A stretch of 64,000 nucleotides of DNA from Roseburia intestinalis L1-82 (GTDB lineage Bacteria > Bacillota > Clostridia > Lachnospirales > Lachnospiraceae): NCBI RefSeq assembly GCF_900537995.1, contig NZ_LR027880.1, forward strand, positions 2,798,001 through 2,862,000, in the 5' to 3' direction. Positions within the stretch are counted from its first letter, which is position 1; every line of letters starts with the position of its first letter. Positions 1 through 64,000 of this stretch are shown one piece after another. A program made the position numbers and the translations under genes. The notes below the pieces were generated by a model that made no database searches, had not been told where the DNA came from, and worked only from the letters and a program-made list of their open reading frames with translations.

Positions 1-889
1 TTGTCATAGCAGTAGCAAATACTTTAAGACCGTTCAGAAGATAAAACATACCTTTTTTATCTGAAGCATTGGCAAAGGCTTTTTTTACATCAAAGCGGAC
101 AAAAGCAGCATAAGGAATTACGGAAAGAACTGCTCCGGCACAATACACTGCCAAAATGAGATGATCTTCATACGCTCCCGATATAAATTGAGAAACAAGC
201 AACTTTGCTAAGACGAATAATGCAGCATATGAAATCATATCAGCCACTACAGCTTTTAGAGCAATCACAGCAGCATTTTCGCCCAGAGAAGCTCGTACAA
301 CTACTTCCTTTTGCCTGCGTATCACCTCAATCATATTAAGTACAATCATCAATATGGCAACCAGGCCCCAAACAATGAACATCATATCAGTTTCGGTTGA
401 TTGCCAAAACTCTGGCTGCGATATAGAATATTCTTTTGCCAAATCTTGATATGTGGCAATAATGTCATCATCATCACCGATATAGCTGACCATTATTTCC
501 TGTCCATTGCCTGTGTTTTTTGCTTCTCTAAAATCTTCAAATTCTATTACGGTGATTCCACCTATCAAAGCCGTATATGTTTTTTCCTCAATATCCATTG
601 TGCTTTTAAGACTATCCCGAACAACGGTATCATCACCATAAATATAAAGTCTTGTCTGATAATTAGAAACTCTCTGATTAAAAGTCGAAAAAATATGAAC
701 ACCATGCTTCTCAGCTGTATCTTCTGCATTGGCTAAAAATGAATCCATATCGTCATTAGTAGTTGTGTATCTGGACGATAAATAATAAGCACCATTAAAG
801 TTCCAGAGCATATTTTGATATACTTCAGCTTGCATAACAAAAGCAAAAATAATCGTAATCAACAGCAATATATTTCTTATATGTTTCAT
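1..889 (-). CDS. Bacteriocin-type ABC transporter permease (partial, C-terminus off window)
   Basis: The reading frame opens at an ATG at 889 and stays open to the window edge, giving about 296 N-terminal residues with no stop. It starts with a hydrophobic N-terminal segment, has an extracytoplasmic-looking region of about 130 residues, then hydrophobic segments near residues 165-190, 215-235 and 240-265. The charged stretch RRQKEVVVRASLGEN after the second membrane segment resembles the FtsX-like permeases called bacteriocin-associated integral membrane proteins (DUF1430-like). These usually work with an ATPase encoded next door, here probably beyond base 1. An AGGAGG lies 14 bases upstream, inside the end of the preceding small gene, so coupling is likely. 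It would be cargo of the serine-recombinase element. The family is an inference from topology and the short motif. Confidence 0.6.
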   Translation of the reverse strand, partial: MKHIRNILLLITIIFAFVMQAEVYQNMLWNFNGAYYLSSRYTTTNDDMDSFLANAEDTAEKHGVHIFSTFNQRVSNYQTRLYIYGDDTVVRDSLKSTMDIEEKTYTALIGGITVIEFEDFREAKNTGNGQEIMVSYIGDDDDIIATYQDLAKEYSISQPEFWQSTETDMMFIVWGLVAILMIVLNMIEVIRRQKEVVVRASLGENAAVIALKAVVADMISYAALFVLAKLLVSQFISGAYEDHLILAVYCAGAVLSVIPYAAFVRFDVKKAFANASDKKGMFYLLNGLKVFATAMT

Positions 890-898
890 TTGAAATTC

Positions 899-1108
899 TT
901 AAACCTCCTTTGAATAGGTAACAGACACACGATTGCCCAAAATACTAATATGGATTTTTTCATACAACCACATTCTCTTGTTAGATTCTAATTTTCCGTT
1001 TTCTTTATTCGCATAAATTGTACCATAAAACTCGTGAACAATTCTACCGCAACTTTGGACTACATGAGAAAAGTCCGAACAGTTTTCTGCCCGGACTTCC
1101 TCGCTCAA
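899..1108 (-). CDS. Small hypothetical protein downstream of tnpV
   Basis: A 69-residue reading frame starts with an ATG that overlaps the tnpV stop codon (ATGA arrangement), so it could be translated by coupling. No signal peptide, membrane segment or family motif is visible. Its last codons (AAG GAG GTT) also form the ribosome site for the ABC permease gene that follows. It may be a real accessory gene of the mobile element or only the open tail left where transposon and cargo were joined. I do not recognise it. Confidence 0.35.
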   Translation of the reverse strand: MSEEVRAENCSDFSHVVQSCGRIVHEFYGTIYANKENGKLESNKRMWLYEKIHISILGNRVSVTYSKEV

Positions 1109-1449
1109 TCATAAATCAATTCCGCTTTCACAATCTCCTCTGCCTGTGCCTTGCAAGCGTTCATCTGCCGCACCCATTCCATTTGGTTTTTGGCTTTTAG
1201 TTGCTCGGTCACGCCGTTTTGCTCTGCCAGTGACCGCACGATCAGCTCCATGCGGTTTCGTGCCGCTTCGTCAATCTCGGCGCAATGCTCAAAGAGCTTG
1301 TCGGATAGCACCAGCTCATTGAACAGTATCGGACGGTGCATTTCCAGATACGCCTTGCGAAGTCTGCCGTAGTGTCCGAGGGGCTTGGTCTTGCGGATAA
1401 CGATGTTCGGGATAAGATAATCGCCGTTCTGTGTATAAGTGATATTCAT
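1105..1449 (-). CDS. tnpV: Transposon-encoded protein TnpV
   Basis: This 114-residue protein has the features of TnpV, a small protein found beside large serine recombinases in clostridial mobilisable transposons. Visible hallmarks are an N-terminal GDYLIPN segment, a central helical region with HRPILFNEL, and the C-terminal block AEQNGVTEQLKAKNQMEW followed by an NACKAQAEEIV helix. Its start ATG overlaps the recombinase stop codon by four bases (ATGA), so the two are translationally coupled. Its biochemical role is not established; related proteins accompany the excision module. Family assignment is from recognisable motifs. Confidence 0.85.
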   Translation of the reverse strand: MNITYTQNGDYLIPNIVIRKTKPLGHYGRLRKAYLEMHRPILFNELVLSDKLFEHCAEIDEAARNRMELIVRSLAEQNGVTEQLKAKNQMEWVRQMNACKAQAEEIVKAELIYD

Positions 1450-3332
1450 GCTGTTTGTACTCCTTTCATCGGCTCTCTCTGCGGTAAACTGCTGACAGGG
1501 ACGAACACTCCCTTTGCAATATCCTCCGCACGAATAGCGGCTTTCTTGGCTTCGATTTCTGCCTTTTTTCTCCCCTTGATTTTGTCCTCGTATCGCTTCT
1601 GCGCTCCGCTGGCTTTCCGCTTCAAGTAGTTCTGATGAAGCCTGTCCTTGCGTTCCTCACGCTTGCGGATTTCCTCTAATTCCTCCGGGGTAAGCTCCGC
1701 TTCTCCAAACGCCGGGGGAACGAATCGCCCAACAAAATTGAAGTAAATCTCGACCTCCTGTGTGGTCTGTATACTGCCTTTGCGGTCACGCTCATGCACA
1801 AGGATTTTCTCGATAAACTCGTTGAGCATGGCAATGGTCAGCTTGTCGAAGTTCTCGTATTTGTCAATCAGAGCGATAAAACGGTCAGCGTCCTTTTCGT
1901 GCTTTTCATAACTCCTGATAGCCTTTTCCAGAGCAGAGATTTCATCGGTAAGCTCGGCTTGCTCCTTTGCGTATTGAGCGTCCAGAGTGGCGTATCTGCT
2001 GTCGGACAGCTTTCCTAAAATGTTGTCCTCATAGATTTTGCAGAGCAGAACTTCCAGATCGGAAACTCTCTGCTTTGCGGCGGCAAGGCGTGTCCGCTGT
2101 TTCCTGACCTCTGTGGTCTGCTGGCTGGACTGTGCTTCCTGCACCACACGGACAAACTCGGCTCGGTCATGCTTGGCATATTCTGCAATGGCTTTCAGCA
2201 TTTCAGAGACAAGGGACAGCACCACATCTTCATTGATACGGTGCTGTGTGGCGCAGAGCTTTCCGACCGGGATTTTGCTGTACTGTGAGCAGGTATATTG
2301 AGAGATACGCTTGCCGTTGTTGGTGCGGTGGACATACATCTTGCCGCCGCAATCGGCGCAATAAAGCAAGCCTGTGAGGGGAGCTGCTTCGCCCCAGCCG
2401 TCCGGGTAGCGTCTGACATTCCCACGGATTTTCTGCACAAGGTCAAAGGTCTGCTGGTCAATGATAGCTTCATGGGTATTCTCGAAAATCGTCCATTCGT
2501 CCTCCGGGACATAATGGCTTTTCTTGTCCTTGAAGTGCTTTCGGGTCTTGAAATTGATGGTGTGTCCCAGATATTCACGCTTTTCAAGAAGGTTGCAGAT
2601 GGTGGAAGAACCCCAGCCGTACACATCTTTGAAAGTCTTATTCTTGTTCACGCCCTCGCCGTGCTGGGCAAGGTAAGCGGACGGAATGAGGATTTTTTCT
2701 TCTTTCAGCTTGCTGGCGATCTGATACGGACCGTAGCCCTCAATCGTCATGGCAAAGATACGCTTGACCACCTCTGCGGCTTCGGGGTCAACCAACCATT
2801 GGTCTCTGGCTTCGTTCCAGAGATAGCCGTAAATGACTGTGCCTGTGAGGTGCTTGCCGGACTTGCCTTTGGACTGGAAAGTGGAACGGATTTTACGGCT
2901 GGTGTCTCTGGCGTAATACTCGTTCATAATGTTGCGGAAAGGGGTAAAATCATCGTCCCCTCTGGCACTGTCCACGCCGTCATTGATGGCGATAAGGCGA
3001 ACGCCACGCTGACGCAGGATTTCCATAATCTGACCGACTTTCAGATAGTCACGACCCATGCGGCTCATGTCCTTGATACACAGGTACTCCACATTCCCGG
3101 CTTCCACTTCTTTCATCATTGCTAAAAATCCGGGACGGTCAAAGCAGGTGCCGCTAATGCCATCGTCCGTGAAATGGACAATGTTTGTAAAACCCTGCCG
3201 TGCGGCGAACTCCTCCAACATTGCTTTTTGATTGGATATGGAGTTGCTCTCACGCTGCTGGTCATCATCTTTGCCAAAGTCATCACGGCTCAGTCGTTCG
3301 TACAGAGCAGTGATTTTCTCGTTTTTTCTCAT
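1446..3332 (-). CDS. Large serine recombinase of a mobilisable element
   Basis: The enzyme cuts and rejoins DNA at attachment sites to integrate and excise its element. The start is placed at ATG 3332, residue 360 of a longer fused frame, because AAAGGAG lies just upstream and the catalytic domain begins there. The 628-residue product has the resolvase domain with nucleophile Ser15 in ERLSRDD, the arginine-rich MSRMGRDYLK motif near residue 90, the Recombinase domain (about 165-270), a zinc-ribbon with Cys325, Cys328 and Cys348, and a coiled-coil region (about 390-500), all standard for large serine recombinases. The frame continues unbroken upstream into the truncated virD4 gene, so a VirD4-recombinase fusion could also be made. 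A 22-bp inverted repeat lies just upstream. Confidence 0.92.
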   Translation of the reverse strand: MRKNEKITALYERLSRDDFGKDDDQQRESNSISNQKAMLEEFAARQGFTNIVHFTDDGISGTCFDRPGFLAMMKEVEAGNVEYLCIKDMSRMGRDYLKVGQIMEILRQRGVRLIAINDGVDSARGDDDFTPFRNIMNEYYARDTSRKIRSTFQSKGKSGKHLTGTVIYGYLWNEARDQWLVDPEAAEVVKRIFAMTIEGYGPYQIASKLKEEKILIPSAYLAQHGEGVNKNKTFKDVYGWGSSTICNLLEKREYLGHTINFKTRKHFKDKKSHYVPEDEWTIFENTHEAIIDQQTFDLVQKIRGNVRRYPDGWGEAAPLTGLLYCADCGGKMYVHRTNNGKRISQYTCSQYSKIPVGKLCATQHRINEDVVLSLVSEMLKAIAEYAKHDRAEFVRVVQEAQSSQQTTEVRKQRTRLAAAKQRVSDLEVLLCKIYEDNILGKLSDSRYATLDAQYAKEQAELTDEISALEKAIRSYEKHEKDADRFIALIDKYENFDKLTIAMLNEFIEKILVHERDRKGSIQTTQEVEIYFNFVGRFVPPAFGEAELTPEELEEIRKREERKDRLHQNYLKRKASGAQKRYEDKIKGRKKAEIEAKKAAIRAEDIAKGVFVPVSSLPQREPMKGVQTA

Positions 3333-3359
3333 AACTTGCGCTCCTTTCTTCGGTTTTAG

Positions 3360-3419
3360 GTTGTGTGTTCTAAGAGACTTCCCAACCGCTTGATTAAGAA
3401 GTCTTTTAGAGCATACAAC
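3360..3419. repeat. Imperfect inverted repeat at the end of the serine-recombinase element
   Basis: Two 22-base arms (3360-3381 and 3398-3419) are reverse complements with a few mismatches and are separated by 16 bases. They lie exactly where the VirD4 reading frame stops matching its family and just before the recombinase ribosome site. This is the expected place for an attachment-site end bound by a large serine recombinase. The crossover would be near 3420-3425. The matching other end lies outside the window. Confidence 0.6.
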
Positions 3420-4442
3420 ACCTGCGGCAAGTTTATATTTCTTATACTGTCTTACCGCAAAGTGGTTCGGGTTCTTCTGCTCCAGCTCCTCAAACAGCAG
3501 GTCTACCGCATTTTTGAAATTTTCATCATCTTCCCTTGCTTCACTGGCATCCACCAGATCAATCAGCATGGAAAAATTCTGTTCTTCCTCCGGTGCTTCG
3601 TACCAGATATATGCGATCAGTGCCGTGTAATAGAGCTTTTCGGCTTTCACCCAGAAATCCTCAGAGGCTTGCTGTCCTTCCCCTTTAGTATTTACAATGA
3701 TTGTGTTTACGAGTTTCAGAATGTCCTTTTCGCTCCGGATGTAAGCGAAAGGGTTGTAATGCATTGATTTTGCAAAGTTAATGGTATTAAGCACCTTAAT
3801 CCGGTAATCATTCTTAGACAGCATCCTGCCGCATTCGACCAGCACAGTGCCTTTCGGATCAGTTACCACATAGGAACTGTGCATCTGCATAAGGTTCGGC
3901 TTCACAAAAAAGCGTGTCTTACCGGAGCCGGAACCACCGATCACAAGAATGTTTTTATTCCTTGCATACTTCGGCTGCTTTGGTCTGCCGGACATCATAA
4001 GACGCTCTGTTGCCGTTAAAAGCACGTTGTTTTCAAATACCGGATCGACATAAGGCTCTATGTCTTTGGCAGTTCCCCACCTTGCCGAACCGTATTCTAC
4101 TCCCTGCCGGAATTTCTTTGCATTTTTCGCTTTATAATATACTACCATACGAAATCCTATCCCGCATCCCACGCCAACCAGTAAATCCCTCGGCATAAAA
4201 CTGGGAAACGGGTTTACAAACGCACCTCCCATCCCATTGATCGTGTCCAACACCTTCTGTAATGTGTTATCTCCTGCCTGCTGTCCATACAGCCATGAAA
4301 CCTTATTAAAGACATATCCAAATATCACATAGGGAGCACATTTGAGGGCAAGCTGCTTCCCATTTACCCCTCTGCACTTTTCTTTGAGAGTTTTCGGGAT
4401 TGACTGCAAATCCTTTACAATCCCGTCAATGACCTTGCTTAT
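3420..4442 (-). pseudogene. virD4: Truncated VirD4/TraG-type coupling protein, interrupted by the recombinase element
   Basis: Type IV coupling proteins are membrane ATPases that bring the relaxosome to the conjugation channel. The frame encodes about 330 N-terminal residues: the ALKCAPYVIFGYVFN membrane segment, a second hydrophobic stretch (DLLVGVGCGIGFRMVV), and the Walker A motif GGSGSGKT with the following TDPKGT block. After KYKLAAG the family sequence ends and transposon sequence begins, so Walker B and the C-terminal half are missing and must lie beyond base 1. The frame has no ATG start. A TTG at 4409 is possible, but AGGGG lies correctly spaced before an ATA codon at 4442 that overlaps the pcfB stop, suggesting the normal start was lost. 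Conjugation by this copy is probably impaired unless the element excises. Confidence 0.85.
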
Positions 4443-4912
4443 AGGCTCTGTCCCCTGTCTTTGTTTTTCTCTCTGCTCCGCTCCCTGTTATTATTCTGTG
4501 CGATCATCTTCTGAAGTCCTTTCAGTTTCTGCCGTAATGACGGACGCTGCTGCTTTTTCTCATTAACTTTTACAAATTCCTTGAACGCCTGTGCAATCAC
4601 ATCGGCATCCTTACCCTTAAAAAATACAAGGTATTTTGGCGGCTCCGTGGTCTTATCCCGCTTCACAGCAAAATCTACATTGTACTTTCTCGCTACACGC
4701 TCAAAAGCCTTAATGTTATCATCCGTGACCTCTATGGACTTCGCACCTGCTCCCTGACCGACCAGCTTTTTCACCGGTATTTTCCCGTGGGAAGGCTCTT
4801 TATGCTTCTGATGTTCCAGATACATCTTCATCGCCTTCTGGAGAACACTTGCGGTCAGTTTGGATGTTTTGATTGCAAGGGCAATCGTTTTTTGTGTTGT
4901 TTCCTCCTGCAC
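4439..4912 (-). CDS. pcfB: PcfB family protein (DUF3801)
   Basis: PcfB-type proteins are encoded immediately before the VirD4/PcfC coupling protein in Gram-positive conjugative plasmids and ICEs and are thought to help dock the relaxosome. This 157-residue protein shows the family pattern: a helical N-terminus, the SHGKIPVKKLVGQGAG block near residues 40-57, a central DDNIKAFERVARKYNVDFAVKRD segment, and a basic C-terminal tail. The start is a GTG at 4912 preceded by AAGGAGG at ideal spacing. The stop overlaps the position where the virD4 start should be. Gene order fits Tn1549-like elements. Confidence 0.85.
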   Translation of the reverse strand: MQEETTQKTIALAIKTSKLTASVLQKAMKMYLEHQKHKEPSHGKIPVKKLVGQGAGAKSIEVTDDNIKAFERVARKYNVDFAVKRDKTTEPPKYLVFFKGKDADVIAQAFKEFVKVNEKKQQRPSLRQKLKGLQKMIAQNNNRERSREKNKDRGQSL

Positions 4913-4992
4913 AGTGTACCTCCTTCCTGATCTTCACTCTTTTTATCAGGGCGGAACCAACAGCCTGTGGAGTTGTATTTTCATTCCCATAT

Positions 4993-5178
4993 TTACAAGT
5001 CCTCTCCTTCCTCATGTTCCCTGTCCCACCAGTTCAGTTCTTCCTCATAAAAATCATCCAAAGCAGACCTGAGCTCTTCCTCCTGCTTTTTTGCCTTTAT
5101 TACATCCCTCACTGCCTTTACTACAACTGCCCCTACTGCAATCACAATTAACAAATTCTTTCCATTTTTTCTACTCAT
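4993..5178 (-). CDS. Small membrane-anchored ICE protein
   Basis: A 61-residue product starts MSRKNGKNLLIVIAVGAVVVKAV: a short basic N-terminus, one hydrophobic segment (about residues 8-22), then a charged, acidic C-terminus rich in Glu. This suggests a single-pass membrane protein with a cytoplasmic acidic tail. GGGAC lies before the start codon, and a perfect 25-bp palindrome sits immediately upstream. It precedes pcfB in the conjugation operon. I do not recognise a family. Confidence 0.6.
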   Translation of the reverse strand: MSRKNGKNLLIVIAVGAVVVKAVRDVIKAKKQEEELRSALDDFYEEELNWWDREHEEGEDL

Positions 5179-5192
5179 TTTTGTCCCTTTCC

Positions 5193-5217
5193 ACTTTTGG
5201 ACATTTTGTCCAAAAGT
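5193..5217. promoter_or_regulatory. 25-bp palindrome, copy 1 (candidate operator or recombination site)
   Basis: The arms ACTTTTGGACA and TGTCCAAAAGT are perfect reverse complements around a 3-base centre. The site lies between a terminator-like hairpin and the ribosome site of the small membrane protein. Two further near-copies occur at 7246-7270 and 7393-7417, so it is a repeated element of this ICE. It is probably an operator for an element-encoded regulator, or a boundary of the exchangeable accessory block. Confidence 0.6.
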
Positions 5218-5232
5218 CCCATAAATACATAC

Positions 5233-5274
5233 AAAAAAGGCAGCTACAAACCTTTACGGTCTATAACTGCCTTT
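5233..5274 (-). terminator. Terminator-like hairpin after the 252-residue cargo gene
   Basis: Read on the minus strand, a GGCAGTTATAGACC arm pairs with GGTTTGTAGCTGCC and is followed by a T-run. It lies directly after the stop of the 252-residue gene and before palindrome copy 1, so it would end or attenuate cargo transcription before the pcfB operon. Confidence 0.6.
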
Positions 5275-5292
5275 GCGCTGTAATAATTCTAT

Positions 5293-6051
5293 TTATTTAT
5301 ATAATGGATAATATAACAAATTATCTTTGAAAAAAATCTCCCCTAGATCACTTGCTTTGATTGGAAATGCAATATCACGCAAGCTCACACCTAAATCCAG
5401 TTTTAACGGTTTCTGTGTATCATTTATAAAAGAAATTCTAAATTCATTTTGGTATTCGTATTGTGGCATTTTCAAAAACGGATTCCATTCTATAAATCCA
5501 TGCACATCTTCAGATTTCATATAATCTACAAAACCAAGCTGTGCTTTTGATATTTCGCTATGTTGCCTTAATGCGTTACACACTCGTTCAAAAAACTTTT
5601 TCCTATCCAACACTAAAACACCATATTCTCCAAATTCTTCACCCATTTTAGCAGGGAATGGCGAAATAATTTCTTTTGAGACATTAACATATGCCGTATA
5701 TAACGATATTATTTTTCTACATCTGTTCTCTCCTCTTGAAAAGTTTTCAATTGTCCCTGGTTTATAATTTTCTGGATTATTTGTATAATCTCGAACCACA
5801 ATCATCATCTTACCATCAACAGACTCCAAATTTGCAGACATAAAATCCGGGTTGTTATGCTCAATCAAAAAAGTATTTCCCTCATTCTCATCTCCACGTC
5901 CAAGATTATCACATTGTGCAAAAAAATCTGCGGTATTAAAAAACAATTTTCCATCAAGAAAGTCTTGCTGAAATTCTTGACATGATGTGAATTTTAACAG
6001 CATATATCCATCGTATCTTCCTTTAAATTGCTCACTAATACCAATATCCAT
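5293..6051 (-). CDS. Hypothetical accessory protein, 252 aa, second gene of a cargo pair
   Basis: I do not recognise this protein with confidence. It is soluble, AT-rich in codon use and about 252 residues long. The N-terminal part has LLKFTSCQEFQQDFLDGKLFFNTADFF followed by a GRGDENEG turn. This loosely recalls uncharacterised accessory proteins in which a short motif about expression level of a footprint (leaving position, element removed, size) is followed by an acidic loop, somewhat like DUF2971. The C-terminal part has YEYQNEFRISF. AAGGAGAT precedes the start ATG. It follows the 140-residue coiled-coil membrane gene by 36 bases, and the pair lies in a block bounded by copies of the 25-bp palindrome, which fits ICE cargo. 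A defence role is only a guess. Confidence 0.55.
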   Translation of the reverse strand: MDIGISEQFKGRYDGYMLLKFTSCQEFQQDFLDGKLFFNTADFFAQCDNLGRGDENEGNTFLIEHNNPDFMSANLESVDGKMMIVVRDYTNNPENYKPGTIENFSRGENRCRKIISLYTAYVNVSKEIISPFPAKMGEEFGEYGVLVLDRKKFFERVCNALRQHSEISKAQLGFVDYMKSEDVHGFIEWNPFLKMPQYEYQNEFRISFINDTQKPLKLDLGVSLRDIAFPIKASDLGEIFFKDNLLYYPLYK

Positions 6052-6087
6052 TCCTTATCTCCTTAAAATTTATAACGCATCTATGTA

Positions 6088-6510
6088 CTATAAATATTTT
6101 CCTAATACAAAACCTAATATTGCACTTAATATACAAAAGAAAAGATTCCAGAGAAAAGTTTTAGGAAACGATTTTTTTTCCTGCTTATTTAATGTGTTCT
6201 CCAATAAAACATTTAATGCCTCAACTTGCTGCTTATTCATCTCTGAAACTTGCTGACTTATTTCTGCATCTTTCTTCATCTGCACAAATAATTTCTTTTG
6301 CTTTTCCATTTCTAAAAGTGCATTATCAATTATGTTCTTTGATTCCTCTAGCTTTTTAGATACCACATCAATACTGTCAGAGATTTCTACTTGTCCCGAT
6401 TTTCTTAGTTTTTCCTTATCTAAGACTCTTTTTATTTGTTTTAAATCAATTCCAATAATATTTGATACAAGTGATATATATATTTCTGAAAAATCTAACG
6501 ACATATCCAT
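6088..6510 (-). CDS. Hypothetical coiled-coil protein with C-terminal membrane anchor, first gene of a cargo pair
   Basis: This 140-residue protein has a charged helical region (about residues 45-115, with heptad-like spacing in MEKQKKLFVQMKKDAEISQQV) and a single C-terminal hydrophobic segment (FLWNLFFCILSAILGFVLGKYL). It has no signal peptide, so it would be tail-anchored with the coiled coil in the cytoplasm. A weak GGAAAG site precedes the first ATG; a second ATG two codons later is also possible. It is co-directional with the 252-residue gene 36 bases downstream. Tail-anchored coiled-coil proteins paired with soluble partners occur in defence and toxin systems, but no motif here proves that. 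Confidence 0.55.
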   Translation of the reverse strand: MDMSLDFSEIYISLVSNIIGIDLKQIKRVLDKEKLRKSGQVEISDSIDVVSKKLEESKNIIDNALLEMEKQKKLFVQMKKDAEISQQVSEMNKQQVEALNVLLENTLNKQEKKSFPKTFLWNLFFCILSAILGFVLGKYL

Positions 6511-6581
6511 AACTCACTTTCCAAACTTTTTAGTATTTCATCTATATTATAGCCCTAAAAGTGATATTTTTCTATATACTT

Positions 6582-7232
6582 CTATGCATTCAAATATATC
6601 GTACATAGTTCCGCATACATCTTTCCATCATCAAATTTCACATCATCAAGTAACAATACCTGGAATAACACTTCCCGGACACTTTTTAATTTTACCATAG
6701 AAATCTCTACTTTTGAAAGACCATTCAGTTCTATATTTTCAAAGGCTGCCACTTTTCTTGCCACCAAACAATGTGTATACAATGCCATAATATATTTATC
6801 TGATAACACAAAGGCGTATGTTTCATTTCCCTGATATGTATATCGGTACTTCTCCAGATTTTCTTGTGACATATCGAAATAGCATCTGACTGTTTCCAAA
6901 TATACATCTCCATTATACTGCGGCATTAACTTCTTTGCATACCTTTTAATTGTTGCAAATATATTATTTCTTTCGATTGCTGTTCGAGTCCTCTTGAATA
7001 CAGGTTTTCTTCCACGCAAATCCATATACACATTATTCAGAATAGTTTTTCCGGCATATTGTCTGAAATCCCTTATTCTTAACAAATAGAATAACACATC
7101 TTCCAATTTTTTCTCTGATGTTATCTCCTGATACGAATAATCCCCAAATTCAATATGATCCAGCTTTAAAGGACTGCTCCCCTTTGCAATTTCTCGTTCC
7201 ATTACTCTATTGATATCTCTCATTGGTTCCAT
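6582..7232 (-). CDS. Hypothetical ICE protein, 216 aa
   Basis: This soluble 216-residue protein is rich in Arg, Lys and aromatic residues. The central stretch around GKTILNNVYMDLRGRKPVFKRTR looks basic and may contact nucleic acid. AGGAGGAG lies just upstream of the ATG, directly next to palindrome copy 2, so expression is probably controlled by that module. I do not recognise the family. Its place between the DUF6050-like gene and the cargo pair suggests either an accessory gene or an element-maintenance gene. Confidence 0.55.
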   Translation of the reverse strand: MEPMRDINRVMEREIAKGSSPLKLDHIEFGDYSYQEITSEKKLEDVLFYLLRIRDFRQYAGKTILNNVYMDLRGRKPVFKRTRTAIERNNIFATIKRYAKKLMPQYNGDVYLETVRCYFDMSQENLEKYRYTYQGNETYAFVLSDKYIMALYTHCLVARKVAAFENIELNGLSKVEISMVKLKSVREVLFQVLLLDDVKFDDGKMYAELCTIYLNA

Positions 7233-7245
7233 AATCTCTCCTCCT

Positions 7246-7270
7246 ACTTCTGGTCACAATGTCCAAAAGT
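7246..7270. promoter_or_regulatory. 25-bp palindrome, copy 2
   Basis: This is a degenerate copy of the palindrome at 5193-5217, with arms ACTTCTGGTCAC and GTCCAAAAGT. It lies between a terminator-like hairpin (7271-7309) and the AGGAGGAG ribosome site of the 216-residue gene, the same layout as copy 1. Its reverse complement matches copy 3 at 24 of 25 positions. Confidence 0.55.
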
Positions 7271-7309
7271 AAAAAAGGACAGCTATAAGATTTCTCCCAT
7301 AACCGCCCT
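7271..7309 (-). terminator. Terminator-like hairpin between the DUF6050-like gene and palindrome copy 2
   Basis: On the minus strand AGGGCGGTTATGGG pairs imperfectly with the later TTATAGCTGTCC arm, followed by a run of six T. It resembles the hairpin at 5233-5274 in sequence as well as position, so hairpin plus palindrome appears to be a duplicated regulatory unit. Confidence 0.5.
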
Positions 7310-7369
7310 ACCGCTGTTAATCTTTATTATTCCATTTCAGCCACCTTTAAAAATATGTCCCTTCGTTTT

Positions 7370-7717
7370 TTACATTATATCTCTGCGATCACACTTTTGG
7401 ACATCGTGACCAGAAGTGCCTGCGATTATCTTTATTATCTCCACAAATACTGCGATCATCCTTGCAATTACAATGATACCACCTATCAGACCACCAATGA
7501 CGCCATTGAATGCCAACACCCCAATGCTTCCGGCAATTCCAAAATTTTTAGGGATGAGGAACATACACATTTTCCGAATCCCATAGGGAAAACCTACCAT
7601 AATCCAAAAAAGGAAGTAATCAAATCCGTTTTCCTGTTGGCATACCGGATAACACATCAGTATCCATAAAACAAGTATCAGTACCGGAACGATAATCTTA
7701 AACAATACCCTTTTCAT
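7370..7717 (-). CDS. DUF6050-like membrane protein of the ICE
   Basis: The start is placed at ATG 7717 (MKRVLFK) because GGGGGAGG lies just upstream; an in-frame start eight codons earlier would overlap the end of repA more deeply. The roughly 115-residue product has an N-terminal membrane segment (LFKIIVPVLILVLWILMCY), an amphipathic YFLFWIMVGFPYGIRKMC segment and a glycine-rich C-terminal membrane segment (VIGGLIGGIIVIARMI). Proteins of this look follow repA in Tn1549-like elements. Function is unknown. The 3' end overlaps palindrome copy 3, and the last residues (DVQKCDRRDIM) look unlike the rest, so the C-terminus may have been altered by that insertion. Confidence 0.6.
   Translation of the reverse strand: MKRVLFKIIVPVLILVLWILMCYPVCQQENGFDYFLFWIMVGFPYGIRKMCMFLIPKNFGIAGSIGVLAFNGVIGGLIGGIIVIARMIAVFVEIIKIIAGTSGHDVQKCDRRDIM
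7393..7417. repeat. 25-bp palindrome, copy 3, inside the end of the membrane-protein gene
   Basis: The sequence has arms ACTTTTGGACA and TGACCAGAAGT. It is the inverted near-copy of 7246-7270 (24 of 25 matches), so copies 2 and 3 form an inverted pair around 122 bases. Its position inside the 3' coding end suggests it arrived by insertion or recombination. Confidence 0.55.
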
Positions 7718-8762
7718 TCCAGCCTCCCCCATACATATCATGCTGCACTTCCTGCTGATAATAATGATTTATTGTTGATGGCGCATTATACAGTGCCGTA
7801 ATCATGTATGCCTTAATGTTTGAAATTTTTGTTGTTGTGTCTTTCATACACCCCATCACATACTCCAGATGACTGCTCCTCAGCTTTAAGAATTTTGACT
7901 TTACAAGCTCATAGGGATACTCCTCCCCCGCAATCCGTATCGTAGTCCGCTTTACACATACAACCTCACAGATCAATTCAAATAATTCATCATACAGTTC
8001 CCTGTCATTTATTTCATCATATTTCATGTGATGATCGTACTCAATATTTTCTTTGATAATCTCTATGTATGCATCTGCTCCATCCATCCTATCATCGGTC
8101 TGCTTTCCTTCACCAGATGGATAGATTGGATTGGTATAACTCATATCAGTATAATTTATATCAGTCTTATTATAGTTAGTATAAATAGGGGCTAAATCCT
8201 GAACCTCTGCAAGTTCAGTTTCTGAACCTCTTGAAGTCTGCTTTTTATACTTCTGGTAGTTCAGCTTCTGTACCTTCTGAAGTTCAATTTCTGAACTTCT
8301 TGAAGTATCAATATTAGACTTCTTGAAGTTCAAATTTTGAACTTCTGTGGATTTTCCAGTATTCTCTGGCTCTTTTACCTCCTGTTCCGCTGACATTGTG
8401 GCAAAGTTTTTCACATAGATAATATCCGGTTTGCCAAGACCTCTGCGCTTTTTTTCAATCAACCCAATCCCTTTTTCGGAATCCAGCTCTTTCATAATCT
8501 TGACACAGGTTGCTTTCGCACATCCCAAATCTTCCATAATCGCATCCACCGTATAGATGATATACGCCCTGTTTTCCTCGTCCAGCCATCCATTTTTCAT
8601 AGACAGTGACATCCGATCGAGCATCAAGCCATACAGGAGCTTGGCATCGCTGCTAAGCCCCTTGAACCGCTCATCCTTAATCAACAGCCGGGGGACACGA
8701 TAAAAAGAGAACTGGTCTGCTTCAATTCCATAGTAGTAATCAAATTTTGTATTCTCGTCCAC
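7698..8762 (-). CDS. repA: Replication initiator RepA (RepA_N / DUF6017 type)
   Basis: RepA_N initiators start theta replication of plasmids and of the circular form of some ICEs. The start is a GTG at 8762, with AAAGGAGG upstream; an open extension further upstream lacks a ribosome site. The 354-residue product starts near VDENTKFDYYYG, followed by the family hallmark FYRVPRLLIKDERFKGLSSDAKLLYGLMLDRM and a winged-helix region (about 60-130). A low-complexity middle (about 145-215) contains VQxLNxxK repeats, which correspond to DNA repeats at 8199-8350. The C-terminal domain (about 255-350) matches the DUF6017 type. It follows parA and parB and probably forms one maintenance operon with them. 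Confidence 0.85.
   Translation of the reverse strand: MDENTKFDYYYGIEADQFSFYRVPRLLIKDERFKGLSSDAKLLYGLMLDRMSLSMKNGWLDEENRAYIIYTVDAIMEDLGCAKATCVKIMKELDSEKGIGLIEKKRRGLGKPDIIYVKNFATMSAEQEVKEPENTGKSTEVQNLNFKKSNIDTSRSSEIELQKVQKLNYQKYKKQTSRGSETELAEVQDLAPIYTNYNKTDINYTDMSYTNPIYPSGEGKQTDDRMDGADAYIEIIKENIEYDHHMKYDEINDRELYDELFELICEVVCVKRTTIRIAGEEYPYELVKSKFLKLRSSHLEYVMGCMKDTTTKISNIKAYMITALYNAPSTINHYYQQEVQHDMYGGGWNEKGIV
8199..8350. repeat. Iteron-like repeats inside repA (candidate replication origin)
   Basis: Four related units recur about every 23-45 bases, each with a core close to AGTTCAnTTTCTGAACnTC followed in most by TTGAAGT (around 8211, 8259, 8280 and 8326). Each core is itself a short imperfect palindrome (GTTCA...TGAAC). 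In RepA_N plasmids the origin is known to lie in repeats within the middle of the initiator gene, so this is a natural oriV candidate. Confidence 0.5.
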
Positions 8763-8784
8763 TTTTTCATGCCTCCTTTGCTGC

Positions 8785-9672
8785 TTATTTCTCACTGTTT
8801 GAACTATTCCACTTATCCAATAGCTGATAGATAACATTTTCAATCTGCTCATTGGAATAATCTTCTGGAAAATATCTGCTGATCTTGTCTGCCTTGATGG
8901 TTACTTTTCGCTCTATCGGTTTCGGTTCTGTCAGAATCAGCCTTACCATCGGTAATGTCAGTTCATCACTTTTTCCATGCTCCTTCAGCCTTGATGCCTG
9001 TACTGTTGAAATGATCATCCCTGTTTCTTCAAGAACAACCTGCACCCACTCCTGTTGCTGTTCTGTCAGAAATGACAGCTCTACACCCTGCAAAATTCCA
9101 ATTTTCTTTTTATCGACCATATCTAAAAGTGCATCCGATAAGTGGGCAAGGTAAATATATCTTTGTACTGTTTTTGCACTCTCTCCAGCAGTTTCTCCAA
9201 CCTCATCCAGACTGTTGCCTTTTCCCCTTTTTCCCTGATGTTTTACAGCTTCATATTTCATAAAATAAGCTTTTGCCTTTTCACTAGGAAGAATATCTTC
9301 CCTCTGAATATTGCTGTCCACCATGATAATTGTAGCTTCATCATCCGTATAATCACGGATGAACATCGGCATTGTAGCAAGTCCGACAATCTCACAGGCG
9401 TGTCTCCTGCGGTGTCCGGCAATAATCTCATAACCGCCGTCCTTCATCGGTCTGGCGATTCCTGGCATCAACACTCCATGCTCCTTAATGCTTTCCACCG
9501 TTTCCTGCATCTTTTCATCATCCAGTACCTTAAACGGGTGTCCTTTGAACTCATGCAGTTCTGACAATGCGATTTCCTGTACCTGTTCTGTTCCTATCTG
9601 TAGCTTTTCTGTTCCAAATAAATCATCAAATCTGTTCAACTTTACCTTTGCGGCACTTCCAGTCTTACTCAT
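8785..9672 (-). CDS. parB: ParB/Spo0J family partition protein
   Basis: ParB binds centromere-like sites and works with ParA to segregate or stabilise the element. The chosen start, MSKTGSAAK at 9672, overlaps the 3' end of parA by eight bases. The product has the N-terminal nuclease-like domain with the motif GHRRRHACE near residue 92, box I sequence HPFKVLDDEKMQETVESI, then a helix-turn-helix region (about 150-180, including SAKTVQRYIYLAHL) and a C-terminal dimerisation region. It lies between parA and repA, the common order in these ICEs. Residues match the family closely. Confidence 0.9.
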   Translation of the reverse strand: MSKTGSAAKVKLNRFDDLFGTEKLQIGTEQVQEIALSELHEFKGHPFKVLDDEKMQETVESIKEHGVLMPGIARPMKDGGYEIIAGHRRRHACEIVGLATMPMFIRDYTDDEATIIMVDSNIQREDILPSEKAKAYFMKYEAVKHQGKRGKGNSLDEVGETAGESAKTVQRYIYLAHLSDALLDMVDKKKIGILQGVELSFLTEQQQEWVQVVLEETGMIISTVQASRLKEHGKSDELTLPMVRLILTEPKPIERKVTIKADKISRYFPEDYSNEQIENVIYQLLDKWNSSNSEK

Positions 9673-10447
9673 TACCAAGCACCTCCTCCGTCAGTGATTG
9701 ATAGGCACTTGCCACCTTGCCATTCGGATCGTGCTTATAAATGCTTACACCTTCTGCAGAAATCTCCGCAGCTCTTACCGACATTGGAATACTGTTTTCA
9801 AATATCCGCACTCTGCTTCCATAATTTTCAATCAACAGATTGCTGATGTCCCTAGCATAATTGGTACGATTATCAACCATTGTCAGCAGAATACCCTCTA
9901 TCTCCAGTTTCGGGTTGATCTGACGCTTTACCTTTCCAATCGTCTTAATAAGCTGTTCCAGACCTTTTACCGGCAGATATGCCGCCTGTACCGGAATTAA
10001 GATACTATCCGCACTGGTAAAAGCATTTATCGTAATCATGCCGAGTGATGGCATACAGTCAATCAGAATGTAATCATAGCGGTCTTTCTGCTGTTCTATG
10101 TAGGTACGAAGCACCGTCTCCCTGCTCATAACATTCACAAGTGAGGTTTCCAAACCGGAAAGCTCGATATTTCCCGGCATGAAATCCACACCTTCCTCAT
10201 GTCTTAAAATGCCGTACTCCGGTTTTATTTCCTCATCATTGATAATGGCTGCCATAATGGTTGCAAGTGTAATTTCCAGTCTGTCCGGCTCCTGAATGCC
10301 AAGACTTGCCGTAAGACTGCCCTGCGCATCTGCATCTATCAGTAAAACTTTCTTTCCCTGTTTTGCCAGTCCGATTCCTAAATTGCTTGTTGTGGTAGTC
10401 TTTCCAACTCCACCCTTCTGATTTGCGATTGCTATTACTTTACACAT
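9665..10447 (-). CDS. parA: ParA family partition ATPase
   Basis: This 260-residue ATPase powers element partition with ParB. The deviant Walker A motif KGGVGKTT is at residues 11-18, the Walker A' segment LLIDADAQGSLT near 35-46, and Walker B-type YILIDCMPSLG near 125-135. Length is typical of Soj/ParA proteins. AGGAG precedes the ATG. Its end overlaps the start of parB, consistent with coupled translation. Confidence 0.93.
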   Translation of the reverse strand: MCKVIAIANQKGGVGKTTTTSNLGIGLAKQGKKVLLIDADAQGSLTASLGIQEPDRLEITLATIMAAIINDEEIKPEYGILRHEEGVDFMPGNIELSGLETSLVNVMSRETVLRTYIEQQKDRYDYILIDCMPSLGMITINAFTSADSILIPVQAAYLPVKGLEQLIKTIGKVKRQINPKLEIEGILLTMVDNRTNYARDISNLLIENYGSRVRIFENSIPMSVRAAEISAEGVSIYKHDPNGKVASAYQSLTEEVLGNE

Positions 10448-10479
10448 GATAAATTCTCCTATTCTCTACTATTTTTCTT

Positions 10480-10659
10480 TTATCTGCTGCTCTTTATATT
10501 GCTTTTCTGCACTTCCGCATAAGCTCTGTAATATTTGCTTGTTCCTTTGTTGCTATAAAGCTCTGATATTTCTAATACTTCAATTTTAGGATGACGCTGT
10601 AAAATTTTCTGAAACCATACAATGTCATTCTTTGTTCCCATCAATCTGACTTTTAACAT
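10480..10659 (-). CDS. DUF3970-like small protein
   Basis: This 59-residue gene starts at ATG 10659, sharing the A of the upstream stop codon in a TAATG overlap, so it is translationally coupled to the DUF6075-like gene. The product has a compact alpha/beta look: MLKVRLMGTKNDIVWFQ, then HPKIEVLEISELYSNKGTS and KYYRAYAEV. That pattern matches DUF3970 small proteins in Firmicute mobile elements. Function unknown. Confidence 0.7.
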   Translation of the reverse strand: MLKVRLMGTKNDIVWFQKILQRHPKIEVLEISELYSNKGTSKYYRAYAEVQKSNIKSSR

Positions 10660-11132
10660 TAGTCTGTTCCTCCAATTAAGGCATACAGTTCTCGGTTATA
10701 GGTCGCATACTCCGGATAGCGGATCTGTATCGCCTGCCAAAAGAAAGGTGCATAGGCACAGCAGAACAAGTCCTCCACTGTATACTGCCTGCACTCGTTT
10801 ACCTGTTCCTCTGTTTTTGTGTAATCATCTACACTCGGTGTGCCGTTGCAATACAGGTTAAATGCCATTCGCACCACCTTCATACTGCCACTGGTCTGCC
10901 AGCCTTCATGCAGACACTCAGTTTTTACACATCCCGTCTTAAAATCATAGATGCTATTGATATTTCTTCTCGTATCATCACTGATACCAAGGCAATAGCA
11001 AAGTGCCTTGTGGTACACATCCTGATAGCGTACCTCTTTTAATTTTTCATAGTAGAATTTTTCATGTGCTTCACTAATAAAATTGATTGTCTGTTTCTTT
11101 TTGTTTTCTGCTCCTAACGCTGTACTGTTCAT
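10659..11132 (-). CDS. DUF6075-like protein, first gene of the ICE operon
   Basis: This 157-residue soluble protein has Cys-containing blocks (ALCYCLGISDDTRRNI, YDFKTGCVKTECLHEGWQTSGS) and an aromatic C-terminus (FCCAYAPFFWQAIQIRYPEYA). This pattern fits DUF6075 proteins, found at the head of such ICE operons; the gap between a conserved WQTSG and the later region is normal. AAAGGAGG lies six bases before the ATG. The leader upstream carries a terminator-like hairpin with an alternative pairing partner. Function unknown; position suggests an early element gene. Confidence 0.65.
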   Translation of the reverse strand: MNSTALGAENKKKQTINFISEAHEKFYYEKLKEVRYQDVYHKALCYCLGISDDTRRNINSIYDFKTGCVKTECLHEGWQTSGSMKVVRMAFNLYCNGTPSVDDYTKTEEQVNECRQYTVEDLFCCAYAPFFWQAIQIRYPEYATYNRELYALIGGTD

Positions 11133-11168
11133 AGTGAACCTCCTTTAAAAAATTTTTATTTTGCATAT

Positions 11169-11217
11169 AAAAAAGGACTAAGTCCTTTTTAAGCCATAGC
11201 TTTAAGGATTTAGTCCT
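11169..11217 (-). promoter_or_regulatory. Attenuator-like leader of the ICE operon
   Basis: On the minus strand AGGACTAAATCCT (11217-11205) is followed by AGGACTTAGTCCT (11186-11174) and a T-run. The second is a self-complementary terminator hairpin. The first can pair with the second almost perfectly, so it could act as an anti-terminator arm. The layout resembles transcriptional attenuators upstream of conjugative-element operons. The controlling factor is not visible. Confidence 0.5.
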
Positions 11218-11233
11218 AATCGAGAGATATAAG

Positions 11234-11258
11234 AAAGGGAAGCATTGCGCTTCCCTTT
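11234..11258 (-). terminator. Terminator downstream of ppdK
   Basis: A perfect stem AAAGGGAAGC/GCTTCCCTTT with a 5-base loop is followed on the minus strand by TTTCTTAT. It ends transcription leaving ppdK and separates the chromosome from the ICE leader. Confidence 0.75.
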
Positions 11259-11262
11259 CGAG

Positions 11263-11400
11263 TTATATATAGATTTTGCAAACAATATCTTTAAATCGGT
11301 TCGCTTTCGTGTACTCAGCATGATATTTCATGTACTCATTCACATCATCCCTTGTAACAATCAGCGTTGTGAAGTAAAAATATTTACGCTCTTCTACTTT
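11263..11400 (-). pseudogene. Short orphan reading frame between ppdK and its terminator
   Basis: A minus-strand frame runs across the ppdK stop and reads VEERKYFYFTTLIVT, then RDDVNEYMKYHAEYTKANRF and DIVCKIYI before a TAA at 11263-11265. It has no start codon with a ribosome site. The amino-acid pattern looks like genuine protein (alternating aromatic and charged residues), so it may be the C-terminal remnant of an element gene or of sequence displaced by ICE integration. Confidence 0.35.
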
Positions 11401-14036
11401 CCTGCATTGGCAATTGCAGCCTGTGCTGCAGCCAAACGAGCGATCGGCACACGGAATGGTGAACAGGATACATAATCCAGACCAATCTTGTGGCAGAACT
11501 CAACAGATGAAGGATCTCCACCGTGCTCACCACAGATACCAACATGGAGTTTCGGATTAACCGGTTTTCCAAGTTTAATAGCTGTCTCCATTAACTTACC
11601 AACACCTGTCTGGTCAAGTTTTGCAAATGGATCGTTCTCGAAAATTTTCTTATCATAGTAAGCATTTAAGAACTTACCAGCATCATCACGAGAGAAACCA
11701 TATGTCATCTGTGTTAAGTCGTTTGTACCGAAGCAGAAGAAATCAGCTTCTTTTGCGATCTCATCAGCTGTAAGAGCAGCTCTTGGAATCTCGATCATAG
11801 TACCTACTTCATACTCAAGTTTGATACCTGCTGCTGCGATCTCAGCATCTGCTGTCTCAACAACAACATCTTTTACATATTTTAACTCTTTTACTTCGCA
11901 AACCAATGGGATCATGATCTCAGGTTTTACAGTCCAGTCAGCATGTTTCTTCTGAACGTTGATTGCTGCACGGATAACAGCTTTTGTCTGCATCTTAGCA
12001 ATTTCCGGATAGGTAACTGCAAGACGGCATCCTCTGTGTCCCATCATTGGGTTGAACTCATGTAAAGAAGCGATGATGTTCTTGATGGTCTCAACAGATT
12101 TACCCTGAGCTTTTGCAAGTTTCTCAATGTCAGCTTCCTCAGTCGGAACGAACTCATGAAGAGGTGGATCTAAGAAACGGATTGTAACTGGGTTACCTTC
12201 CAGAGCTTCGTATAATGCTTCGAAGTCTCCCTGCTGATATGGCAGGATCTTCTCTAATGCAGCTTCTCTCTCTTCTACAGTATCGGAGCAGATCATCTCA
12301 CGGAAAGCAGCGATTCTGTCTTCCTCGAAGAACATATGCTCTGTACGGCAGAGACCGATACCTTCTGCACCAAGCTCACGAGCTTTCTTAGCATCTGCAG
12401 GAGTATCTGCGTTTGTACGAACTTTAAGAGTTCTGAACTGATCAGCCCAAGCCATAACACGTCCGAACTCACCAGCGATTGTAGCATCAACAGTCTTAAT
12501 TGCTCCATCGTAGATGTTACCGGTTGTACCATCGATTGAGATGTAATCTCCCTCATGGAACTCTTTGCCAGCTAATGTAAATTTCTTATTTTCTTCGTCC
12601 ATAGCGATATCGCCACATCCGGATACACAGCAGGTACCCATACCACGTGCAACTACGGCTGCGTGAGATGTCATACCACCACGAACTGTTAAGATACCCT
12701 GGGAAGCTTTCATACCAGTGATATCCTCTGGAGATGTCTCAAGACGTACTAATACGACTTTCTCTCCTCTTGCATTCCACTCTTCAGCATCCTCTGCTGT
12801 AAATACGATCTTACCACATGCAGCACCCGGAGAAGCACCAAGTCCTTTTCCGATCGGTGTAGCAGCTTTTAATGCAGCAGCATCGAACTGTGGATGAAGT
12901 AATGTATCAAGGTTACGAGGATCGATCATAGCAACTGCCTCTTCCGGAGTCTTATGTCCCTCGTCTACTAAATCGCAAGCGATCTTAAGTGCAGCCGGAG
13001 CTGTTCTCTTACCGTTACGGCACTGAAGCATGTATAACTTCTTGTTCTCAACGGTGAACTCCATATCCTGCATATCATGATAATGATTCTCAAGAGTCTC
13101 ACAAACTTTTAAGAAGTCTGCATATGCCTCAGGGAATTCTTTCTCCATCTGAGCGATTGGCATAGGTGTACGAACACCTGCAACTACGTCCTCACCCTGT
13201 GCATTGATTAAGAACTCACCCATCAGTTTGTTCTCGCCAGTTGCCGGATCACGTGTAAATGCAACACCTGTACCGGACTCGTTATTTAAGTTACCGAATA
13301 CCATAGGCATTACGTTAACTGCAGTACCCCAGGAATATGGGATATCGTTATCACGACGATATACGTTTGCACGTGGGTTGTCCCATGAACGGAATACAGC
13401 CTCGATAGCAAGTTTTAACTGCTCAACAGGATCTGAAGGGAAATCTGTACCTAACTGGTTCTTGTACTCAGTCTTGAACTGCTCTGCTAACTCTTTTAAG
13501 TCAGCTGCTGTAAGGTCGATATCAAATTTAACGCCTCTCTCTTCTTTCATCTTGTCGATGAGCTGCTCAAAGTATTTTTTACCAACTTCCATAACTACAT
13601 CTGAGAACATCTGAATGAAACGTCTATATGAGTCATATACGAAACGCTCGAATGCAGGATCCGGATTACCTTTGATCATTGCAGCAACTACTTCGTCATT
13701 TAAACCAAGGTTTAAGATGGTATCCATCATACCTGGCATGGAAGCTCTTGCTCCTGAACGAACAGATACTAATAACGGATTCTCAAGATCGCCGAATTTC
13801 TTTCCGTTGATCTCTTCCATTTTCTTAACGCCTTCCATAGCCTGAGCCATGATCTCGTCGTTGATCTTGCGACCATCTTCATAGTACTGTGTACAAGCCT
13901 CTGTTGTGATTGTGAATCCCTGTGGTACAGGAAGTCCGATGCTTGTCATCTCTGCAAGGTTGGCACCTTTACCGCCAAGCAGGTTACGCATGGTCATGTC
14001 GCCTTCGCTAAACATATACACCCATTTGTTTGCCAT
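11394..14036 (-). CDS. ppdK: Pyruvate, phosphate dikinase
   Basis: The enzyme interconverts pyruvate, ATP and phosphate with phosphoenolpyruvate, AMP and pyrophosphate in the cytoplasm; in fermenting Clostridia it links glycolysis to pyrophosphate. The 880-residue length is standard. The N-terminal ATP-grasp domain has GGKGANLAEM and SVRSGARASMPGMMDT. The phosphohistidine is in GGMTSHAAVVARGMG, and the C-terminal PEP-binding barrel has LCRTEHMFF and the catalytic Cys block GICGEHGGDPSS. GGAGG lies before the ATG. A promoter-like pair lies about 100 bases upstream, and a strong terminator downstream borders the ICE. Confidence 0.97.
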   Translation of the reverse strand: MANKWVYMFSEGDMTMRNLLGGKGANLAEMTSIGLPVPQGFTITTEACTQYYEDGRKINDEIMAQAMEGVKKMEEINGKKFGDLENPLLVSVRSGARASMPGMMDTILNLGLNDEVVAAMIKGNPDPAFERFVYDSYRRFIQMFSDVVMEVGKKYFEQLIDKMKEERGVKFDIDLTAADLKELAEQFKTEYKNQLGTDFPSDPVEQLKLAIEAVFRSWDNPRANVYRRDNDIPYSWGTAVNVMPMVFGNLNNESGTGVAFTRDPATGENKLMGEFLINAQGEDVVAGVRTPMPIAQMEKEFPEAYADFLKVCETLENHYHDMQDMEFTVENKKLYMLQCRNGKRTAPAALKIACDLVDEGHKTPEEAVAMIDPRNLDTLLHPQFDAAALKAATPIGKGLGASPGAACGKIVFTAEDAEEWNARGEKVVLVRLETSPEDITGMKASQGILTVRGGMTSHAAVVARGMGTCCVSGCGDIAMDEENKKFTLAGKEFHEGDYISIDGTTGNIYDGAIKTVDATIAGEFGRVMAWADQFRTLKVRTNADTPADAKKARELGAEGIGLCRTEHMFFEEDRIAAFREMICSDTVEEREAALEKILPYQQGDFEALYEALEGNPVTIRFLDPPLHEFVPTEEADIEKLAKAQGKSVETIKNIIASLHEFNPMMGHRGCRLAVTYPEIAKMQTKAVIRAAINVQKKHADWTVKPEIMIPLVCEVKELKYVKDVVVETADAEIAAAGIKLEYEVGTMIEIPRAALTADEIAKEADFFCFGTNDLTQMTYGFSRDDAGKFLNAYYDKKIFENDPFAKLDQTGVGKLMETAIKLGKPVNPKLHVGICGEHGGDPSSVEFCHKIGLDYVSCSPFRVPIARLAAAQAAIANAGK

Positions 14037-14137
14037 TTTGATAATTCCTCCTAAAATAAATTACTATGTAATTATGGACACCGTATTTGTTTCCATAATC
14101 AAGCCATGTTATGTGCCTTTCTAAAACGCACATATTT

Positions 14138-14165
14138 ATTCTAACATATTTTGTCTAAATAGCAA
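14138..14165 (-). promoter_or_regulatory. Probable sigma-A promoter of ppdK
   Basis: On the minus strand TTGCTA (14165-14160) and TAGAAT (14143-14138) are separated by 16 bases, in an AT-rich region about 100 bases before the ppdK start. Two mismatches to consensus in total. Confidence 0.5.
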
Positions 14166-14254
14166 CATTTTTTTTACTGTTTTTCCCTGTTTTTTTGTAA
14201 CATTTTCACAATGTAAAACTTTGTTCCGTTATGTGGAACATTTTGGATTTGTTT

Positions 14255-14690
14255 ATTTCTTTTTCCATTTTGCATACAGTGTGATTTTCCCCGTGCTGCC
14301 TTTCTTAATAGAGGTTACCTTTCTGGTACATTTTTTATCACGGTACCATCCTTTAAACACATACCCTTTTCTTGTTGGTGCTGCCAGTTTTATCATCTTT
14401 GAAGTAATGGTATATGTTTTCGGATTTTTCTTATTATTTTTGCCTCCGTTTAATTTGTAGGTAATGGTGTACTTTTCCTTTGCCCATTTTGCATACAGTG
14501 TTACTTTTCCGGTACTGCCCTTTTTAATAGAGGTTACCTTTTTGGTACATTTTTTATCACAATACCATCCTTTAAACACATACCCTTTTTTTGACGGATT
14601 TGAAAGTTTTATCGTCTTTGAAGTGATTTTATATGTTTTGGGATTCTTCTTATTATTTTTGCCTCCATTCAGGTTATATGTAATCTGATA
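14255..14690. repeat. Near-identical tandem copies of an InlB-repeat coding unit
   Basis: The last two InlB B-repeats of the surface protein (about 14255-14465 and 14466-14690) are almost identical in DNA, sharing blocks such as TACAGTGTGATTTTCC-like and CCTTTAAACACATACCC. Such close identity points to recent duplication or gene conversion. Confidence 0.6.
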
Positions 14691-15551
14691 CTGTGCTGCT
14701 TTCCACTGGGCATATAAAGTTACGACCTCATCTGCTTTTTTTGTCAGATTTTTTACATAGGCATTTTCCTCATAAAAGGTTCCCTTCCCATCTGGCTGCG
14801 TATTCCAGCCTGCAAATGTATATCCTTTCTTTTCAAACTTATTTTTTGAAAGTTTTTCCTTCTGACCCGCCGCACATGCTCTCTCACTCATTTTCCCTTT
14901 TGCTGCGCCATTGCCGTCAAATTTTATTGTATAAAGATATGGACACACGACAACCGGAACATTCCTCTTAAATGCTTCTGCATTGATTTTATCTTTGGAG
15001 AGACTGGTTATTACATATATTTTTTCAGGTCCGTCTGTCGTTTCCCAGGAAAATGCTTCGCTGCCAATCTCTGTAATCGTCTTTGGCAGCCTTATCTTCC
15101 CAAGCACGCCGCCGTCCTTATAAAACGCACAGATTCCGATTGTTTTTACCGCGGTCTGGGAAAGATCAAGTTCCCCCGTTAAATTTTTACAGGATAAAAA
15201 AGCATAACTGTCAATCGCCGTTAATGTTTTGGGGAATTTCACGGTTTTTAACCCACTGCAGGCAGAAAATGCACTACCGCCTATTTCTGTAACCAAAGTC
15301 TGGGATAAATCCATTTTCTCCAGTGAACTGCAGCCTGTAAATGTGCCAAATCCAATTTTCGTTATATTCTCTGGCAATTTCACCGTTTCCAATGCACTGC
15401 ACCCCTCAAATGTTCCTTCCAATTCCGTTATCCCTGTCTGTGACAAATCTGCTTCTTCCAACAGCGTGCAGTCTGCAAACACACCCGTTCCATCATTCAC
15501 TTCCAGCACGTCAATATCTTCAAATCCGCCACACTTTACCTGACGGATGTT

Positions 15552-15562
15552 TTTATTTTTTT
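15552..15562 (-). other. A7 homopolymer causing the frameshift
   Basis: On the minus strand GTA is followed by seven A and then TAA, which ends the transglutaminase frame. With six A the frame continues into the leucine-rich-repeat part. Homopolymers of this length can slip during replication or transcription. Confidence 0.65.
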
Positions 15563-16256
15563 ACAGCAGCTAAGTCGAAATACCAGTTTCCTCTGCTCCA
15601 TCTATAAGAAATCAGACTGTAATACAATCCATCCTTCAGCAAGCCATCAACTCTATATATCTGATGATTTGATAATTCTGCAATCTCCTCCGGGGACAGG
15701 TCAAAATACCCGTCAGAATACCCCTGATACTCCCATTCTTTATCTACCGAATAAGAGTTGCGGCTGCACCATGTAGCATCTGCAAAAATCCATTTTCCAT
15801 TTTCACTGTCATAAACAGCATTGTATTCATGGGCATGCCCCTCTAAATCCATGCACGGAATTCCAATGGAAATGCACAATGTTCTCATAAGGCTTGCATA
15901 ACCCGAACACATAGCACGCTTTTGCTCGTACACCTCATACGGTGACCAATAACTTGGCTTATTATTATAATAGGCATAATAATCATAATAAGTTCTGTCC
16001 GCAACAAATGCCATAATCGCTTTTATTTTCTCATACTGTGTAGTACACCCGGCTACAGCCTGTAATGCAGCCTGTCTTAATTCCTCAAACTGGGCATCTG
16101 TTATAGCATTCCTTTCAGGATCTGTTAAAAAGTAATCCGGGTCTGCATATTTATTAATCAGAGTCCAGGCCTTCTGTTCCGCTGCAATCTGCTCTTCACT
16201 TGCGTCCCCCTTGATTGAAGTTTCTTCCCGTTCTTCTGTTTCTTCTTCCATTTCCG

Positions 16257-16380
16257 GCAGTTCTGTTTCTGTGTCTGGCTGCTCTGTCTCCTCCGGCTGT
16301 TCTTCTGTGTCTGGCTGCTCTGTCTCCTCTGACTGTTCTTCTGTGTCTGGCTGTTCTGTTTCTTCCGACTCTGGCTGTTC
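16257..16380. repeat. Tandem repeat coding EETEQPDTEEQ
   Basis: Three to four copies of a ~33-39-base unit encode the acidic Glu/Gln/Pro linker of the surface protein. They differ at a few positions and would allow repeat-number variation. Confidence 0.65.
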
Positions 16381-16791
16381 CGTATTCTCCCGTTTCTCCT
16401 GTTCGCCTGCCTGTGTCTCCTGACGTTCACGATCCATCAGATCCAGTTCTTCCGTATCCGCATATTTTTCATTTACTTTCTCTGATGCCGATTCCGCTTT
16501 TTCTGTCTCTGCAATCACATTCGCCTGCATATTTACCGGCATCCCACCAACCAAAACAGTCGCAGCCAGCAATGCCGTAAAAGCTTTTTTCATCCCTCCT
16601 TTCATAAACTAAAACTCCTCCTTCATTTGTACCGCTATGTTACATTACCTTTTCTATATTATAACCGCAATACGACTATTTTCAATTGTTTGCGAAATCA
16701 TTTCTATCATATCTCCGCAGACTATCTGCCTGTACATACTTCAAAATATTTTTCTTCTCCTCCGCGAGGTGCGCATCCCGCCCGGAGGGCG

Positions 16792-16828
16792 TTTTCATTC
16801 ATAGGACGTAATTTCCTATGAATGAAAA
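16792..16828. repeat. Dispersed palindrome, copy 1 (CATAGGA family)
   Basis: Two perfect 15-base arms, TTTTCATTCATAGGA and its complement, flank CGTAATT. A related sequence with the same CGTAATTTTCCTATGAA block occurs at 34935-34958. This suggests a REP-like intergenic family in the genome. Confidence 0.5.
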
Positions 16829-16869
16829 ACAGACGGATCATTCCCACCCAACAGGAATAATCCGTCTGT
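16829..16869. terminator. Bidirectional terminator after the alcohol dehydrogenase
   Basis: Stem ACAGACGGATxATTCC pairs with GGAATAATCCGTCTGT around a short loop; a T-rich tract follows on the plus strand and A/T-rich sequence on minus. It lies between the alcohol dehydrogenase and surface-protein genes. Confidence 0.65.
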
Positions 16870-16901
16870 CTTTTTCTTTTTATTCTCCGCTTCGAAAAAT
16901 C

Positions 16902-18119
16902 CTAGAAATCTACTTCCGTGTCATAGTAACAGCATTTCAACAGCTTTTCCATCTCCTCCTGGCTCGGCTGTCTCGGGTTTGATCCTGTACATGCATCTAA
17001 GATTGCATTGGCTGCGATCTCCGGCAGTCTCTCTAAGAACACTTCTTCCGGTACAAAGCCCTGCTCGGTCGGATAACTGTCTGCACCATAATTCTTAATA
17101 CAGTGCGGAATCTTTAAGTCATCATTCATACCACGCAGATATTTGATCAGAAGTTCCACTTTCTCGTCTAATGAATCACCGCCAAGTCCCATGAAATCTG
17201 CGATCTCACCATAACGTTTCTTTGCAGTTTCATCTTTGGCGTTAAATGCGATCACTTTCGGCAGATACATTGCGTTGGCTGCACCGTGGATGATATGTGC
17301 GCCGTAATCCGCAAATGCAGCACCGGTCTTATGTGCCATGGAATGTACGATACCAAGCAGTGCATTGGAAAATGCCATACCGGCAAGACACTGTGCATTA
17401 TGCATGTTATCTCTCTTTTCCATATCCCCGTTATAAGATCCTACCAGATCACGCTGGATCATCTTGATTGCATGCAGGGCAAGCGGATCTGTGAAATCAC
17501 AGTTCGCTGTCGATACATATGCCTCGATTGCATGTGTCATCGCATCCATTCCGGTATGTGCTACCAGTTTCTGTGGCATTGTCTCTGCAAGTTCCGGATC
17601 AACGATTGCAACATCCGGTGTGATCTCAAAGTCAGCGATCGGATATTTGATACCTTTCTCATAATCGGTGATGATGGAAAATGCAGTTACCTCTGTTGCA
17701 GTTCCCGAAGTTGAGGAAATCGCACAGAAATGCGCTTTCTTACGAAGTTTTGGAATACCAAACACCTTGCACATATCCTCAAATGTGATATCCGGATATT
17801 CGTATTTGATCCACATAGCCTTTGCCGCATCGATCGGCGAACCTCCTCCGATCGCAACGATCCAGTCCGGACCAAACTCTTCCATCGCCTTTGCGCCCTT
17901 CATTACGGTCTCCACCGATGGATCCGGCTCAATTCCTTCAAAAAGCTGTACTTCCATGCCGGCTTCTTCCAGATACTGTTTTGCGCGGTCAAGAAAACCG
18001 AAACGTTTCATGGAACCACCGCCTACGCAGATAATCGCCTTTTTGCCTTCAAACGTCTTTAATGCTTCCAATGCCCCTTTTCCGTGATACAAATCGCGTG
18101 GTAATGTAAATCTTGCCAT
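16902..18119 (-). CDS. Iron-containing alcohol dehydrogenase
   Basis: This cytoplasmic enzyme probably reduces acetaldehyde or butyraldehyde with NADH to dispose of reducing power. The 405-residue product has the Fe-ADH fold: nucleotide-binding KKAIICVGGGSMKRFG near the N-terminus, the GGGSPIDAAKAMW motif (about 92-104), and metal-binding residues in GMDAMTHAIEAYV and HSMAHKTGAAFADYGAHIIHGAANA. The last is the second family signature. The similarity is to the ADH domain of AdhE. GGAGG precedes the ATG. A Rex-type operator about 110 bases upstream suggests derepression at high NADH/NAD+. Exact aldehyde is not predictable. Confidence 0.93.
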   Translation of the reverse strand: MARFTLPRDLYHGKGALEALKTFEGKKAIICVGGGSMKRFGFLDRAKQYLEEAGMEVQLFEGIEPDPSVETVMKGAKAMEEFGPDWIVAIGGGSPIDAAKAMWIKYEYPDITFEDMCKVFGIPKLRKKAHFCAISSTSGTATEVTAFSIITDYEKGIKYPIADFEITPDVAIVDPELAETMPQKLVAHTGMDAMTHAIEAYVSTANCDFTDPLALHAIKMIQRDLVGSYNGDMEKRDNMHNAQCLAGMAFSNALLGIVHSMAHKTGAAFADYGAHIIHGAANAMYLPKVIAFNAKDETAKKRYGEIADFMGLGGDSLDEKVELLIKYLRGMNDDLKIPHCIKNYGADSYPTEQGFVPEEVFLERLPEIAANAILDACTGSNPRQPSQEEMEKLLKCCYYDTEVDF

Positions 18120-18226
18120 CTTTCCTCCAATCTGCCGCCATCAAAAGGCCGCCCCCTGACACATACACATGCCTGTATTTTTTGTGTCATTTACTGTGTG
18201 CAACTTTTATATAACCATCACATATT

Positions 18227-18244
18227 TTGTTAATTAAATAACAA
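18227..18244. promoter_or_regulatory. Rex operator upstream of the alcohol dehydrogenase
   Basis: TTGTTAATTAAATAACAA matches the clostridial Rex consensus TTGTTAANNNNTTAACAA at 13 of 14 fixed positions. It lies in the promoter region about 110 bases before the alcohol dehydrogenase. Rex is a NADH-sensing repressor of fermentative genes. Confidence 0.7.
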
Positions 18245-18321
18245 TATGTATGGTAACATTATATCATATCTTTCAAAAATAAGAAGCATTTTTATACATT
18301 TTTAATAATTCTTAATATTTT

Positions 18322-21063
18322 CTAAGCATTGTTTTTAAATCCACATTTTGGACAGATATTTCCTCCCTTATATACATAACCACAGCGGAAGCAGCAGATC
18401 GTATCATGTTTTTCTTTCGCCAGATAAGAAATATTTCGCGAATCCGGTTTTTCCTGTAAATAATGAATAAATTCATTCAATACCCCGGCATATGCCGTGA
18501 GCTGCTTATTTTCTACCGCATATGGAATTTTCGTCTTTTTCCCATTTTTCTCTGTCACATACACACCACGGTTTAAAAGTCCTGTGGATGCAGTGATCTC
18601 ATCTATGGACGGAACATCAATACGGTAAGATGTCATCAGTGTGCTGTAATATAGATGTTCCGGTGTCAGGATAATCCCCTCTTTTCCACTGTTGTTTCTC
18701 GATGTGTCCACCACAAAAATCGGATATTCAAACAGACCGTTTCCTGCGGCATAGGATGCCATGGCATAATCGATAACCTCTGTTTCCTGCGGCGCTGCCT
18801 GCTTTAACAGCACTTTTCTCGCCGGGTAAAAATAATGTTTCTGGCTTTCTGTGATTCCCGCCTCTTCCAGTTCATTTTTCAGCTTATTTACAAGCTGTTC
18901 ACACTCATCCGTCTTGATCTTGGAAAGACGCCTGCTTAAAAGTTCTAATGCATTATCCTTTAAATCCGGTAAATATGGTCCTTCTGCAATCTTCTGATAC
19001 GCATCCATTCCCTCATCAAAGGACATGTGTGCCGGATCACCGGTAATTTCTGCGATCTCATTTTCATCCATCTGACGGATTTTATTCTCGATCTGCTCAA
19101 AATACGGCAAAACCAGCCCCGGCTCAAACTCCTTTTCTTTCAGACGCTCCTTAAGCTCTGTCAGATCATCTCTGGTGATTTTTCTCGACTGGCGGATCAT
19201 ATTTTTTATTTCCTGCTGTTCGGCAAGATTTTTCTGCGATTCTAACCGTTCCTGATATGGGGTTAAATCTACTCCTTCGTATTCTTTTAATTTCTCCCGA
19301 AGTGCATGGTAACGTGCCCTGTCCATATTAGGCGGCATTTTCCCAACTAGCTCTGCGACTTCCCGCTCTGCCTGTGTCTGCATTTTCTGTTTCAGATTTA
19401 AAAGCAGATTCTGTTTTTTCTCCTGCGGCAGCTTTTCCTCTGCAATCTCGTCATAGACACGGCGCATCACGGCATAATTTTTATCTGCGCAGCTCTCTGC
19501 CTTTTTATTTAACGCGGCAAGCTTTCTGTCCTGTTCTTTTTCCTCTAACACATCCAGGTATTGTTTCCGCTCTTCGGGCGAAATTCTTGTTTCATGCATG
19601 AGCTGGTGTTTTAATTCAGAAAGCTGGCGCTCTGACATACGGTCTGCGACTCCAAATTTAGCCTGATAAGTTTCACGGGCTTTCTGTGCCTCCGCATTAT
19701 TTACCTGTGCATATTTTTCATCGGACGATTCCCCACCAATCTGCCCAGCTTCGTGCGGCTGCCTGCTGTCACTCTCATATCGGGAACCTTTCACATGGCG
19801 TCGTTCGGTTTCATCCTGACGTGCATCTGCATACAGCCTTTCGTTCTCATTCCGCTTCCATCCACTTTCACCCGCGCTTTCATTTCCATGCTGTTTTTCT
19901 GCGTGCCGGTTCTTGCTCTCATCCTGCTCTTCTTCATCATCTGTGACTTCGTCCTGATCTGATGCAGGCGTACTCTTTAACTTTTTACGACGCTTTTTTT
20001 CCTCCTGTATGGCAGGTTCGCAGGCTGCAATACTGCTTTCCGGGAAAAATCCCTCTTCTATCTTATTTAATAATTCCTCAAAGTCTGCATCTGAATATTC
20101 CGGCAGATCCTCGCACAGTTCCTCAAGTGGCTGCTGCTCGTCCTCGACACCCGCCGGCTTTCTGCCGTCCTCATACTCATTATAACGGCTGTTTGCCTCA
20201 TGCTCGCCGTTACGCCCCATCAGCTCAAGATAATCTTCGTATGCCTTTTTATCCTCCTCAAAATCCATCAGATAAATATCGCCGTCTCCAAGAAGTTTCC
20301 ATGGGCGCGGCGTATAAAATCTGTGACACGCTGCACAGGTACATGCTTTTGCCAAAAGGACTACTCCCTCAGGCGTCTCGATTCGAAACTCTTTTCCTTT
20401 CGGATACATGATCATATGCAGATTTCCTTTGCATTTTGGGCAGCGGTAACCAACTTTATAAAAGTTATTGCCAATCCTGCCTTTTGCTCTTTCTGACAGT
20501 GAAAGTTCTGTTCTCTCAAAAACAGTATGCGCCATCTTCCATTCAACTTTATGCCAGAGTCCCTGTTCCTCGTCTGCTTCCTCTTCCTTCTGCACTGCTT
20601 CTTTTGCCTCAAGTGCCGCCTGTATCACATCTTCATAGGTAATACGCTTTCCTGCATGATAAAAACGAAAATACTGCGTGGTATATTCCGGTTCAATATA
20701 GATTCCTGCAAGCACATGCTCGAAAAGAGTATTCAGCTGCTCCGTATTTTTTTCCACACGAAGTCCCTGGATCGTTCCCCATTTTCCAAATGCATACAGG
20801 ATCATATTGATCACATCCCGTACTGCTGCCTCATCGGTATCTTTGATCTCATCTTCTTTGATCGGCAGATCTACAATATTTTCCGCCACTTTTCTACTGT
20901 CAAAATGAAAAAACAGGGAGCGCACTTCCCCCTGTAAAATGAGATAATTATCAAGTGCCACAAAAAGACCTGTCCAGTTTACATTTGCATGCATGGTCTT
21001 TATCAGCCGTTCAAATGTCATTTTTAATTCGCTATCTGCTTTTAATACGATCACTTTTTTCAC
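18322..21063 (-). CDS. Large zinc-ribbon, coiled-coil protein of unknown function
   Basis: I do not recognise a family for the whole 913-residue protein. The N-terminal ~210 residues look globular. A zinc-binding module follows with YRCPKCKGNLHMI and ACTCAACHRFY (about 205-245). A long acidic, low-complexity region (about 290-455) leads into predicted coiled coils (about 460-720; many KLKEE and QKNLAEQQE-type heptads). A PH-like domain (about 770-880, KEGIILTPEHLYYSTLMTSYRID) and a C-terminal zinc ribbon (CFRCGYVYKGGNICPKCGF) finish it. There is no signal peptide, so it is cytoplasmic. It starts three bases after the stop of the Stealth gene, so the two are probably cotranscribed; a role in envelope or polysaccharide handling is inferred only from this. 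Confidence 0.75.
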   Translation of the reverse strand: MKKVIVLKADSELKMTFERLIKTMHANVNWTGLFVALDNYLILQGEVRSLFFHFDSRKVAENIVDLPIKEDEIKDTDEAAVRDVINMILYAFGKWGTIQGLRVEKNTEQLNTLFEHVLAGIYIEPEYTTQYFRFYHAGKRITYEDVIQAALEAKEAVQKEEEADEEQGLWHKVEWKMAHTVFERTELSLSERAKGRIGNNFYKVGYRCPKCKGNLHMIMYPKGKEFRIETPEGVVLLAKACTCAACHRFYTPRPWKLLGDGDIYLMDFEEDKKAYEDYLELMGRNGEHEANSRYNEYEDGRKPAGVEDEQQPLEELCEDLPEYSDADFEELLNKIEEGFFPESSIAACEPAIQEEKKRRKKLKSTPASDQDEVTDDEEEQDESKNRHAEKQHGNESAGESGWKRNENERLYADARQDETERRHVKGSRYESDSRQPHEAGQIGGESSDEKYAQVNNAEAQKARETYQAKFGVADRMSERQLSELKHQLMHETRISPEERKQYLDVLEEKEQDRKLAALNKKAESCADKNYAVMRRVYDEIAEEKLPQEKKQNLLLNLKQKMQTQAEREVAELVGKMPPNMDRARYHALREKLKEYEGVDLTPYQERLESQKNLAEQQEIKNMIRQSRKITRDDLTELKERLKEKEFEPGLVLPYFEQIENKIRQMDENEIAEITGDPAHMSFDEGMDAYQKIAEGPYLPDLKDNALELLSRRLSKIKTDECEQLVNKLKNELEEAGITESQKHYFYPARKVLLKQAAPQETEVIDYAMASYAAGNGLFEYPIFVVDTSRNNSGKEGIILTPEHLYYSTLMTSYRIDVPSIDEITASTGLLNRGVYVTEKNGKKTKIPYAVENKQLTAYAGVLNEFIHYLQEKPDSRNISYLAKEKHDTICCFRCGYVYKGGNICPKCGFKNNA

Positions 21064-21066
21064 CTC

Positions 21067-22095
21067 TTACTTTTCAAATGCAGATTTTTCCTTCAAGATC
21101 TGCGCAAAACCCATATGAAGTTCTTCTTTTGCCCACTCAAAATCAATCTCCTGATTGCTGTCATTCAAACAGACGCTTCCACTCTTCTGATGACCTATAT
21201 CAGCCACAATCCTGCTGTTATCATTTGAGACATCATAATACCGGCAGAGTCTTCTTACATTGCCGGGAACAAAACCGCCAGTCAGTTTCTGATACTCCCT
21301 GAGCACATACTGGCTGACATCCTCTTTCTGACGGAATTTATGGCTGCACACCTCGTTTAACAACTCCGGCTCTAATTCCCACATTTTCACAAAAGTACTC
21401 TTTTTAAAAGGAGACGGCCCATGAACCGTGTAAAATCCTGTAAACAACGGGAACGCCAGTTCTAACATATTATAAATAAAATACATAAACGGATAACCGG
21501 GATGGAAATATGCTCCCGGCTGTTTTTTCATATTTTCACGTTTGTCAAAATATTTTGCCAGAAGCATGGTATTATTCAGGTAAATATATGGCATGACCTG
21601 ATCTTTTGTATTTGCCACATCAGGCTGAAGAGCCAGCATATCCACCGGAAGATCATTTTTAAAATACTGTTCCGGTCTGACCTTTTTTATCAGAAACATA
21701 TCATCATTAAAATATACAAAATTCTCTGCCAGACCTGGGATTCTGTGCATATTCCACTCAATGGCATGTGAATTAAATGTCGGCAGATATTTTTCTGGAA
21801 TAAAATCTTTATGATTTACAATATTTAACTTCGGATGTTCTTTATTTAACCAGGATGGCAGATGCCCCCATGTAACAAAGTGTATCCTGCGCACCCATGG
21901 TGCAAAACGCTCCACACCACGAAACCAGTACCTCAGCAGATCCCAGTCTCTGTATCTCTCTTTTCTGTCATCCTGTTTCTGCGACAGATCCGGCTGCATA
22001 CTGTACTCCATTTTCTGTTTCTGCCAGTCCGGATCATTTCCATCCACCCATGTGATCACAAAATCAATTTCCGGAATATTATTGTCCTGCTTCAT
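21067..22095 (-). CDS. Stealth family polysaccharide phosphotransferase
   Basis: Stealth proteins transfer sugar-phosphate units (for example GlcNAc-1-phosphate) to make phosphodiester-linked capsular or teichoic-like polymers. The start is ATG 22095 (MKQDNN) because GGAGAG lies four bases upstream; a longer start ten codons earlier has no ribosome site. The 342-residue product has conserved region 1 (IDFVITWVDGNDPDW), region 2 (LRYWFRGVERFAPWVRRIHFVTWG and the NFVYFNDDMFLIK block near 115-150) and region 3 with HGPSPF and the C-terminal FVPGNVRR segment. It is cytoplasmic or peripheral. The following 913-residue gene is co-directional. Confidence 0.88.
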   Translation of the reverse strand: MKQDNNIPEIDFVITWVDGNDPDWQKQKMEYSMQPDLSQKQDDRKERYRDWDLLRYWFRGVERFAPWVRRIHFVTWGHLPSWLNKEHPKLNIVNHKDFIPEKYLPTFNSHAIEWNMHRIPGLAENFVYFNDDMFLIKKVRPEQYFKNDLPVDMLALQPDVANTKDQVMPYIYLNNTMLLAKYFDKRENMKKQPGAYFHPGYPFMYFIYNMLELAFPLFTGFYTVHGPSPFKKSTFVKMWELEPELLNEVCSHKFRQKEDVSQYVLREYQKLTGGFVPGNVRRLCRYYDVSNDNSRIVADIGHQKSGSVCLNDSNQEIDFEWAKEELHMGFAQILKEKSAFEK

Positions 22096-22274
22096 AAAAC
22101 TCTCCATCCCTGTCCTGATTTTCATAAAAACAGTTTTTTCATCTGCTTAATAAATTTCACTGTTATCATGATAAAACAAATCCTGCAAAATGAAAATCCC
22201 ATTTATCTGCTTAATTTATATTTTTTTTAGAAATACTGGTTTTTCCCTGTTTTAAGGCATTTCCGTTTCTTTTG

Positions 22275-22301
22275 TTAGCACTCATTAAAAAAGAGTGCTG
22301 A
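22275..22301. promoter_or_regulatory. CIRCE operator (HrcA site) upstream of htpG
   Basis: TTAGCACTC, nine bases, then GAGTGCTGA matches the CIRCE consensus with one mismatch in the second arm. It lies immediately before a sigma-A-like promoter for htpG. Confidence 0.9.
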
Positions 22302-22308
22302 TTTTCTA

Positions 22309-22337
22309 TTGACTTTTGAAATTTGCGGTTATAATAT
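22309..22337 (+). promoter_or_regulatory. Promoter of htpG
   Basis: TTGACT (22309-22314) and TATAAT/TAATAT (22330-22337) are spaced 15-17 bases apart, just downstream of the CIRCE site. The layout is typical of HrcA-repressed heat-shock genes. Confidence 0.75.
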
Positions 22338-22406
22338 TAGATTCAGGCAGCAGCGAGGCGGATCTGCCCACTGCATTTTATTACGATTATAAAGGAGTGT
22401 TTGAAT

Positions 22407-24509
22407 ATGGCAGAGAAACATGGAAATCTTTCAATTAACAGCGATAATCTGTTCCCGATTATCAAAAAATGGTTATATTCCGATCACGACATCTTCTTCC
22501 GTGAGCTGATCAGTAACGGATGTGATGCGATCACAAAATTAAAAAAACTCGAAATGATGGGCGAATATACATTACCGTCTGACTACAAACCGGAGATCCA
22601 CGTTGTTGTAAATCCGGAAGAAAAAACCTTAAAATTTATCGATAATGGTCTTGGTATGACCGCAGACGAGGTTGAGGAATACATCAACCAGATCGCATTT
22701 TCCGGCGCAACAGATTTCATTGAAAAATACAAAGACAAAGCAAACGACGATCAGATCATCGGTCACTTCGGACTTGGCTTCTATTCCGCATTCATGGTAG
22801 CTGATCAGGTAACGATCGATACATTATCCTACAAAGACGGCGCAACGGCTGTTCACTGGTCCTGCGACGGCGGTACTGAATTTGATATGGCTGATGGCAC
22901 CAAAGAAGGCGTCGGTACAGAAATCACCCTTTTCTTAAACGAGGATTCCGTTGAATTTTCCAACGAGTACCGTGCAAGAGAAGTCATCGAAAAGTACTGC
23001 TCTTTCATGCCGACTCCGATCTTCCTTGAGAAGGCAAACGCTGAGACAGAATATGAGACGATCGACGCCGCTGATAAATTAGACACAGACACTGTCGTTG
23101 AGACGATCCATGAGGAGGCAAAAACAGAGGAGAAAGAAAACGAAAACGGCGAAAAAGAAGTCGTTGAAGTTTCTCCTGCAAAAGATAAATTAAAGATCGT
23201 AAAGCGTCCGGTTTCATTAAACGATACCAACCCTCTCTGGGCAAAGAGTCCGAACGAATGCACCGACGAAGAATACAAAGCATTTTACCGCAAAGTATTC
23301 TTAGACTACAAAGAACCGTTGTTCTGGATCCACTTAAATATGGACTATCCGTTTAATTTAAAAGGTATCCTGTACTTCCCGAAGATCAATACCGAGTATG
23401 ATTCCATCGAGGGAACCATCAAACTTTACAACAACCAAGTATTTATCGCCGATAACATCAAGGAAGTCATTCCTGAATTCTTAATGCTCTTAAAAGGTGT
23501 GATCGACTGCCCGGATCTGCCGCTTAACGTATCCAGAAGTGCACTGCAGAACGATGGTTTTGTAAAGAAGATCTCCGAGTACATCACCAAGAAAGTAGCT
23601 GACAAGCTGATCGGTATGTGCAAGACGGATAAAGAAAATTACGAGAAATACTGGGACGACATCAGCCCGTTCATCAAATTCGGCTGTCTGAAAGATACCA
23701 AATTCTGTGACAAGATGAACGATTACATCCTGTTCAAGAATCTGGATGACAAATATCTCACTCTTCCGGAACTCTTAGTCAAAGAGGAAGAAAAGAAAGA
23801 CGAAAACAAAGATGAAGCTGAGGTATTAGATGCTGACGGCAATCCGATCAAAAAGGAAAGCACCGATGCAGCAGATGAGAATACTGAGAAAAAAGATGAG
23901 CGCAAGGTAATCTACTATGTAACTGACAAACTTCAGCAGGGTCAGTACATTAAGATGTTCAAAGAGCAGAACATGGACGCTGTCATCTTAGACCACAACA
24001 TTGATACTTCCTTCATCTCACAGCTTGAGCAGCGCAATGAGCATTATAAATTCATGCGTATTGATGCAGATGTCACAGAATCCTTAAAGGACGAGACTTC
24101 CGCTGAGGACTTAAAGGCTGAGACAGATACCCTGACGGATGTGTTTAAAAAAGCTTTAAACAACGATAAACTGACTGTCAAAGTTGAGAAGCTGAAAAAT
24201 GCGGATATCGCTTCTGTCATCACGCTTTCCGAGGAAGGCAGACGTATGCAGGATATGATGAAGATGTATGCAATGAACGGCATGGGCGGCATGGATCCGA
24301 ACATGTTTGCTGCGGATCAGACCCTGACCTTAAACGCAAACAATGAACTTGTAAAATATATCTTTGAGCACAAAGATTCCGAGCATGTTCCGATGTTCTG
24401 TGAACAGCTTTACGATCTTGCAATGCTTTCCAACCAGCCGCTGTCTGTTGACGCTATGGCAAAATTTGTACAGCGCAGCAATCAGATCATGATGCTTCTT
24501 GCAAAATAA
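22407..24509 (+). CDS. htpG: Molecular chaperone HtpG (Hsp90)
   Basis: HtpG is the bacterial Hsp90, an ATP-driven dimeric chaperone. The start is ATG 22407 (MAEKHGN), with AAAGGAG nine bases upstream; an earlier TTG is less likely. The 700-residue product has the GHKL ATPase motifs ELISNGCDAITKL, DNGLGMT and GHFGLGFYSAFMVA within the first 130 residues, a middle domain with LPLNVSRSALQ and a C-terminal dimerisation domain. An acidic linker (about 235-260) and a charged insertion near 465-500 (KKDENKDEAEVLDADG) lengthen it relative to E. coli HtpG (624 residues). CIRCE control is seen upstream. Confidence 0.97.
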   Translation: MAEKHGNLSINSDNLFPIIKKWLYSDHDIFFRELISNGCDAITKLKKLEMMGEYTLPSDYKPEIHVVVNPEEKTLKFIDNGLGMTADEVEEYINQIAFSGATDFIEKYKDKANDDQIIGHFGLGFYSAFMVADQVTIDTLSYKDGATAVHWSCDGGTEFDMADGTKEGVGTEITLFLNEDSVEFSNEYRAREVIEKYCSFMPTPIFLEKANAETEYETIDAADKLDTDTVVETIHEEAKTEEKENENGEKEVVEVSPAKDKLKIVKRPVSLNDTNPLWAKSPNECTDEEYKAFYRKVFLDYKEPLFWIHLNMDYPFNLKGILYFPKINTEYDSIEGTIKLYNNQVFIADNIKEVIPEFLMLLKGVIDCPDLPLNVSRSALQNDGFVKKISEYITKKVADKLIGMCKTDKENYEKYWDDISPFIKFGCLKDTKFCDKMNDYILFKNLDDKYLTLPELLVKEEEKKDENKDEAEVLDADGNPIKKESTDAADENTEKKDERKVIYYVTDKLQQGQYIKMFKEQNMDAVILDHNIDTSFISQLEQRNEHYKFMRIDADVTESLKDETSAEDLKAETDTLTDVFKKALNNDKLTVKVEKLKNADIASVITLSEEGRRMQDMMKMYAMNGMGGMDPNMFAADQTLTLNANNELVKYIFEHKDSEHVPMFCEQLYDLAMLSNQPLSVDAMAKFVQRSNQIMMLLAK

Positions 24510-24526
24510 TTTTTACAGAATACAAG

Positions 24527-24566
24527 CCCCTACAAAACCTGTAGATACGAGTTTTGCAGGGGTTTT
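24527..24566 (+). terminator. Terminator of htpG
   Basis: CCCCTACAAAAC pairs with GTTTTGCAGGGG and is followed by TTTTCTC on the plus strand, directly after the htpG stop. Confidence 0.8.
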
Positions 24567-24613
24567 CTCATGCTGTTTTTTATCGTGTTTATACCTGAAT
24601 TTCTATAAAAATA

Positions 24614-25792
24614 TTATTTTGCTGCCGTATAGATTGCGATCATATCTTCCACATCCAGATGCTTTACTTTTCCAAGATTGCCTCTGACTGCCGCATTACA
24701 CTTTTCTGCCAGTTCTTTTATCTGTTCTTCTGTCGGCGCAATGCCAAGTTCCGTTAATGATGTCGGCATATGGATTTCCCGGTAAAAATCCTCCATTGCA
24801 GCAATGCCTGCCTCTGCCGTCTTCTGTTCTGTCTCCTGCGGCTCCACACCCATAACGTGCTCTGCAAACTGCACAAATCGTTCAATACGCTCCCCGCAGA
24901 CATAGCGTGCCCAGCTTCCCCAGATTGCGGCAAGCCCTGCTCCATGTGCCACATCAAACATTCCACCAAGCTCGTGTTCTAATTTGTGCGTTGCCCAGTC
25001 ACCACCATCCGTTCCGCAGCCGGTCAGTCCATTATGGGAAAGACTTCCCGCCCACATGACTTCCGCGCGCGCATCATAATTTTCCGGCTCTTTTACAAGG
25101 ATTTTTGCATTTCTGATCACCGTGCGCATCAGTGCTTCACTGATTCCATCCGTCAGTTCCATGTTTTCACCGTGGTTGAAATAGCGTTCCATCGTATGCA
25201 TCAGGATATCCGTGCATCCGCATGCTGTCTGATACGGTGGAAGCGTCATCGTAAGCTCCGGATCTAAAACAGCAAACTTTAATCGGCTGTAATCGGTCGT
25301 GCATCCTCTCTTCATACCGCCATCTTCCTTTGTTATTACGCAGGAACCGCTCATCTCACTTCCCGCCGCCGCGATCGTAAGCACTACACCGATCGGCAGA
25401 CATGCAGTCGGTTTCCGTTTAAAATCAAAGAAATCCCACACGTCTCCTTCATTTGCAACACCATATCCGATCGCCTTTGCGGAATCAATGACACTTCCGC
25501 CGCCGACGGCAAGGATGAAATCGACATTTTCTTTTTTACAGAGTGCGATTCCTTCATACACCAGAGAAAGTCTCGGGTTTGGAACGACACCGCCCAATTC
25601 GACGTAAGTGATCCCCTCTTTATCAAAGATCGCCTCGATCCTGTCTAACAGACCGGAGCGTCTGGCACTGCCGCTTCCATAATGGATGAGAACCTTTTTA
25701 CAGTTCTGTTCTTTTATCAGGTTTCCAACTTTTTGTTCCGCACCTTTTCCGAAAACAACTTTTGTCGGTGCATAATAATTAAAATCGTTCAT
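24614..25792 (-). CDS. Iron-containing alcohol (butanol-type) dehydrogenase
   Basis: This 392-residue Fe-ADH resembles NAD(P)H-dependent butanol dehydrogenases. The start is ATG 25792 (MNDFNYYAPTK), preceded by GAGGAG; six extra upstream codons have no ribosome site. Motifs: KVVFGKGAEQKVG at the N-terminus, GGGSVIDSAKAIGYG (about 95-110), and metal ligands in GCTDILMHTMERYF, EHELGGMFDVAHGAGLA. The family's usual 380-390 residues matches. It is a single-gene unit, convergent with htpG. Substrate unknown; aldehyde reduction in fermentation is likely. No Rex site was seen upstream. Confidence 0.92.
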   Translation of the reverse strand: MNDFNYYAPTKVVFGKGAEQKVGNLIKEQNCKKVLIHYGSGSARRSGLLDRIEAIFDKEGITYVELGGVVPNPRLSLVYEGIALCKKENVDFILAVGGGSVIDSAKAIGYGVANEGDVWDFFDFKRKPTACLPIGVVLTIAAAGSEMSGSCVITKEDGGMKRGCTTDYSRLKFAVLDPELTMTLPPYQTACGCTDILMHTMERYFNHGENMELTDGISEALMRTVIRNAKILVKEPENYDARAEVMWAGSLSHNGLTGCGTDGGDWATHKLEHELGGMFDVAHGAGLAAIWGSWARYVCGERIERFVQFAEHVMGVEPQETEQKTAEAGIAAMEDFYREIHMPTSLTELGIAPTEEQIKELAEKCNAAVRGNLGKVKHLDVEDMIAIYTAAK

Positions 25793-25900
25793 TTTGCTCC
25801 TCATTCCCACATGTAAAAGTTCTTATTTCCTCTTTTCATAACTACTTCTAGTTATATAAGCTATTATCGGTAAGAAAACGTATCTGCTTTAGTCTGAACA

Positions 25901-25936
25901 AGCTCGCAGGAAACCATCACCGGTTCTCTGCGGGCT
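25901..25936 (-). terminator. Terminator-like hairpin after hydF
   Basis: On the minus strand AGCCCGCAGAGAACC pairs with GGTTTCCTGCGAGCT, then a T-containing tract. It lies about 50 bases beyond the hydF stop. Confidence 0.6.
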
Positions 25937-25985
25937 TACACTCTCTTATCGTATCTTCTTATTATATATCTGTCTGACAAACTAT

Positions 25986-27269
25986 CTACATTGAAATTTT
26001 ATCAAGTATTCCGGTCAGATGTGCGATCGTCACCCCATAATTTGTCATCGGAACCTGCTGTTTTTTGGCACGGTCGATCCGCGACATCACATATTTGCGG
26101 TTAAACATGCATGCACCGCACTGGATGATCAGATCATAGCCGGATAAATCCTGTGGAAAATCCGTTCCACTCATGATGTCTACGGTAATGCTCTCTCCTG
26201 CGCGCTTTTTTAACATGCGCGGGATTTTGACTCTTCCGATATCTTCCTGCAGTGGCGCATGGCTGCAGCATTCTGCGATCAGAACATGCGATTCATTTGT
26301 CAGGGAATCTAACATTTTTGCACCTTCCACATAGTAAGGAAGATCTCCTTTATACGCTGCAAACAAAACAGAAAATGAGGTCAGCATGCTCTCTTTCGGC
26401 TTGTGCTCATACACATAGCCGAATACCTGTGAGTCTGTGATGATCAGTTTCGGCGGTTCTTTTAAGGCTGCAAGTGCCGGCAATAGTTTATCTGTTGTCA
26501 CACTCATGACCAGGCACTTTTTATCCAAAAGTTCCCGTAATGTCTGCACCTGCGGCAGGATCAGACGTCCTTTCGGCGCCTGGATATCCTGCGGCATGAC
26601 CAGTAAGACGAAATCTTCTTCTGTGACGAGATCTCCCGTGATCAGCCTATCTCCGTAATTTTCCGGCACAAGGCGGGCGAGTTCTTCCCTGACTGTGTCG
26701 ATCCCTGCCCCCGTTTTGGCACTGACTGTGAGCGCCTGTTTTCCTGTTTTTTCTTTGATATAAGAAGCAAGTTCGTCCGTATGCGGATCAATATCTGCTT
26801 TCCCGACGAGGAATAAAACAGGCGTATTTTTTTCTTTCAGAAACTGATACCACTTTAATTCTTCTGTGAGATCCGGTAAGTTCTCCTGATTTTTCTCGGA
26901 CGACTGTTGTAATTTTTCTTTTGCATCTTTCGTCTCTGAAGCATCCTCTCTGCAGGCATCCGCGCCAGATACCACGATCACAGCGATATCCGCCTTTTCC
27001 GCTGCCAGTTTCGTTTTCTCCACACGGCGTTCCCCAAGCTCAGTCTCATCATCAAATCCCGCTGTGTCAATAATCACACAGGGACCAAGCGGACTGATCT
27101 CCATCGGCTTATAGACCGGATCCGTCGTCGTTCCGGCAACATCTGCAACAATGGAGACTTCCTGATGTGTGAAGGCGTTGATAAAAGAAGATTTCCCGCT
27201 GTTTGTTTTCCCGAACACACCAATATGCAGACGGTTGCTGCCTGGTGTATCATTCAGTGTTCCTGCCAT
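25986..27269 (-). CDS. hydF: [FeFe]-hydrogenase maturation GTPase HydF
   Basis: HydF is the GTP-binding scaffold that carries the 2Fe precursor of the H-cluster and hands it to the hydrogenase. The start is ATG 27269 (MAGTLNDTPG), preceded by GAGGAG; a start four codons earlier lacks one. The 427-residue product has the G1 motif GKTNSGKS (about 21-28), G2 TTTDP, G3 DTAGFDD and G4-like VGKADI. The C-terminal cluster-binding residues are in ECCSHAPL and IQCGACMFN. It follows hydG by 17 bases, so the two are cotranscribed. The hydrogenase itself is not in the window. Confidence 0.95.
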   Translation of the reverse strand: MAGTLNDTPGSNRLHIGVFGKTNSGKSSFINAFTHQEVSIVADVAGTTTDPVYKPMEISPLGPCVIIDTAGFDDETELGERRVEKTKLAAEKADIAVIVVSGADACREDASETKDAKEKLQQSSEKNQENLPDLTEELKWYQFLKEKNTPVLFLVGKADIDPHTDELASYIKEKTGKQALTVSAKTGAGIDTVREELARLVPENYGDRLITGDLVTEEDFVLLVMPQDIQAPKGRLILPQVQTLRELLDKKCLVMSVTTDKLLPALAALKEPPKLIITDSQVFGYVYEHKPKESMLTSFSVLFAAYKGDLPYYVEGAKMLDSLTNESHVLIAECCSHAPLQEDIGRVKIPRMLKKRAGESITVDIMSGTDFPQDLSGYDLIIQCGACMFNRKYVMSRIDRAKKQQVPMTNYGVTIAHLTGILDKISM

Positions 27270-27286
27270 AGTACTCCTCATTTCCC

Positions 27287-28708
27287 TTAGAATCTGAAAT
27301 CACGTTTTCCCTCTGCGATATCGTGGATGTGCTCGTATGCAGTCTGTTTTACTTTCGGATTCGGAATTTTTTTAAGTTCTCTGTCGATCAGCTCCATACC
27401 AAGACGTTTTGTCTCTTCGCTTGCATAATCTTCCAGATATTCTTTTAATGTCATCAGCGCATTCGGGTGACAGCAGTTTAAGATCTGCATGTTTTTACAA
27501 AGTGCCATAAAACGGTCACCGGTTCTTCCCTCGCGGTAACATGCAGTACAGAAACTTGGGATATACCCCAGTTTGATCAGCCAGTTCACAACTTCATCTA
27601 AGGTTCTCTGGTCGCTGACATCAAACTGCTCACTGGTCACTTCTCCTTCTTTTTCCGGCTCTGCGTAGCCGCCGACGCTTGTTTTTGATGCACCGCTGAT
27701 CTGGGAAACGCCAAGCGGAAGGACTTTGTTTCTCACTTCCTGGCTCTCTCTTGTTGAGATGATCATTCCGGTATATGGCACGGAAACACGGATCAGAGCA
27801 CAGATCTTTGCAAATGTGTCGTCAGAGATGCCATTGTCAAATGCAGACGGATCAATGTCATCTGCATGCTTGATTCGCGGTACACTGATAGTATGCGGTC
27901 CGACTCCATGTACTGCCTCTAAGTGTTCTGCGTGCATCAAAAGTCCTGCAAACTCATAACGGTAAAGGTCAAGTCCAAACAATACGCCAAGTCCTACATC
28001 ATCAATTCCGCCCTCCATTGCACGGTCCATCGCTTCTGTGTGATATGCGTAATCGTGTTTCGGTCCGGTCGGATGCAGCTTTTCATAGCTTTCTTTATGG
28101 TAAGTCTCCTGAAACAGGATATAAGTTCCGATTCCAGCTTCTTTTAATTTGCGGTAATTTTCCACGGTCGTTGCAGCAATATTGACATTGACACGGCGGA
28201 TTGCACCGTTTTTATGTTTGATGCTGTAGATGGTCTTGATGCACTCTAAGATATATTCGATCGGGTTGTTGACCGGATCTTCGCCCGCCTCAATGGCAAG
28301 ACGTTTATGTCCCATATCCTGCAATGCAGTAACTTCTTTTACGATGTCTTCCTGCGTCAGTTTCTTTCTTGCAATGTGTTTGTTTTTCAGATGATACGGA
28401 CAGTATACACAGCCGTTCACGCAGTAGTTTGACAAATAAAGCGGTGCAAACAATACGATACGGTTTCCGTAAAAATCTTTTTTGATCTGCTCTGCAAGTG
28501 CATAAACTTCCTGGATTTTTTCAGGAATCTCACATGCTAATAGGACAGATGCCTCCCTATGATTTAAGCCCTTTCTTAATTTTGCCTTCTCGATGATCTC
28601 ATCGATCAGTGCCACATTGTCCTTGTTGGCATCTGCATAGGCAAGTGTCTCTCTGATCTCCTCATCTGAAATAAACTCTTCTGCTTTTAATGATTTTGCG
28701 CTATACAT
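27287..28708 (-). CDS. hydG: [FeFe]-hydrogenase maturase HydG (radical SAM tyrosine lyase)
   Basis: HydG cleaves tyrosine to supply CO and cyanide ligands for the H-cluster. The 473-residue length is typical. The N-terminal radical-SAM cluster motif is CVNGCVYC (CX3CX2C, about residues 100-107), and the second cluster is held by CTACYREGRTGD with a later Cys in LCKNMQILNCCHP near the C-terminus. GGAAAG precedes the ATG. A hairpin lies between hydE and hydG, so hydG may have its own promoter. hydF follows at 17 bases. Confidence 0.96.
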   Translation of the reverse strand: MYSAKSLKAEEFISDEEIRETLAYADANKDNVALIDEIIEKAKLRKGLNHREASVLLACEIPEKIQEVYALAEQIKKDFYGNRIVLFAPLYLSNYCVNGCVYCPYHLKNKHIARKKLTQEDIVKEVTALQDMGHKRLAIEAGEDPVNNPIEYILECIKTIYSIKHKNGAIRRVNVNIAATTVENYRKLKEAGIGTYILFQETYHKESYEKLHPTGPKHDYAYHTEAMDRAMEGGIDDVGLGVLFGLDLYRYEFAGLLMHAEHLEAVHGVGPHTISVPRIKHADDIDPSAFDNGISDDTFAKICALIRVSVPYTGMIISTRESQEVRNKVLPLGVSQISGASKTSVGGYAEPEKEGEVTSEQFDVSDQRTLDEVVNWLIKLGYIPSFCTACYREGRTGDRFMALCKNMQILNCCHPNALMTLKEYLEDYASEETKRLGMELIDRELKKIPNPKVKQTAYEHIHDIAEGKRDFRF

Positions 28709-28807
28709 ACATTCTTCCTTTCTTTCCGGTCAGTTTGCGCCCGCTTGCTTTCCGGTTAGTGTATTTTTATATGGACGACAGACTGCTCTTTTTGCAGAAC
28801 TGTCGTA

Positions 28808-28846
28808 TAAAACCAGTAGATCCGCCTTAAGTCTGCTGGCTTTTTG
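28808..28846. terminator. Hairpin between hydE and hydG
   Basis: AAAACCAGTAGA pairs with TCTGCTGGCTTTT around a TCCGCCTTAAG loop. A T-run follows on the plus strand and a TTTT end appears on minus, so it may act on either strand and partly separate hydE from hydG transcription. Confidence 0.5.
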
Positions 28847-28924
28847 TCAATTTGTGATTTCTGAAGTTATCTTATGTCCGCCCGTTCTGTCTCACAGATG
28901 GCTGATACTTTCCATTCTGCTTCC

Positions 28925-30028
28925 TTATGGCTGAAAATCGCCCCTGTTTACGGCTACCTGATAGCCAATGCTTTCCATTCGTTTCTGCATGCAGAAGCGG
29001 CACTCTGCTGCCTCGTCACCGGTGCAGATCTTATTATCATATAATTTATATTTCTCCCGCACGGCAACCGGGGATAAATTCGGCATGACGACATTTGCTC
29101 CCGCTAAAATTCCAAGCTCCCTGCCCTTAGGATGAATCGTTCCAAGCGCTGTGGTCGCCGGGAGAAGTACATGCGGATGGATCAGTCTGATAATGGAAAG
29201 CAGCCGCAGTGTCATCTCCATAGTGCCCGCTGTCTCAGTACCAAACGGCGTATCTTTCTGCGGGATAAACGGACCAATACCGACCATCTGCGGTTTCAAT
29301 CTACGGATAAACTGCAGATCTTCCCACAGGGTATCTACGGTCTGATAAGGCGAACCTACCATAAATCCGCATCCGGTCTGATATCCGATTTCTTTTAAAT
29401 CTCTAAGACAGCGCATCCGGTTCTGATAGGACATCTCTACCGGGTGCAGTTTCTTATAATGTGCCTCATCTGCCGTCTCGTGGCGCAGCAGATACCGGTC
29501 TGCCCCCACATCAAAATATGCCTGATAGCTCTCTCTTGATTTTTCTCCGATAGAAAGTGTCACCGCACAATCAGGATATTCTGCCTTGATCTTTGAAACG
29601 ATCTGACAGATCTTTTCATCGGTATAAAATCCATCCTCCCCACCCTGCAGTACAAAGGTGCAAAATCCCAGCTCATATCCGATTTTACAGCAGGAAAGAA
29701 TCTCTTCTTCCGTCAGCCGGTAGCGGTCTGCGTGGCAGTTACTTCTGCGGATTCCACAGTAAAGGCAGTCATTTTTGCAGTAATTTGTGAACTCAATCAG
29801 TCCGCGGATGTAGACATTTTTTCCATAGATGCGGTCACCTGTGTTCCGCGCACGCTGTTTTAAATCCTGTATCATCGCATCGTCCTCTGTGGCAAGAAGA
29901 AATGCAAGCTGTTCTTTTGTGATATCTGCTGTCTTTTCTATTGTCTCTGGCAGATTTTTAAAATTCTGCGCTGACATGCCATAGTTTTTCTGTTTGTTTT
30001 TGTCTGGTGTTCTCTGGTTTTGTAACAT
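28925..30028 (-). CDS. hydE: [FeFe]-hydrogenase maturase HydE (radical SAM)
   Basis: HydE is the radical-SAM enzyme that acts on the HydG product during assembly of the dithiolate-bridged 2Fe subcluster. The 367-residue protein has IEFTNYCKNDCLYCGIRRSN (CX3CX2C, about residues 82-98), followed by LQGGEDGFYTD and HETADEAHYKKLHP, all typical. It has about 20 extra polar residues at the N-terminus. GGGAT lies upstream of the ATG. It follows the small regulator gene by about 115 bases; gene order regulator-hydE-hydG-hydF fits an H-cluster maturation operon. Confidence 0.95.
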   Translation of the reverse strand: MLQNQRTPDKNKQKNYGMSAQNFKNLPETIEKTADITKEQLAFLLATEDDAMIQDLKQRARNTGDRIYGKNVYIRGLIEFTNYCKNDCLYCGIRRSNCHADRYRLTEEEILSCCKIGYELGFCTFVLQGGEDGFYTDEKICQIVSKIKAEYPDCAVTLSIGEKSRESYQAYFDVGADRYLLRHETADEAHYKKLHPVEMSYQNRMRCLRDLKEIGYQTGCGFMVGSPYQTVDTLWEDLQFIRRLKPQMVGIGPFIPQKDTPFGTETAGTMEMTLRLLSIIRLIHPHVLLPATTALGTIHPKGRELGILAGANVVMPNLSPVAVREKYKLYDNKICTGDEAAECRFCMQKRMESIGYQVAVNRGDFQP

Positions 30029-30142
30029 AAATTTATCCCTGTCCGATCATAATGGTCTTTCTGCTAGTGAGATTGGGCATCCGACATATATTTCTTTTGA
30101 TTTTGCCCAATGTGTATATTTTCAATTCATATCCACGCCAGC

Positions 30143-30397
30143 TTATGCCATGCCAACATTCGAATACACCGTCTTTGCCGTGATTCCATCAAGTCTGCCA
30201 ATTTTCCCGGAAAGTGCATTGATAACATCCTGCGGCGCATCGATTGCAACGCTGATGATATGCACATTCCGCTCACGGTATGGCAGACCCATCCGTCCGA
30301 TAATATACGAGCCGTATTCATGCAAAAGTTTATTTAATTCCGGCGTGGAATCCATATTTTCAACGATGATCCCGATCAAAGCTACTCTTGTATCCAT
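30143..30397 (-). CDS. Iron-only hydrogenase system regulator (TM1266 family)
   Basis: This 84-residue ACT-like protein starts RVALIGIIVENMDSTPELNKLLHEYG and continues GRMGLPYRERNVHIISVAIDAP, the pattern of the TM1266 family, which is found in hydE/hydF/hydG clusters. It is thought to sense a ligand and influence hydrogenase maturation or expression, but the mechanism is unknown. It is first in the operon. GGGAGG lies before the ATG. Confidence 0.88.
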   Translation of the reverse strand: MDTRVALIGIIVENMDSTPELNKLLHEYGSYIIGRMGLPYRERNVHIISVAIDAPQDVINALSGKIGRLDGITAKTVYSNVGMA

Positions 30398-30828
30398 TCG
30401 TTTCCTCCCTGATTATCAAATTTATATGATTTTCATACACGAATCTATGATACAGATTTTGGAATAAAAAAAACTGTACCCCTAATTTCAGGTACAGCCT
30501 AATAAGAGTCGCATTGCGCCTCTTACATTTTCCATTTATGCCATACCTTTCATCTCAAGTGATTCTTTTGATGTCAGCGTCTTTTCTTTTTCTAATAAAC
30601 AATCTTGTGCAAAAAGGACTTTACGTGTGCTCTTTGCAAAGATTTACAATCTCAATTTAGATGCATTTTACGGGCAAATTTCTTATTATAACAATACCCT
30701 CTGCATACACAAAAATTATACAGCAAAATTTTTTGCCTATATAAGTATTATGTATACAAAGGGTATCATGATTTTTTAAGAATTGCAATTATGTTTCGAT
30801 TCTGTACGATATAAAATACAAAAAATGT
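30398..30828. other. Intergenic region upstream of the hyd regulator
   Basis: About 430 AT-rich bases with no convincing gene. A hairpin of CTGTACC/GGTACAG (about 30471-30497) and a GC-containing hairpin with AAGAG/CTCTT arms (about 30503-30525) lie near the regulator start and could act as leader structures. The remainder probably holds the promoter of the regulator-hydE unit. I could not fix a -35/-10 pair. Confidence 0.4.
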
Positions 30829-30973
30829 GTTACTGTTCACACATACTGTGTGAGCAGTAACGATTACAGCCCATTTTAAATGCATCTTCGATGCATGGGG
30901 CTGTAATCTGGCATGATATAGTCTTTGGCGCACAGCTTGACAGCAAGTGTCAAGCTTGCGAGTGAACAGTAAC
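30829..30973. repeat. MITE-like palindromic element, copy 1 (145 bp)
   Basis: Perfect 12-base terminal inverted repeats GTTACTGTTCAC and GTGAACAGTAAC enclose further palindromes, including GATTACAGCCC/GGGCTGTAATC. The right half is related to 54811-54865 (about 45 of 55 positions). It carries no gene. It looks like a non-autonomous mobile or REP-like intergenic element. Confidence 0.6.
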
Positions 30974-30987
30974 AAAAATGTTACTCT

Positions 30988-31350
30988 TTACGGCACCGGC
31001 TCTTCCTCCGGCACCTCGATCTCTTTGATCATCGTCTCATTTCCACATAAAAGCCAGGTATGTTCCCCGCCGCACTCCGGGCAGATCTTACCATGTGCTA
31101 CGGTATCATATTCGCAGCCACAGTCATCACAATGTGTCACTGCATGGATTGTCTCGATATTTAACTCACTGCCGGATAAAACCTCTGTGCGGTCCGCCGC
31201 CCAGCGCCAGCAGTCTGTGAGATAAGACGGCACGATGCCGGACACTTCCCCGATGGAAAGTGTCACAGCCGAAACCTTTGTCAGTTCATTTTCCTGCGCG
31301 ATCTCCTCCACGCTTTTGATCACATGAAATACGATTCCAAGTTCATGCAT
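30988..31350 (-). CDS. hypA: Hydrogenase/urease nickel-incorporation protein HypA
   Basis: HypA is a nickel metallochaperone working with the GTPase HypB on [NiFe]-hydrogenase or urease. The 120-residue product has the invariant start MHELGI (His2 binds nickel) and zinc-ribbon cysteines Cys74, Cys77, Cys90 and Cys93 (HCDDCG, CPECGG). It ends with an unusual PEEEPVP acidic tail. It starts five bases after the oxidoreductase stop, so the three genes hypB, oxidoreductase and hypA form one operon. No [NiFe] hydrogenase subunit is seen here; it may serve elsewhere or in another nickel enzyme. Confidence 0.92.
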   Translation of the reverse strand: MHELGIVFHVIKSVEEIAQENELTKVSAVTLSIGEVSGIVPSYLTDCWRWAADRTEVLSGSELNIETIHAVTHCDDCGCEYDTVAHGKICPECGGEHTWLLCGNETMIKEIEVPEEEPVP

Positions 31351-31355
31351 TCGCT

Positions 31356-34085
31356 TTATTTCTCCTTTTTTCCAAAACGGATCTTCACTTCACGTTTTAA
31401 CATATAAGGAAGAATTGCCTTCATCTTGTCCTCCGCTTTTACCATGCGGCTGCACTCCGGCAGCTCGCGGTGCAGATGGATCGCATCAAATTCACACTTT
31501 GTCGTGCAGACACCACAGCCGATACACTTGTTCGGATCGACCACGGAAGCTCCACATCCAAGACAACGCGCGGTCTCGATCTTCACCTGCTCCTCGGTCA
31601 GTGTCCTGTGTGCATCGCGGAATGATCTGTGCGCATCAATCTTGTCATCCATGGCAGGACGCTGTCTCTTTGCATTGTCATATCCTTCCAGGGCAAGATT
31701 TTCCTTATCCAGTTCGATAAACTGACGGCGGTTTCTTCCGATCGTCATGCTTGCGTTTTCATGTACAAAACGGTGAATGGACTCTGCACCTTCTTTTCCG
31801 TCTGCGATCGCATTGATTGCAAAACTCGGTCCGGTATAGACATCTCCACCGACAAAGATATCCGGTTCTGCGGTCTGGTAAGTAAGCGGATCTGCTACTG
31901 CTCCGTTTCCTCTTCCAAGTTCCACTTTAGAGCCTGCCAAAAGGTCACCCCAGAGAATGCTCTGTCCAATACTTAAGTATACATGCTCACATTCCACGGT
32001 CATTGTCTCATTCTCATCGAACTGTGGGTTAAAACGTCCAGTCTCATCTTTGACGGAAACACATTTTTTCAGCACGATGCCACGCACTTTACCGTTTTCT
32101 GTCAAAATCTCTTTCGGACCCCAGCCACAGTGAACGGCAGCTCCCTCTTCTTTGACTTCTTCCACCTCATCTTTGGATGCCGGCATCTCTTTTTCAGACT
32201 CTAAGCAGAACATGGAAACTTCGTTGGAACCACAGCGTGCCGCTGTACGTGCCACATCGATTGCCACGTTACCGCCACCGATGACAACAGATCTGCCATC
32301 CACGCGGTAGTCTTCGTTTCCACCGGATACGATATGTAAGAAATCAACCGCACTCATTACACCCGCGGCATCCTCGCCCGGAATGCCTGCTTTGCGGCTT
32401 CCCTGGCAGCCGATTGCAATATAAAATGCCTGATATCCCTGCGCGCGCAGTTCGTCTAACGAAATATCTTTTCCAACTTCCACGCCGCATTTGATATCCA
32501 CACCAAGTTCACGCATCACTTCGATTTCAGCATCCACAACATTTTTCTCTAATTTAAAAGAAGGAATACCGTAAACGAGCATACCGCCCGGGCGCTGATT
32601 TTTCTCAAATACAGTCGGTTTGTAACCTCTGGTTGCCAAATAAAACGCACAGCTTAAACCAGCCGGACCACCACCAATGATTGCAATCTTCTGTGGGAAA
32701 GTTCCACGGTTTGACGGCTGTACGACCGGTGGAATGTAACGTGTATCTGAATTCAGATCAAGTTCTGCGATAAATTTCTTGACATCATCGATCGCAACTG
32801 CCTGGTCCACAGTTCCTCTTGTACATGCATCCTCACAGCGGTGGTTGCAGACACGGCCGCAGACTGCCGGGAACGGATTTTCCTTTTTGATCAGGGCAAG
32901 GGCATCTGTGTATCGTCCCTGTGCCGCCATCTTTAAGTATCCCTGTACTGCGATATGTGCCGGACATGCCGTCTTACACGGTGCCGTTCCGGTATCATAA
33001 CAGTTGATGCGGTTGTTATCACGGTAATCCATATCCCATTTTTCCGGTCCCCACTTGGTATTATCCGGCAGCTCGTGTTTCGGATAGGTGATGGTTCCAT
33101 CTTTCGTACAGAGTTTCTGACCCATTTTTACGGCACCCGCCGGACAGTACTCTACGCAGCGTCCACATGCAACACAGTCCTTTGTTTCAACCTTTGCCAC
33201 ATAAGCAGAACGTGACATGTTCGGTGTGTTAAATAACTGTGAAGTACGAAGTGCATTACAGATATTTACATTACAGTTACAGATGGCAAAAATCTTGTCC
33301 TCGCCGTCAATGTTTGTGATCTGATGAACAAATCCGTTGTCCTCCGCACGCTGTAAGATTTCCATTACCTTTTCACGTGTAATGTAATGTCCCTTGTTTG
33401 TCTCGACTAAATAGTCAGCCATATCGCCGACACCGATACACCAGTCTTCCGGATCATCCGCGCATCCCTCGCCCAAAACACCGCGGGAATAACGGCAGGA
33501 ACACGGACCTGCTGCATATTTTCCATCATATTTATCCAGCCAGTGGGAAATATGCTCGACACTGACAGACTCATTTTCCGTCTCGATCGCTTTCTCAACC
33601 GGGATAACGTGCATACCGATTCCAGCGCCTCCTGGCGGTACCATCGGTGTTACTTTCTGCAATGGTAAAAATGCCATGCGCTCAAAGAATGATGCAACTT
33701 CCGGGTGCTCTTTGATCTGGTCTAACTTCATATTAAAGAACTCTGCACTTCCCGGTACATACATCGGAAGAACATACTGTTTCTCATGCTTTGGATTTTC
33801 CCAGTTGTATTCCAAAAGACCGATATTGCTCATCTCCTGCAACAATTCTTCTAACACTTTCTCTTCTTTTCCGGTTGCTTTTACAATCTGTGCTAATGTC
33901 ATCGGTTTGCGCACTTTCATTTTCAATGCAACCTCTGCCATCTCGTCCGTCACAAGTGCTTCTAGTCCATAATATTCCGGATCTTCGGCTGTCACTGTAT
34001 GACCGATACGGTCGGTGATCTTCTGTCCTAATTTTAAGATCAGCTCTCTCGGCTGTTCCGGTGGTGTGTACTCAAACTTTTTCAT
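31356..34085 (-). CDS. Iron-sulfur/FAD oxidoreductase (ferredoxin plus GltD-like), hyp-linked
   Basis: The start is ATG 34085, overlapping the hypB stop (ATGA), with AGGAGG eight bases upstream. The ~909-residue product has an N-terminal helical domain, a Cys-rich segment (PCSCRYSRG), a 4Fe-4S motif DCVACGRCVEYCPAG, and a GltD-like cluster domain (CPAHIAVQGYL, CGRVCNHRCEDAC). Next come FAD-binding IIGGGPAGLSCAFYLA, a second Rossmann motif VVIGGGNVAIDVART, and the FAD-binding GGDVYTGPSFAINAIADG. C-terminal CLGCG and CIGCGVCTTKCEF add one more cluster. It likely moves electrons between NAD(P)H, flavin and ferredoxin in the cytoplasm. The hypA/hypB context suggests a link to hydrogen metabolism, not proven. 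Confidence 0.88.
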   Translation of the reverse strand: MKKFEYTPPEQPRELILKLGQKITDRIGHTVTAEDPEYYGLEALVTDEMAEVALKMKVRKPMTLAQIVKATGKEEKVLEELLQEMSNIGLLEYNWENPKHEKQYVLPMYVPGSAEFFNMKLDQIKEHPEVASFFERMAFLPLQKVTPMVPPGGAGIGMHVIPVEKAIETENESVSVEHISHWLDKYDGKYAAGPCSCRYSRGVLGEGCADDPEDWCIGVGDMADYLVETNKGHYITREKVMEILQRAEDNGFVHQITNIDGEDKIFAICNCNVNICNALRTSQLFNTPNMSRSAYVAKVETKDCVACGRCVEYCPAGAVKMGQKLCTKDGTITYPKHELPDNTKWGPEKWDMDYRDNNRINCYDTGTAPCKTACPAHIAVQGYLKMAAQGRYTDALALIKKENPFPAVCGRVCNHRCEDACTRGTVDQAVAIDDVKKFIAELDLNSDTRYIPPVVQPSNRGTFPQKIAIIGGGPAGLSCAFYLATRGYKPTVFEKNQRPGGMLVYGIPSFKLEKNVVDAEIEVMRELGVDIKCGVEVGKDISLDELRAQGYQAFYIAIGCQGSRKAGIPGEDAAGVMSAVDFLHIVSGGNEDYRVDGRSVVIGGGNVAIDVARTAARCGSNEVSMFCLESEKEMPASKDEVEEVKEEGAAVHCGWGPKEILTENGKVRGIVLKKCVSVKDETGRFNPQFDENETMTVECEHVYLSIGQSILWGDLLAGSKVELGRGNGAVADPLTYQTAEPDIFVGGDVYTGPSFAINAIADGKEGAESIHRFVHENASMTIGRNRRQFIELDKENLALEGYDNAKRQRPAMDDKIDAHRSFRDAHRTLTEEQVKIETARCLGCGASVVDPNKCIGCGVCTTKCEFDAIHLHRELPECSRMVKAEDKMKAILPYMLKREVKIRFGKKEK

Positions 34086-34762
34086 GCGTGTTCCTCCTCT
34101 CTCCATGCAGCGGTCTCTTTTTTCAGCCAGTCTGCCCATTCTTCCATACCTTCACCTGTCTTTGCACAGATCGGGATGATCTTTGCATTCGGATTGCGCA
34201 TCAGGATGTTCTTTTTACACTGCTCTAAGTCAAAATCAAAATATGGCATCACATCGATCTTGTTGATCAGCACGACATCGCAGATGGAAAACATCAGCGG
34301 GTATTTTAAAGGTTTGTCATGTCCTTCCGGTACGGATAAGATCATCGCATTTTTCACTGCACCCGTATCGAACTCCGCTGGACATACCAGATTGCCGACA
34401 TTCTCTAAAATAACCAGTTCCACATCATCTGTTCCAAGTCCTTTTAATCCCTGTCTCGTCATATCTGCATCCAGATGACACATGCCGCCTGTATGAAGCT
34501 GGATTGCCTTTGCTCCGGTCTTTAAAATTGTTTCCGCATCCACGTCAGAGTCGATATCTGCCTCCATGACACCGATCTTCAAGTCATCTTTCAGTGCCTC
34601 GATCGTGCGTGTCAGCGTCGTTGTCTTGCCTGATCCAGGCGATGACATCAGGTTCAACAAGAACACGCCGTCTTTTTTCAGTTCTTCGCGAAGCAATGCT
34701 GCCTGCTTGTCATTGCTCTCGAAAATGCTCTGTTTTACTTCCAGAATCCGTACATTTCCCAT
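34082..34762 (-). CDS. hypB: Nickel-incorporation GTPase HypB
   Basis: HypB is the GTPase that, with HypA, drives nickel insertion. The start is ATG 34762 (MGNVRILEVK), preceded by GGAGATT; an earlier ATG gives four extra residues. The 226-residue product has the P-loop SSPGSGKTT (about 40-48), the metal-site block GGMCHLDADM (Cys and His, about 92-101), EN-VGNLVCPAEFDTGA and the GTP-specificity motif INKIDVMPYF. It lacks the N-terminal His-rich tail of some HypB proteins. It is the first gene of the hypB-oxidoreductase-hypA operon. Confidence 0.95.
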   Translation of the reverse strand: MGNVRILEVKQSIFESNDKQAALLREELKKDGVFLLNLMSSPGSGKTTTLTRTIEALKDDLKIGVMEADIDSDVDAETILKTGAKAIQLHTGGMCHLDADMTRQGLKGLGTDDVELVILENVGNLVCPAEFDTGAVKNAMILSVPEGHDKPLKYPLMFSICDVVLINKIDVMPYFDFDLEQCKKNILMRNPNAKIIPICAKTGEGMEEWADWLKKETAAWREEEHA

Positions 34763-34925
34763 GATAATCTCCATTTCTTTTGTAACATTTTTCGCCTTAT
34801 CTGTTACTTATAGATAAATTCTATCATTTTAGGGTGGTTGTGTCAATAAATTCTGGTCATACCAGTGTGCCAATTTTTTAGAATTTGTTTAGAATTGTCT
34901 GATTGCTATCACAGGAATGCGAAGA

Positions 34926-35018
34926 TTTTTTAATTCATGGACGTAATTTTCCTATGAAGATTCGGGTGTCAAAAGGTGGCTTCCAAATTTTGACACCCGA
35001 ATCCTATGAATTAAAAAA
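34926..35018. repeat. Dispersed palindrome, copy 2 (CATAGGA family, long form)
   Basis: Nested inverted repeats of 13 and 16 bases give a long cruciform. Part of the sequence matches the element at 16792-16828. It has no coding capacity. Confidence 0.5.
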
Positions 35019-35093
35019 ACAACACTACAGTCCGCAGAAAAACCTGTATACTGTAACGTTGTCTGTCTTACTTTAGTATGCCTTTACTTTTAC
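35013..35093. repeat. ~81-bp direct repeat, copy A (3' remnant of a surface-protein gene)
   Basis: This matches 36995-37075 at all but a few positions, at an offset of 1,982 bases. It includes the terminator stem ACAACACTACAGT/ACTGTAACGTTGT and the minus-strand codons for the tail VKVKAY. In copy B those codons end the intact surface protein, so copy A is a duplicated or left-over gene end. Confidence 0.8.
35019..35062 (-). terminator. Terminator at copy A, ending the DUF3990-NADAR cassette
   Basis: The stem ACAACGTTACAGT/ACTGTAGTGTTGT (minus strand) is followed by a T-rich stretch, giving a rho-independent terminator just past the NADAR gene. Confidence 0.7.
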
Positions 35094-35134
35094 ATATCCT
35101 TCTTCATAAGAATATTTCAGATAAGTAATAACAT

Positions 35135-35608
35135 TTACAACCTGTCTCTTATCATCATCAATGTGTATCCTAATAAGTTTTGACCTCTCCATTTGCTCAA
35201 ATCCATCCGATCTGGATCTTTCATAGATAATCCAATCCCCCAAATTCTGTCTTTTACCGCACATTCTGCAAGGATTTGATCTTTCGTATGTAACAAACCT
35301 TCCCTCAATTTATCATTTTGGGAAAATTTTGCTATAAGCCCTTCATAAACTACAATCTGCCTTATACCATTCCAGTAATTTTCATTATAGCCTGCCACCA
35401 TACGTCCCAGTTCTTTTATAGATCCAACCTCATCTGTTTCCAATATCTTTTCAGCAATCACATCGTCTCTGAAACAAACTGCCTTTTTATACATCATATA
35501 TTGCTCCATAGATGAAAATCCGATTCCATTTACATCAAACTGTGACATATACCAGTTACTCAAGTATCCATTTTCCTCATCAGGATTATGAAAACATAAA
35601 ATATCCAT
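35135..35608 (-). CDS. NADAR domain protein (RibX/YbiA-like), candidate ADP-ribose eraser
   Basis: NADAR proteins (YbiA family) are N-glycosidases; some characterised members remove ADP-ribose from guanosine in nucleic acid and act as antidotes to DarT-type toxins. The 157-residue product shows the family pattern: GYLSNWYMSQFDV near the N-terminus, SSMEQYMMYKKAV (about 33-45), the YNENYWNGIRQIVVYEGLIAKFSQN block (about 75-100) and IWGIGLSMKDPDRMDLSKWRGQNLLG at the C-terminus. The start is ATG 35608; an in-frame GTG four codons earlier is possible. It is the third gene of a tight cassette after DUF3990. Confidence 0.9.
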   Translation of the reverse strand: MDILCFHNPDEENGYLSNWYMSQFDVNGIGFSSMEQYMMYKKAVCFRDDVIAEKILETDEVGSIKELGRMVAGYNENYWNGIRQIVVYEGLIAKFSQNDKLREGLLHTKDQILAECAVKDRIWGIGLSMKDPDRMDLSKWRGQNLLGYTLMMIRDRL

Positions 35609-35609
35609 T

Positions 35610-36026
35610 TTATGCTGCACCTACCTTTTTTACTGCCAGATCAAGCTCTAAGTCATGCAGTCCGTGATACGCTTTCATCAAAAAATTTAACGGTACTTTT
35701 TCTATCACCTCCGAGCTTGGAATATTATAGTACCATTGATAATACGCATAAAACTCGCCAATCCAGTCCGGCATAAACCCTTCTAAAGCCTTTCCAGCTT
35801 TCAATTTATACTTTTCTGTATCCGAAAAATATCTCCATAATTCTTTAGCATCCATGGTATTAACATACGCCATCGACTCATCGATATATTTTCTGGTTTT
35901 ACTTTTCATATACGCTTCTATAAAATCCGTTGTATCATTTTCAGGAAATGTCTGCGCTACAAAATCAAACAGTTTTCCCTGACTCTCTACCACATCATCT
36001 AAATATGTCTCTGAATATGCCCGCAT
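35610..36026 (-). CDS. Hypothetical protein between DUF3990 and NADAR genes
   Basis: The start is ATG 36026 (MRAYSETYLDD), with GAGGAG upstream, ten bases after the DUF3990 stop. The ~138-residue product is helical and acidic near the N-terminus (FDFVAQTFPENDTTDFIEAYMKS), with KELWRYF in the middle and an aromatic WIGEFYAYYQWYYNIPSSEVI stretch. Small helical proteins of this kind commonly lie next to DUF3990 genes. Its stop is just before the NADAR start. It may be a partner that neutralises the ART-like protein or helps NADAR. I do not recognise a named family. Confidence 0.7.
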   Translation of the reverse strand: MRAYSETYLDDVVESQGKLFDFVAQTFPENDTTDFIEAYMKSKTRKYIDESMAYVNTMDAKELWRYFSDTEKYKLKAGKALEGFMPDWIGEFYAYYQWYYNIPSSEVIEKVPLNFLMKAYHGLHDLELDLAVKKVGAA

Positions 36027-36036
36027 TTTTCTCTCC

Positions 36037-36684
36037 TCATAAAAGTGTACTAAACACATTGGTTACTTTATTTGCATCAGAGTCAATCAATTCTTTCATC
36101 CTTTTCCTTGCTGTCACATCGCGTTCATTGTATTTTTCATTAAACTCGTCATATTCCACGGAAATAAGTTCTTCTTTTCTCTCAGACAGCCTCGAATATG
36201 CCAGTTCTGATTTAATACAATACTGTATTCCCAAACCTCCCAACAAAAGGAGCTCTTCTAAAATTTCCACATCAATTTCATCTCTGACAAACGCTTTTGC
36301 AATATAAAAGTACGATGCATCCGCTCTCCATCCTTTTATCACATCATATCCGCTTGTTTCGATACCATATTTTGCAATAAACTTCTGCGACAACATTCTG
36401 TAACGCTTAGAGTCTGCTGCATCCCTGTGTTTCATTAATTCAGCCAGCCATGATAAAATGCTATATTTCTGGAAATCAAGTACTTTCAGTCCTTCCATAT
36501 CCAACTCATATTTATGAACCCAGCCATTTGTCTCATCCGGTCTGCAAACCGCCCATTCTTTTGCAAGATCAATATTTTCCGTCAAATAAAAGCCTTTTCC
36601 GTAATCATGCCGGTTTTCTCCCAATCCAAAAGCTGGCTTTATTTCTTTGTCAGGACTCCCATGATACAAGATAATCTTACCCAT
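36037..36684 (-). CDS. DUF3990 protein, ADP-ribosyltransferase-like
   Basis: The start is ATG 36684 (MGKIILYHGS); AGGGAGG lies upstream and a longer reading has none. The ~215-residue product has YHGS (His8), the HDYGKGFYLTE block (about 26-36) and QYCIKSELAYS (about 158-168), which fit the H-Y-[QE]xE pattern of ADP-ribosyltransferase folds. DUF3990 has been grouped with ART-like proteins by comparative analyses; its target is unknown to me. Together with the NADAR gene two positions downstream, this suggests transfer and removal of ADP-ribose on the same target. It is the first clear gene of the cassette. Confidence 0.75.
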   Translation of the reverse strand: MGKIILYHGSPDKEIKPAFGLGENRHDYGKGFYLTENIDLAKEWAVCRPDETNGWVHKYELDMEGLKVLDFQKYSILSWLAELMKHRDAADSKRYRMLSQKFIAKYGIETSGYDVIKGWRADASYFYIAKAFVRDEIDVEILEELLLLGGLGIQYCIKSELAYSRLSERKEELISVEYDEFNEKYNERDVTARKRMKELIDSDANKVTNVFSTLL

Positions 36685-36836
36685 ATCGTCATCCTCCCTA
36701 TACAAACATAATTTAGAAATTGCAATCTGTTCCGCTTTTTTAAGCTAAGTTCTTTTAGCGTACCCAATAATGCTTTATTCCCCTCTTTGATTGCCTGATC
36801 TACCTCTTTTCCTAGAGCAATACATAAAAAGGTCAT
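36639..36836 (-). CDS. Short frame upstream of the DUF3990 gene, possible remnant
   Basis: A 65-residue frame begins MTFLCIALGKEVDQAIKEGNK and runs into the DUF3990 ribosome site, overlapping that gene by 46 bases. A GAGGTAG lies before the ATG. The helical, basic first 40 residues look like protein; the last 25 are a shadow of DUF3990. In similar loci a small DUF3791 gene precedes DUF3990, so it may be a broken relative. Evidence is weak. Confidence 0.35.
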   Translation of the reverse strand: MTFLCIALGKEVDQAIKEGNKALLGTLKELSLKKRNRLQFLNYVCIGRMTIWVRLSCIMGVLTKK

Positions 36837-36994
36837 CCGCTACCTCACGATAACACCGCTAAGCCTACGCTATTGAAAAAAGTGTCGCAGGTAATGCAGC
36901 CGGAGCCACACGCATCTCTGCACGGATTGACCGATTTCATTTTACCATTTCTTCTGAAAATATTCTATACCTATCCTGCCATAGATTGCACCAG

Positions 36995-37075
36995 AAAAAA
37001 ACAACGCTACAGTCCGCAGGAAAACCTGTATACTGTAACGTTGTCTGTCTTACTTTAATATGCCTTTACTTTTAC
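36995..37075. repeat. ~81-bp direct repeat, copy B (native 3' end of the surface-protein gene)
   Basis: This is the counterpart of 35013-35093. It contains the terminator stem ACAACGCTACAGT/ACTGTAACGTTGT (37001-37044) and the last codons and stop of the surface-protein gene. The two copies bracket the DUF3990-NADAR cassette. Confidence 0.8.
37001..37044 (-). terminator. Terminator of the surface-protein gene
   Basis: A 13-base imperfect stem with a loop containing CCGCAGG/CCTG, followed on the minus strand by TTTTTTTCTGG. It lies just after the stop at 37055. Confidence 0.75.
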
Positions 37076-39661
37076 TTTGGAAGAAAGTCCCCTGCTCTTA
37101 AATAATTTCTTATAAGCGGATAATTTCTTCTTCGGTACTTTGACCGTGGTTGCTTTTGTGATTCCTTTAAATGTACTCTTAGAAAGTGTCTTTGCTTTCA
37201 GTTTTGTAGATTTTATCGTAATTGTCTTTAACTTCTTGCATCCGGAAAAGACATTTTCTCCGATCTTTGATACATTCTTACCGATCGTAACCGTCTTTAG
37301 TTTCTTATTATTCTTAAATGCACTCTTTGCGATCGATGTTACTTTATAGGTCGCACCATTAATTTTGATAGAATCCGGCACAGCGATCTTTGTCTGTTTT
37401 TTGTTTTTCGGTGCCTTGTATTCTACCTCATGGACTTTACCGGCATTCTTCTTGATGGTATAGAACGATCCATCTGCCTTATTCACAACAACCTGTCCGA
37501 CGGTAAGTGTATTTGTATTGGACGGCTGTTCATTTGTTGTTTCTTCCTTCCCGGTCACCGGGATCACAACTGCTGCTTTCTGATAGCCGCATACGCTGCA
37601 TTCCTCATGGCTGCTGCCTTCGGTACTTTCTGTTGCCTGCCGGTCGATGATCGTCTGAAATGTATGCTCTGCCTGTTCTAATTTCTTTCCACATCCATTT
37701 TTACAATCTTTCCAATGTGCCTTTTCATCCTTTGACCAGACTGCATCTGTTACATCATGTCCAAGTGAATCCGTCATGATCGTCTTTGTCTGAACCTCAA
37801 ATGATGGATTTTTAAATTCTGCTTTGTACTCTTTCTTGCCGTTTGTTTCACATCCTGCTTTTTCCTCTGTATAAGATGCAGTTACAGTTTCGCTTTCTTC
37901 ATTTTCACATCCCTCACATATCCTGCGTGCCGTACAGCTCATATCGCTCTCGCTCCATGTATACTGTGGTGCACCATAGTGATGTCCGTCTGCATTACTG
38001 TATATGCTGCCATCCTGATATACAGTCATACCGCCCAATACCGGAGTCTGATCTGTTCCGATTTTCTGTCCCCAGATCAATTCAGCCCTCCTGCTATCTC
38101 CACTTCCATCCAGAAGATATGCAACCTCTCCATCCGTGAATGCTTTCGTTGTCTTTGTAATCTCGCCGTCCCATGGTAACGTATTCTTCTCCATACAGTA
38201 ACAATTCGATATCTTGCCGGTGATCTCGTCTTTCTCAGCTTCTCCGTTACCGATCAGCGGATACTCCGTTGTATGATAGCAATTCTTAATATTGACACCC
38301 GTAAATCTTCCTGCAATACCACCAACGTCTGCAGCATCTTCACCTGTTACTACCACATTTCCTATATTGAACGAATTTTCCAGACTGGTATTGCTGTCCC
38401 ATGATCCGATCACGCCGCCGGTATACTTACCTGTATTCGTGACATCTCCCATATTTCCATACTTACTACCATCTGAATTGCTGCCCATTCTTCCGATCAC
38501 ACCGCCGACATTATCTCCATTTCCTTCCACAGCTCCCCTATTTAAAATAAATCCATCCATAGAAGTCATCGGTGCAGAATATGCATACTCCCCGACAACT
38601 CCACCGACACTATTTTTACCTGTGATCCTGCCGGTATTGATCACGCCCTTTGCTGCCTGAATTTGACAGTTACTGTTATCAGAACTTGTCATATGCCCTC
38701 CAATACCACCAACACTTGTAATTGCTGCTGTCACTTCTCCTTTATTCTGTAACATTCCATTCCGGGAAATTATAGATATATCAATTCCATATCCGATCAA
38801 TCCTCCTGCTCCCATAGAAGTATTGCTTCCCATACTAGATATCTTACCCGTATTGATAATATCCGCATCCGCTTGAATGGACGCAAGATCTGCATATCCG
38901 ATCAAACCTCCGACATATCCACTTGATTTAGCAGTTATAGCTCCAGAATTGAGAATACCCTCATGGACGATCACCTTCATTCCACCACTAGCCTGACCGA
39001 CAAGTCCACCTACATTCGCTGTCCCTGTAACTGCACCTGTATTACTGATCGAGGTATCGGATTCGATCTGTGCACTGCTTGCATATCCAGCCAAACCTCC
39101 TGCCTGACCTCCTTGTGCGGTTATATCTGCTTTATTGTTACAGTTTACGATTTTTGCATCACTACATGCCTGACCACAGATACCTCCTACACTATCCCAG
39201 CCTTTAGAACTTCCTGCAGTGGTGACATTTCTTATCTCTCCGCCACTGCCTAGTATGCCAAACAAACCGGCATTATTGTTAATGCTTCTGTCCGCATGGA
39301 TCGTGATCTCTGCTCCGTTACCATCGAAGACTCCTTTATAGGAACCGGAGGAATCTCCGATCGGATTCCATGTTAAGTCTTTCTTTTCTCCACGTACTGT
39401 TGTATCGATCTCTGTTACACCATCTGCAACTTTCGCACATTCATTTCTATCCGAGGATGCTTTTACGATCTCTGCAAACTTCCACAGATCCTCCGAACCG
39501 GTGATCACATACGGATCTTCTGCTGTTCCACTTCCCTGTAATTCCTCTGCCGCATAAACTGTCACACTTCCCTGACTGCCTGTCACAATGCCTGCCACAG
39601 CCAGAAAGCCCAATAATATGCCGCCTGCCATTTTCCTGCTTATCATTTTTGTCACTTTCAA
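37055..39661 (-). CDS. Large secreted surface protein with GLUG-like and BspA leucine-rich repeats
   Basis: The 868-residue product has a signal peptide (MISRKMAGGILLGFLAVAGIVTGSQG, with cleavage near VYA-AEE). The region about 40-520 has many repeats such as NVGGLVGQASGG, YVGGLIGYAD and GVGGVVGEYAY. These resemble GLUG-type beta-helix adhesins. A middle section carries CxxC pairs (CTARRICEGCENEESE, CKNGCGKK, ECSVCGYQK). The C-terminal ~130 residues are BspA-type leucine-rich repeats (KSAFKNNKKLKTVTIGKNVSKIG) that end KVKVKAY. No LPXTG or anchor motif is seen; attachment may be non-covalent. A role in binding host or plant polymers is likely but not shown. An ~81-bp copy of its 3' end lies near 35.0 kb. 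Confidence 0.85.
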   Translation of the reverse strand: MKVTKMISRKMAGGILLGFLAVAGIVTGSQGSVTVYAAEELQGSGTAEDPYVITGSEDLWKFAEIVKASSDRNECAKVADGVTEIDTTVRGEKKDLTWNPIGDSSGSYKGVFDGNGAEITIHADRSINNNAGLFGILGSGGEIRNVTTAGSSKGWDSVGGICGQACSDAKIVNCNNKADITAQGGQAGGLAGYASSAQIESDTSISNTGAVTGTANVGGLVGQASGGMKVIVHEGILNSGAITAKSSGYVGGLIGYADLASIQADADIINTGKISSMGSNTSMGAGGLIGYGIDISIISRNGMLQNKGEVTAAITSVGGIGGHMTSSDNSNCQIQAAKGVINTGRITGKNSVGGVVGEYAYSAPMTSMDGFILNRGAVEGNGDNVGGVIGRMGSNSDGSKYGNMGDVTNTGKYTGGVIGSWDSNTSLENSFNIGNVVVTGEDAADVGGIAGRFTGVNIKNCYHTTEYPLIGNGEAEKDEITGKISNCYCMEKNTLPWDGEITKTTKAFTDGEVAYLLDGSGDSRRAELIWGQKIGTDQTPVLGGMTVYQDGSIYSNADGHHYGAPQYTWSESDMSCTARRICEGCENEESETVTASYTEEKAGCETNGKKEYKAEFKNPSFEVQTKTIMTDSLGHDVTDAVWSKDEKAHWKDCKNGCGKKLEQAEHTFQTIIDRQATESTEGSSHEECSVCGYQKAAVVIPVTGKEETTNEQPSNTNTLTVGQVVVNKADGSFYTIKKNAGKVHEVEYKAPKNKKQTKIAVPDSIKINGATYKVTSIAKSAFKNNKKLKTVTIGKNVSKIGENVFSGCKKLKTITIKSTKLKAKTLSKSTFKGITKATTVKVPKKKLSAYKKLFKSRGLSSKVKVKAY

Positions 39662-39785
39662 ATTCAGCGCCTTCTTTTTTATTTCATTTCCCTTTTTTCA
39701 TGTACTCCTAGAATTCTTCATTTAGAAAATTCTAAGCGTACATATATGCATACAAAAATATTGTATCATTTTTTATACTGCGTGT

Positions 39786-39828
39786 CATCACTTTATCAAA
39801 ATAAATGGTTATCAAGGTAAAGTGATGC
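39786..39828. repeat. Inverted repeat upstream of the surface-protein gene
   Basis: CATCACTTTA and TAAAGTGATG are perfect 10-base arms around about 20 bases. It lies between the surface-protein start and the amidase gene's terminator; it may be an operator or a hairpin. Confidence 0.4.
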
Positions 39829-39860
39829 TAGCTAAACTGACAACCCACATTTCTGAAAAA

Positions 39861-39896
39861 AGCAGGGAGCGTCAAATCATTCTGACGTTCCCTGCT
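39861..39896 (-). terminator. Terminator of the amidase-deacetylase gene
   Basis: AGCAGGGAGCGTCA pairs with TGACGTTCCCTGCT, followed by a T-rich tract on the minus strand. It lies about 20 bases after the stop. Confidence 0.75.
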
Positions 39897-39915
39897 TTCT
39901 CCTGAAAATATTCTA

Positions 39916-41490
39916 TTAAAAATTCTTAAACCCATACCCTGCAGCTCTCACGGCATCAATAAAATCTCCCAGCACTGCTGCATTTGTCTCTGACTCCGCA
40001 TGGAGCAGATAAATTGCACCCGGATGAAGTTTATCTTTCATCTTCTGCAGACTCGATGCATGATCCGGCTGATTATTGACATCATAATCCAGATATGCAA
40101 AACTCCAGAAAATACTCTTGTAATTACAGTTATTTAACAGGGCAAGTGACTGCTCACTGAATCTTCCTGTCGGGTAACGGAACAGATACATATCATATCC
40201 AAAATTTTCTTTGATATAGGCATGATTCTCTGTTACCTCATTTTCCTGTTTATCTAATGATAAAGAAGGCATACCTGCGGAAGGATGCGTCACACTGTGG
40301 TTTCCTAACACATGTCCTTCATCGATCATTCGTCTTACCAGATCCGGATTCTCTTTCGCATACGGTTCTGTCACAAAAAATGTGGCAGATACCCCTTTTT
40401 CCTTTAAGGTATTTAAGATGCTCTCCGTCTGTCCGTATTCATAGCCTTCATCAAAGGTCAGATAAATGTCTTTCGTGTCATCACCAATAAAGCAGGCATT
40501 GTATTTTCCATATGTCTCCTGCGCATTGATGGCATCTAACGGACGGTTTTCATCATCTGTATGGCTGCCAAGTCCCCAGTCATGGCTGGTGGCATCCAAT
40601 GAGGATACATTTTCAATCGGTGTGTTCTGCAATACCTGTCCTGTCGTACCTGTGCCCGTTTCCGTACTCGTCTGCTCTTCCGTGCCTGGAACATCCTCGA
40701 CGGATTCTTTAGCATCTGCTCCGTCTTTTCCATAAGACTCATACGTTTTTAACACAGCATCCCCGATCGCCTTTGCATAACTGTCAATGTTTGCATCAAA
40801 CAGCTGATTATCCGTCGGACTGTTCATAAAACCAAGTTCGACAATACATGCCGGCATGTTCGTGTGCAGATTTACATAATAATCTTTGCTCTCGCTCTTT
40901 TGTGTCCCTTTTTTTACACCACGGTTTCTCGAGATCCCTGCAGCATCCAGGTTATCCATAATATTTTTTGCAAGCGCCTGTGTCTTGTCATCCGCGTCAC
41001 TGCGGATCCAGGTCTCCACACCATTTCCTTCACCCGTATTGCGATGCAGTGACACAAAATAATCGGCATTATTCTGATTTGCAAAAGATGTCCGTTCCTC
41101 CAATGATAAAAATGTATCATCGGAACGTGTCATAATGACCTGAATATTTTCTTTGTCAGCAAGATATGCCGCCACTGCCTGTGTGATTTTTAAATTATCA
41201 TTTTTCTCATAACGAAGCCTGTAATCAGACCCGTTATCCTTTCCGCCATGTCCGGCATCTAAGCATACGATCAGTTTATTCTCATCTAACTTATCCTTAT
41301 TCTCCTGCTCGTCGTCAACAACCACGATCTTCCCCTCAATCTGCGAAAGGTCGATGCCTGCCGGAACCAGCTTGTGCAGCAGACTCCCCATCCCCTGAAA
41401 TAACGCAAGAACGATCAGAAGCTGCAGCGAACAATATACTATGCACACCAGGTTTCTCAGTCGTTTTTTTCTTCGCTTCTCTGCATTCAA
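39916..41490 (-). CDS. Cell-wall amidase fused to a polysaccharide deacetylase
   Basis: The 524-residue protein joins two wall enzymes. After an N-terminal membrane anchor (VCIVYCSLQLLIVLALF), residues about 65-245 form an Amidase_3 (N-acetylmuramoyl-L-alanine amidase) domain with CLDAGHGGKDNG, SLHRNTG and VELGFM, giving the zinc ligands. A Thr/Glu-rich linker (about 255-290) leads to a NodB deacetylase domain (about 320-520) with DIYLTFDEGYEYG and LGNHSVTHPSAGMP, where the second Asp of the usual TFDDG is Glu, as in PdaA-type enzymes. Such a pair could make muramic lactam-type or spore-cortex changes, which fits a spore former. It starts with ATG 41490 and stands alone. Confidence 0.88.
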   Translation of the reverse strand: MNAEKRRKKRLRNLVCIVYCSLQLLIVLALFQGMGSLLHKLVPAGIDLSQIEGKIVVVDDEQENKDKLDENKLIVCLDAGHGGKDNGSDYRLRYEKNDNLKITQAVAAYLADKENIQVIMTRSDDTFLSLEERTSFANQNNADYFVSLHRNTGEGNGVETWIRSDADDKTQALAKNIMDNLDAAGISRNRGVKKGTQKSESKDYYVNLHTNMPACIVELGFMNSPTDNQLFDANIDSYAKAIGDAVLKTYESYGKDGADAKESVEDVPGTEEQTSTETGTGTTGQVLQNTPIENVSSLDATSHDWGLGSHTDDENRPLDAINAQETYGKYNACFIGDDTKDIYLTFDEGYEYGQTESILNTLKEKGVSATFFVTEPYAKENPDLVRRMIDEGHVLGNHSVTHPSAGMPSLSLDKQENEVTENHAYIKENFGYDMYLFRYPTGRFSEQSLALLNNCNYKSIFWSFAYLDYDVNNQPDHASSLQKMKDKLHPGAIYLLHAESETNAAVLGDFIDAVRAAGYGFKNF

Positions 41491-41765
41491 ATCCGTTCAC
41501 TCTCTATCTTATCTATTTTAATTTTTCAAATTCTTTCATCCGCAGTGCCACTGGACTGACGGGCATCTACGTTCCACTTCGGTCCGTGCTAAACAGGTGC
41601 CACCGGCACCTAGCACCGCCCTATCAAATAAGAAAAACACAAAAAATGCCTGCAAGCAGTCATTTTTTGTATTTCTCTTATTTGGCACCGCTCACTGCCT
41701 ACGCACATTATATCCTATCCACATGTAAAAGACCATAAAACATTTTCTTAATATTTTATGATGTT
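41491..41765. other. Intergenic region with a long inverted repeat
   Basis: About 275 bases without a gene. It holds GGTGCCACCGGCACC-type short palindromes and the inverted repeat 41625-41684 described separately. The promoter of the amidase gene should lie here, but no clear -35/-10 pair was chosen. Confidence 0.4.
41625..41684. repeat. 24-base imperfect inverted repeat (terminator-like)
   Basis: Arms beginning CAAATAAGAAAAACAC and ending GTATTTCTCTTATTTG pair around GCCTGCAAGCAGT. It is long and AT-rich and ends transcription of hemW from the right, or marks an intergenic repeat. Confidence 0.5.
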
Positions 41766-42995
41766 TCAATCAAACAGGAACTGCGACAGTGCATAATTGC
41801 TGACATCCTGTCCCTTGGGTGTCAGGTATATTCTTCCTGCGCGGCGCTCTAAGAGCTCCTCCTCCTGTAGATGATTCAAAACTTTCTGATACACTGCCTC
41901 GATGGGCATCCCAAAGCTGTGCATAAAATCATCCCTTGAAACTCCGTCGATCATACGAAGTCCTAAATACATAAATTCTTCCATCTGCGCATATTTGCCA
42001 ACTGACTCAGCAGAGGCGTGCAGATTGGTTGCCGGGAGCTGTTCCACTGTTCCGTCGTCATGTTTATTTTCCCAGATGCCTTCCCGGATGACTTCGACCT
42101 GCTCCAGATAAGTATATAAATCTCTGGTGTTAGTGTAACGTATATTTTCCATCAATGACGACGCACCAAGTCCCAGACCAAGATAATTGACACGCGTCCA
42201 GTAACCTATATTATGTCTGCACGCATAACCAGGCTGTGCAAAATTTGAAACCTCATAATGCACATAGCCGTTTTCCTTAAGCATCTGCTCGGTCAGCTGT
42301 GTCATCTCATAGACTTCATCTTCTGTCGGCAGTGCATCCGTCGCCATTCCTGCACGTTGTTTAACCGCATCAAATTTATACAGATCATAAAACGGAGTTC
42401 CTTTTTCAATGATCAGCGAATAGGCAGAAATATGTTCCGGTTTCAGACGGCAGACTTTCTGCAGGGAATCCGCATAAGTTGCCGTGTGCTGTCCCGGCAG
42501 TGAGCTCATTAGATCCACATTAATATTGGAAAATCCCCCTGCTCTTGCAAGTTCATAAGTTTTCAGGAACTGTTCCCATGTATGGATACGCCCTAACATT
42601 TTCAGTTCAACATTCTGTGCAGACTGCAATCCCAAACTGATCCGGTTGATCCCGGACTGTCTGTACACTGCAAATTTCTGCGCTGTAACAGTTCCGGGAT
42701 TGCACTCAACAGAGACTTCCGCATCCGGCAGCAGCGCAAAATTTTTATGCACGGCATCCATGATCTCTGCCATATCCGACTCCCACAGCCACGATGGCGT
42801 GCCGCCACCAATATAGACTGTTGAAACCACATAATCCCTGCAATGTGCCCCATAATAGAAAATTTCTTTGCAAAGTGCCTTCACATATTGTCTCTGTGTA
42901 TCTTCATCTGCCGGGAAAGAAAGGAAATCACAATAATTACATTTCCGGACACAGAACGGGATATGTATATATAATTCCAGTTCCTTTTTTTCCAT
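41766..42995 (-). CDS. hemW: HemW-like radical SAM protein (heme chaperone family)
   Basis: HemW proteins are radical-SAM relatives of coproporphyrinogen oxidase HemN that bind heme and do not oxidise coproporphyrinogen. The 409-residue product has HIPFCVRKCNYCDF (CX3CX2C, about residues 11-24), GGGTPSWLW and the C-terminal HemN-type domain (FMYLGLRMIDGVSRDDF). The DFLSF after the CxxC fits HemW rather than HemN. Its start is three bases after the lepA stop, so it is cotranscribed with lepA, the usual pair in Firmicutes. Confidence 0.92.
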   Translation of the reverse strand: MEKKELELYIHIPFCVRKCNYCDFLSFPADEDTQRQYVKALCKEIFYYGAHCRDYVVSTVYIGGGTPSWLWESDMAEIMDAVHKNFALLPDAEVSVECNPGTVTAQKFAVYRQSGINRISLGLQSAQNVELKMLGRIHTWEQFLKTYELARAGGFSNINVDLMSSLPGQHTATYADSLQKVCRLKPEHISAYSLIIEKGTPFYDLYKFDAVKQRAGMATDALPTEDEVYEMTQLTEQMLKENGYVHYEVSNFAQPGYACRHNIGYWTRVNYLGLGLGASSLMENIRYTNTRDLYTYLEQVEVIREGIWENKHDDGTVEQLPATNLHASAESVGKYAQMEEFMYLGLRMIDGVSRDDFMHSFGMPIEAVYQKVLNHLQEEELLERRAGRIYLTPKGQDVSNYALSQFLFD

Positions 42996-42997
42996 AT

Positions 42998-44809
42998 TTA
43001 ATCCTCATCCAGTTTTAAAACACTCATAAATGCTTCCTGCGGGATCTCGACATTTCCGACCTGACGCATACGCTTCTTTCCTTCTTTCTGTTTCTCTAAC
43101 AGTTTTTTCTTTCGGGAAATATCGCCACCGTAACATTTTGCAAGCACGTCCTTACGCATTGCCTTGACGGTCTCTCTCGCAATGACTTTACCGCCAACAG
43201 CCGCCTGAATCGGGATCTCGAATAAATGTCTTGGAATCTCCTCCTTTAATTTTTCGCACATCTTTCTTCCACGCTCATACGCACTGTCTTTGAATACGAT
43301 AAAGGAAAGGGCATCGACCTGTTCTTTGTTGATCAGGATATCAAGTTTTACCAGCTCGGAGCGCTCATATCCCTTTAATTCATAATCAAAGGACGCATAA
43401 CCCCTCGAACGTGACTTCAATGCATCAAAGAAATCGTAAATGATCTCATTTAACGGCAGATCATACTTGATCAGTGCACGCGTTTCCTCTAAGTATTCCA
43501 TACTTAAATAAACACCGCGGCGCTCCTGGCACAGTTTCATGATTGCACCGACATACTCACTCGTCACCATGATTTCTGCCGATACGACAGGTTCTTCCAT
43601 GTATTCGATCTCAGACGGATCCGGCAGGTTTGACGGGTTTGTCAGATCCATGACCTCTCCGTTTGTCTTGTGCACTTTGTAAATAACCCCCGGAGCTGTT
43701 GTCACAAGATCTAAATTAAACTCACGCTCTAAACGCTCCTGAATGATTTCTAAATGAAGCAGGCCTAAAAATCCGCAGCGGAAACCAAAACCAAGCGCTA
43801 ACGATGTCTCCGGCTCATACTGCAAGGAAGCATCGTTGATCTGTAATTTTTCCAATGCATCACGGAGATCCGGATATTTTGCACTGTCAGCCGGATACAT
43901 ACCGCAGTACACCATCGGATTGACCTTTTTGTAACCCGGAAGCGGCTCACTGCATGGGCGGTCGGCATTTGTCACGGTATCACCGACACGGGTATCGCGG
44001 ACATTTTTGATACTTGCACAGAGATAACCTACCATTCCCGCTGCAAGCTCATCACACGGGATAAACTGTCCGGCACCAAAATATCCGACCTCTGTGACCT
44101 CGGACTGTGCACCGGTTGCCATCATGCGGATGGTATCTCCCACTTTTACCGTTCCCTCTTTGATACGGCAGAATACGATAACACCCTTGTAAGAGTCGTA
44201 AAGTGCATCAAAGATCAGCGCCTGAAGCGGTGCTTCTTTATCTCCAGTCGGGGCCGGGATCTTTGTTACGATCTGCTCTAATACCTGATCGATATTTAAG
44301 CCGGTCTTAGCAGAAATACGCGGTGCATCCTCCGCCTCAATCCCGATCACATCCTCGATTTCTTTTACCACTTCATCCGGCTGTGCACTCGGAAGATCGA
44401 TCTTGTTGATGACAGGCATGACATCAAGATCATGATCTAATGCGAGATATACATTTGCCAGTGTCTGTGCTTCCACTCCCTGTGCTGCATCCACAACCAG
44501 GATCGCACCGTCGCAGGCTGCAAGGCTTCGTGATACCTCATAGTTAAAATCGACGTGCCCAGGTGTGTCGATCAGGTTAAAAATATACTCTTCCCCGTCA
44601 TTTGCCTTATAAATGATACGGACTGCCTGTGACTTGATCGTAATTCCACGCTCACGCTCTAAATCCATATTGTCAAGAACCTGCGCCTGCATCTCACGGC
44701 TGGTCAAAGTTCCTGTACGTTCTATGATACGATCGGCAAGTGTCGATTTACCGTGATCGATATGTGCTATAATACAAAAATTTCTGATTTTACTCTGATC
44801 TATTGACAT
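42998..44809 (-). CDS. lepA: Elongation factor 4 (LepA)
   Basis: LepA is a ribosome-associated GTPase that back-translocates or rescues stalled ribosomes. The start is ATG 44809 ([11 protein letters not shown]), with GGAGAG upstream; an earlier in-frame ATG adds 12 unrelated residues. The 603-residue product has P-loop AHIDHGKST, switch [18 protein letters not shown] and the LepA-specific C-terminal domain ([14 protein letters not shown]). It is the first gene of the lepA-hemW operon and has its own promoter. Confidence 0.97.
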
Positions 44810-44861
44810 ATTACTCTCCATTTCAAAAAAAAATACGCCGGGCATATGCCCATACGTTTTT

Positions 44862-44891
44862 ATTATACGGGAAAAGCAAAGGAAACGTCAA
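44862..44891 (-). promoter_or_regulatory. Promoter of lepA
   Basis: On the minus strand TTGACG (44891-44886), an 18-base spacer and TATAAT (44867-44862) lie about 55 bases before the lepA start. The GGGCATATGCCC palindrome sits close to the expected +1. Confidence 0.75.
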
Positions 44892-45001
44892 GTCATCCGC
44901 AATCCTCTTTCATGTTTCATTTTCATTTATTAACAATTAAAATACAAAAATTCACAATATGTTCACTGGATTTTTAGTACTTTTGGGTACATAATAGACT
45001 T

Positions 45002-45021
45002 GCTGTTAAATATTTAACAGC
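45002..45021. promoter_or_regulatory. Rex-like perfect palindrome upstream of lepA
   Basis: The 20-base palindrome GCTGTTAAATATTTAACAGC has an inner TGTTAANNNNTTAACA identical to the clostridial Rex core, with C/G instead of T/A at the outer positions. Which gene it controls is unclear. Confidence 0.4.
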
Positions 45022-45064
45022 TGGGTTTCTATCGTCAATATGACAAAACCCCCTTCTTAATATG

Positions 45065-45110
45065 AAAATCCCCCACGCAGTGGCTGCAAACACTGCGTGG
45101 GGGATTTTTT
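45065..45110. terminator. Strong bidirectional terminator after the GH31 gene
   Basis: AAAATCCCCCACGCAGTG pairs with CACTGCGTGGGGGATTTT around GCTGCAAA. T-runs occur on both strands. It ends the GH74-GH31 transcript. Confidence 0.85.
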
Positions 45111-45192
45111 ATATCATGTGCAAAACCAGCACATGATCGTGATCTACACTTGCTTCACTCGGCTATCTTATTATTTCATTGAACTCTTACTT

Positions 45193-47262
45193 TTATTCAT
45201 AAATCGGATAAGAGATTCCCTCTCTCATAAATACCGGAATCACATCGATCGGTGCCGGTACTGTCACATAATTTCCGCCCTCGTATACCTTTTTCGTGTA
45301 GGCATCCGTCCATTTTGTACCTGCTGGGAGATATACCCTGCGCTCTGTCGCACCTGCCTCCATGACCGGTGCCACTAAAAGATCTGGTCCGAACATATAC
45401 GCATCCTCCACGTTCCAGCTCTCTTTATCCTCCGCAAAATCAAAGAACAGTGGACGCATCACCGGTGCACCCGTTTTACTTGCCTGTTCCATGCAACTAC
45501 GGATGTATAGTCGCAGACGTTCACGGATAAACAGATATTTTTTCAGGATCTCATAATTGTCCTCCCCAAAACTCCACACTTCATTATCCTGACCGGAAGT
45601 AAGCTGGCGCACACCATCGATAAACTCCTGCTCTCTCTCGTACCACGGAGAACGCTCCCCATGCATACGGAATACCGGGCAGAATGCACCCCAGGCAAAC
45701 CAGCGCACCAGAAGTTCTTTAAATGCCGGATCTTTGATATCCCCGCCAAGAAAGCCTCCGATATCCGATGTCCACCACGGAATACCAGCCACGCACATAT
45801 TAAGTCCTGCCTGCAGCTGCTCTCTCATGGAGCGGAAGGACGAGTACACATCCCCGGACCAGGTAAGAACGCCATATTTCTGGCTGCCTGCCCATGCACA
45901 GCGCACCAGACTCATGATATCTTTTTCTCCCTCCGCTTTCAATCCGTCATAAAATCCTTTCGCATAGCCAACCGGATAAACGTTGCTGCACTGCAGTGCC
46001 GGTCCCTCATAATAGCGGTAATTATCAAAATCATATGGTCCATACTCCGGTTCCGCTTCATCTAACCAGAAACAGCGAATTCCGTTTTTATAGTAATTTT
46101 CCTTACATTTTTCCCATACAAATTTCTGCGCGCCCGGATTGGTCGCATCGTAAAATACGGTATTTCCCATCCAGCTCATATGATAGGAAAGTCCACGATC
46201 CGGTGTGACAAGATATCCGCGGTCGTTCATCTCGCCATAGTTTTCGCTGCGCTCATCCACGGTCGGCCAGACAGAGACAACCGTCTCGATTCCCATGCTC
46301 TTTAACTCATCCACCATCGCTTTCGGGTCCGGCCAGTCTCTCGGCTCAAATTTAAACTCGCCCTGCATTGTCCAGTGGAAAAAGTCGATCACGATCGCAT
46401 CCATCGGAAGTCCGCGCTTTTTGTGTTCTCTGGCAACTGCAAGGATTTCATCCTGGTTGCGGTAGCGCAGTTTGCACTGCCAGTATCCCATACCATATTC
46501 CGGCATCATCGGAGTCCTTCCGGTTGCCGCAGAATACTGTTCCTCGATTTCAAACGGTGTATCTCCTGCCGTAATAAAGTAGTCCAGTTTTTTTGTGCTC
46601 TTTGCGTACCACTCTGTCTTGTTTGCACCAAAAACTGCTGTTCCGATTGCCGGGTTGTTCCAGAAAAATCCATAGCCTCTGCTTGAGACCATAAACGGCA
46701 CGCTCGCCTGACTGTTTCTGTGCGCCAGTTCTAACATTGCACCTTTTTTATTCAGATTTTTCTCCTGGTACTGTCCCATACCAAATATTTTTTCATCATC
46801 AAACGCCTCAAAACGCATAGTCAGTTCGTAATCCGTACTGCCCGGGATCGGTTTTAACTCTCTCGCATCAATGCGCAGCGGCACACAGTAGCGGTTGATC
46901 CGGTTTCTGTTTCTCCAGTACTCTTCGGTCAGAAGTTCTCCCTTCTGATTATAATAGCTGATCCATCCCTCCGGGGAGATCACGGCCGTGATTTTTCCAT
47001 TTTTAACGGTGTAAACTTTTCCGGTCTGATGATATTTTGCAAACTCCTCGCCTTTGTACCATGGATCCGTCGTATCAACTTCTTTACACTCCACCTGAAG
47101 CGGACACATTTTTACCTCCTCGGTCAGCGCCCAGTCATGTGCATCCATCTGTGCCTCTTTGGTCATGCGCACACGGAAGGAATTTTCTCCCCATGGTTCT
47201 AACCATAATGTCAATGTTCCATCTGCAATTACAAGTCTGTTGTTTTCTTCGTAAACTCTCAT
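45193..47262 (-). CDS. GH31 glycosidase, alpha-xylosidase type
   Basis: Family 31 enzymes cut alpha-linked xylose or glucose from oligosaccharide ends. The 689-residue product has the N-terminal galactose-mutarotase-like domain (about 1-230), then a barrel with nucleophile Asp in RCFWLDEAEPEYG and acid/base Asp in LTWSGDVYSSF, plus the FRMHGERSPW block. The LDEAEPE sequence resembles YicI-type alpha-xylosidases more than alpha-glucosidases. There is no signal peptide, so it acts inside the cell. The GH74 gene lies 120 bases upstream on the same strand; together they fit import and cleavage of xyloglucan oligosaccharides. Confidence 0.9.
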   Translation of the reverse strand: MRVYEENNRLVIADGTLTLWLEPWGENSFRVRMTKEAQMDAHDWALTEEVKMCPLQVECKEVDTTDPWYKGEEFAKYHQTGKVYTVKNGKITAVISPEGWISYYNQKGELLTEEYWRNRNRINRYCVPLRIDARELKPIPGSTDYELTMRFEAFDDEKIFGMGQYQEKNLNKKGAMLELAHRNSQASVPFMVSSRGYGFFWNNPAIGTAVFGANKTEWYAKSTKKLDYFITAGDTPFEIEEQYSAATGRTPMMPEYGMGYWQCKLRYRNQDEILAVAREHKKRGLPMDAIVIDFFHWTMQGEFKFEPRDWPDPKAMVDELKSMGIETVVSVWPTVDERSENYGEMNDRGYLVTPDRGLSYHMSWMGNTVFYDATNPGAQKFVWEKCKENYYKNGIRCFWLDEAEPEYGPYDFDNYRYYEGPALQCSNVYPVGYAKGFYDGLKAEGEKDIMSLVRCAWAGSQKYGVLTWSGDVYSSFRSMREQLQAGLNMCVAGIPWWTSDIGGFLGGDIKDPAFKELLVRWFAWGAFCPVFRMHGERSPWYEREQEFIDGVRQLTSGQDNEVWSFGEDNYEILKKYLFIRERLRLYIRSCMEQASKTGAPVMRPLFFDFAEDKESWNVEDAYMFGPDLLVAPVMEAGATERRVYLPAGTKWTDAYTKKVYEGGNYVTVPAPIDVIPVFMREGISYPIYE

Positions 47263-47383
47263 CTAACTTTTCCTTTCTTAATATATAGATATATTCTTAC
47301 GTTTGTCTTTACACCTGATAAATCCGGTAAATGAATTCTTCTCTCCCAAAATTTATCTTTCTGCTATATTATATTTTCCGACT

Positions 47384-49708
47384 CTAACGTTTCATCTCCC
47401 CATACAAAACACCGCGTGACCCGGTCGCCAGAAAAAATCTGCCAAACTTTCTTTTATCCCCATCGATACTGTTGATCTCGCCGTACATCTGGTTATCCTG
47501 ATTCAGCCGCTCATACGATTTTCCCTCATCAAACGTGCGGTAAAAACCATATTCCCCTTCAAGGCGTCCGCAGAAATAAATTGCTTTTTCCTCTGTCAGA
47601 TAATCCCTGTCCTCTCCGATCACACCAAGTCCCATCCGGTAGCAGGCATCCCCTGTGTCCGTCAGGCGTTTCACATGGATTTCTTCTGTTTTCGTGTCAT
47701 AACAGAGTTTATAAAGTCCTGCATCGCCCAATGCCAGGTAAAATATGCCAGTCTTTCCGCCCTCACCGCGCACTTCCGTCTTATTTGCAGTATCAATATA
47801 GCCAAAATCACAGACCGGAAATGCCTCTTTCGGCTGTTTCTGATAAAAGTTTCTTCCTCCATCCCTGCTCACATAGATTTCGGACGCACCGCCAAAACCA
47901 TAAAACAGATCTTTCCTGCTGCGGTCGGAAAATACTTTCAGATATCCCGTCTCAACAGGCTGCCCCGCCAGATCAAACACTCCTGCTTTTTGAAAACTGT
48001 GTCCTCCACCATTGCTGACAAGCACCAGTTCCACCGGAAGCCTTATCCCATCCGCAACCGACCATACAATATTGACGCCATCCGGTGACACTGCCACCCA
48101 TCCGGCATTGACATTCGGGTTTTCGATCTCATGCAGTTTCTTGTCGATCTCTGCATTGATACCAAACGGCATGCCGATCCGGTCAAATGTTTTAAAATTA
48201 TCGCACGTGCGCACCAGACCGCCTTTGGTTTTTCCTTTCCAGTTTCCCCGCGCCGTCACAATGCCAAGATTACTGTCCGCATCGGAAATATCTGCGTTGA
48301 TACAGGTAATGTAACGGTTGCCCTCGCTGTCATCAAAAGAATTTTTACAGGGTTCATCAAGATTCCGGAATGCAAATCCGCCGAGGTCTCCAACGATATC
48401 CACAAGCTGTACCTCTCCATCAACCGGCGCATATACATTCAGATGAACGGTCTCCTCGATTCCGGTACACGCATCATGATAGCGCGGATGCTCACTGAGC
48501 AGCGCATCCGTCATAAAAACGCCGGTTCCCGAATTAAACCATACCTCATCCGGATCAAACGGATTGATCTTAATATCACTCAGCCAGTGCAGCAGACAAT
48601 GGTTTCCGTTATACTCCGGTTTCATGTAGGAAGTATTAAAATATAAATCCCCCTTTTCCAGTCCGCAGAGACTCACGCTCCAGCTGCTGCCATAATCTTT
48701 CGAAAGATATACGATTTCATCGCTCTCTTTTTCCCTGCAGAGCGTTGAACACACCAGAAGTCCCGGCATTGTTTTACAGGAAGAAATACCGCCAAAACCA
48801 TAATTTAAAAATTCTGCTGTCAGCGTGCCATCCTCATCCGGTGTAATGTCATCATACCCTGCAATTTTCCCGTCTGAAAAATAATACCGCAGCACTTTCC
48901 CGCCGATCACATCCCCGGAATCACAGCTATATCCAAGGTCGACCACATAATTCCATCTTCCAGTGACATTCATCGTCACATAAAGGTATGTTCCATCATA
49001 GTCATAGCGCGATGCCACAAGACCGTTCATTTTACTGTCATGAATCATGACATTTTCCGGCTGCATCAGTTTTTCAAACGTCTGCCCTGCATCATAGGAA
49101 ACATACAGGCTGTGACCGCGAAGCGTATCACTCTCCCTTGTCGTATATCCTGCGGTTCCTGCAACAATTGTTTTCGAATCATCCGATACCCAGACACAGG
49201 TCATGTAATTTTCCTCTAAAGGAAGCCGTTCCCAGGTATCTCCTCTGTCCGTGGTTTTCCAGAGACCATCTAACTGGCTTGCAAAATAAAGTGTGTTTTC
49301 ATCTTTTTTATCTACCACCAGACGGTATCCGGTTCCTCTTCCGCAAAGATTGCCATGAACGGTCACCGGGATTTTTTTGTGAATAAATGTCTCTCCATAA
49401 TTCTCTGAAATTGAAAATTTTCCATAGCCCTGTCCGTTAATGCCGCTCATGATGTACAGGCGCTCCGGTTTCTTTTCATCGAGTGCGCATGCGATTGGAA
49501 ATGTTTCGGAGATGTCCGCCATGCTCACACTGTCGATGAGGCTTTTCCAGCACTTTTTTTCGTATTCATACCGGTAAACGCCTCCGATGTCTGTTCTGGC
49601 ATAGAGGATGCCGGGCTGTTTTGGGTGGTACAATAAACCGGTGACGTAGCCGCCGCCGGGGATTGGGGCGTTTTTGTATTCGTAGGTGATTGTTTTGTGG
49701 GCTTTCAT
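47384..49708 (-). CDS. GH74 family glycosidase (xyloglucanase-type), predicted cytoplasmic
   Basis: The start is ATG 49708 (MKAHKTITYEYKN); AAAGGAG lies 12 bases upstream. An open frame continues further upstream into the intron's 3' side but that part is not homologous. The 774-residue product shows the two seven-bladed propeller layout of GH74: APIPGGGYVTGLLYHPKQPG, YARTDIGGVYRYE with the first catalytic Asp (about residue 38), and the second Asp in DIKINPFDPDEVWFNSGTGVFMT (about 385). Asp-box-like repeats (WKTTDRGDTWERL, SDRSRKDLFYGFGGASEIYVSRDGGRNFY) confirm BNR folds. It lacks a signal peptide, unusual for GH74, which is normally secreted. It pairs with the GH31 gene. Confidence 0.88.
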   Translation of the reverse strand: MKAHKTITYEYKNAPIPGGGYVTGLLYHPKQPGILYARTDIGGVYRYEYEKKCWKSLIDSVSMADISETFPIACALDEKKPERLYIMSGINGQGYGKFSISENYGETFIHKKIPVTVHGNLCGRGTGYRLVVDKKDENTLYFASQLDGLWKTTDRGDTWERLPLEENYMTCVWVSDDSKTIVAGTAGYTTRESDTLRGHSLYVSYDAGQTFEKLMQPENVMIHDSKMNGLVASRYDYDGTYLYVTMNVTGRWNYVVDLGYSCDSGDVIGGKVLRYYFSDGKIAGYDDITPDEDGTLTAEFLNYGFGGISSCKTMPGLLVCSTLCREKESDEIVYLSKDYGSSWSVSLCGLEKGDLYFNTSYMKPEYNGNHCLLHWLSDIKINPFDPDEVWFNSGTGVFMTDALLSEHPRYHDACTGIEETVHLNVYAPVDGEVQLVDIVGDLGGFAFRNLDEPCKNSFDDSEGNRYITCINADISDADSNLGIVTARGNWKGKTKGGLVRTCDNFKTFDRIGMPFGINAEIDKKLHEIENPNVNAGWVAVSPDGVNIVWSVADGIRLPVELVLVSNGGGHSFQKAGVFDLAGQPVETGYLKVFSDRSRKDLFYGFGGASEIYVSRDGGRNFYQKQPKEAFPVCDFGYIDTANKTEVRGEGGKTGIFYLALGDAGLYKLCYDTKTEEIHVKRLTDTGDACYRMGLGVIGEDRDYLTEEKAIYFCGRLEGEYGFYRTFDEGKSYERLNQDNQMYGEINSIDGDKRKFGRFFLATGSRGVLYGEMKR

Positions 49709-49897
49709 TGTATAGGTGAACTCCTTTCGTGGGTGGTTTTTGGGGTAGGGGGATTCATTTTGCATGTAAGGTGCGGGGCTCTTTTGGGGCTGGAATGGCG
49801 AACCTGGGGGGGGCTGACAGCCACACCCACGCACCGCTTCATTACAAATCCTCCACGATCGAGTAGGAGGGAAATCTGAGTGATTTCCCGACCTCTC

Positions 49898-49933
49898 ACA
49901 CCACCGTGCGTACCGTTCGGTACACGGCGGTTC
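49898..49933 (-). ncRNA. Intron domain V
   Basis: A 34-36-base hairpin with the arms ACCGCCGTG and CACGGTGGT and a central GTACC/GGTAC stem is the catalytic domain V of the intron RNA, just past the RT stop codon. Confidence 0.7.
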
Positions 49934-49940
49934 AATCAAC

Positions 49941-51224
49941 TTAACAAGTAACACACCTTTCGGTGTAGTAATCTAACATTGAGACTAATCCAAATGAAGT
50001 TAGTCTCTTTGTGCTTATAGCCTTTTGTATCCATCCATTGTGACACATGTGTGCATACCGATTGCCAGTATTTGCCACTTTATGTGCCGCCCATCTTGGA
50101 ACGCCGAGTTTAACCAAATTCTTCTCTTTGTTTTGTGGTGTTTTCCAATGTTTCCAAATACACATGCGTATTCTATATCTAATGTTTCCATCAAGTTCTC
50201 TACAGAGAGTTTTCATACTACCTATCTTAAAGTAGTTAATCCATCCTCTGATAAGCTGATTAAGTCTCTCTACTTTATAGCTGTTGCTAACGCCCCAGCT
50301 ACGACAAGTGAGTTCCCTCATCCTCTTCTTATACTTCATTACTGATTTTGCATGTGGTTTCGCCTTGAATTGCTGTGCACTTGTATCGTAGTAGAATCCA
50401 AACCCAAGGTATTTAATTCCTCTTGGTCTATCTACTTTGCTCTTCGTCATATTGACTTTAAGTCCTAGTTTTTCCTCAATGAATCGTGAGATATTTCTCA
50501 TAACTCTATTCGCAGACATTTCACTTCCGACCATAATGATACAGTCATCCGCATACCGTACAAAGTTAAGTCCTCTCTTTTCCATTTCCTTGTCTAGTTC
50601 GTTCAGCATAATATTTGCCAATAATGGCGAGAGATTTCCACCTTGAGGTGTTCCCACGATAGAATCCTCATACTCATCGTCAATCATGATTCCACTGACT
50701 AGGTATTTTCTGACAATAGAGATAACATCTCCATCTTTAATAGTTCTACCTATGATAGTCATAAGTTTGTCATGATTTACTGTGTCAAAGAACTTTTCCA
50801 AGTCAATGTCTACAATCCAATCATTTCCGTCATTCATCATATCGAGTGCTGTAAGGATTGCTTGCTGTGCACATCTGTTCGGTCTGAATCCATAGCTATG
50901 GTCATGGAATTGTTCCTCATAGATTGGTGTTAAAACCTGTGCAATAGCTTGTTGTATGAATCTGTCTGTTACTGTCGGTACTCCCAGGTTTCTGACACCA
51001 CCATCAGGCTTTGGTATCTCCACTCTTCGTACTGGTTGAGGTTTATATTTTCTTATCCTCAACTGTTCCTTGATAATTTCGCCGTTCTTTGCAAGATATT
51101 CCTTGAGTTCTGTGTACTTCATTCCGTCTACTCCCTCGGCACCTTTGTTTCGTACGACTTGCAGATATGCTCTGTTGAGATTATCGTTAGATAGTATCTG
51201 CTCCATTAGACTACTTGTGTCCAT
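49941..51224 (-). CDS. ltrA: Group II intron reverse transcriptase/maturase
   Basis: The protein copies the intron RNA into DNA at new sites and assists splicing. The start is ATG 51224 (MDTSSLMEQILS), preceded by AAAGGA. The 427-residue product has RT blocks including RRVEIPKPDGGVRNLGVPTV, the GTPQGGNLSPLLANIML motif and the catalytic YADD in LNFVRYADDCIIMV, then the maturase X domain with RLNQLIRGWINYFK. No HNH endonuclease domain follows, as in class C introns that rely on structural target sites. Confidence 0.95.
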   Translation of the reverse strand: MDTSSLMEQILSNDNLNRAYLQVVRNKGAEGVDGMKYTELKEYLAKNGEIIKEQLRIRKYKPQPVRRVEIPKPDGGVRNLGVPTVTDRFIQQAIAQVLTPIYEEQFHDHSYGFRPNRCAQQAILTALDMMNDGNDWIVDIDLEKFFDTVNHDKLMTIIGRTIKDGDVISIVRKYLVSGIMIDDEYEDSIVGTPQGGNLSPLLANIMLNELDKEMEKRGLNFVRYADDCIIMVGSEMSANRVMRNISRFIEEKLGLKVNMTKSKVDRPRGIKYLGFGFYYDTSAQQFKAKPHAKSVMKYKKRMRELTCRSWGVSNSYKVERLNQLIRGWINYFKIGSMKTLCRELDGNIRYRIRMCIWKHWKTPQNKEKNLVKLGVPRWAAHKVANTGNRYAHMCHNGWIQKAISTKRLTSFGLVSMLDYYTERCVTC

Positions 51225-51703
51225 GCGTTCTTTCCTTTCCGTCCCGCTTGATTTGACCATCTTTTACCCGATTGGTTACGGCAGATGTTATCTCTTCTGC
51301 AATACGAGACATACTCAAACTTATTGATTGTTCGCCCCTTTGCTCTATCTCCATTACAGAGACTTCTTCACTACTATGGGCTCGGCTGACTTCTCACAGT
51401 TCGTTGTTACTAGGCTAATGAAACCCCTGTGAGACCTCCACGCTTAAGGTGCACGCTCTTTCCTCTCATCTATCCGCCACATCTACTCGTACTTCCAGCA
51501 ACTTTAGGACTTCATCTCTTTTGGCAGACTTATCCGTATTTCCGAGCCTTATATGTGATTTCTGTCCGTCGGACCAAGAGTTTGCTTACAGCTTCCTTCA
51601 GATTCCACCTCACGATGGACACCCTTGCTGTTCTGCTATACACTTCCTCGTTGCCTAGGCGTGTTCGGGACTTTCACCCATTAGAGCGCGCCCATGGCGC
51701 GCA
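51225..51703 (-). ncRNA. 5' RNA domains of the group II intron (I-III)
   Basis: About 480 bases between the RT start and the 5' boundary form domain I-III RNA of the intron. No protein is encoded. Blocks such as GTGAAAGTCCC and multiple short complementary stretches are visible. Confidence 0.6.
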
Positions 51704-51708
51704 AACCA

Positions 51709-51739
51709 AAAAAGGAACCCCGCAACGCAGGATTCCTTT
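51709..51739 (-). terminator. Intrinsic terminator of the rhodanese/PP-loop gene; intron insertion site
   Basis: On the minus strand AAAGGAATCCTGC pairs with GCGGGGTTCCTTT and is followed by TTTTTT and then intron sequence. It lies about 100 bases after the gene's stop. Confidence 0.8.
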
Positions 51740-51834
51740 CTCAACACCAAACGAATCCCTACTTTAAAAGTAAGGATTTTCGCCTCGATTTTCTACCATA
51801 TTTATTCGCCCACTTTTACCCGAAAAATCCGCTT

Positions 51835-52986
51835 TTACTCAGCATCATAATTATCCAGGAAATTGTGATACTCTCCATCTTTCTTATAACCAATGATGGT
51901 CTTTAAATTCACATTGCTGACACTATTGAAAATATTACTGTCGATGAACTCACTCTTTTTGCGAAGTTCCGTCACAAGATCTTTCATCTCCTCACGTTTC
52001 GAACCTTTTGCCCCGCCACAGCTTGTACAGTTTTCAGTAAAACGGCATGCACACTGGATAAACTGCAGGCGGTTGTAATCACGCCATGCCTTGATATCCT
52101 CTTCTTTGACAAGATACAGCGGACGGATCAGTTCCATGCCCTCAAAGTTCTGGCTGTGAAGTTTTGGCATCATAGTCTCCACTTTGCCGCTGTACAACAT
52201 TCCCATCAGGATCGTCTCGATCACATCGTCAAAATGATGTCCCAGCGCGATCTTGTTACAGCCTAACTCTTTTGCCTTGGAGTACAGATATCCTCTTCTC
52301 ATTCTTGCACACAGGTAACACGGATTCTTATCCACCTCCGCAACAGAATCAAAGATCTGTGTTTCAAATGTCGTGAGCGGAATATCAAGAAGTTTTGCAT
52401 TTTCCTGAATAATACGCCAGTTTTCCTCGTTGTAACCCGGATTCATGCACAAAAAAACAAGTCCAAAATTGCGTTTTCCGTGTCGGTATAATTCCTGAAA
52501 CAGTTTTGCCAAAAGCATGGAATCTTTTCCACCGGAAATACACACTGCAATCTTATCGCCGTCCTTTATCATTTCATAATCATGCAGTGCTTTGGTGAAA
52601 CGGCTCCAGATTGGTTTTCTGAATTTTTTGATCAGGCTTTTTTCAATCTGCTCCGTGCGCTCTTTTCTTGAATCGTCCTCCATTGTCACGCGCGTGAGCT
52701 GATATCTTAACCATGCGCGGTAACCACCCTCTAAATTGACAGTCGTAAACCCATCGTCCTCTAATATTTCAGCTGCATCACGGCTGTTTTCACCCACATG
52801 GCAGTACAGATAAACAGGCTGATCTTTTTTTAAAATAGCTGTCTCACCCGCTTCAATCTTTTCTAATGGAAGATTAACAGCGCCCTCGATCGCTCCGTGC
52901 GAGAAATCATTTTCCGGACGGACATCTATAAGCTGCAGTCCCTCTGTTCCGTTCTGTGCCAGTTCTTCTACAGTAATTGTATTCAA
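51835..52986 (-). CDS. Rhodanese domain fused to a TtcA-like PP-loop ATPase
   Basis: The start is TTG 52986, with GGAGG seven bases upstream, giving 383 residues; a longer upstream frame has no ribosome site. The N-terminal rhodanese domain (about 1-100) has LIDVRPENDFSHGAI and the active Cys in YLYCHVGENSRDAAE. The PP-loop domain (about 140-320) has CISGGKDSMLLAKL, with CYLCARMRRGYLY and CTSCGG cysteines as in tRNA 2-thiocytidine synthetase TtcA and related tRNA sulfurtransferases. The fusion suggests direct sulfur hand-over for tRNA thiolation. It follows murE by about 120 bases and ends in the terminator used as an intron site. Confidence 0.85.
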   Translation of the reverse strand: MNTITVEELAQNGTEGLQLIDVRPENDFSHGAIEGAVNLPLEKIEAGETAILKKDQPVYLYCHVGENSRDAAEILEDDGFTTVNLEGGYRAWLRYQLTRVTMEDDSRKERTEQIEKSLIKKFRKPIWSRFTKALHDYEMIKDGDKIAVCISGGKDSMLLAKLFQELYRHGKRNFGLVFLCMNPGYNEENWRIIQENAKLLDIPLTTFETQIFDSVAEVDKNPCYLCARMRRGYLYSKAKELGCNKIALGHHFDDVIETILMGMLYSGKVETMMPKLHSQNFEGMELIRPLYLVKEEDIKAWRDYNRLQFIQCACRFTENCTSCGGAKGSKREEMKDLVTELRKKSEFIDSNIFNSVSNVNLKTIIGYKKDGEYHNFLDNYDAE

Positions 52987-53109
52987 AATATTTCCTCCAA
53001 TTTCGTTCACTTCGTGTGGTATTACAATAAAATATTTTCCCGCTTTTCGGGCAAACCCGTTGTTCCAATCCATCGATTGCATGTTCCACACACTTCCTGT
53101 TATCAGCAA

Positions 53110-54630
53110 TTACACCATGCGTACACGTTTTCCTTCTTTGATCTCCTCTAAGATCTCAGCCACTGCCTCACGTTCATCAAAATGATACTTCACGCCACGG
53201 ATTTCCTGATAATCCTCATGCCCTTTTCCGAGCAGTACGATCATATCTCCCGGCTGGGCATTTACCATGCAGTAAGCGATTGCTTCTTTTCTGTCGTCGA
53301 TCTCGATATACTTTCCATTGCTCTTTGCCAGTCCGACTTTAATATCGTTATTGATATCACGGATTTCTTCGTCTCTCGGATTATCGCAGGTCAGTACACA
53401 GAGATCCGCCATCTCACCGGTCACCTCTCCCATATCATAACGGCGCAGTTTTGAACGGTTTCCACCGCCGCCATACACACAGATCAGGCGTTTCGGATGA
53501 TATTCCATCAATGTTGTAAGCACGCTTCTGGTGCTGACTTCGTTGTGTGCATAGTCAATAATCAGGTAATAATCTTTTGATACCGGAAGCATTTCCACAC
53601 GGCCTTTAACCTGTACCTTGTTTAAACCATCTAAGATCGCCTGATCCGAAATTCCTGCCAGATGACATACCAACATGGTCACCAGTGAATTGTATACCGA
53701 AAATCTACCCGGAATGTGCACTCTTGCCTCACAGTCCATGCAGCCTTTTACATGAAAATACATACCGAGTTTTCCATTCTCCTTGATAAATCCAAGATCC
53801 GCTGCAACCAGATCAAGCGGCTTCCCAAGAAATGTTTTTTCATTATTATCCTCTACGCCAAAACTGTGGATCTCACAGGTATGGTTTGCTGCAACTGCCT
53901 CGCTGTGCTCATCATCCGCATTTAAAATACCAATCTTGCACTGGCGGAATAGCATGCTCTTACATTCTAAATATTCCTCAAAAGATGCATGTTCATTTGG
54001 TCCGATATGATCCGGGGAAAGGTTGGTAAACACACCATAATCAAACATGATTCCCGCTGTACGGTCCATCTTAAGTCCCTGGGATGATACCTCCATCACC
54101 GCATACTCGCAGCCTGCCTCCACCATAGATGCAAACATGCGGTGCAGTTCGTAGGATTCCGGCGTTGTGTTTTTAGACGGAATCTTTTCATCTCCGATCA
54201 TTGCACCGATCGTTCCGATAAGTCCAACTTTTTTGCCGGCCGCTTCCAACACATTTTTGATCATGTATGTTGTGGTTGTCTTTCCTTTTGTACCGGTCAG
54301 TCCGATCGTAATCAGTTTTTCTGCCGGATAGTCAAACAGCGCTGCTGACATCAGTGCCAGTGCATAGCGGGCAGACTCCACTTTTAACACCGTGATCGTA
54401 CCCGGGATCTGAGCAGCTTCTTCATCGCGCTCCACAACAATGACGCTTGCTCCCTTTTCCACCGCATCCGGAATATATTTATGACCATCCGTCACTGCTC
54501 CCACCATGCAGACAAACATGGTTTCTTTTGCAATCTTTCTCGAATCATAGATGATGTCCCTGACCTCTGCATCCATGCTTCCCTGTAAACATTCATATTT
54601 TATCTTTTCACAAATCTTACTTAATTTCAT
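53110..54630 (-). CDS. murE: UDP-MurNAc-tripeptide synthetase MurE
   Basis: MurE adds the third stem-peptide residue to UDP-MurNAc-L-Ala-D-Glu in the cytoplasm. The start is ATG 54630 (MKLSKICEK), with GGAGG four bases upstream. The 506-residue product has the P-loop LTGTKGKTTTT (about 101-111), the carbamylated-Lys region SFEEYLECKSMLF and the DNPRDE motif that selects meso-diaminopimelate over lysine. This agrees with the dapF gene just upstream. It is followed by the rhodanese/PP-loop gene. Confidence 0.96.
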   Translation of the reverse strand: MKLSKICEKIKYECLQGSMDAEVRDIIYDSRKIAKETMFVCMVGAVTDGHKYIPDAVEKGASVIVVERDEEAAQIPGTITVLKVESARYALALMSAALFDYPAEKLITIGLTGTKGKTTTTYMIKNVLEAAGKKVGLIGTIGAMIGDEKIPSKNTTPESYELHRMFASMVEAGCEYAVMEVSSQGLKMDRTAGIMFDYGVFTNLSPDHIGPNEHASFEEYLECKSMLFRQCKIGILNADDEHSEAVAANHTCEIHSFGVEDNNEKTFLGKPLDLVAADLGFIKENGKLGMYFHVKGCMDCEARVHIPGRFSVYNSLVTMLVCHLAGISDQAILDGLNKVQVKGRVEMLPVSKDYYLIIDYAHNEVSTRSVLTTLMEYHPKRLICVYGGGGNRSKLRRYDMGEVTGEMADLCVLTCDNPRDEEIRDINNDIKVGLAKSNGKYIEIDDRKEAIAYCMVNAQPGDMIVLLGKGHEDYQEIRGVKYHFDEREAVAEILEEIKEGKRVRMV

Positions 54631-54789
54631 TTTTCCTCCGGTTCCGGACAATTTAAAACAGAAAAGATATCATTTTTTAATTTTCATTTCCGGCAATCAT
54701 TATGATAAATCGTCCTTATTCTTAATGTACAACTTCAAACCATGAAAAGCCGCCGTACATTCTGCACGGCAGCCCCGATATCAAATTTC

Positions 54790-54863
54790 TGCTGCTGTTC
54801 ACAAAATTCAGTCTCTGGCGCACAACCTGACAGCAGATGCCAAGTCCCCGCGTGAACAGTAAC
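54790..54863. repeat. MITE-like palindromic element, copy 2 (short form)
   Basis: It is bounded by GCTGCTGTTCAC and GTGAACAGTAAC and matches 30921-30973 over its right part, including TGGCGCACA and TGACAGCA. It lies between dapF and murE and carries no gene. Confidence 0.55.
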
Positions 54864-54871
54864 AATTTCTT

Positions 54872-55726
54872 TTATTTTTCTAAAATATGTGACGCATCAA
54901 TCTCCGCTTCAAATACGGTGTGTGATGGTCCCGTCATAAACAGATGGTTCGTTTTTTCATCCCACTCGATCAAAAGCGGTCCGCCGATCTGCTCCACAGT
55001 AACTTTGCGGTCTGTTCTTCCAGTTAAAACACCTGCGACAACCGCTGTCGAACAGCCTGTCCCACATCCGATCGTCTCGCCGGTTCCACGCTCCCACTCA
55101 CGGATCTTGATATAATCACGTTTTACAAACTCAGCAAATGTGACGTTCGTCTTGCTTGGAAACAGGGATGTCATATGTTCGATCGTCTTTCCGTAACGCT
55201 CCACATCAAGGTCTGCAACAGAATCCACAAACATTGCACAGTGTGGATTACCCCAAGATACTGCTGTAATATGGAATGTTTTATCTAAGACCTCCACCGG
55301 CTGTTCCACGAACTGATCTAAATTTGTATTTACAGGAATTACTTTCGTATTCAGTCTCGGCTCCCCGATATCCGCCCGGATATTAGATACTAATCCATCC
55401 GTCACAGTCAGGTTCAAATGCTGCATTCCACCAAGTGTTTCGATCACAAGTTCTGTCTTATCCGTCAGTTTATGGTCATAGACATATTTCCCGACAGAAC
55501 GAAGTGCGTTGCCACACATTTCGCCTTCTGAACCGTCCGGGTTAAACATCCGCATCCGGAAATCTCCCTTATCAGACGGACAGATTAAAACCATACCGTC
55601 CGATCCGATTGCAAAATGTCTGTCACTGACAAAACGTGCCAGCTCCGGTAAATTTGTAATATTCTGATGAATGGCATCAATATATACATAATCATTTCCA
55701 AATGCCTGCATTTTTGTAAATTTCAT
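54872..55726 (-). CDS. dapF: Diaminopimelate epimerase
   Basis: DapF converts LL- to meso-diaminopimelate for lysine and peptidoglycan synthesis. The start is ATG 55726 (MKFTKMQAFGNDYVYID), with GAGGAT upstream. The 284-residue product has the two catalytic cysteines in EMCGNALRSVGKY (about 76) and IGCGTGCSTAVVAG (about 223), and typical family length. It follows the trans-sulfuration gene by 27 bases, so the two are cotranscribed. The product feeds MurE, encoded 240 bases downstream. Confidence 0.97.
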   Translation of the reverse strand: MKFTKMQAFGNDYVYIDAIHQNITNLPELARFVSDRHFAIGSDGMVLICPSDKGDFRMRMFNPDGSEGEMCGNALRSVGKYVYDHKLTDKTELVIETLGGMQHLNLTVTDGLVSNIRADIGEPRLNTKVIPVNTNLDQFVEQPVEVLDKTFHITAVSWGNPHCAMFVDSVADLDVERYGKTIEHMTSLFPSKTNVTFAEFVKRDYIKIREWERGTGETIGCGTGCSTAVVAGVLTGRTDRKVTVEQIGGPLLIEWDEKTNHLFMTGPSHTVFEAEIDASHILEK

Positions 55727-55753
55727 GGTAATCCTCATTTCTGCGCCTCGTTT

Positions 55754-56938
55754 TTACGCATTCATTGCACGGTCAAGATCTGCGATGATATCATCTGCAT
55801 TCTCGATTCCGACTGACATACGAAGGAAACAATCTGTGATGCCAAGTTTTTCCTTGATATCAAGTGGTGTATCTTCATGTGTCTGCGTGGTCGGATAAGT
55901 GATCAGTGTCTCTGTTCCGCCAAGGCTCTCTGCAAACATGATCATATCAACACCCTTTAAGATTTTCTTTACTGTTTCAAAGCTGTCAACGGTAAATGAA
56001 ATCATTCCGCCAAAACCCGTCGTCTGTTTTTTGGTCACTGCATAATCCTTGTGATCCTCAAATCCCACATAATATACTTTCTGTACTTTCGGCTGTGTTC
56101 TGAGCCACTCCGCAACTTTCTTTGCATTTTCATTATGTCTGTCCATACGGACTGCCAGAGTCTTGATTCCTCTTAAGATCAGCCAGCTGTCAAGCGGTGC
56201 AAGCTGACTGCCATGGGATTTAATGTGAACATGGATCTTTTCTGCGATCTCCTCGTTATCCTTTACAACTACGATACCGGAAATCGTATCATTGTGTCCT
56301 CCTAAATATTTCGTGGAACTGTGTGTTACGATATCTGCTCCAAGCTGTAACGGTTTCTGGAAATACGGTGTCAAAAACGTATTATCTACAACCGTAAGTG
56401 CTCCGATACCCTTTGCGATCTCAGAAAGTGCATGGATATCTGCCACTTTCATCATCGGGTTGGTTGGTGTCTCAATGAAGAACATCTTTGTATTCGGGCG
56501 GATTGCTACCTTTACCTCATCAAGTTCCGACATATCCACATAAGTGTGCTCGATTCCGTATTTTCCAAAAACATCGCCGATGATACGGAATGTTCCACCA
56601 TAAATATCGTCAGATAAGATCACATGATCTCCCGGATTTAACAGGGAAAATACTGCCATATTAGCTGCCTGTCCGCTGGAAAATGCAAATCCTTTGATCC
56701 CACCCTCTAAGATTGCCATGGTACGCTCTAATTCCTGTCTGGTCGGATTCTCAAGACGACTGTACGCAAATCCTGTGGATTCCCCAAGTTCCGGATGACG
56801 GAAAGTTGCCGTCTGAAAGATCGGCATGCTGACGGCTCCGGTAAGCGGCTCCGTACCAAGTGCTCCGTGTACTGCTTTTGATTCAAAATGTAACTCTTCT
56901 TTTGTACTGTAATCGTTGTAATTGCTGAAATTCTTCAT
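55754..56938 (-). CDS. Trans-sulfuration PLP enzyme (cystathionine gamma-synthase/lyase type)
   Basis: This 394-residue Cys/Met-metabolism PLP enzyme has YSRLENPTRQELE (about 65-77), FIETPTNPMMK, and the PLP lysine in THSSTKYLGGHNDTISG (about 208-224). The NPT substrate-binding region is present. The family members MetB, MetC, MccB and MegL cannot be separated reliably from sequence alone. It is divergent from the AraC regulator and cotranscribed with dapF, which links it to methionine/DAP supply. Confidence 0.9.
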   Translation of the reverse strand: MKNFSNYNDYSTKEELHFESKAVHGALGTEPLTGAVSMPIFQTATFRHPELGESTGFAYSRLENPTRQELERTMAILEGGIKGFAFSSGQAANMAVFSLLNPGDHVILSDDIYGGTFRIIGDVFGKYGIEHTYVDMSELDEVKVAIRPNTKMFFIETPTNPMMKVADIHALSEIAKGIGALTVVDNTFLTPYFQKPLQLGADIVTHSSTKYLGGHNDTISGIVVVKDNEEIAEKIHVHIKSHGSQLAPLDSWLILRGIKTLAVRMDRHNENAKKVAEWLRTQPKVQKVYYVGFEDHKDYAVTKKQTTGFGGMISFTVDSFETVKKILKGVDMIMFAESLGGTETLITYPTTQTHEDTPLDIKEKLGITDCFLRMSVGIENADDIIADLDRAMNA

Positions 56939-57197
56939 GCCGTTCTCCTTCTTTTCTATCTTATTATTTCAAGTTTATAAAACATTTATTTCCTGTAACT
57001 GGTCTCTTTCATATGGTTCTATTATATAAAACACTTTTTAAAATATATACTCGTCTAGTGCTGTGTATATTGCAAATTGTGCTTTTTTGTGTTAGGGTTG
57101 GATTGATGTCAGGGGAAAAGGTGGATTAAAGTTCCCTGAATGGCAGTTTGTTTTTCCTGACAGCATTTTATTCATCTAATTCGGAAGGAGTGCCTAT

Positions 57198-58046
57198 ATG
57201 CCGGAATATAAAAAAGTCGGTTATCTGACATCGAGTTTTAAATTATTTCACTTGAAAGATCAGAATAAAAAGGAGTTTTCCTATCACTATCACGATTTTC
57301 ACAAGATCCTGATCCTGTTGAATGGTGATATCACTTATTGTATTGAGGGACGTTCTTACCAGCTTGCCCCGAATGATATCGTGCTGGTTCACGCGGGGGA
57401 GGTGCACCGGCCGATCATCCAGTCGGAGTCTCCTTATGAGCGTATTATCATCTATGTTTCGCCGGACTTTTTGAAAAAATACAAGGAGCCGGACTGTGAT
57501 CTTTCACATTGTCTGAAACAGGCTGCTGCTGAGCAGTCCCACGTTCTGCGTTTTCACGGCTCGCGTGCTGCAAAGTTAAAGACAGCGATACAGTCACTTG
57601 ACCATGCTAAAAACGATAAAGATTTTGCAGCTTCCCTGCATCAGGAAATTTTATTTTTGGAATTTATGATACAGTTAAACCGTGCCGCCATGCATGATGG
57701 CATTGAATTTATCAATGATTCTGCCTCCGACGAAAAAATTATCGCTGTGTTAAATTATCTTGGCGAACATCTGACGGAAGACATCTCCATTGATACTTTG
57801 TCTGCGCATTTTTTCCTAAGCCGCTCTTATCTGATGCACACATTCAAAGAGCAGACCGGCTACACGATCGGCAATTATCTCTCGACCAAAAGACTGCTTC
57901 TTGCAAAGGATCTGATTGCGGAAGGGGCACCGATCACCGAGGTCTGCTATGCATGCGGTTTTAAGAATTATTCGACCTTTTCGCGCGCATACAAAAAAAG
58001 TTTTGGAGAGGCCCCACGCGAGTCTCTCCAAAACCTGAAATCCTAG
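57198..58046 (+). CDS. AraC family transcriptional regulator
   Basis: This 282-residue protein has a cupin-like N-terminal sensing domain (HYHDFHKILILLNGDITYCIEG, LVHAGEVHRPI) and an AraC DNA-binding domain at the C-terminus (about 180-278), with the helix-turn-helix signature ACGFKNYSTFSRAYKKSFGEAP. GGAAGGAG lies before the ATG. It is divergent from the trans-sulfuration gene, 260 bases away, and convergent with the pyrophosphatase. Its ligand is unknown; sugar or amino-acid control is typical of the family. Confidence 0.93.
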   Translation: MPEYKKVGYLTSSFKLFHLKDQNKKEFSYHYHDFHKILILLNGDITYCIEGRSYQLAPNDIVLVHAGEVHRPIIQSESPYERIIIYVSPDFLKKYKEPDCDLSHCLKQAAAEQSHVLRFHGSRAAKLKTAIQSLDHAKNDKDFAASLHQEILFLEFMIQLNRAAMHDGIEFINDSASDEKIIAVLNYLGEHLTEDISIDTLSAHFFLSRSYLMHTFKEQTGYTIGNYLSTKRLLLAKDLIAEGAPITEVCYACGFKNYSTFSRAYKKSFGEAPRESLQNLKS

Positions 58047-58094
58047 CATCTAACTTTTTCTCACACTTATTGTATGAACAACAGCGTTTGCATC

Positions 58095-59753
58095 TTACTG
58101 GCGCTCTGCCATCTCATTCATGAGCGTCGGTATGAACTGTTTCTTTCTTGAAACGATTCCCTCTAATAAAATGCCCTCACTGCGTTCTTCTTTGCGGAAC
58201 GCAGCTCCTAAAATTTTGCCTGCATTTTCCCCGTCAAAAATAATCTTTGAAGATTCCTCTAAGATATCTGTCAGCATAACATAGACCATATCGATCTTCT
58301 TTTCTGCAAGCACCTGCACCATAAACGGACGTATCTGCTCTGCTACTTTGTCTAACTCTTCCCGGCTCATGGCACTGATCTGCGCTACGCCAAAATCACA
58401 GTCATCGGTATGGAAAATTTTGAAATCCTGATAAAAAATCTCTTCTGTCGTTTTCCCACTGAAATTACTGCCCGCCTGGAACATATTTTTCGCATAAGTC
58501 TCAATATCCACTTCCGCGATCACTGCAAGAGCCTCCGCAACTGATTTATCTAACGGAGTACATGTCGGTGAACGGAACATCAGCGTATCGGAAATAATTG
58601 CAGACAATAAAAGACCTGCGATCTGTTTCGGCACATCCACACTCTTTTCCTGATACATCTGATAAATGATCGTAGATGTACATCCAAGCGGCTGGTTTCT
58701 AAAATATACCGGTGAAACTGTCTCAAGACTGCCGAGACGATGGTGATCAATGATCTCTAAGATCTCAGCCTCGTCAATCCCGTCTACCGCCTGCGCCTTC
58801 TCATTATGATCAACAAGTATCACCTGTTTTTTCTGCATATTCATCAAATTACGGCGTGAAACCATTCCGGCATAATTACCGTTTTCATTTAAGATTGGGA
58901 AATCACGGTGTCTGATTTTTGACATCGTCTCCCGCACTTCATCGACATAGTCTTCAATTCCGAATGTGATGATATTTTTCTGTGTCATAAACTGTTTGAT
59001 CGGCATACTCTGATTAATAAGACGTGCCACAGAAAAAGTATCAAACGGTGTCGTAATAATGATGCAGTCATGTTTTTCTGCCAAAGTGCGCACGTCCTCG
59101 CCGACTTCGATTCCTCCACCGATGATCAGACAGCTCGCATTTGACTCGATTGCCTGCTTCTGCGCCTCTTCCCGGTCACCTAAGATTACCATATCATCAT
59201 CCTCGATATAGTCTGCCATATATTCCGGATTTGAAGTAGCTACCACTACCTTTCCCTTTACAAAATAGGCATGTTCATTTCCTACAATAATCGTTCCATC
59301 TAATGTTGCGGCAATATTTTTATACTGTGTTCGTGCCTGGGATAACACATGATTATCAAAAACGTCCATGTAAGACGTTGCAATATCCTTCGTAACAATG
59401 ATTCCTTCGAGTTTTCCAAACTGATTGGTTACCGGAAGTGTTACAACCTCTAATTTTTTCATGGTCTCCCATGCACGTCTTAAGGAAATCTGGCTGCTTA
59501 CGCCTGCCGTTCTTCTAAAATTGATATCCTTAATCTGTGTTCCCGCATAGGTGACTAACTCCGGCTCCTGTGCTCCAAAATAATCCAGCACATAATGTGT
59601 CTCCGCATTTACTGCTCCGGCACGTTTTGCCACATAGGTTTTATCGTTTTCTGTCTGATTTTTTAAATATGCATAAGAGAGAGCTGCACAAATAGAATCC
59701 GTATCAGGATTTTTGTGCCCTACAACCCAAACTTTTCTCTTTTCTGCGCTCAT
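58095..59753 (-). CDS. ppaC: Mn-dependent inorganic pyrophosphatase with CBS and DRTGG domains
   Basis: Family II pyrophosphatase splits pyrophosphate into phosphate. The 552-residue length includes an inserted CBS/DRTGG/CBS regulatory block. The DHH-type catalytic motifs are GHKNPDTDSICAA (about 12-24), ILEIIDHHRLGS (about 330) and the C-terminal DHHA2 domain (PTCTPLDKSVAEAL, SNFSGKTTEEIF). The CBS pair (VSSQISLRRAWETM, IRHRDFPILNENGNYAG) lies in residues about 75-305. CBS-containing pyrophosphatases are inhibited by AMP/ADP. Interesting beside ppdK 45 kb away, which also makes or uses pyrophosphate. Confidence 0.95.
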   Translation of the reverse strand: MSAEKRKVWVVGHKNPDTDSICAALSYAYLKNQTENDKTYVAKRAGAVNAETHYVLDYFGAQEPELVTYAGTQIKDINFRRTAGVSSQISLRRAWETMKKLEVVTLPVTNQFGKLEGIIVTKDIATSYMDVFDNHVLSQARTQYKNIAATLDGTIIVGNEHAYFVKGKVVVATSNPEYMADYIEDDDMVILGDREEAQKQAIESNASCLIIGGGIEVGEDVRTLAEKHDCIIITTPFDTFSVARLINQSMPIKQFMTQKNIITFGIEDYVDEVRETMSKIRHRDFPILNENGNYAGMVSRRNLMNMQKKQVILVDHNEKAQAVDGIDEAEILEIIDHHRLGSLETVSPVYFRNQPLGCTSTIIYQMYQEKSVDVPKQIAGLLLSAIISDTLMFRSPTCTPLDKSVAEALAVIAEVDIETYAKNMFQAGSNFSGKTTEEIFYQDFKIFHTDDCDFGVAQISAMSREELDKVAEQIRPFMVQVLAEKKIDMVYVMLTDILEESSKIIFDGENAGKILGAAFRKEERSEGILLEGIVSRKKQFIPTLMNEMAERQ

Positions 59754-59874
59754 GAAATTCCTCTCTTTACCTAAAAAATAGCAGCTATTATATTGATTGC
59801 TGCAAAATTCACTTTTCTTATTTTAAAAAAGAAAGAAACAGACGCTGGCAATGCCGGCGTCATGTTGTATACCA

Positions 59875-60741
59875 TTAAAAGTGAAATACTCCCATAGAGT
59901 ATAAAATAAAAATAATCAATACTACAAAATTTAAGATTGAAAACCAGGACAACAGCTTCACATAACCTTTGACAGAGTCCACACCACCCTCCATCTCGTC
60001 CATTTTTTCGATCTTGGAATCAAACTCATTGAACAGATCCTGTATGTTGCGATAACATTTGACATTTTCCGTGTGTACTTTTTCAGAAAGATCCGTCTTA
60101 ATGGACTCCAACTGTGACGTTGCATTCTCTAACAGTTCTTTGACCTCCGCAATCTGTCCCTCGCTGAGCTTCTTATTTGCAATCGCCTGTTCCTCTAAGA
60201 ACTGTTTGTTCGCAGCGATCTGTTCTTCATTTAATTTCCGGTTAGAAGCTGTCTGTTCCTCATTCATCCTGCGATTTAAGGCAATCTGTTCCTCACTGGT
60301 CTTTCGGATATCAGCCACCTGTCCGCTAAGACCTGCCTCAATCTCAGCCATTTTCGTCGTCACTTTATCCGCAAGCGCATCTACCTTTCTTCCAAACTCA
60401 GTAACGATCTTGTCCGCCTCTTCCTGACGTTCTGTTAAAATATGTTCTAACTCCTGTGCTTTGCCGGCTCTCTCATCCACAAGTGACTGCAGTTCCGCTG
60501 CCTTACTCTCCTTTGCCTCTAAAAGCACCTGAAGCTGTTTTGCTTTCTCGCGAAACTCATCGATCTGACTGATCAGTAAATCTTCATTTTCCACGTCCTT
60601 TTGTGTCCTTTCCTGTTCCTGCGTGTGCATCTGTCCACTCTCTTCCGGCTTATTCCGGTTCAAAAGTCGTACATTCTGCGGCACCATCCGCTTTTTCCGG
60701 GGTTGAAGCTGTCTGAATACCATCTGCCATAAACCAGCCAT
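59875..60741 (-). CDS. Coiled-coil protein with hendecad repeats and C-terminal membrane anchor
   Basis: I do not recognise a family. The 288-residue product starts with a basic N-terminus, then a coiled coil (about 55-240). Within it, residues about 150-205 are five tandem 11-residue repeats of the form IAxNRxxNEEQ (RRMNEEQTASN, RKLNEEQIAAN, KQFLEEQAIAN). Such hendecad repeats make right-handed coiled coils. One C-terminal hydrophobic segment (ILNFVVLIIFILYSMGVF) makes it tail-anchored. The start has a GGGGGAAG 12 bases upstream. A role in cell-envelope organisation is possible but not shown. Confidence 0.7.
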   Translation of the reverse strand: MAGLWQMVFRQLQPRKKRMVPQNVRLLNRNKPEESGQMHTQEQERTQKDVENEDLLISQIDEFREKAKQLQVLLEAKESKAAELQSLVDERAGKAQELEHILTERQEEADKIVTEFGRKVDALADKVTTKMAEIEAGLSGQVADIRKTSEEQIALNRRMNEEQTASNRKLNEEQIAANKQFLEEQAIANKKLSEGQIAEVKELLENATSQLESIKTDLSEKVHTENVKCYRNIQDLFNEFDSKIEKMDEMEGGVDSVKGYVKLLSWFSILNFVVLIIFILYSMGVFHF

Positions 60742-60900
60742 CTGTGTTCACTTCTTCCCCCTTTCTGATTTTTTTCGCAATATATCATGGTTATTCTATC
60801 ATTATCATTTTTCTTTGTAAACAATAAATTATTTTCCATTATGTTAAACATGTGGACTGTGAAACTTTATATTTTCATTAAAAATCGTATAGATGACAAA

Positions 60901-60926
60901 GAAGCGATTCCAACCGGAACCGCCTC
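60901..60926 (-). terminator. Terminator of the PTS operon
   Basis: GAAGCGATTCC pairs with GGAACCGCCTC around AACC, followed on the minus strand by TTCTTTGTC. It lies about 60 bases after the ptsG stop. Confidence 0.7.
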
Positions 60927-60988
60927 TGTCAAAAAAGGGATTATTTTTTCTTAAATATGATTTCATTTCACAAATATTATGTTTTTGA

Positions 60989-62461
60989 TTATCTACATAA
61001 TTTTTTGAACTCATCAGCTACGAACTGGACTTTTGTTCCAATGACAACCTGAACAGCTGTTTTACTTGGTCTGATAACACCAGCAGCCCCTGCTGATTTG
61101 ATTTTCTTCTCATCTACTAAAGAACTGTCTTTTACTTCAAGCCGAAGTCTTGTAATACAGTTATCAATACTTTTAATATTTGCTGCACCACCAACGCCTT
61201 CTAAAATTGCTGCCGCTACAGTTGTATAATCACTGCTCCCAAGGTCGACATTTTTCTCTGCTTCCACATCATCGTCTTCTCTACCAGGAGTTTTCAGATC
61301 AAACTTTGTGATAGCGAAACGGAATACAACATAAAATACAATAAATGCTGCAATACCAAGTGGAATGATCATCCAGGTATTCTTCGCTGCCGGAAGGGTT
61401 GCAGAGAAAAGAAGGTCTGTTGCTCCAGCAGAGAAACTAAAACCTGCTCTAAATCCAACTAATACCGTGATCACTGTGAAGATACCATATAATAATGCGT
61501 ATACAACATAAAGTGCCGGTGCAAGGAACATGAACCCAAACTCAAATGGCTCTGTAACACCACAGACAAATGCACAGACAGCTGCGGAGGCAACCAGACC
61601 GATTGCAACTTTCTTCTTATTACTCTTAGCCGTCTGAATCATAGCAAGAGCTGCACCCGGAACACCGAACATCATACATGGGAAGAATCCAGACATATAC
61701 ATACCTAAATCCCATGTTACATCTGCCGACGTCTCGCCTGCCCAGAAATGTTGTAAATCCCCAAGTCCGATCGTATCAAACCAGAATACATTGTTCAGTG
61801 CATGATGTAATCCGGTTGGAATCAGCAATCTGTTTAAGAATGCATAAATACCTGCACCAACAGGACCAAATCCAACAATTCCTTCACCGATTGAAACTAA
61901 TGCTCCAAATAATAAAGGCCAGATGAATAATAAGATTGCGGATACAATGATAGAAACAACGCCTGCAACGATTGCTACACAACGCTTACCACTGAAGAAT
62001 GATAACCAGTCAGGTAATTTTGTACCTTTGAATTTGTTGTAGCATGTTGCACCGATGATACCGGCAAGGATACCGATAAATGGGTTTGCAATCTTACTGA
62101 ATGCAAGCACTTTTGTCTCATTCTCTGCAATTACCGGCATTAACGTTGTAACAACCCCTGTAGAAAGAAGGTTTGTCATCATTAACCATGATGCCAAAGC
62201 TGCAAGAGCTGCTGTACCATCATTATCATCTGCCATACCAACGCCGACACCGATAACAAAAAGAATTGCCATGTTATCGATCAAAGCTCCTCCTGCTTTT
62301 ACAAGGAAGAAACCGATCATCTGAACGATACCGGAAACATCGCCCCCCTGCATGGTAGATGGACATAGCGCATATCCAATACCCATTAAGATACCACAGA
62401 TTGGAAGACACGCTACAGGAAGCATTAATGCTTTTCCCAATTTCTGTAAATACTTCATCAT
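60989..62461 (-). CDS. ptsG: PTS glucose-type transporter, EIICB
   Basis: EIICB imports and phosphorylates a hexose through the phosphotransferase system. The 490-residue membrane protein has an EIIC domain with about eight to ten membrane segments (residues 1-385), with the motif FGVPGAALAM and VTEPFEFGFMF. The C-terminal EIIB domain holds the phosphorylated Cys in SIDNCITRLRLEV (about 433). AGGAGGAG lies before the ATG. The EIIA partner is encoded separately upstream. Glucose-family membership is clear; glucose versus N-acetylglucosamine or similar is not resolved. Confidence 0.92.
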   Translation of the reverse strand: MMKYLQKLGKALMLPVACLPICGILMGIGYALCPSTMQGGDVSGIVQMIGFFLVKAGGALIDNMAILFVIGVGVGMADDNDGTAALAALASWLMMTNLLSTGVVTTLMPVIAENETKVLAFSKIANPFIGILAGIIGATCYNKFKGTKLPDWLSFFSGKRCVAIVAGVVSIIVSAILLFIWPLLFGALVSIGEGIVGFGPVGAGIYAFLNRLLIPTGLHHALNNVFWFDTIGLGDLQHFWAGETSADVTWDLGMYMSGFFPCMMFGVPGAALAMIQTAKSNKKKVAIGLVASAAVCAFVCGVTEPFEFGFMFLAPALYVVYALLYGIFTVITVLVGFRAGFSFSAGATDLLFSATLPAAKNTWMIIPLGIAAFIVFYVVFRFAITKFDLKTPGREDDDVEAEKNVDLGSSDYTTVAAAILEGVGGAANIKSIDNCITRLRLEVKDSSLVDEKKIKSAGAAGVIRPSKTAVQVVIGTKVQFVADEFKKLCR

Positions 62462-62551
62462 AATAAAAGCTCCTCCTTTTTTTTATCCCTTTTCATTTTA
62501 TTTTATGCCGTTATAAGTACGGCTAAAATACATTTTAATCTCCATTCTTGC

Positions 62552-62576
62552 GTGTGAAAAATCTTATTTTTCACAC
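62552..62576 (-). terminator. Perfect palindrome between crr and ptsG (attenuator or processing hairpin)
   Basis: GTGTGAAAAAT and ATTTTTCACAC surround three bases. It lies 20 bases past the crr stop and before ptsG, so it may reduce ptsG transcription relative to crr. No strong T-run follows on the minus strand, so it may be only an RNA stability hairpin. Confidence 0.5.
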
Positions 62577-62596
62577 TAACAACTGTATATTGCGCT

Positions 62597-63079
62597 TTAT
62601 TTATTTAGAATCAATACTGTGTCGCCAGGTTCTACTTCCTGATCTGTCACTGTTTCCACTGTCTGATAATCTGATGTATTGCACACAACCACAGGCGTGA
62701 TCACGTCATAACCGGCTTTTTTTACTGCATCAAGATCAGCCTCTATCAACAGTTCTCCCTTTTTCACAGAATCACCATTGCCTTTATATGCAGTAAAATG
62801 TTCTCCCTTTAATGCAACCGTATCAAGTCCTATGTGTATGAGCAGTTCTACACCTTCTGAAGTCGTCATACTTACTGCATGCATCGTATCAAATAACATC
62901 TCAATCGTACCATCGGCCGGTGCATATATCCTGCCTTCCGCAGGAATAATTGCAACACCTTTTCCTAAAATCTCCTCTCCAAAAGTTGGATCACTTACAT
63001 TACTGATCGCAACCGTTTTTCCTTTTACTGGTGAACCTATCTCAATCCCTTTTTCTTTTTTCTTAAAAAAATCAAACAT
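62597..63079 (-). CDS. crr: PTS glucose-type EIIA (Crr-like)
   Basis: EIIA carries the phosphoryl group from HPr to EIIB. The start is ATG 63079 (MFDFFKKKEKG), since GAGGTGTGGA lies before it; the earlier start would add 17 residues that are a shadow of the intergenic region. The 160-residue product has the phospho-His in VELLIHIGLDTVALKGEHF (His about 89), the PADGTIEMLFDTMHAV block and KGELLIEADLDAV. It is the middle gene of licT-crr-ptsG. Confidence 0.93.
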   Translation of the reverse strand: MFDFFKKKEKGIEIGSPVKGKTVAISNVSDPTFGEEILGKGVAIIPAEGRIYAPADGTIEMLFDTMHAVSMTTSEGVELLIHIGLDTVALKGEHFTAYKGNGDSVKKGELLIEADLDAVKKAGYDVITPVVVCNTSDYQTVETVTDQEVEPGDTVLILNK

Positions 63080-63114
63080 TTCCACACCTCTTTTCTGCTG
63101 TATTATTGTCAGGT

Positions 63115-63948
63115 TTATCCTGCCATACACACACGTTTTATATGTATCGCCAGAAACATGATTTCCTCGCTGGCAATTCCGCTGCCATATTCCTTTTCAA
63201 TATATTCAGCAATATGTTTACTGCATTCATATTCCTTCGGATACTTATTTTCCATCATCCTTGCAAATTCAATCTCCTCATCTTTCAACAATTCATGCCG
63301 GTAAAGGCGCTGTACCAAAAACTTAAGATGAGTGATAAATCTCTCATAATGCAGAGATTCCTCATCAAACTCAATTCCCATTTCCAGCCTGACCAGTTCT
63401 AAAATCTTCTGAATCATATTCGTCATTTCAAATGTATCATTGATCGTCGTGTTGTATTCTGCATTCACAAAATGCAGGGCTATAAATCCTGCTTCATCTT
63501 CCGTAAACTCTGTACCCAGCTTCTCATTCAAAAGATCAACTGCATATTTTCCCATCAGATATTCCTGATGGTAAAACTTCTTAGTCTCCCAAAGTAATGC
63601 ATTCTTCAATTGAATCCCCTGCGACTGTCTCTGGATTGCAAAATTAATATGATCTGTCAAAGTGATGTATATATTCTGATTCAGTTGTACATTCAGATTC
63701 TTTATTGCGTAGGATATAATATCACTGGTAAGCTGCATGTGCTCTAATGGAATATTTTCTAAAAGTTCCTGAAACTGTCTGGAAAGATTCTCATTCTCAA
63801 TACGAAAAACCTTCTCGATTTTGCTTTCATCAATCAGTTCTCCCGTATGCGCCTTAAACCCGATTCCCTTACCCATGATAACAATTTCCTGCTGATTCAC
63901 ATCATATGCTGATATTACATTGTTATTAATCACTTTCTGGATAACCAT
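63115..63948 (-). CDS. licT: BglG/LicT family transcriptional antiterminator
   Basis: LicT-type proteins bind a ribonucleic antiterminator (RAT) in the leader RNA and let transcription continue when the sugar is present; they are controlled by PTS phosphorylation. The 277-residue product has the N-terminal RNA-binding CAT domain (VINNNVISAYD, IVIMGKGIGFKA) and two PRD domains with phospho-His sites (ITLTDHINFAIQR, FIALHFVNAEYN, FLVQRLYRHELL, FLAIHIKRVC). GGAGT lies before the ATG. Its own leader with the expected RAT and terminator is largely beyond base 64000; only T-rich sequence is visible. It probably controls crr and ptsG. Confidence 0.93.
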   Translation of the reverse strand: MVIQKVINNNVISAYDVNQQEIVIMGKGIGFKAHTGELIDESKIEKVFRIENENLSRQFQELLENIPLEHMQLTSDIISYAIKNLNVQLNQNIYITLTDHINFAIQRQSQGIQLKNALLWETKKFYHQEYLMGKYAVDLLNEKLGTEFTEDEAGFIALHFVNAEYNTTINDTFEMTNMIQKILELVRLEMGIEFDEESLHYERFITHLKFLVQRLYRHELLKDEEIEFARMMENKYPKEYECSKHIAEYIEKEYGSGIASEEIMFLAIHIKRVCMAG

Positions 63949-64000
63949 ATTCCACTCCGTTTTTGTCCCTAAAAATTTAAAAAAACCAAATTTTACAAAA

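Follow-up and report, generated by a model that had tools for sequence, protein, structure and literature searches.

The window, a 64,000-nt stretch of the Roseburia intestinalis L1-82 genome, holds three minus-strand genes, here A, B and C, that sit close together as one operon, with a BspA-type surface gene on one side and a hypB-like gene on the other. The stop of A lies 10 nt from the start of B, and that of B 1 nt from the start of C. The features, in window coordinates, are:

34082..34774, minus strand: hypB-like neighbour gene on the other side of the cassette (ORF)
35013..35093, minus strand: repeat copy 1, downstream of C, duplicating the surface-gene 3′ end with its terminator (hairpin -19.8 kcal/mol, z -4.3)
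35135..35608, minus strand: gene C, YbiA-type NADAR, candidate ADP-ribose eraser, 157 aa from ATG (PF08719 E 1.9e-47; PDC-M42C E 2.3e-87)
35610..36026, minus strand: gene B, 138-aa helical partner with two DUF3791-type modules, candidate antitoxin (PDC-M42B E 3.6e-78)
36037..36684, minus strand: gene A, DUF3990, predicted ADP-ribosyltransferase (ART)-fold toxin, 215 aa (PF13151 E 1.6e-37; PDC-M42A E 3e-124)
36693..36699, minus strand: ribosome-binding-site-like AGGGAGG, 8 nt before the A start (read from the sequence)
36995..37075, minus strand: repeat copy 2, the surface-gene 3′ end and the terminator of that gene (hairpin -26.5 kcal/mol, z -7.7)
37055..39661, minus strand: BspA-type (LRR_5) surface-protein-like gene, source of the repeat (PF13306 E 2e-13)

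We judge the upstream TTG at 36705 a less likely start for A than the ATG at 36684, and the upstream GTG at 35620 less likely for C than the ATG at 35608. The name hypB-like for the gene at 34082..34774 is putative. A promoter scan returned 11 sites against 8.8 expected, and an Rfam scan a single match, under its cut-off; both were set aside.

A first-pass annotation had described three closely packed minus-strand genes framed by ~81-bp repeats at an offset of 1,982, with a terminator inside each repeat and a copy of the surface-gene end, VKVKAY; all of this layout is recovered here. The copies measure 81 nt each, agree at 78 of 81 positions and lie 1982 nt apart, and both contain a strong minus-strand hairpin followed by a T run; the terminator in copy 1 would close the operon after C. 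The surface gene terminates in VKVKAY, and the same codons recur in copy 1, 41 nt beyond the NADAR stop and hence outside the NADAR protein. Searched against the whole 4.49-Mb genome, repeat 1 gives eight matches at E<=10, two of them full length and six being pieces of 14–37 nt, so the pair is neither a dispersed element nor chance. A near-perfect hairpin at 34955-35012 (-29.8 kcal/mol, z -7.7), possibly a terminator, lies between the hypB-like gene and repeat 1.

At this locus, the repeats may be no insertion footprint at all: repeat 1 could be all that is left of a second, tandem surface gene whose body gave way to the cassette, or a copied terminator, a possibility that we place a little short of even. 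The copies have in common merely 21 coding nucleotides and the terminator, and elsewhere too the cassette sits between copies of a neighbour gene, hsdS, both of which favour such an origin, whereas the lack of any further surface-gene sequence at repeat 1 tells against it. The cassette contains no recombinase, which speaks neither for nor against insertion. Among the relatives compared we found no empty site with the same flanks and no cassette. The 406-bp flank has no full-length match in congeners, with matches in 8 of 60 genomes including its own (best other, 73% over 212 nt). Relatives of the hypB-like gene occur in 29 of 62 genus genomes, its own counted; 29 such loci besides the window have no A, C, surface gene or repeat within ~1.5 kb, and three longer stretches show different neighbours. 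Synteny around this gene is lost in genus relatives.

Flanking direct repeats were scored at 52 loci. The 12 best reach at least 18 (reversed control, 14 or less) and are by eye hsdS DNA, and the median is 0; direct repeats are therefore no part of the cassette as such, and we rejected them as a fixed feature. The window cassette lies outside any type I restriction locus, yet it too is found between copied pieces of a neighbour gene.

The trio is already known, catalogued in PADLOC-DB as the phage-defence candidate PDC-M42: A, B and C match its three models full length, in one operon. The PDC lists reportedly go back to a preprint, which appears among the references of PMC12255303. Our search of open-access papers other than preprints found none naming PDC-M42, a list entry without a description in that literature; of these papers, one names PDC-M13 (PMC13356809), four name DUF3990 and one DUF3791. 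New here are the fold and residues of A, the identification of B as its partner, the lopsided decay of the cassette and its link to type I restriction; the mechanism, the make-up of B and the kinship with PDC-M10 and PDC-M13 are our proposals.

Gene A scores 129 bits against PF13151 (DUF3990; cut-off 32.2). Its structure model (pLDDT 92.3) matches ART folds, as the first-pass annotation had anticipated for DUF3990, with PARP domains at the top of the Foldseek list; the best E-value there is 5.4e-3, which is not a match at a strict cut-off. Structure comparison also reveals resemblance to the ART-fold toxins of ParST, MbcTA, Xre-RES and NatRT. Conserved H8, Y33 and Q154 make up an H-Y-Q motif, in keeping with the H-Y-[E/D/Q] pattern of ARTs, and Q154 aligns, in our reading, with the PARP Glu. 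On its fold and residues, A is a predicted toxin of the ADP-ribosyltransferase fold. DUF3990 is common in the bacterial family, with relatives of A (E<=1e-20) in 60 of 299 genomes. In one public protein of 358 aa (P0121), near-identical versions of A and B are naturally joined in frame, and at L027:515-1366 (minus strand) an HTH domain is fused to the DUF3990 N terminus, B being short there. The genome of the window has two more DUF3990 genes: one truncated (open frame of 95 aa) and adjoining a PDC-M10B partner (L002, 1486-1770 and 1089-1523), the other a short piece located elsewhere (L003).

Gene C scores 162 bits against PF08719 (NADAR; cut-off 35.1) and aligns to PDB 8bau with an E-value of 1.8e-17. 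Through this alignment we mapped its catalytic residues onto those described in PMC11543638: none of E35, K42 and E115 varies across all 44 C proteins compared (43 intact triads and the window). DarT1-associated NADARs use an Asp two residues before the superfamily Glu; C has Leu 113 at that place and the YbiA-type Glu at 115, and is of YbiA type, not DarT1 type. Against the anti-phage NADAR DS32_2 (NF053876) it reaches 38 bits, under the cut-off of 240.

Gene B, modelled as nine helices (pLDDT 94.3), matches no Pfam family above its cut-off, DUF3791 (PF12668) included. A clue to its make-up comes from other DUF3990 loci, where a DUF3791 gene often lies directly 5′ of the DUF3990 gene and a second gene of ~75 aa (S2) directly 3′. 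In profile comparisons S2 is matched by the N half of B (P 4e-6) and DUF3791 by its C half (P 1.2e-5), scores that 0 of 60 column-shuffled controls reach. The crosswise matches are N half to DUF3791 at P 7.9e-4 (0 of 60 shuffles) and C half to S2 at P 0.019 (2 of 60); the two halves of B do not match one another (P 0.05). The whole trimmed B gives P 1.5e-4 to DUF3791 and 1.9e-5 to S2, and untrimmed profiles 0.0025 and 3.1e-5; dropping rows by eye reduced the DUF3791 (S1) set from 40 to 35 and the S2 set from 40 to 37. Pfam DUF3791 itself clears its cut-off of 25 bits on S2 (27) and, by a narrow margin, on one distant B, in its C half (25.2). B thus looks like two fused DUF3791-type modules, a kinship that, with the window B under the DUF3791 cut-off, rests on profile comparison and that one distant B. 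DUF3791 is common in the bacterial family (58 of 200 genomes). Distant Bs are longer, and the four scanned end in an HTH_3 domain; the Pfam scan gives the window B no DNA-binding domain, a feature of type II antitoxins. A mixed A-and-B alignment for a joined model was dropped, its B rows being badly aligned.

The same parts recur in two other PADLOC candidates. PDC-M13A, B and C correspond to DUF3791, DUF3990 and S2 in a split layout, and both halves of PDC-M10B, found next to a DUF3990 piece, match M13C models (in one of two sequences scanned). M10, M13 and M42 accordingly look like three layouts, and they seem to share one plan: DUF3990 with DUF3791-type partners, whose modules are separate in M13 and fused in M10B, there in another order, by our reading, than in the M42 B. 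Unlike M42, M10 and M13 have no NADAR among the matched models. At L053:4757-4969, where A is missing, the gene immediately preceding B is small and of M13C type.

The gene partnership was surveyed from each of the three genes; since the genome collections overlap, the A-, B- and C-query surveys are not independent, and related loci within the counts are not independent events. Four duplicate loci were skipped and other duplicates kept (L089 has the sequence of L246; L115, L150 and L249 seem to be one genome). With A as query, the 299 family genomes gave 67 matches in 60 genomes (E<=1e-20), from which 30 loci were fetched. B lies directly 3′ of A in 28 of 29 of these, the window excluded, although in one of the 28 (L150) its frame is broken near the end. 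Within the genus, B is matched in 19 of 60 genomes, and a full or partial A accompanies it at 24 of 24 places among the matches listed. A and B are, as in a type II toxin–antitoxin system, two tightly linked genes that travel together.

The B query gave 78 loci, six of which were set aside for contig ends. All three genes are intact at 43 of the 72 testable on both sides, so the triad does recur in other genomes; selection by B inflates the count of intact B, and the A-query survey agrees nonetheless. A is broken or gone beside intact B and C at 13 loci, whereas A is kept with a broken B at two. Ten keep A and B with no whole C beside them, among which three ‘remnant’ Cs include L108, with a whole C ~2.5 kb on, and L112, possibly a diverged copy; four are otherwise degraded. 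Counted from 55 intact As, B is broken in 2, C absent or not whole in 11 and C intact in 44. Such lopsided decay is what loss of a harmful gene with its antidotes retained would leave. At L108:1238-4220 a C start piece follows B and the whole C comes further on, as if something had entered at the C start.

NADAR is found beside 74 of 96 short Bs, leaving 22 short Bs that have A and no C, and beside 0 of 20 testable Bs of HTH length. Among the 32 distant-form loci, C is present in one (L159). The C query, over 33 loci, found a B match in 18 and a full-length A in 9. Spacing from B to C is identical in 39 of the 43 intact triads. Distances correlate between A and B at 0.62 (permutation maximum 0.28), between B and C at 0.53 (0.36) and between A and C at 0.29 (0.27); set beside the other two, the weak A–C value tells against A being finely tuned to C and favours B as the core of the module. 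B is thus the regular partner of A, and NADAR an optional part. The first-pass annotation had cast DUF3990 as writer and NADAR as eraser of ADP-ribose, with the middle protein a partner or second antidote. The triad does recur, but B is no extra; with B regular and NADAR optional, writing by DUF3990 and erasure by NADAR probably do not make up the antidote logic in full.

Of 78 B-query loci, 30 have type I restriction genes no more than 1.5 kb from B, compared with 0 of 32 distant-form loci, 2 of 50 DUF3791 loci and 0 of 30 hypB loci; the hsdS and hsdR profiles were trained on B-query loci and may favour that group. hsdS is just 5′ in 23 loci, hsdR 3′ on the same strand in 17, and hsdS pieces flank both sides in 13. 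Together with the PADLOC entry, these neighbours support the defence setting that had been suspected. One record (L204) reads N6_Mtase, Methylase_S piece, A, B, C, Methylase_S piece, HsdR, with hsdS repeats of 47 and 29 nt around the cassette. At L048:5884-9465, the ORF directly after the cassette is 1194 aa long and couples a Methylase_S (HsdS) domain of half size to an HsdR of full length. Another locus (L089:2400-5000) has a CRISPR-type array, with a 36-nt repeat recurring about every 66 nt and 10 copies within 4300-5000, that ends 56 nt before the B of a B–C remnant from which A is gone.

Among related systems, YarT-YbiA of myxobacteria likewise joins an ART-fold toxin and a YbiA-type NADAR antitoxin in one operon, and its authors place YarT in the HYD1 group (PMC11125620). 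It has two genes and, unlike the cassette, no B, and the likeness of A to YarT is at fold level. DarT1-NADAR (DarTG1) also pairs an ART toxin with a NADAR partner (PMC11543638), whereas A is a DUF3990 protein that DarT in Pfam does not match. ParST, MbcTA, Xre-RES and NatRT share with the cassette, beyond their toxin fold, the HTH domain carried by distant Bs. The C-terminal domain of Serratia Rhs5 belongs to the same Pfam family as A and occupies a polymorphic-toxin position, but it is described as a secreted effector with a separate small immunity gene (PMC4524185).

We lean, by a modest measure, towards a toxin–antitoxin-type defence module in which B neutralizes A and NADAR erases its marks, judging from fold, gene order, decay and neighbourhood. 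A would be the toxin, acting through its ART fold and H-Y-Q motif. B, the dedicated partner by gene order, would bind A and most likely keep it inactive; where it bears an HTH domain, in other lineages, it would repress its own operon by analogy with ParST, MbcTA or Xre-RES. C would remove ADP-ribose from guanine, the activity reported for its family, and may serve as a second safety catch in a branch often sited in type I restriction loci. Once freed from B, by infection or by loss of the locus, A would modify nucleic acid or another target, halting growth or phage replication, while C would clear leaked marks. In the window genome the cassette is found by itself, between the surface gene and the hypB-like gene.

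An unlikely alternative, though the best placed of those on mechanism, keeps A as a modifier of guanine or another target and makes C the real antidote, as in DarT1-NADAR and YarT-YbiA, with B in an auxiliary role, for instance as chaperone or targeting subunit. C does carry YbiA-type residues, YbiA is the antitoxin of YarT (PMC11125620), and C is intact beside most intact As; yet whole branches hold A and B without C (the HTH-type loci and the 22 short Bs), a lone A with no B is seen at just 1 of 29 loci, and the A–C correlation is weak. Less probable again is that A consumes NAD like RES, MbcT or NatT, so that the module depletes NAD+ and C takes a small-molecule ADP-ribose product or has another job: A retains the PARP/diphtheria-type H-Y motif, its Foldseek list is headed by PARP domains, and the pairing with NADAR points to base-linked ADP-ribose. 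The least probable is that C is an ordinary riboflavin-intermediate N-glycosidase riding with an A–B system, for although C exceeds the TIGR02464 cut-off (142.8 against 73.7 bits, NCBIfam) and has relatives away from A or B (15 of 33 loci lack a B match), the B–C spacing is nearly constant, B–C distances correlate, TIGR02464 spans the whole YbiA group, and other groups have reported hydrolysis of guanine-ADP-ribose by YbiA-type NADARs (PMC11125620).

Under the neutralizer-and-eraser reading that we prefer, DUF3990 and DUF3791, both still of ‘unknown function’ in Pfam, would come together in one toxin-and-partner plan, and the three defence candidates in the catalogue would then have a single testable mechanism. 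A toxin accompanied by a binding partner as well as an enzymatic eraser would illustrate how NADARs come into defence operons beyond DarT1 and YarT, and the hsdS link suggests testing how restriction and such modules work jointly. A bolder extension, which we regard as speculative and rather unlikely, is that DUF3990 and two DUF3791-type modules form one large unrecognized toxin–antitoxin superfamily, with M10, M13 and M42 as its gene layouts. The M42 branch would then guard type I restriction loci between hsdS pieces and hsdR, being released on attack or rearrangement to ADP-ribosylate guanines while NADAR protects host nucleic acid. If so, the antitoxin would be of a new kind, paired small helical modules that are split, order-swapped or fused, with an enzymatic eraser as second lock.

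The cassette was likely transferred between phyla, as B occurs at 70-83% identity in named isolates of Faecalicatena, Holdemanella, Holdemania, Oribacterium, Hornefia and Bifidobacterium; more distant hosts are metagenome bins, possibly misassigned. Searches of viral contigs with A and B found no relative, and a phage collection gave three unannotated faecal records with relatives. A viral origin was rejected on the viral-contig result and on the one of these three records inspected, L204, which its content marks as part of a type I restriction operon from a bacterium. The plasmid search returned one record, Treponema saccharophilum pTS1 (L205), which has A and B with no NADAR annotated beside them. 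Genes annotated as a ToxN/AbiQ-type toxin, a HEPN nuclease and a NUDIX protein lie close to A and B on this plasmid.
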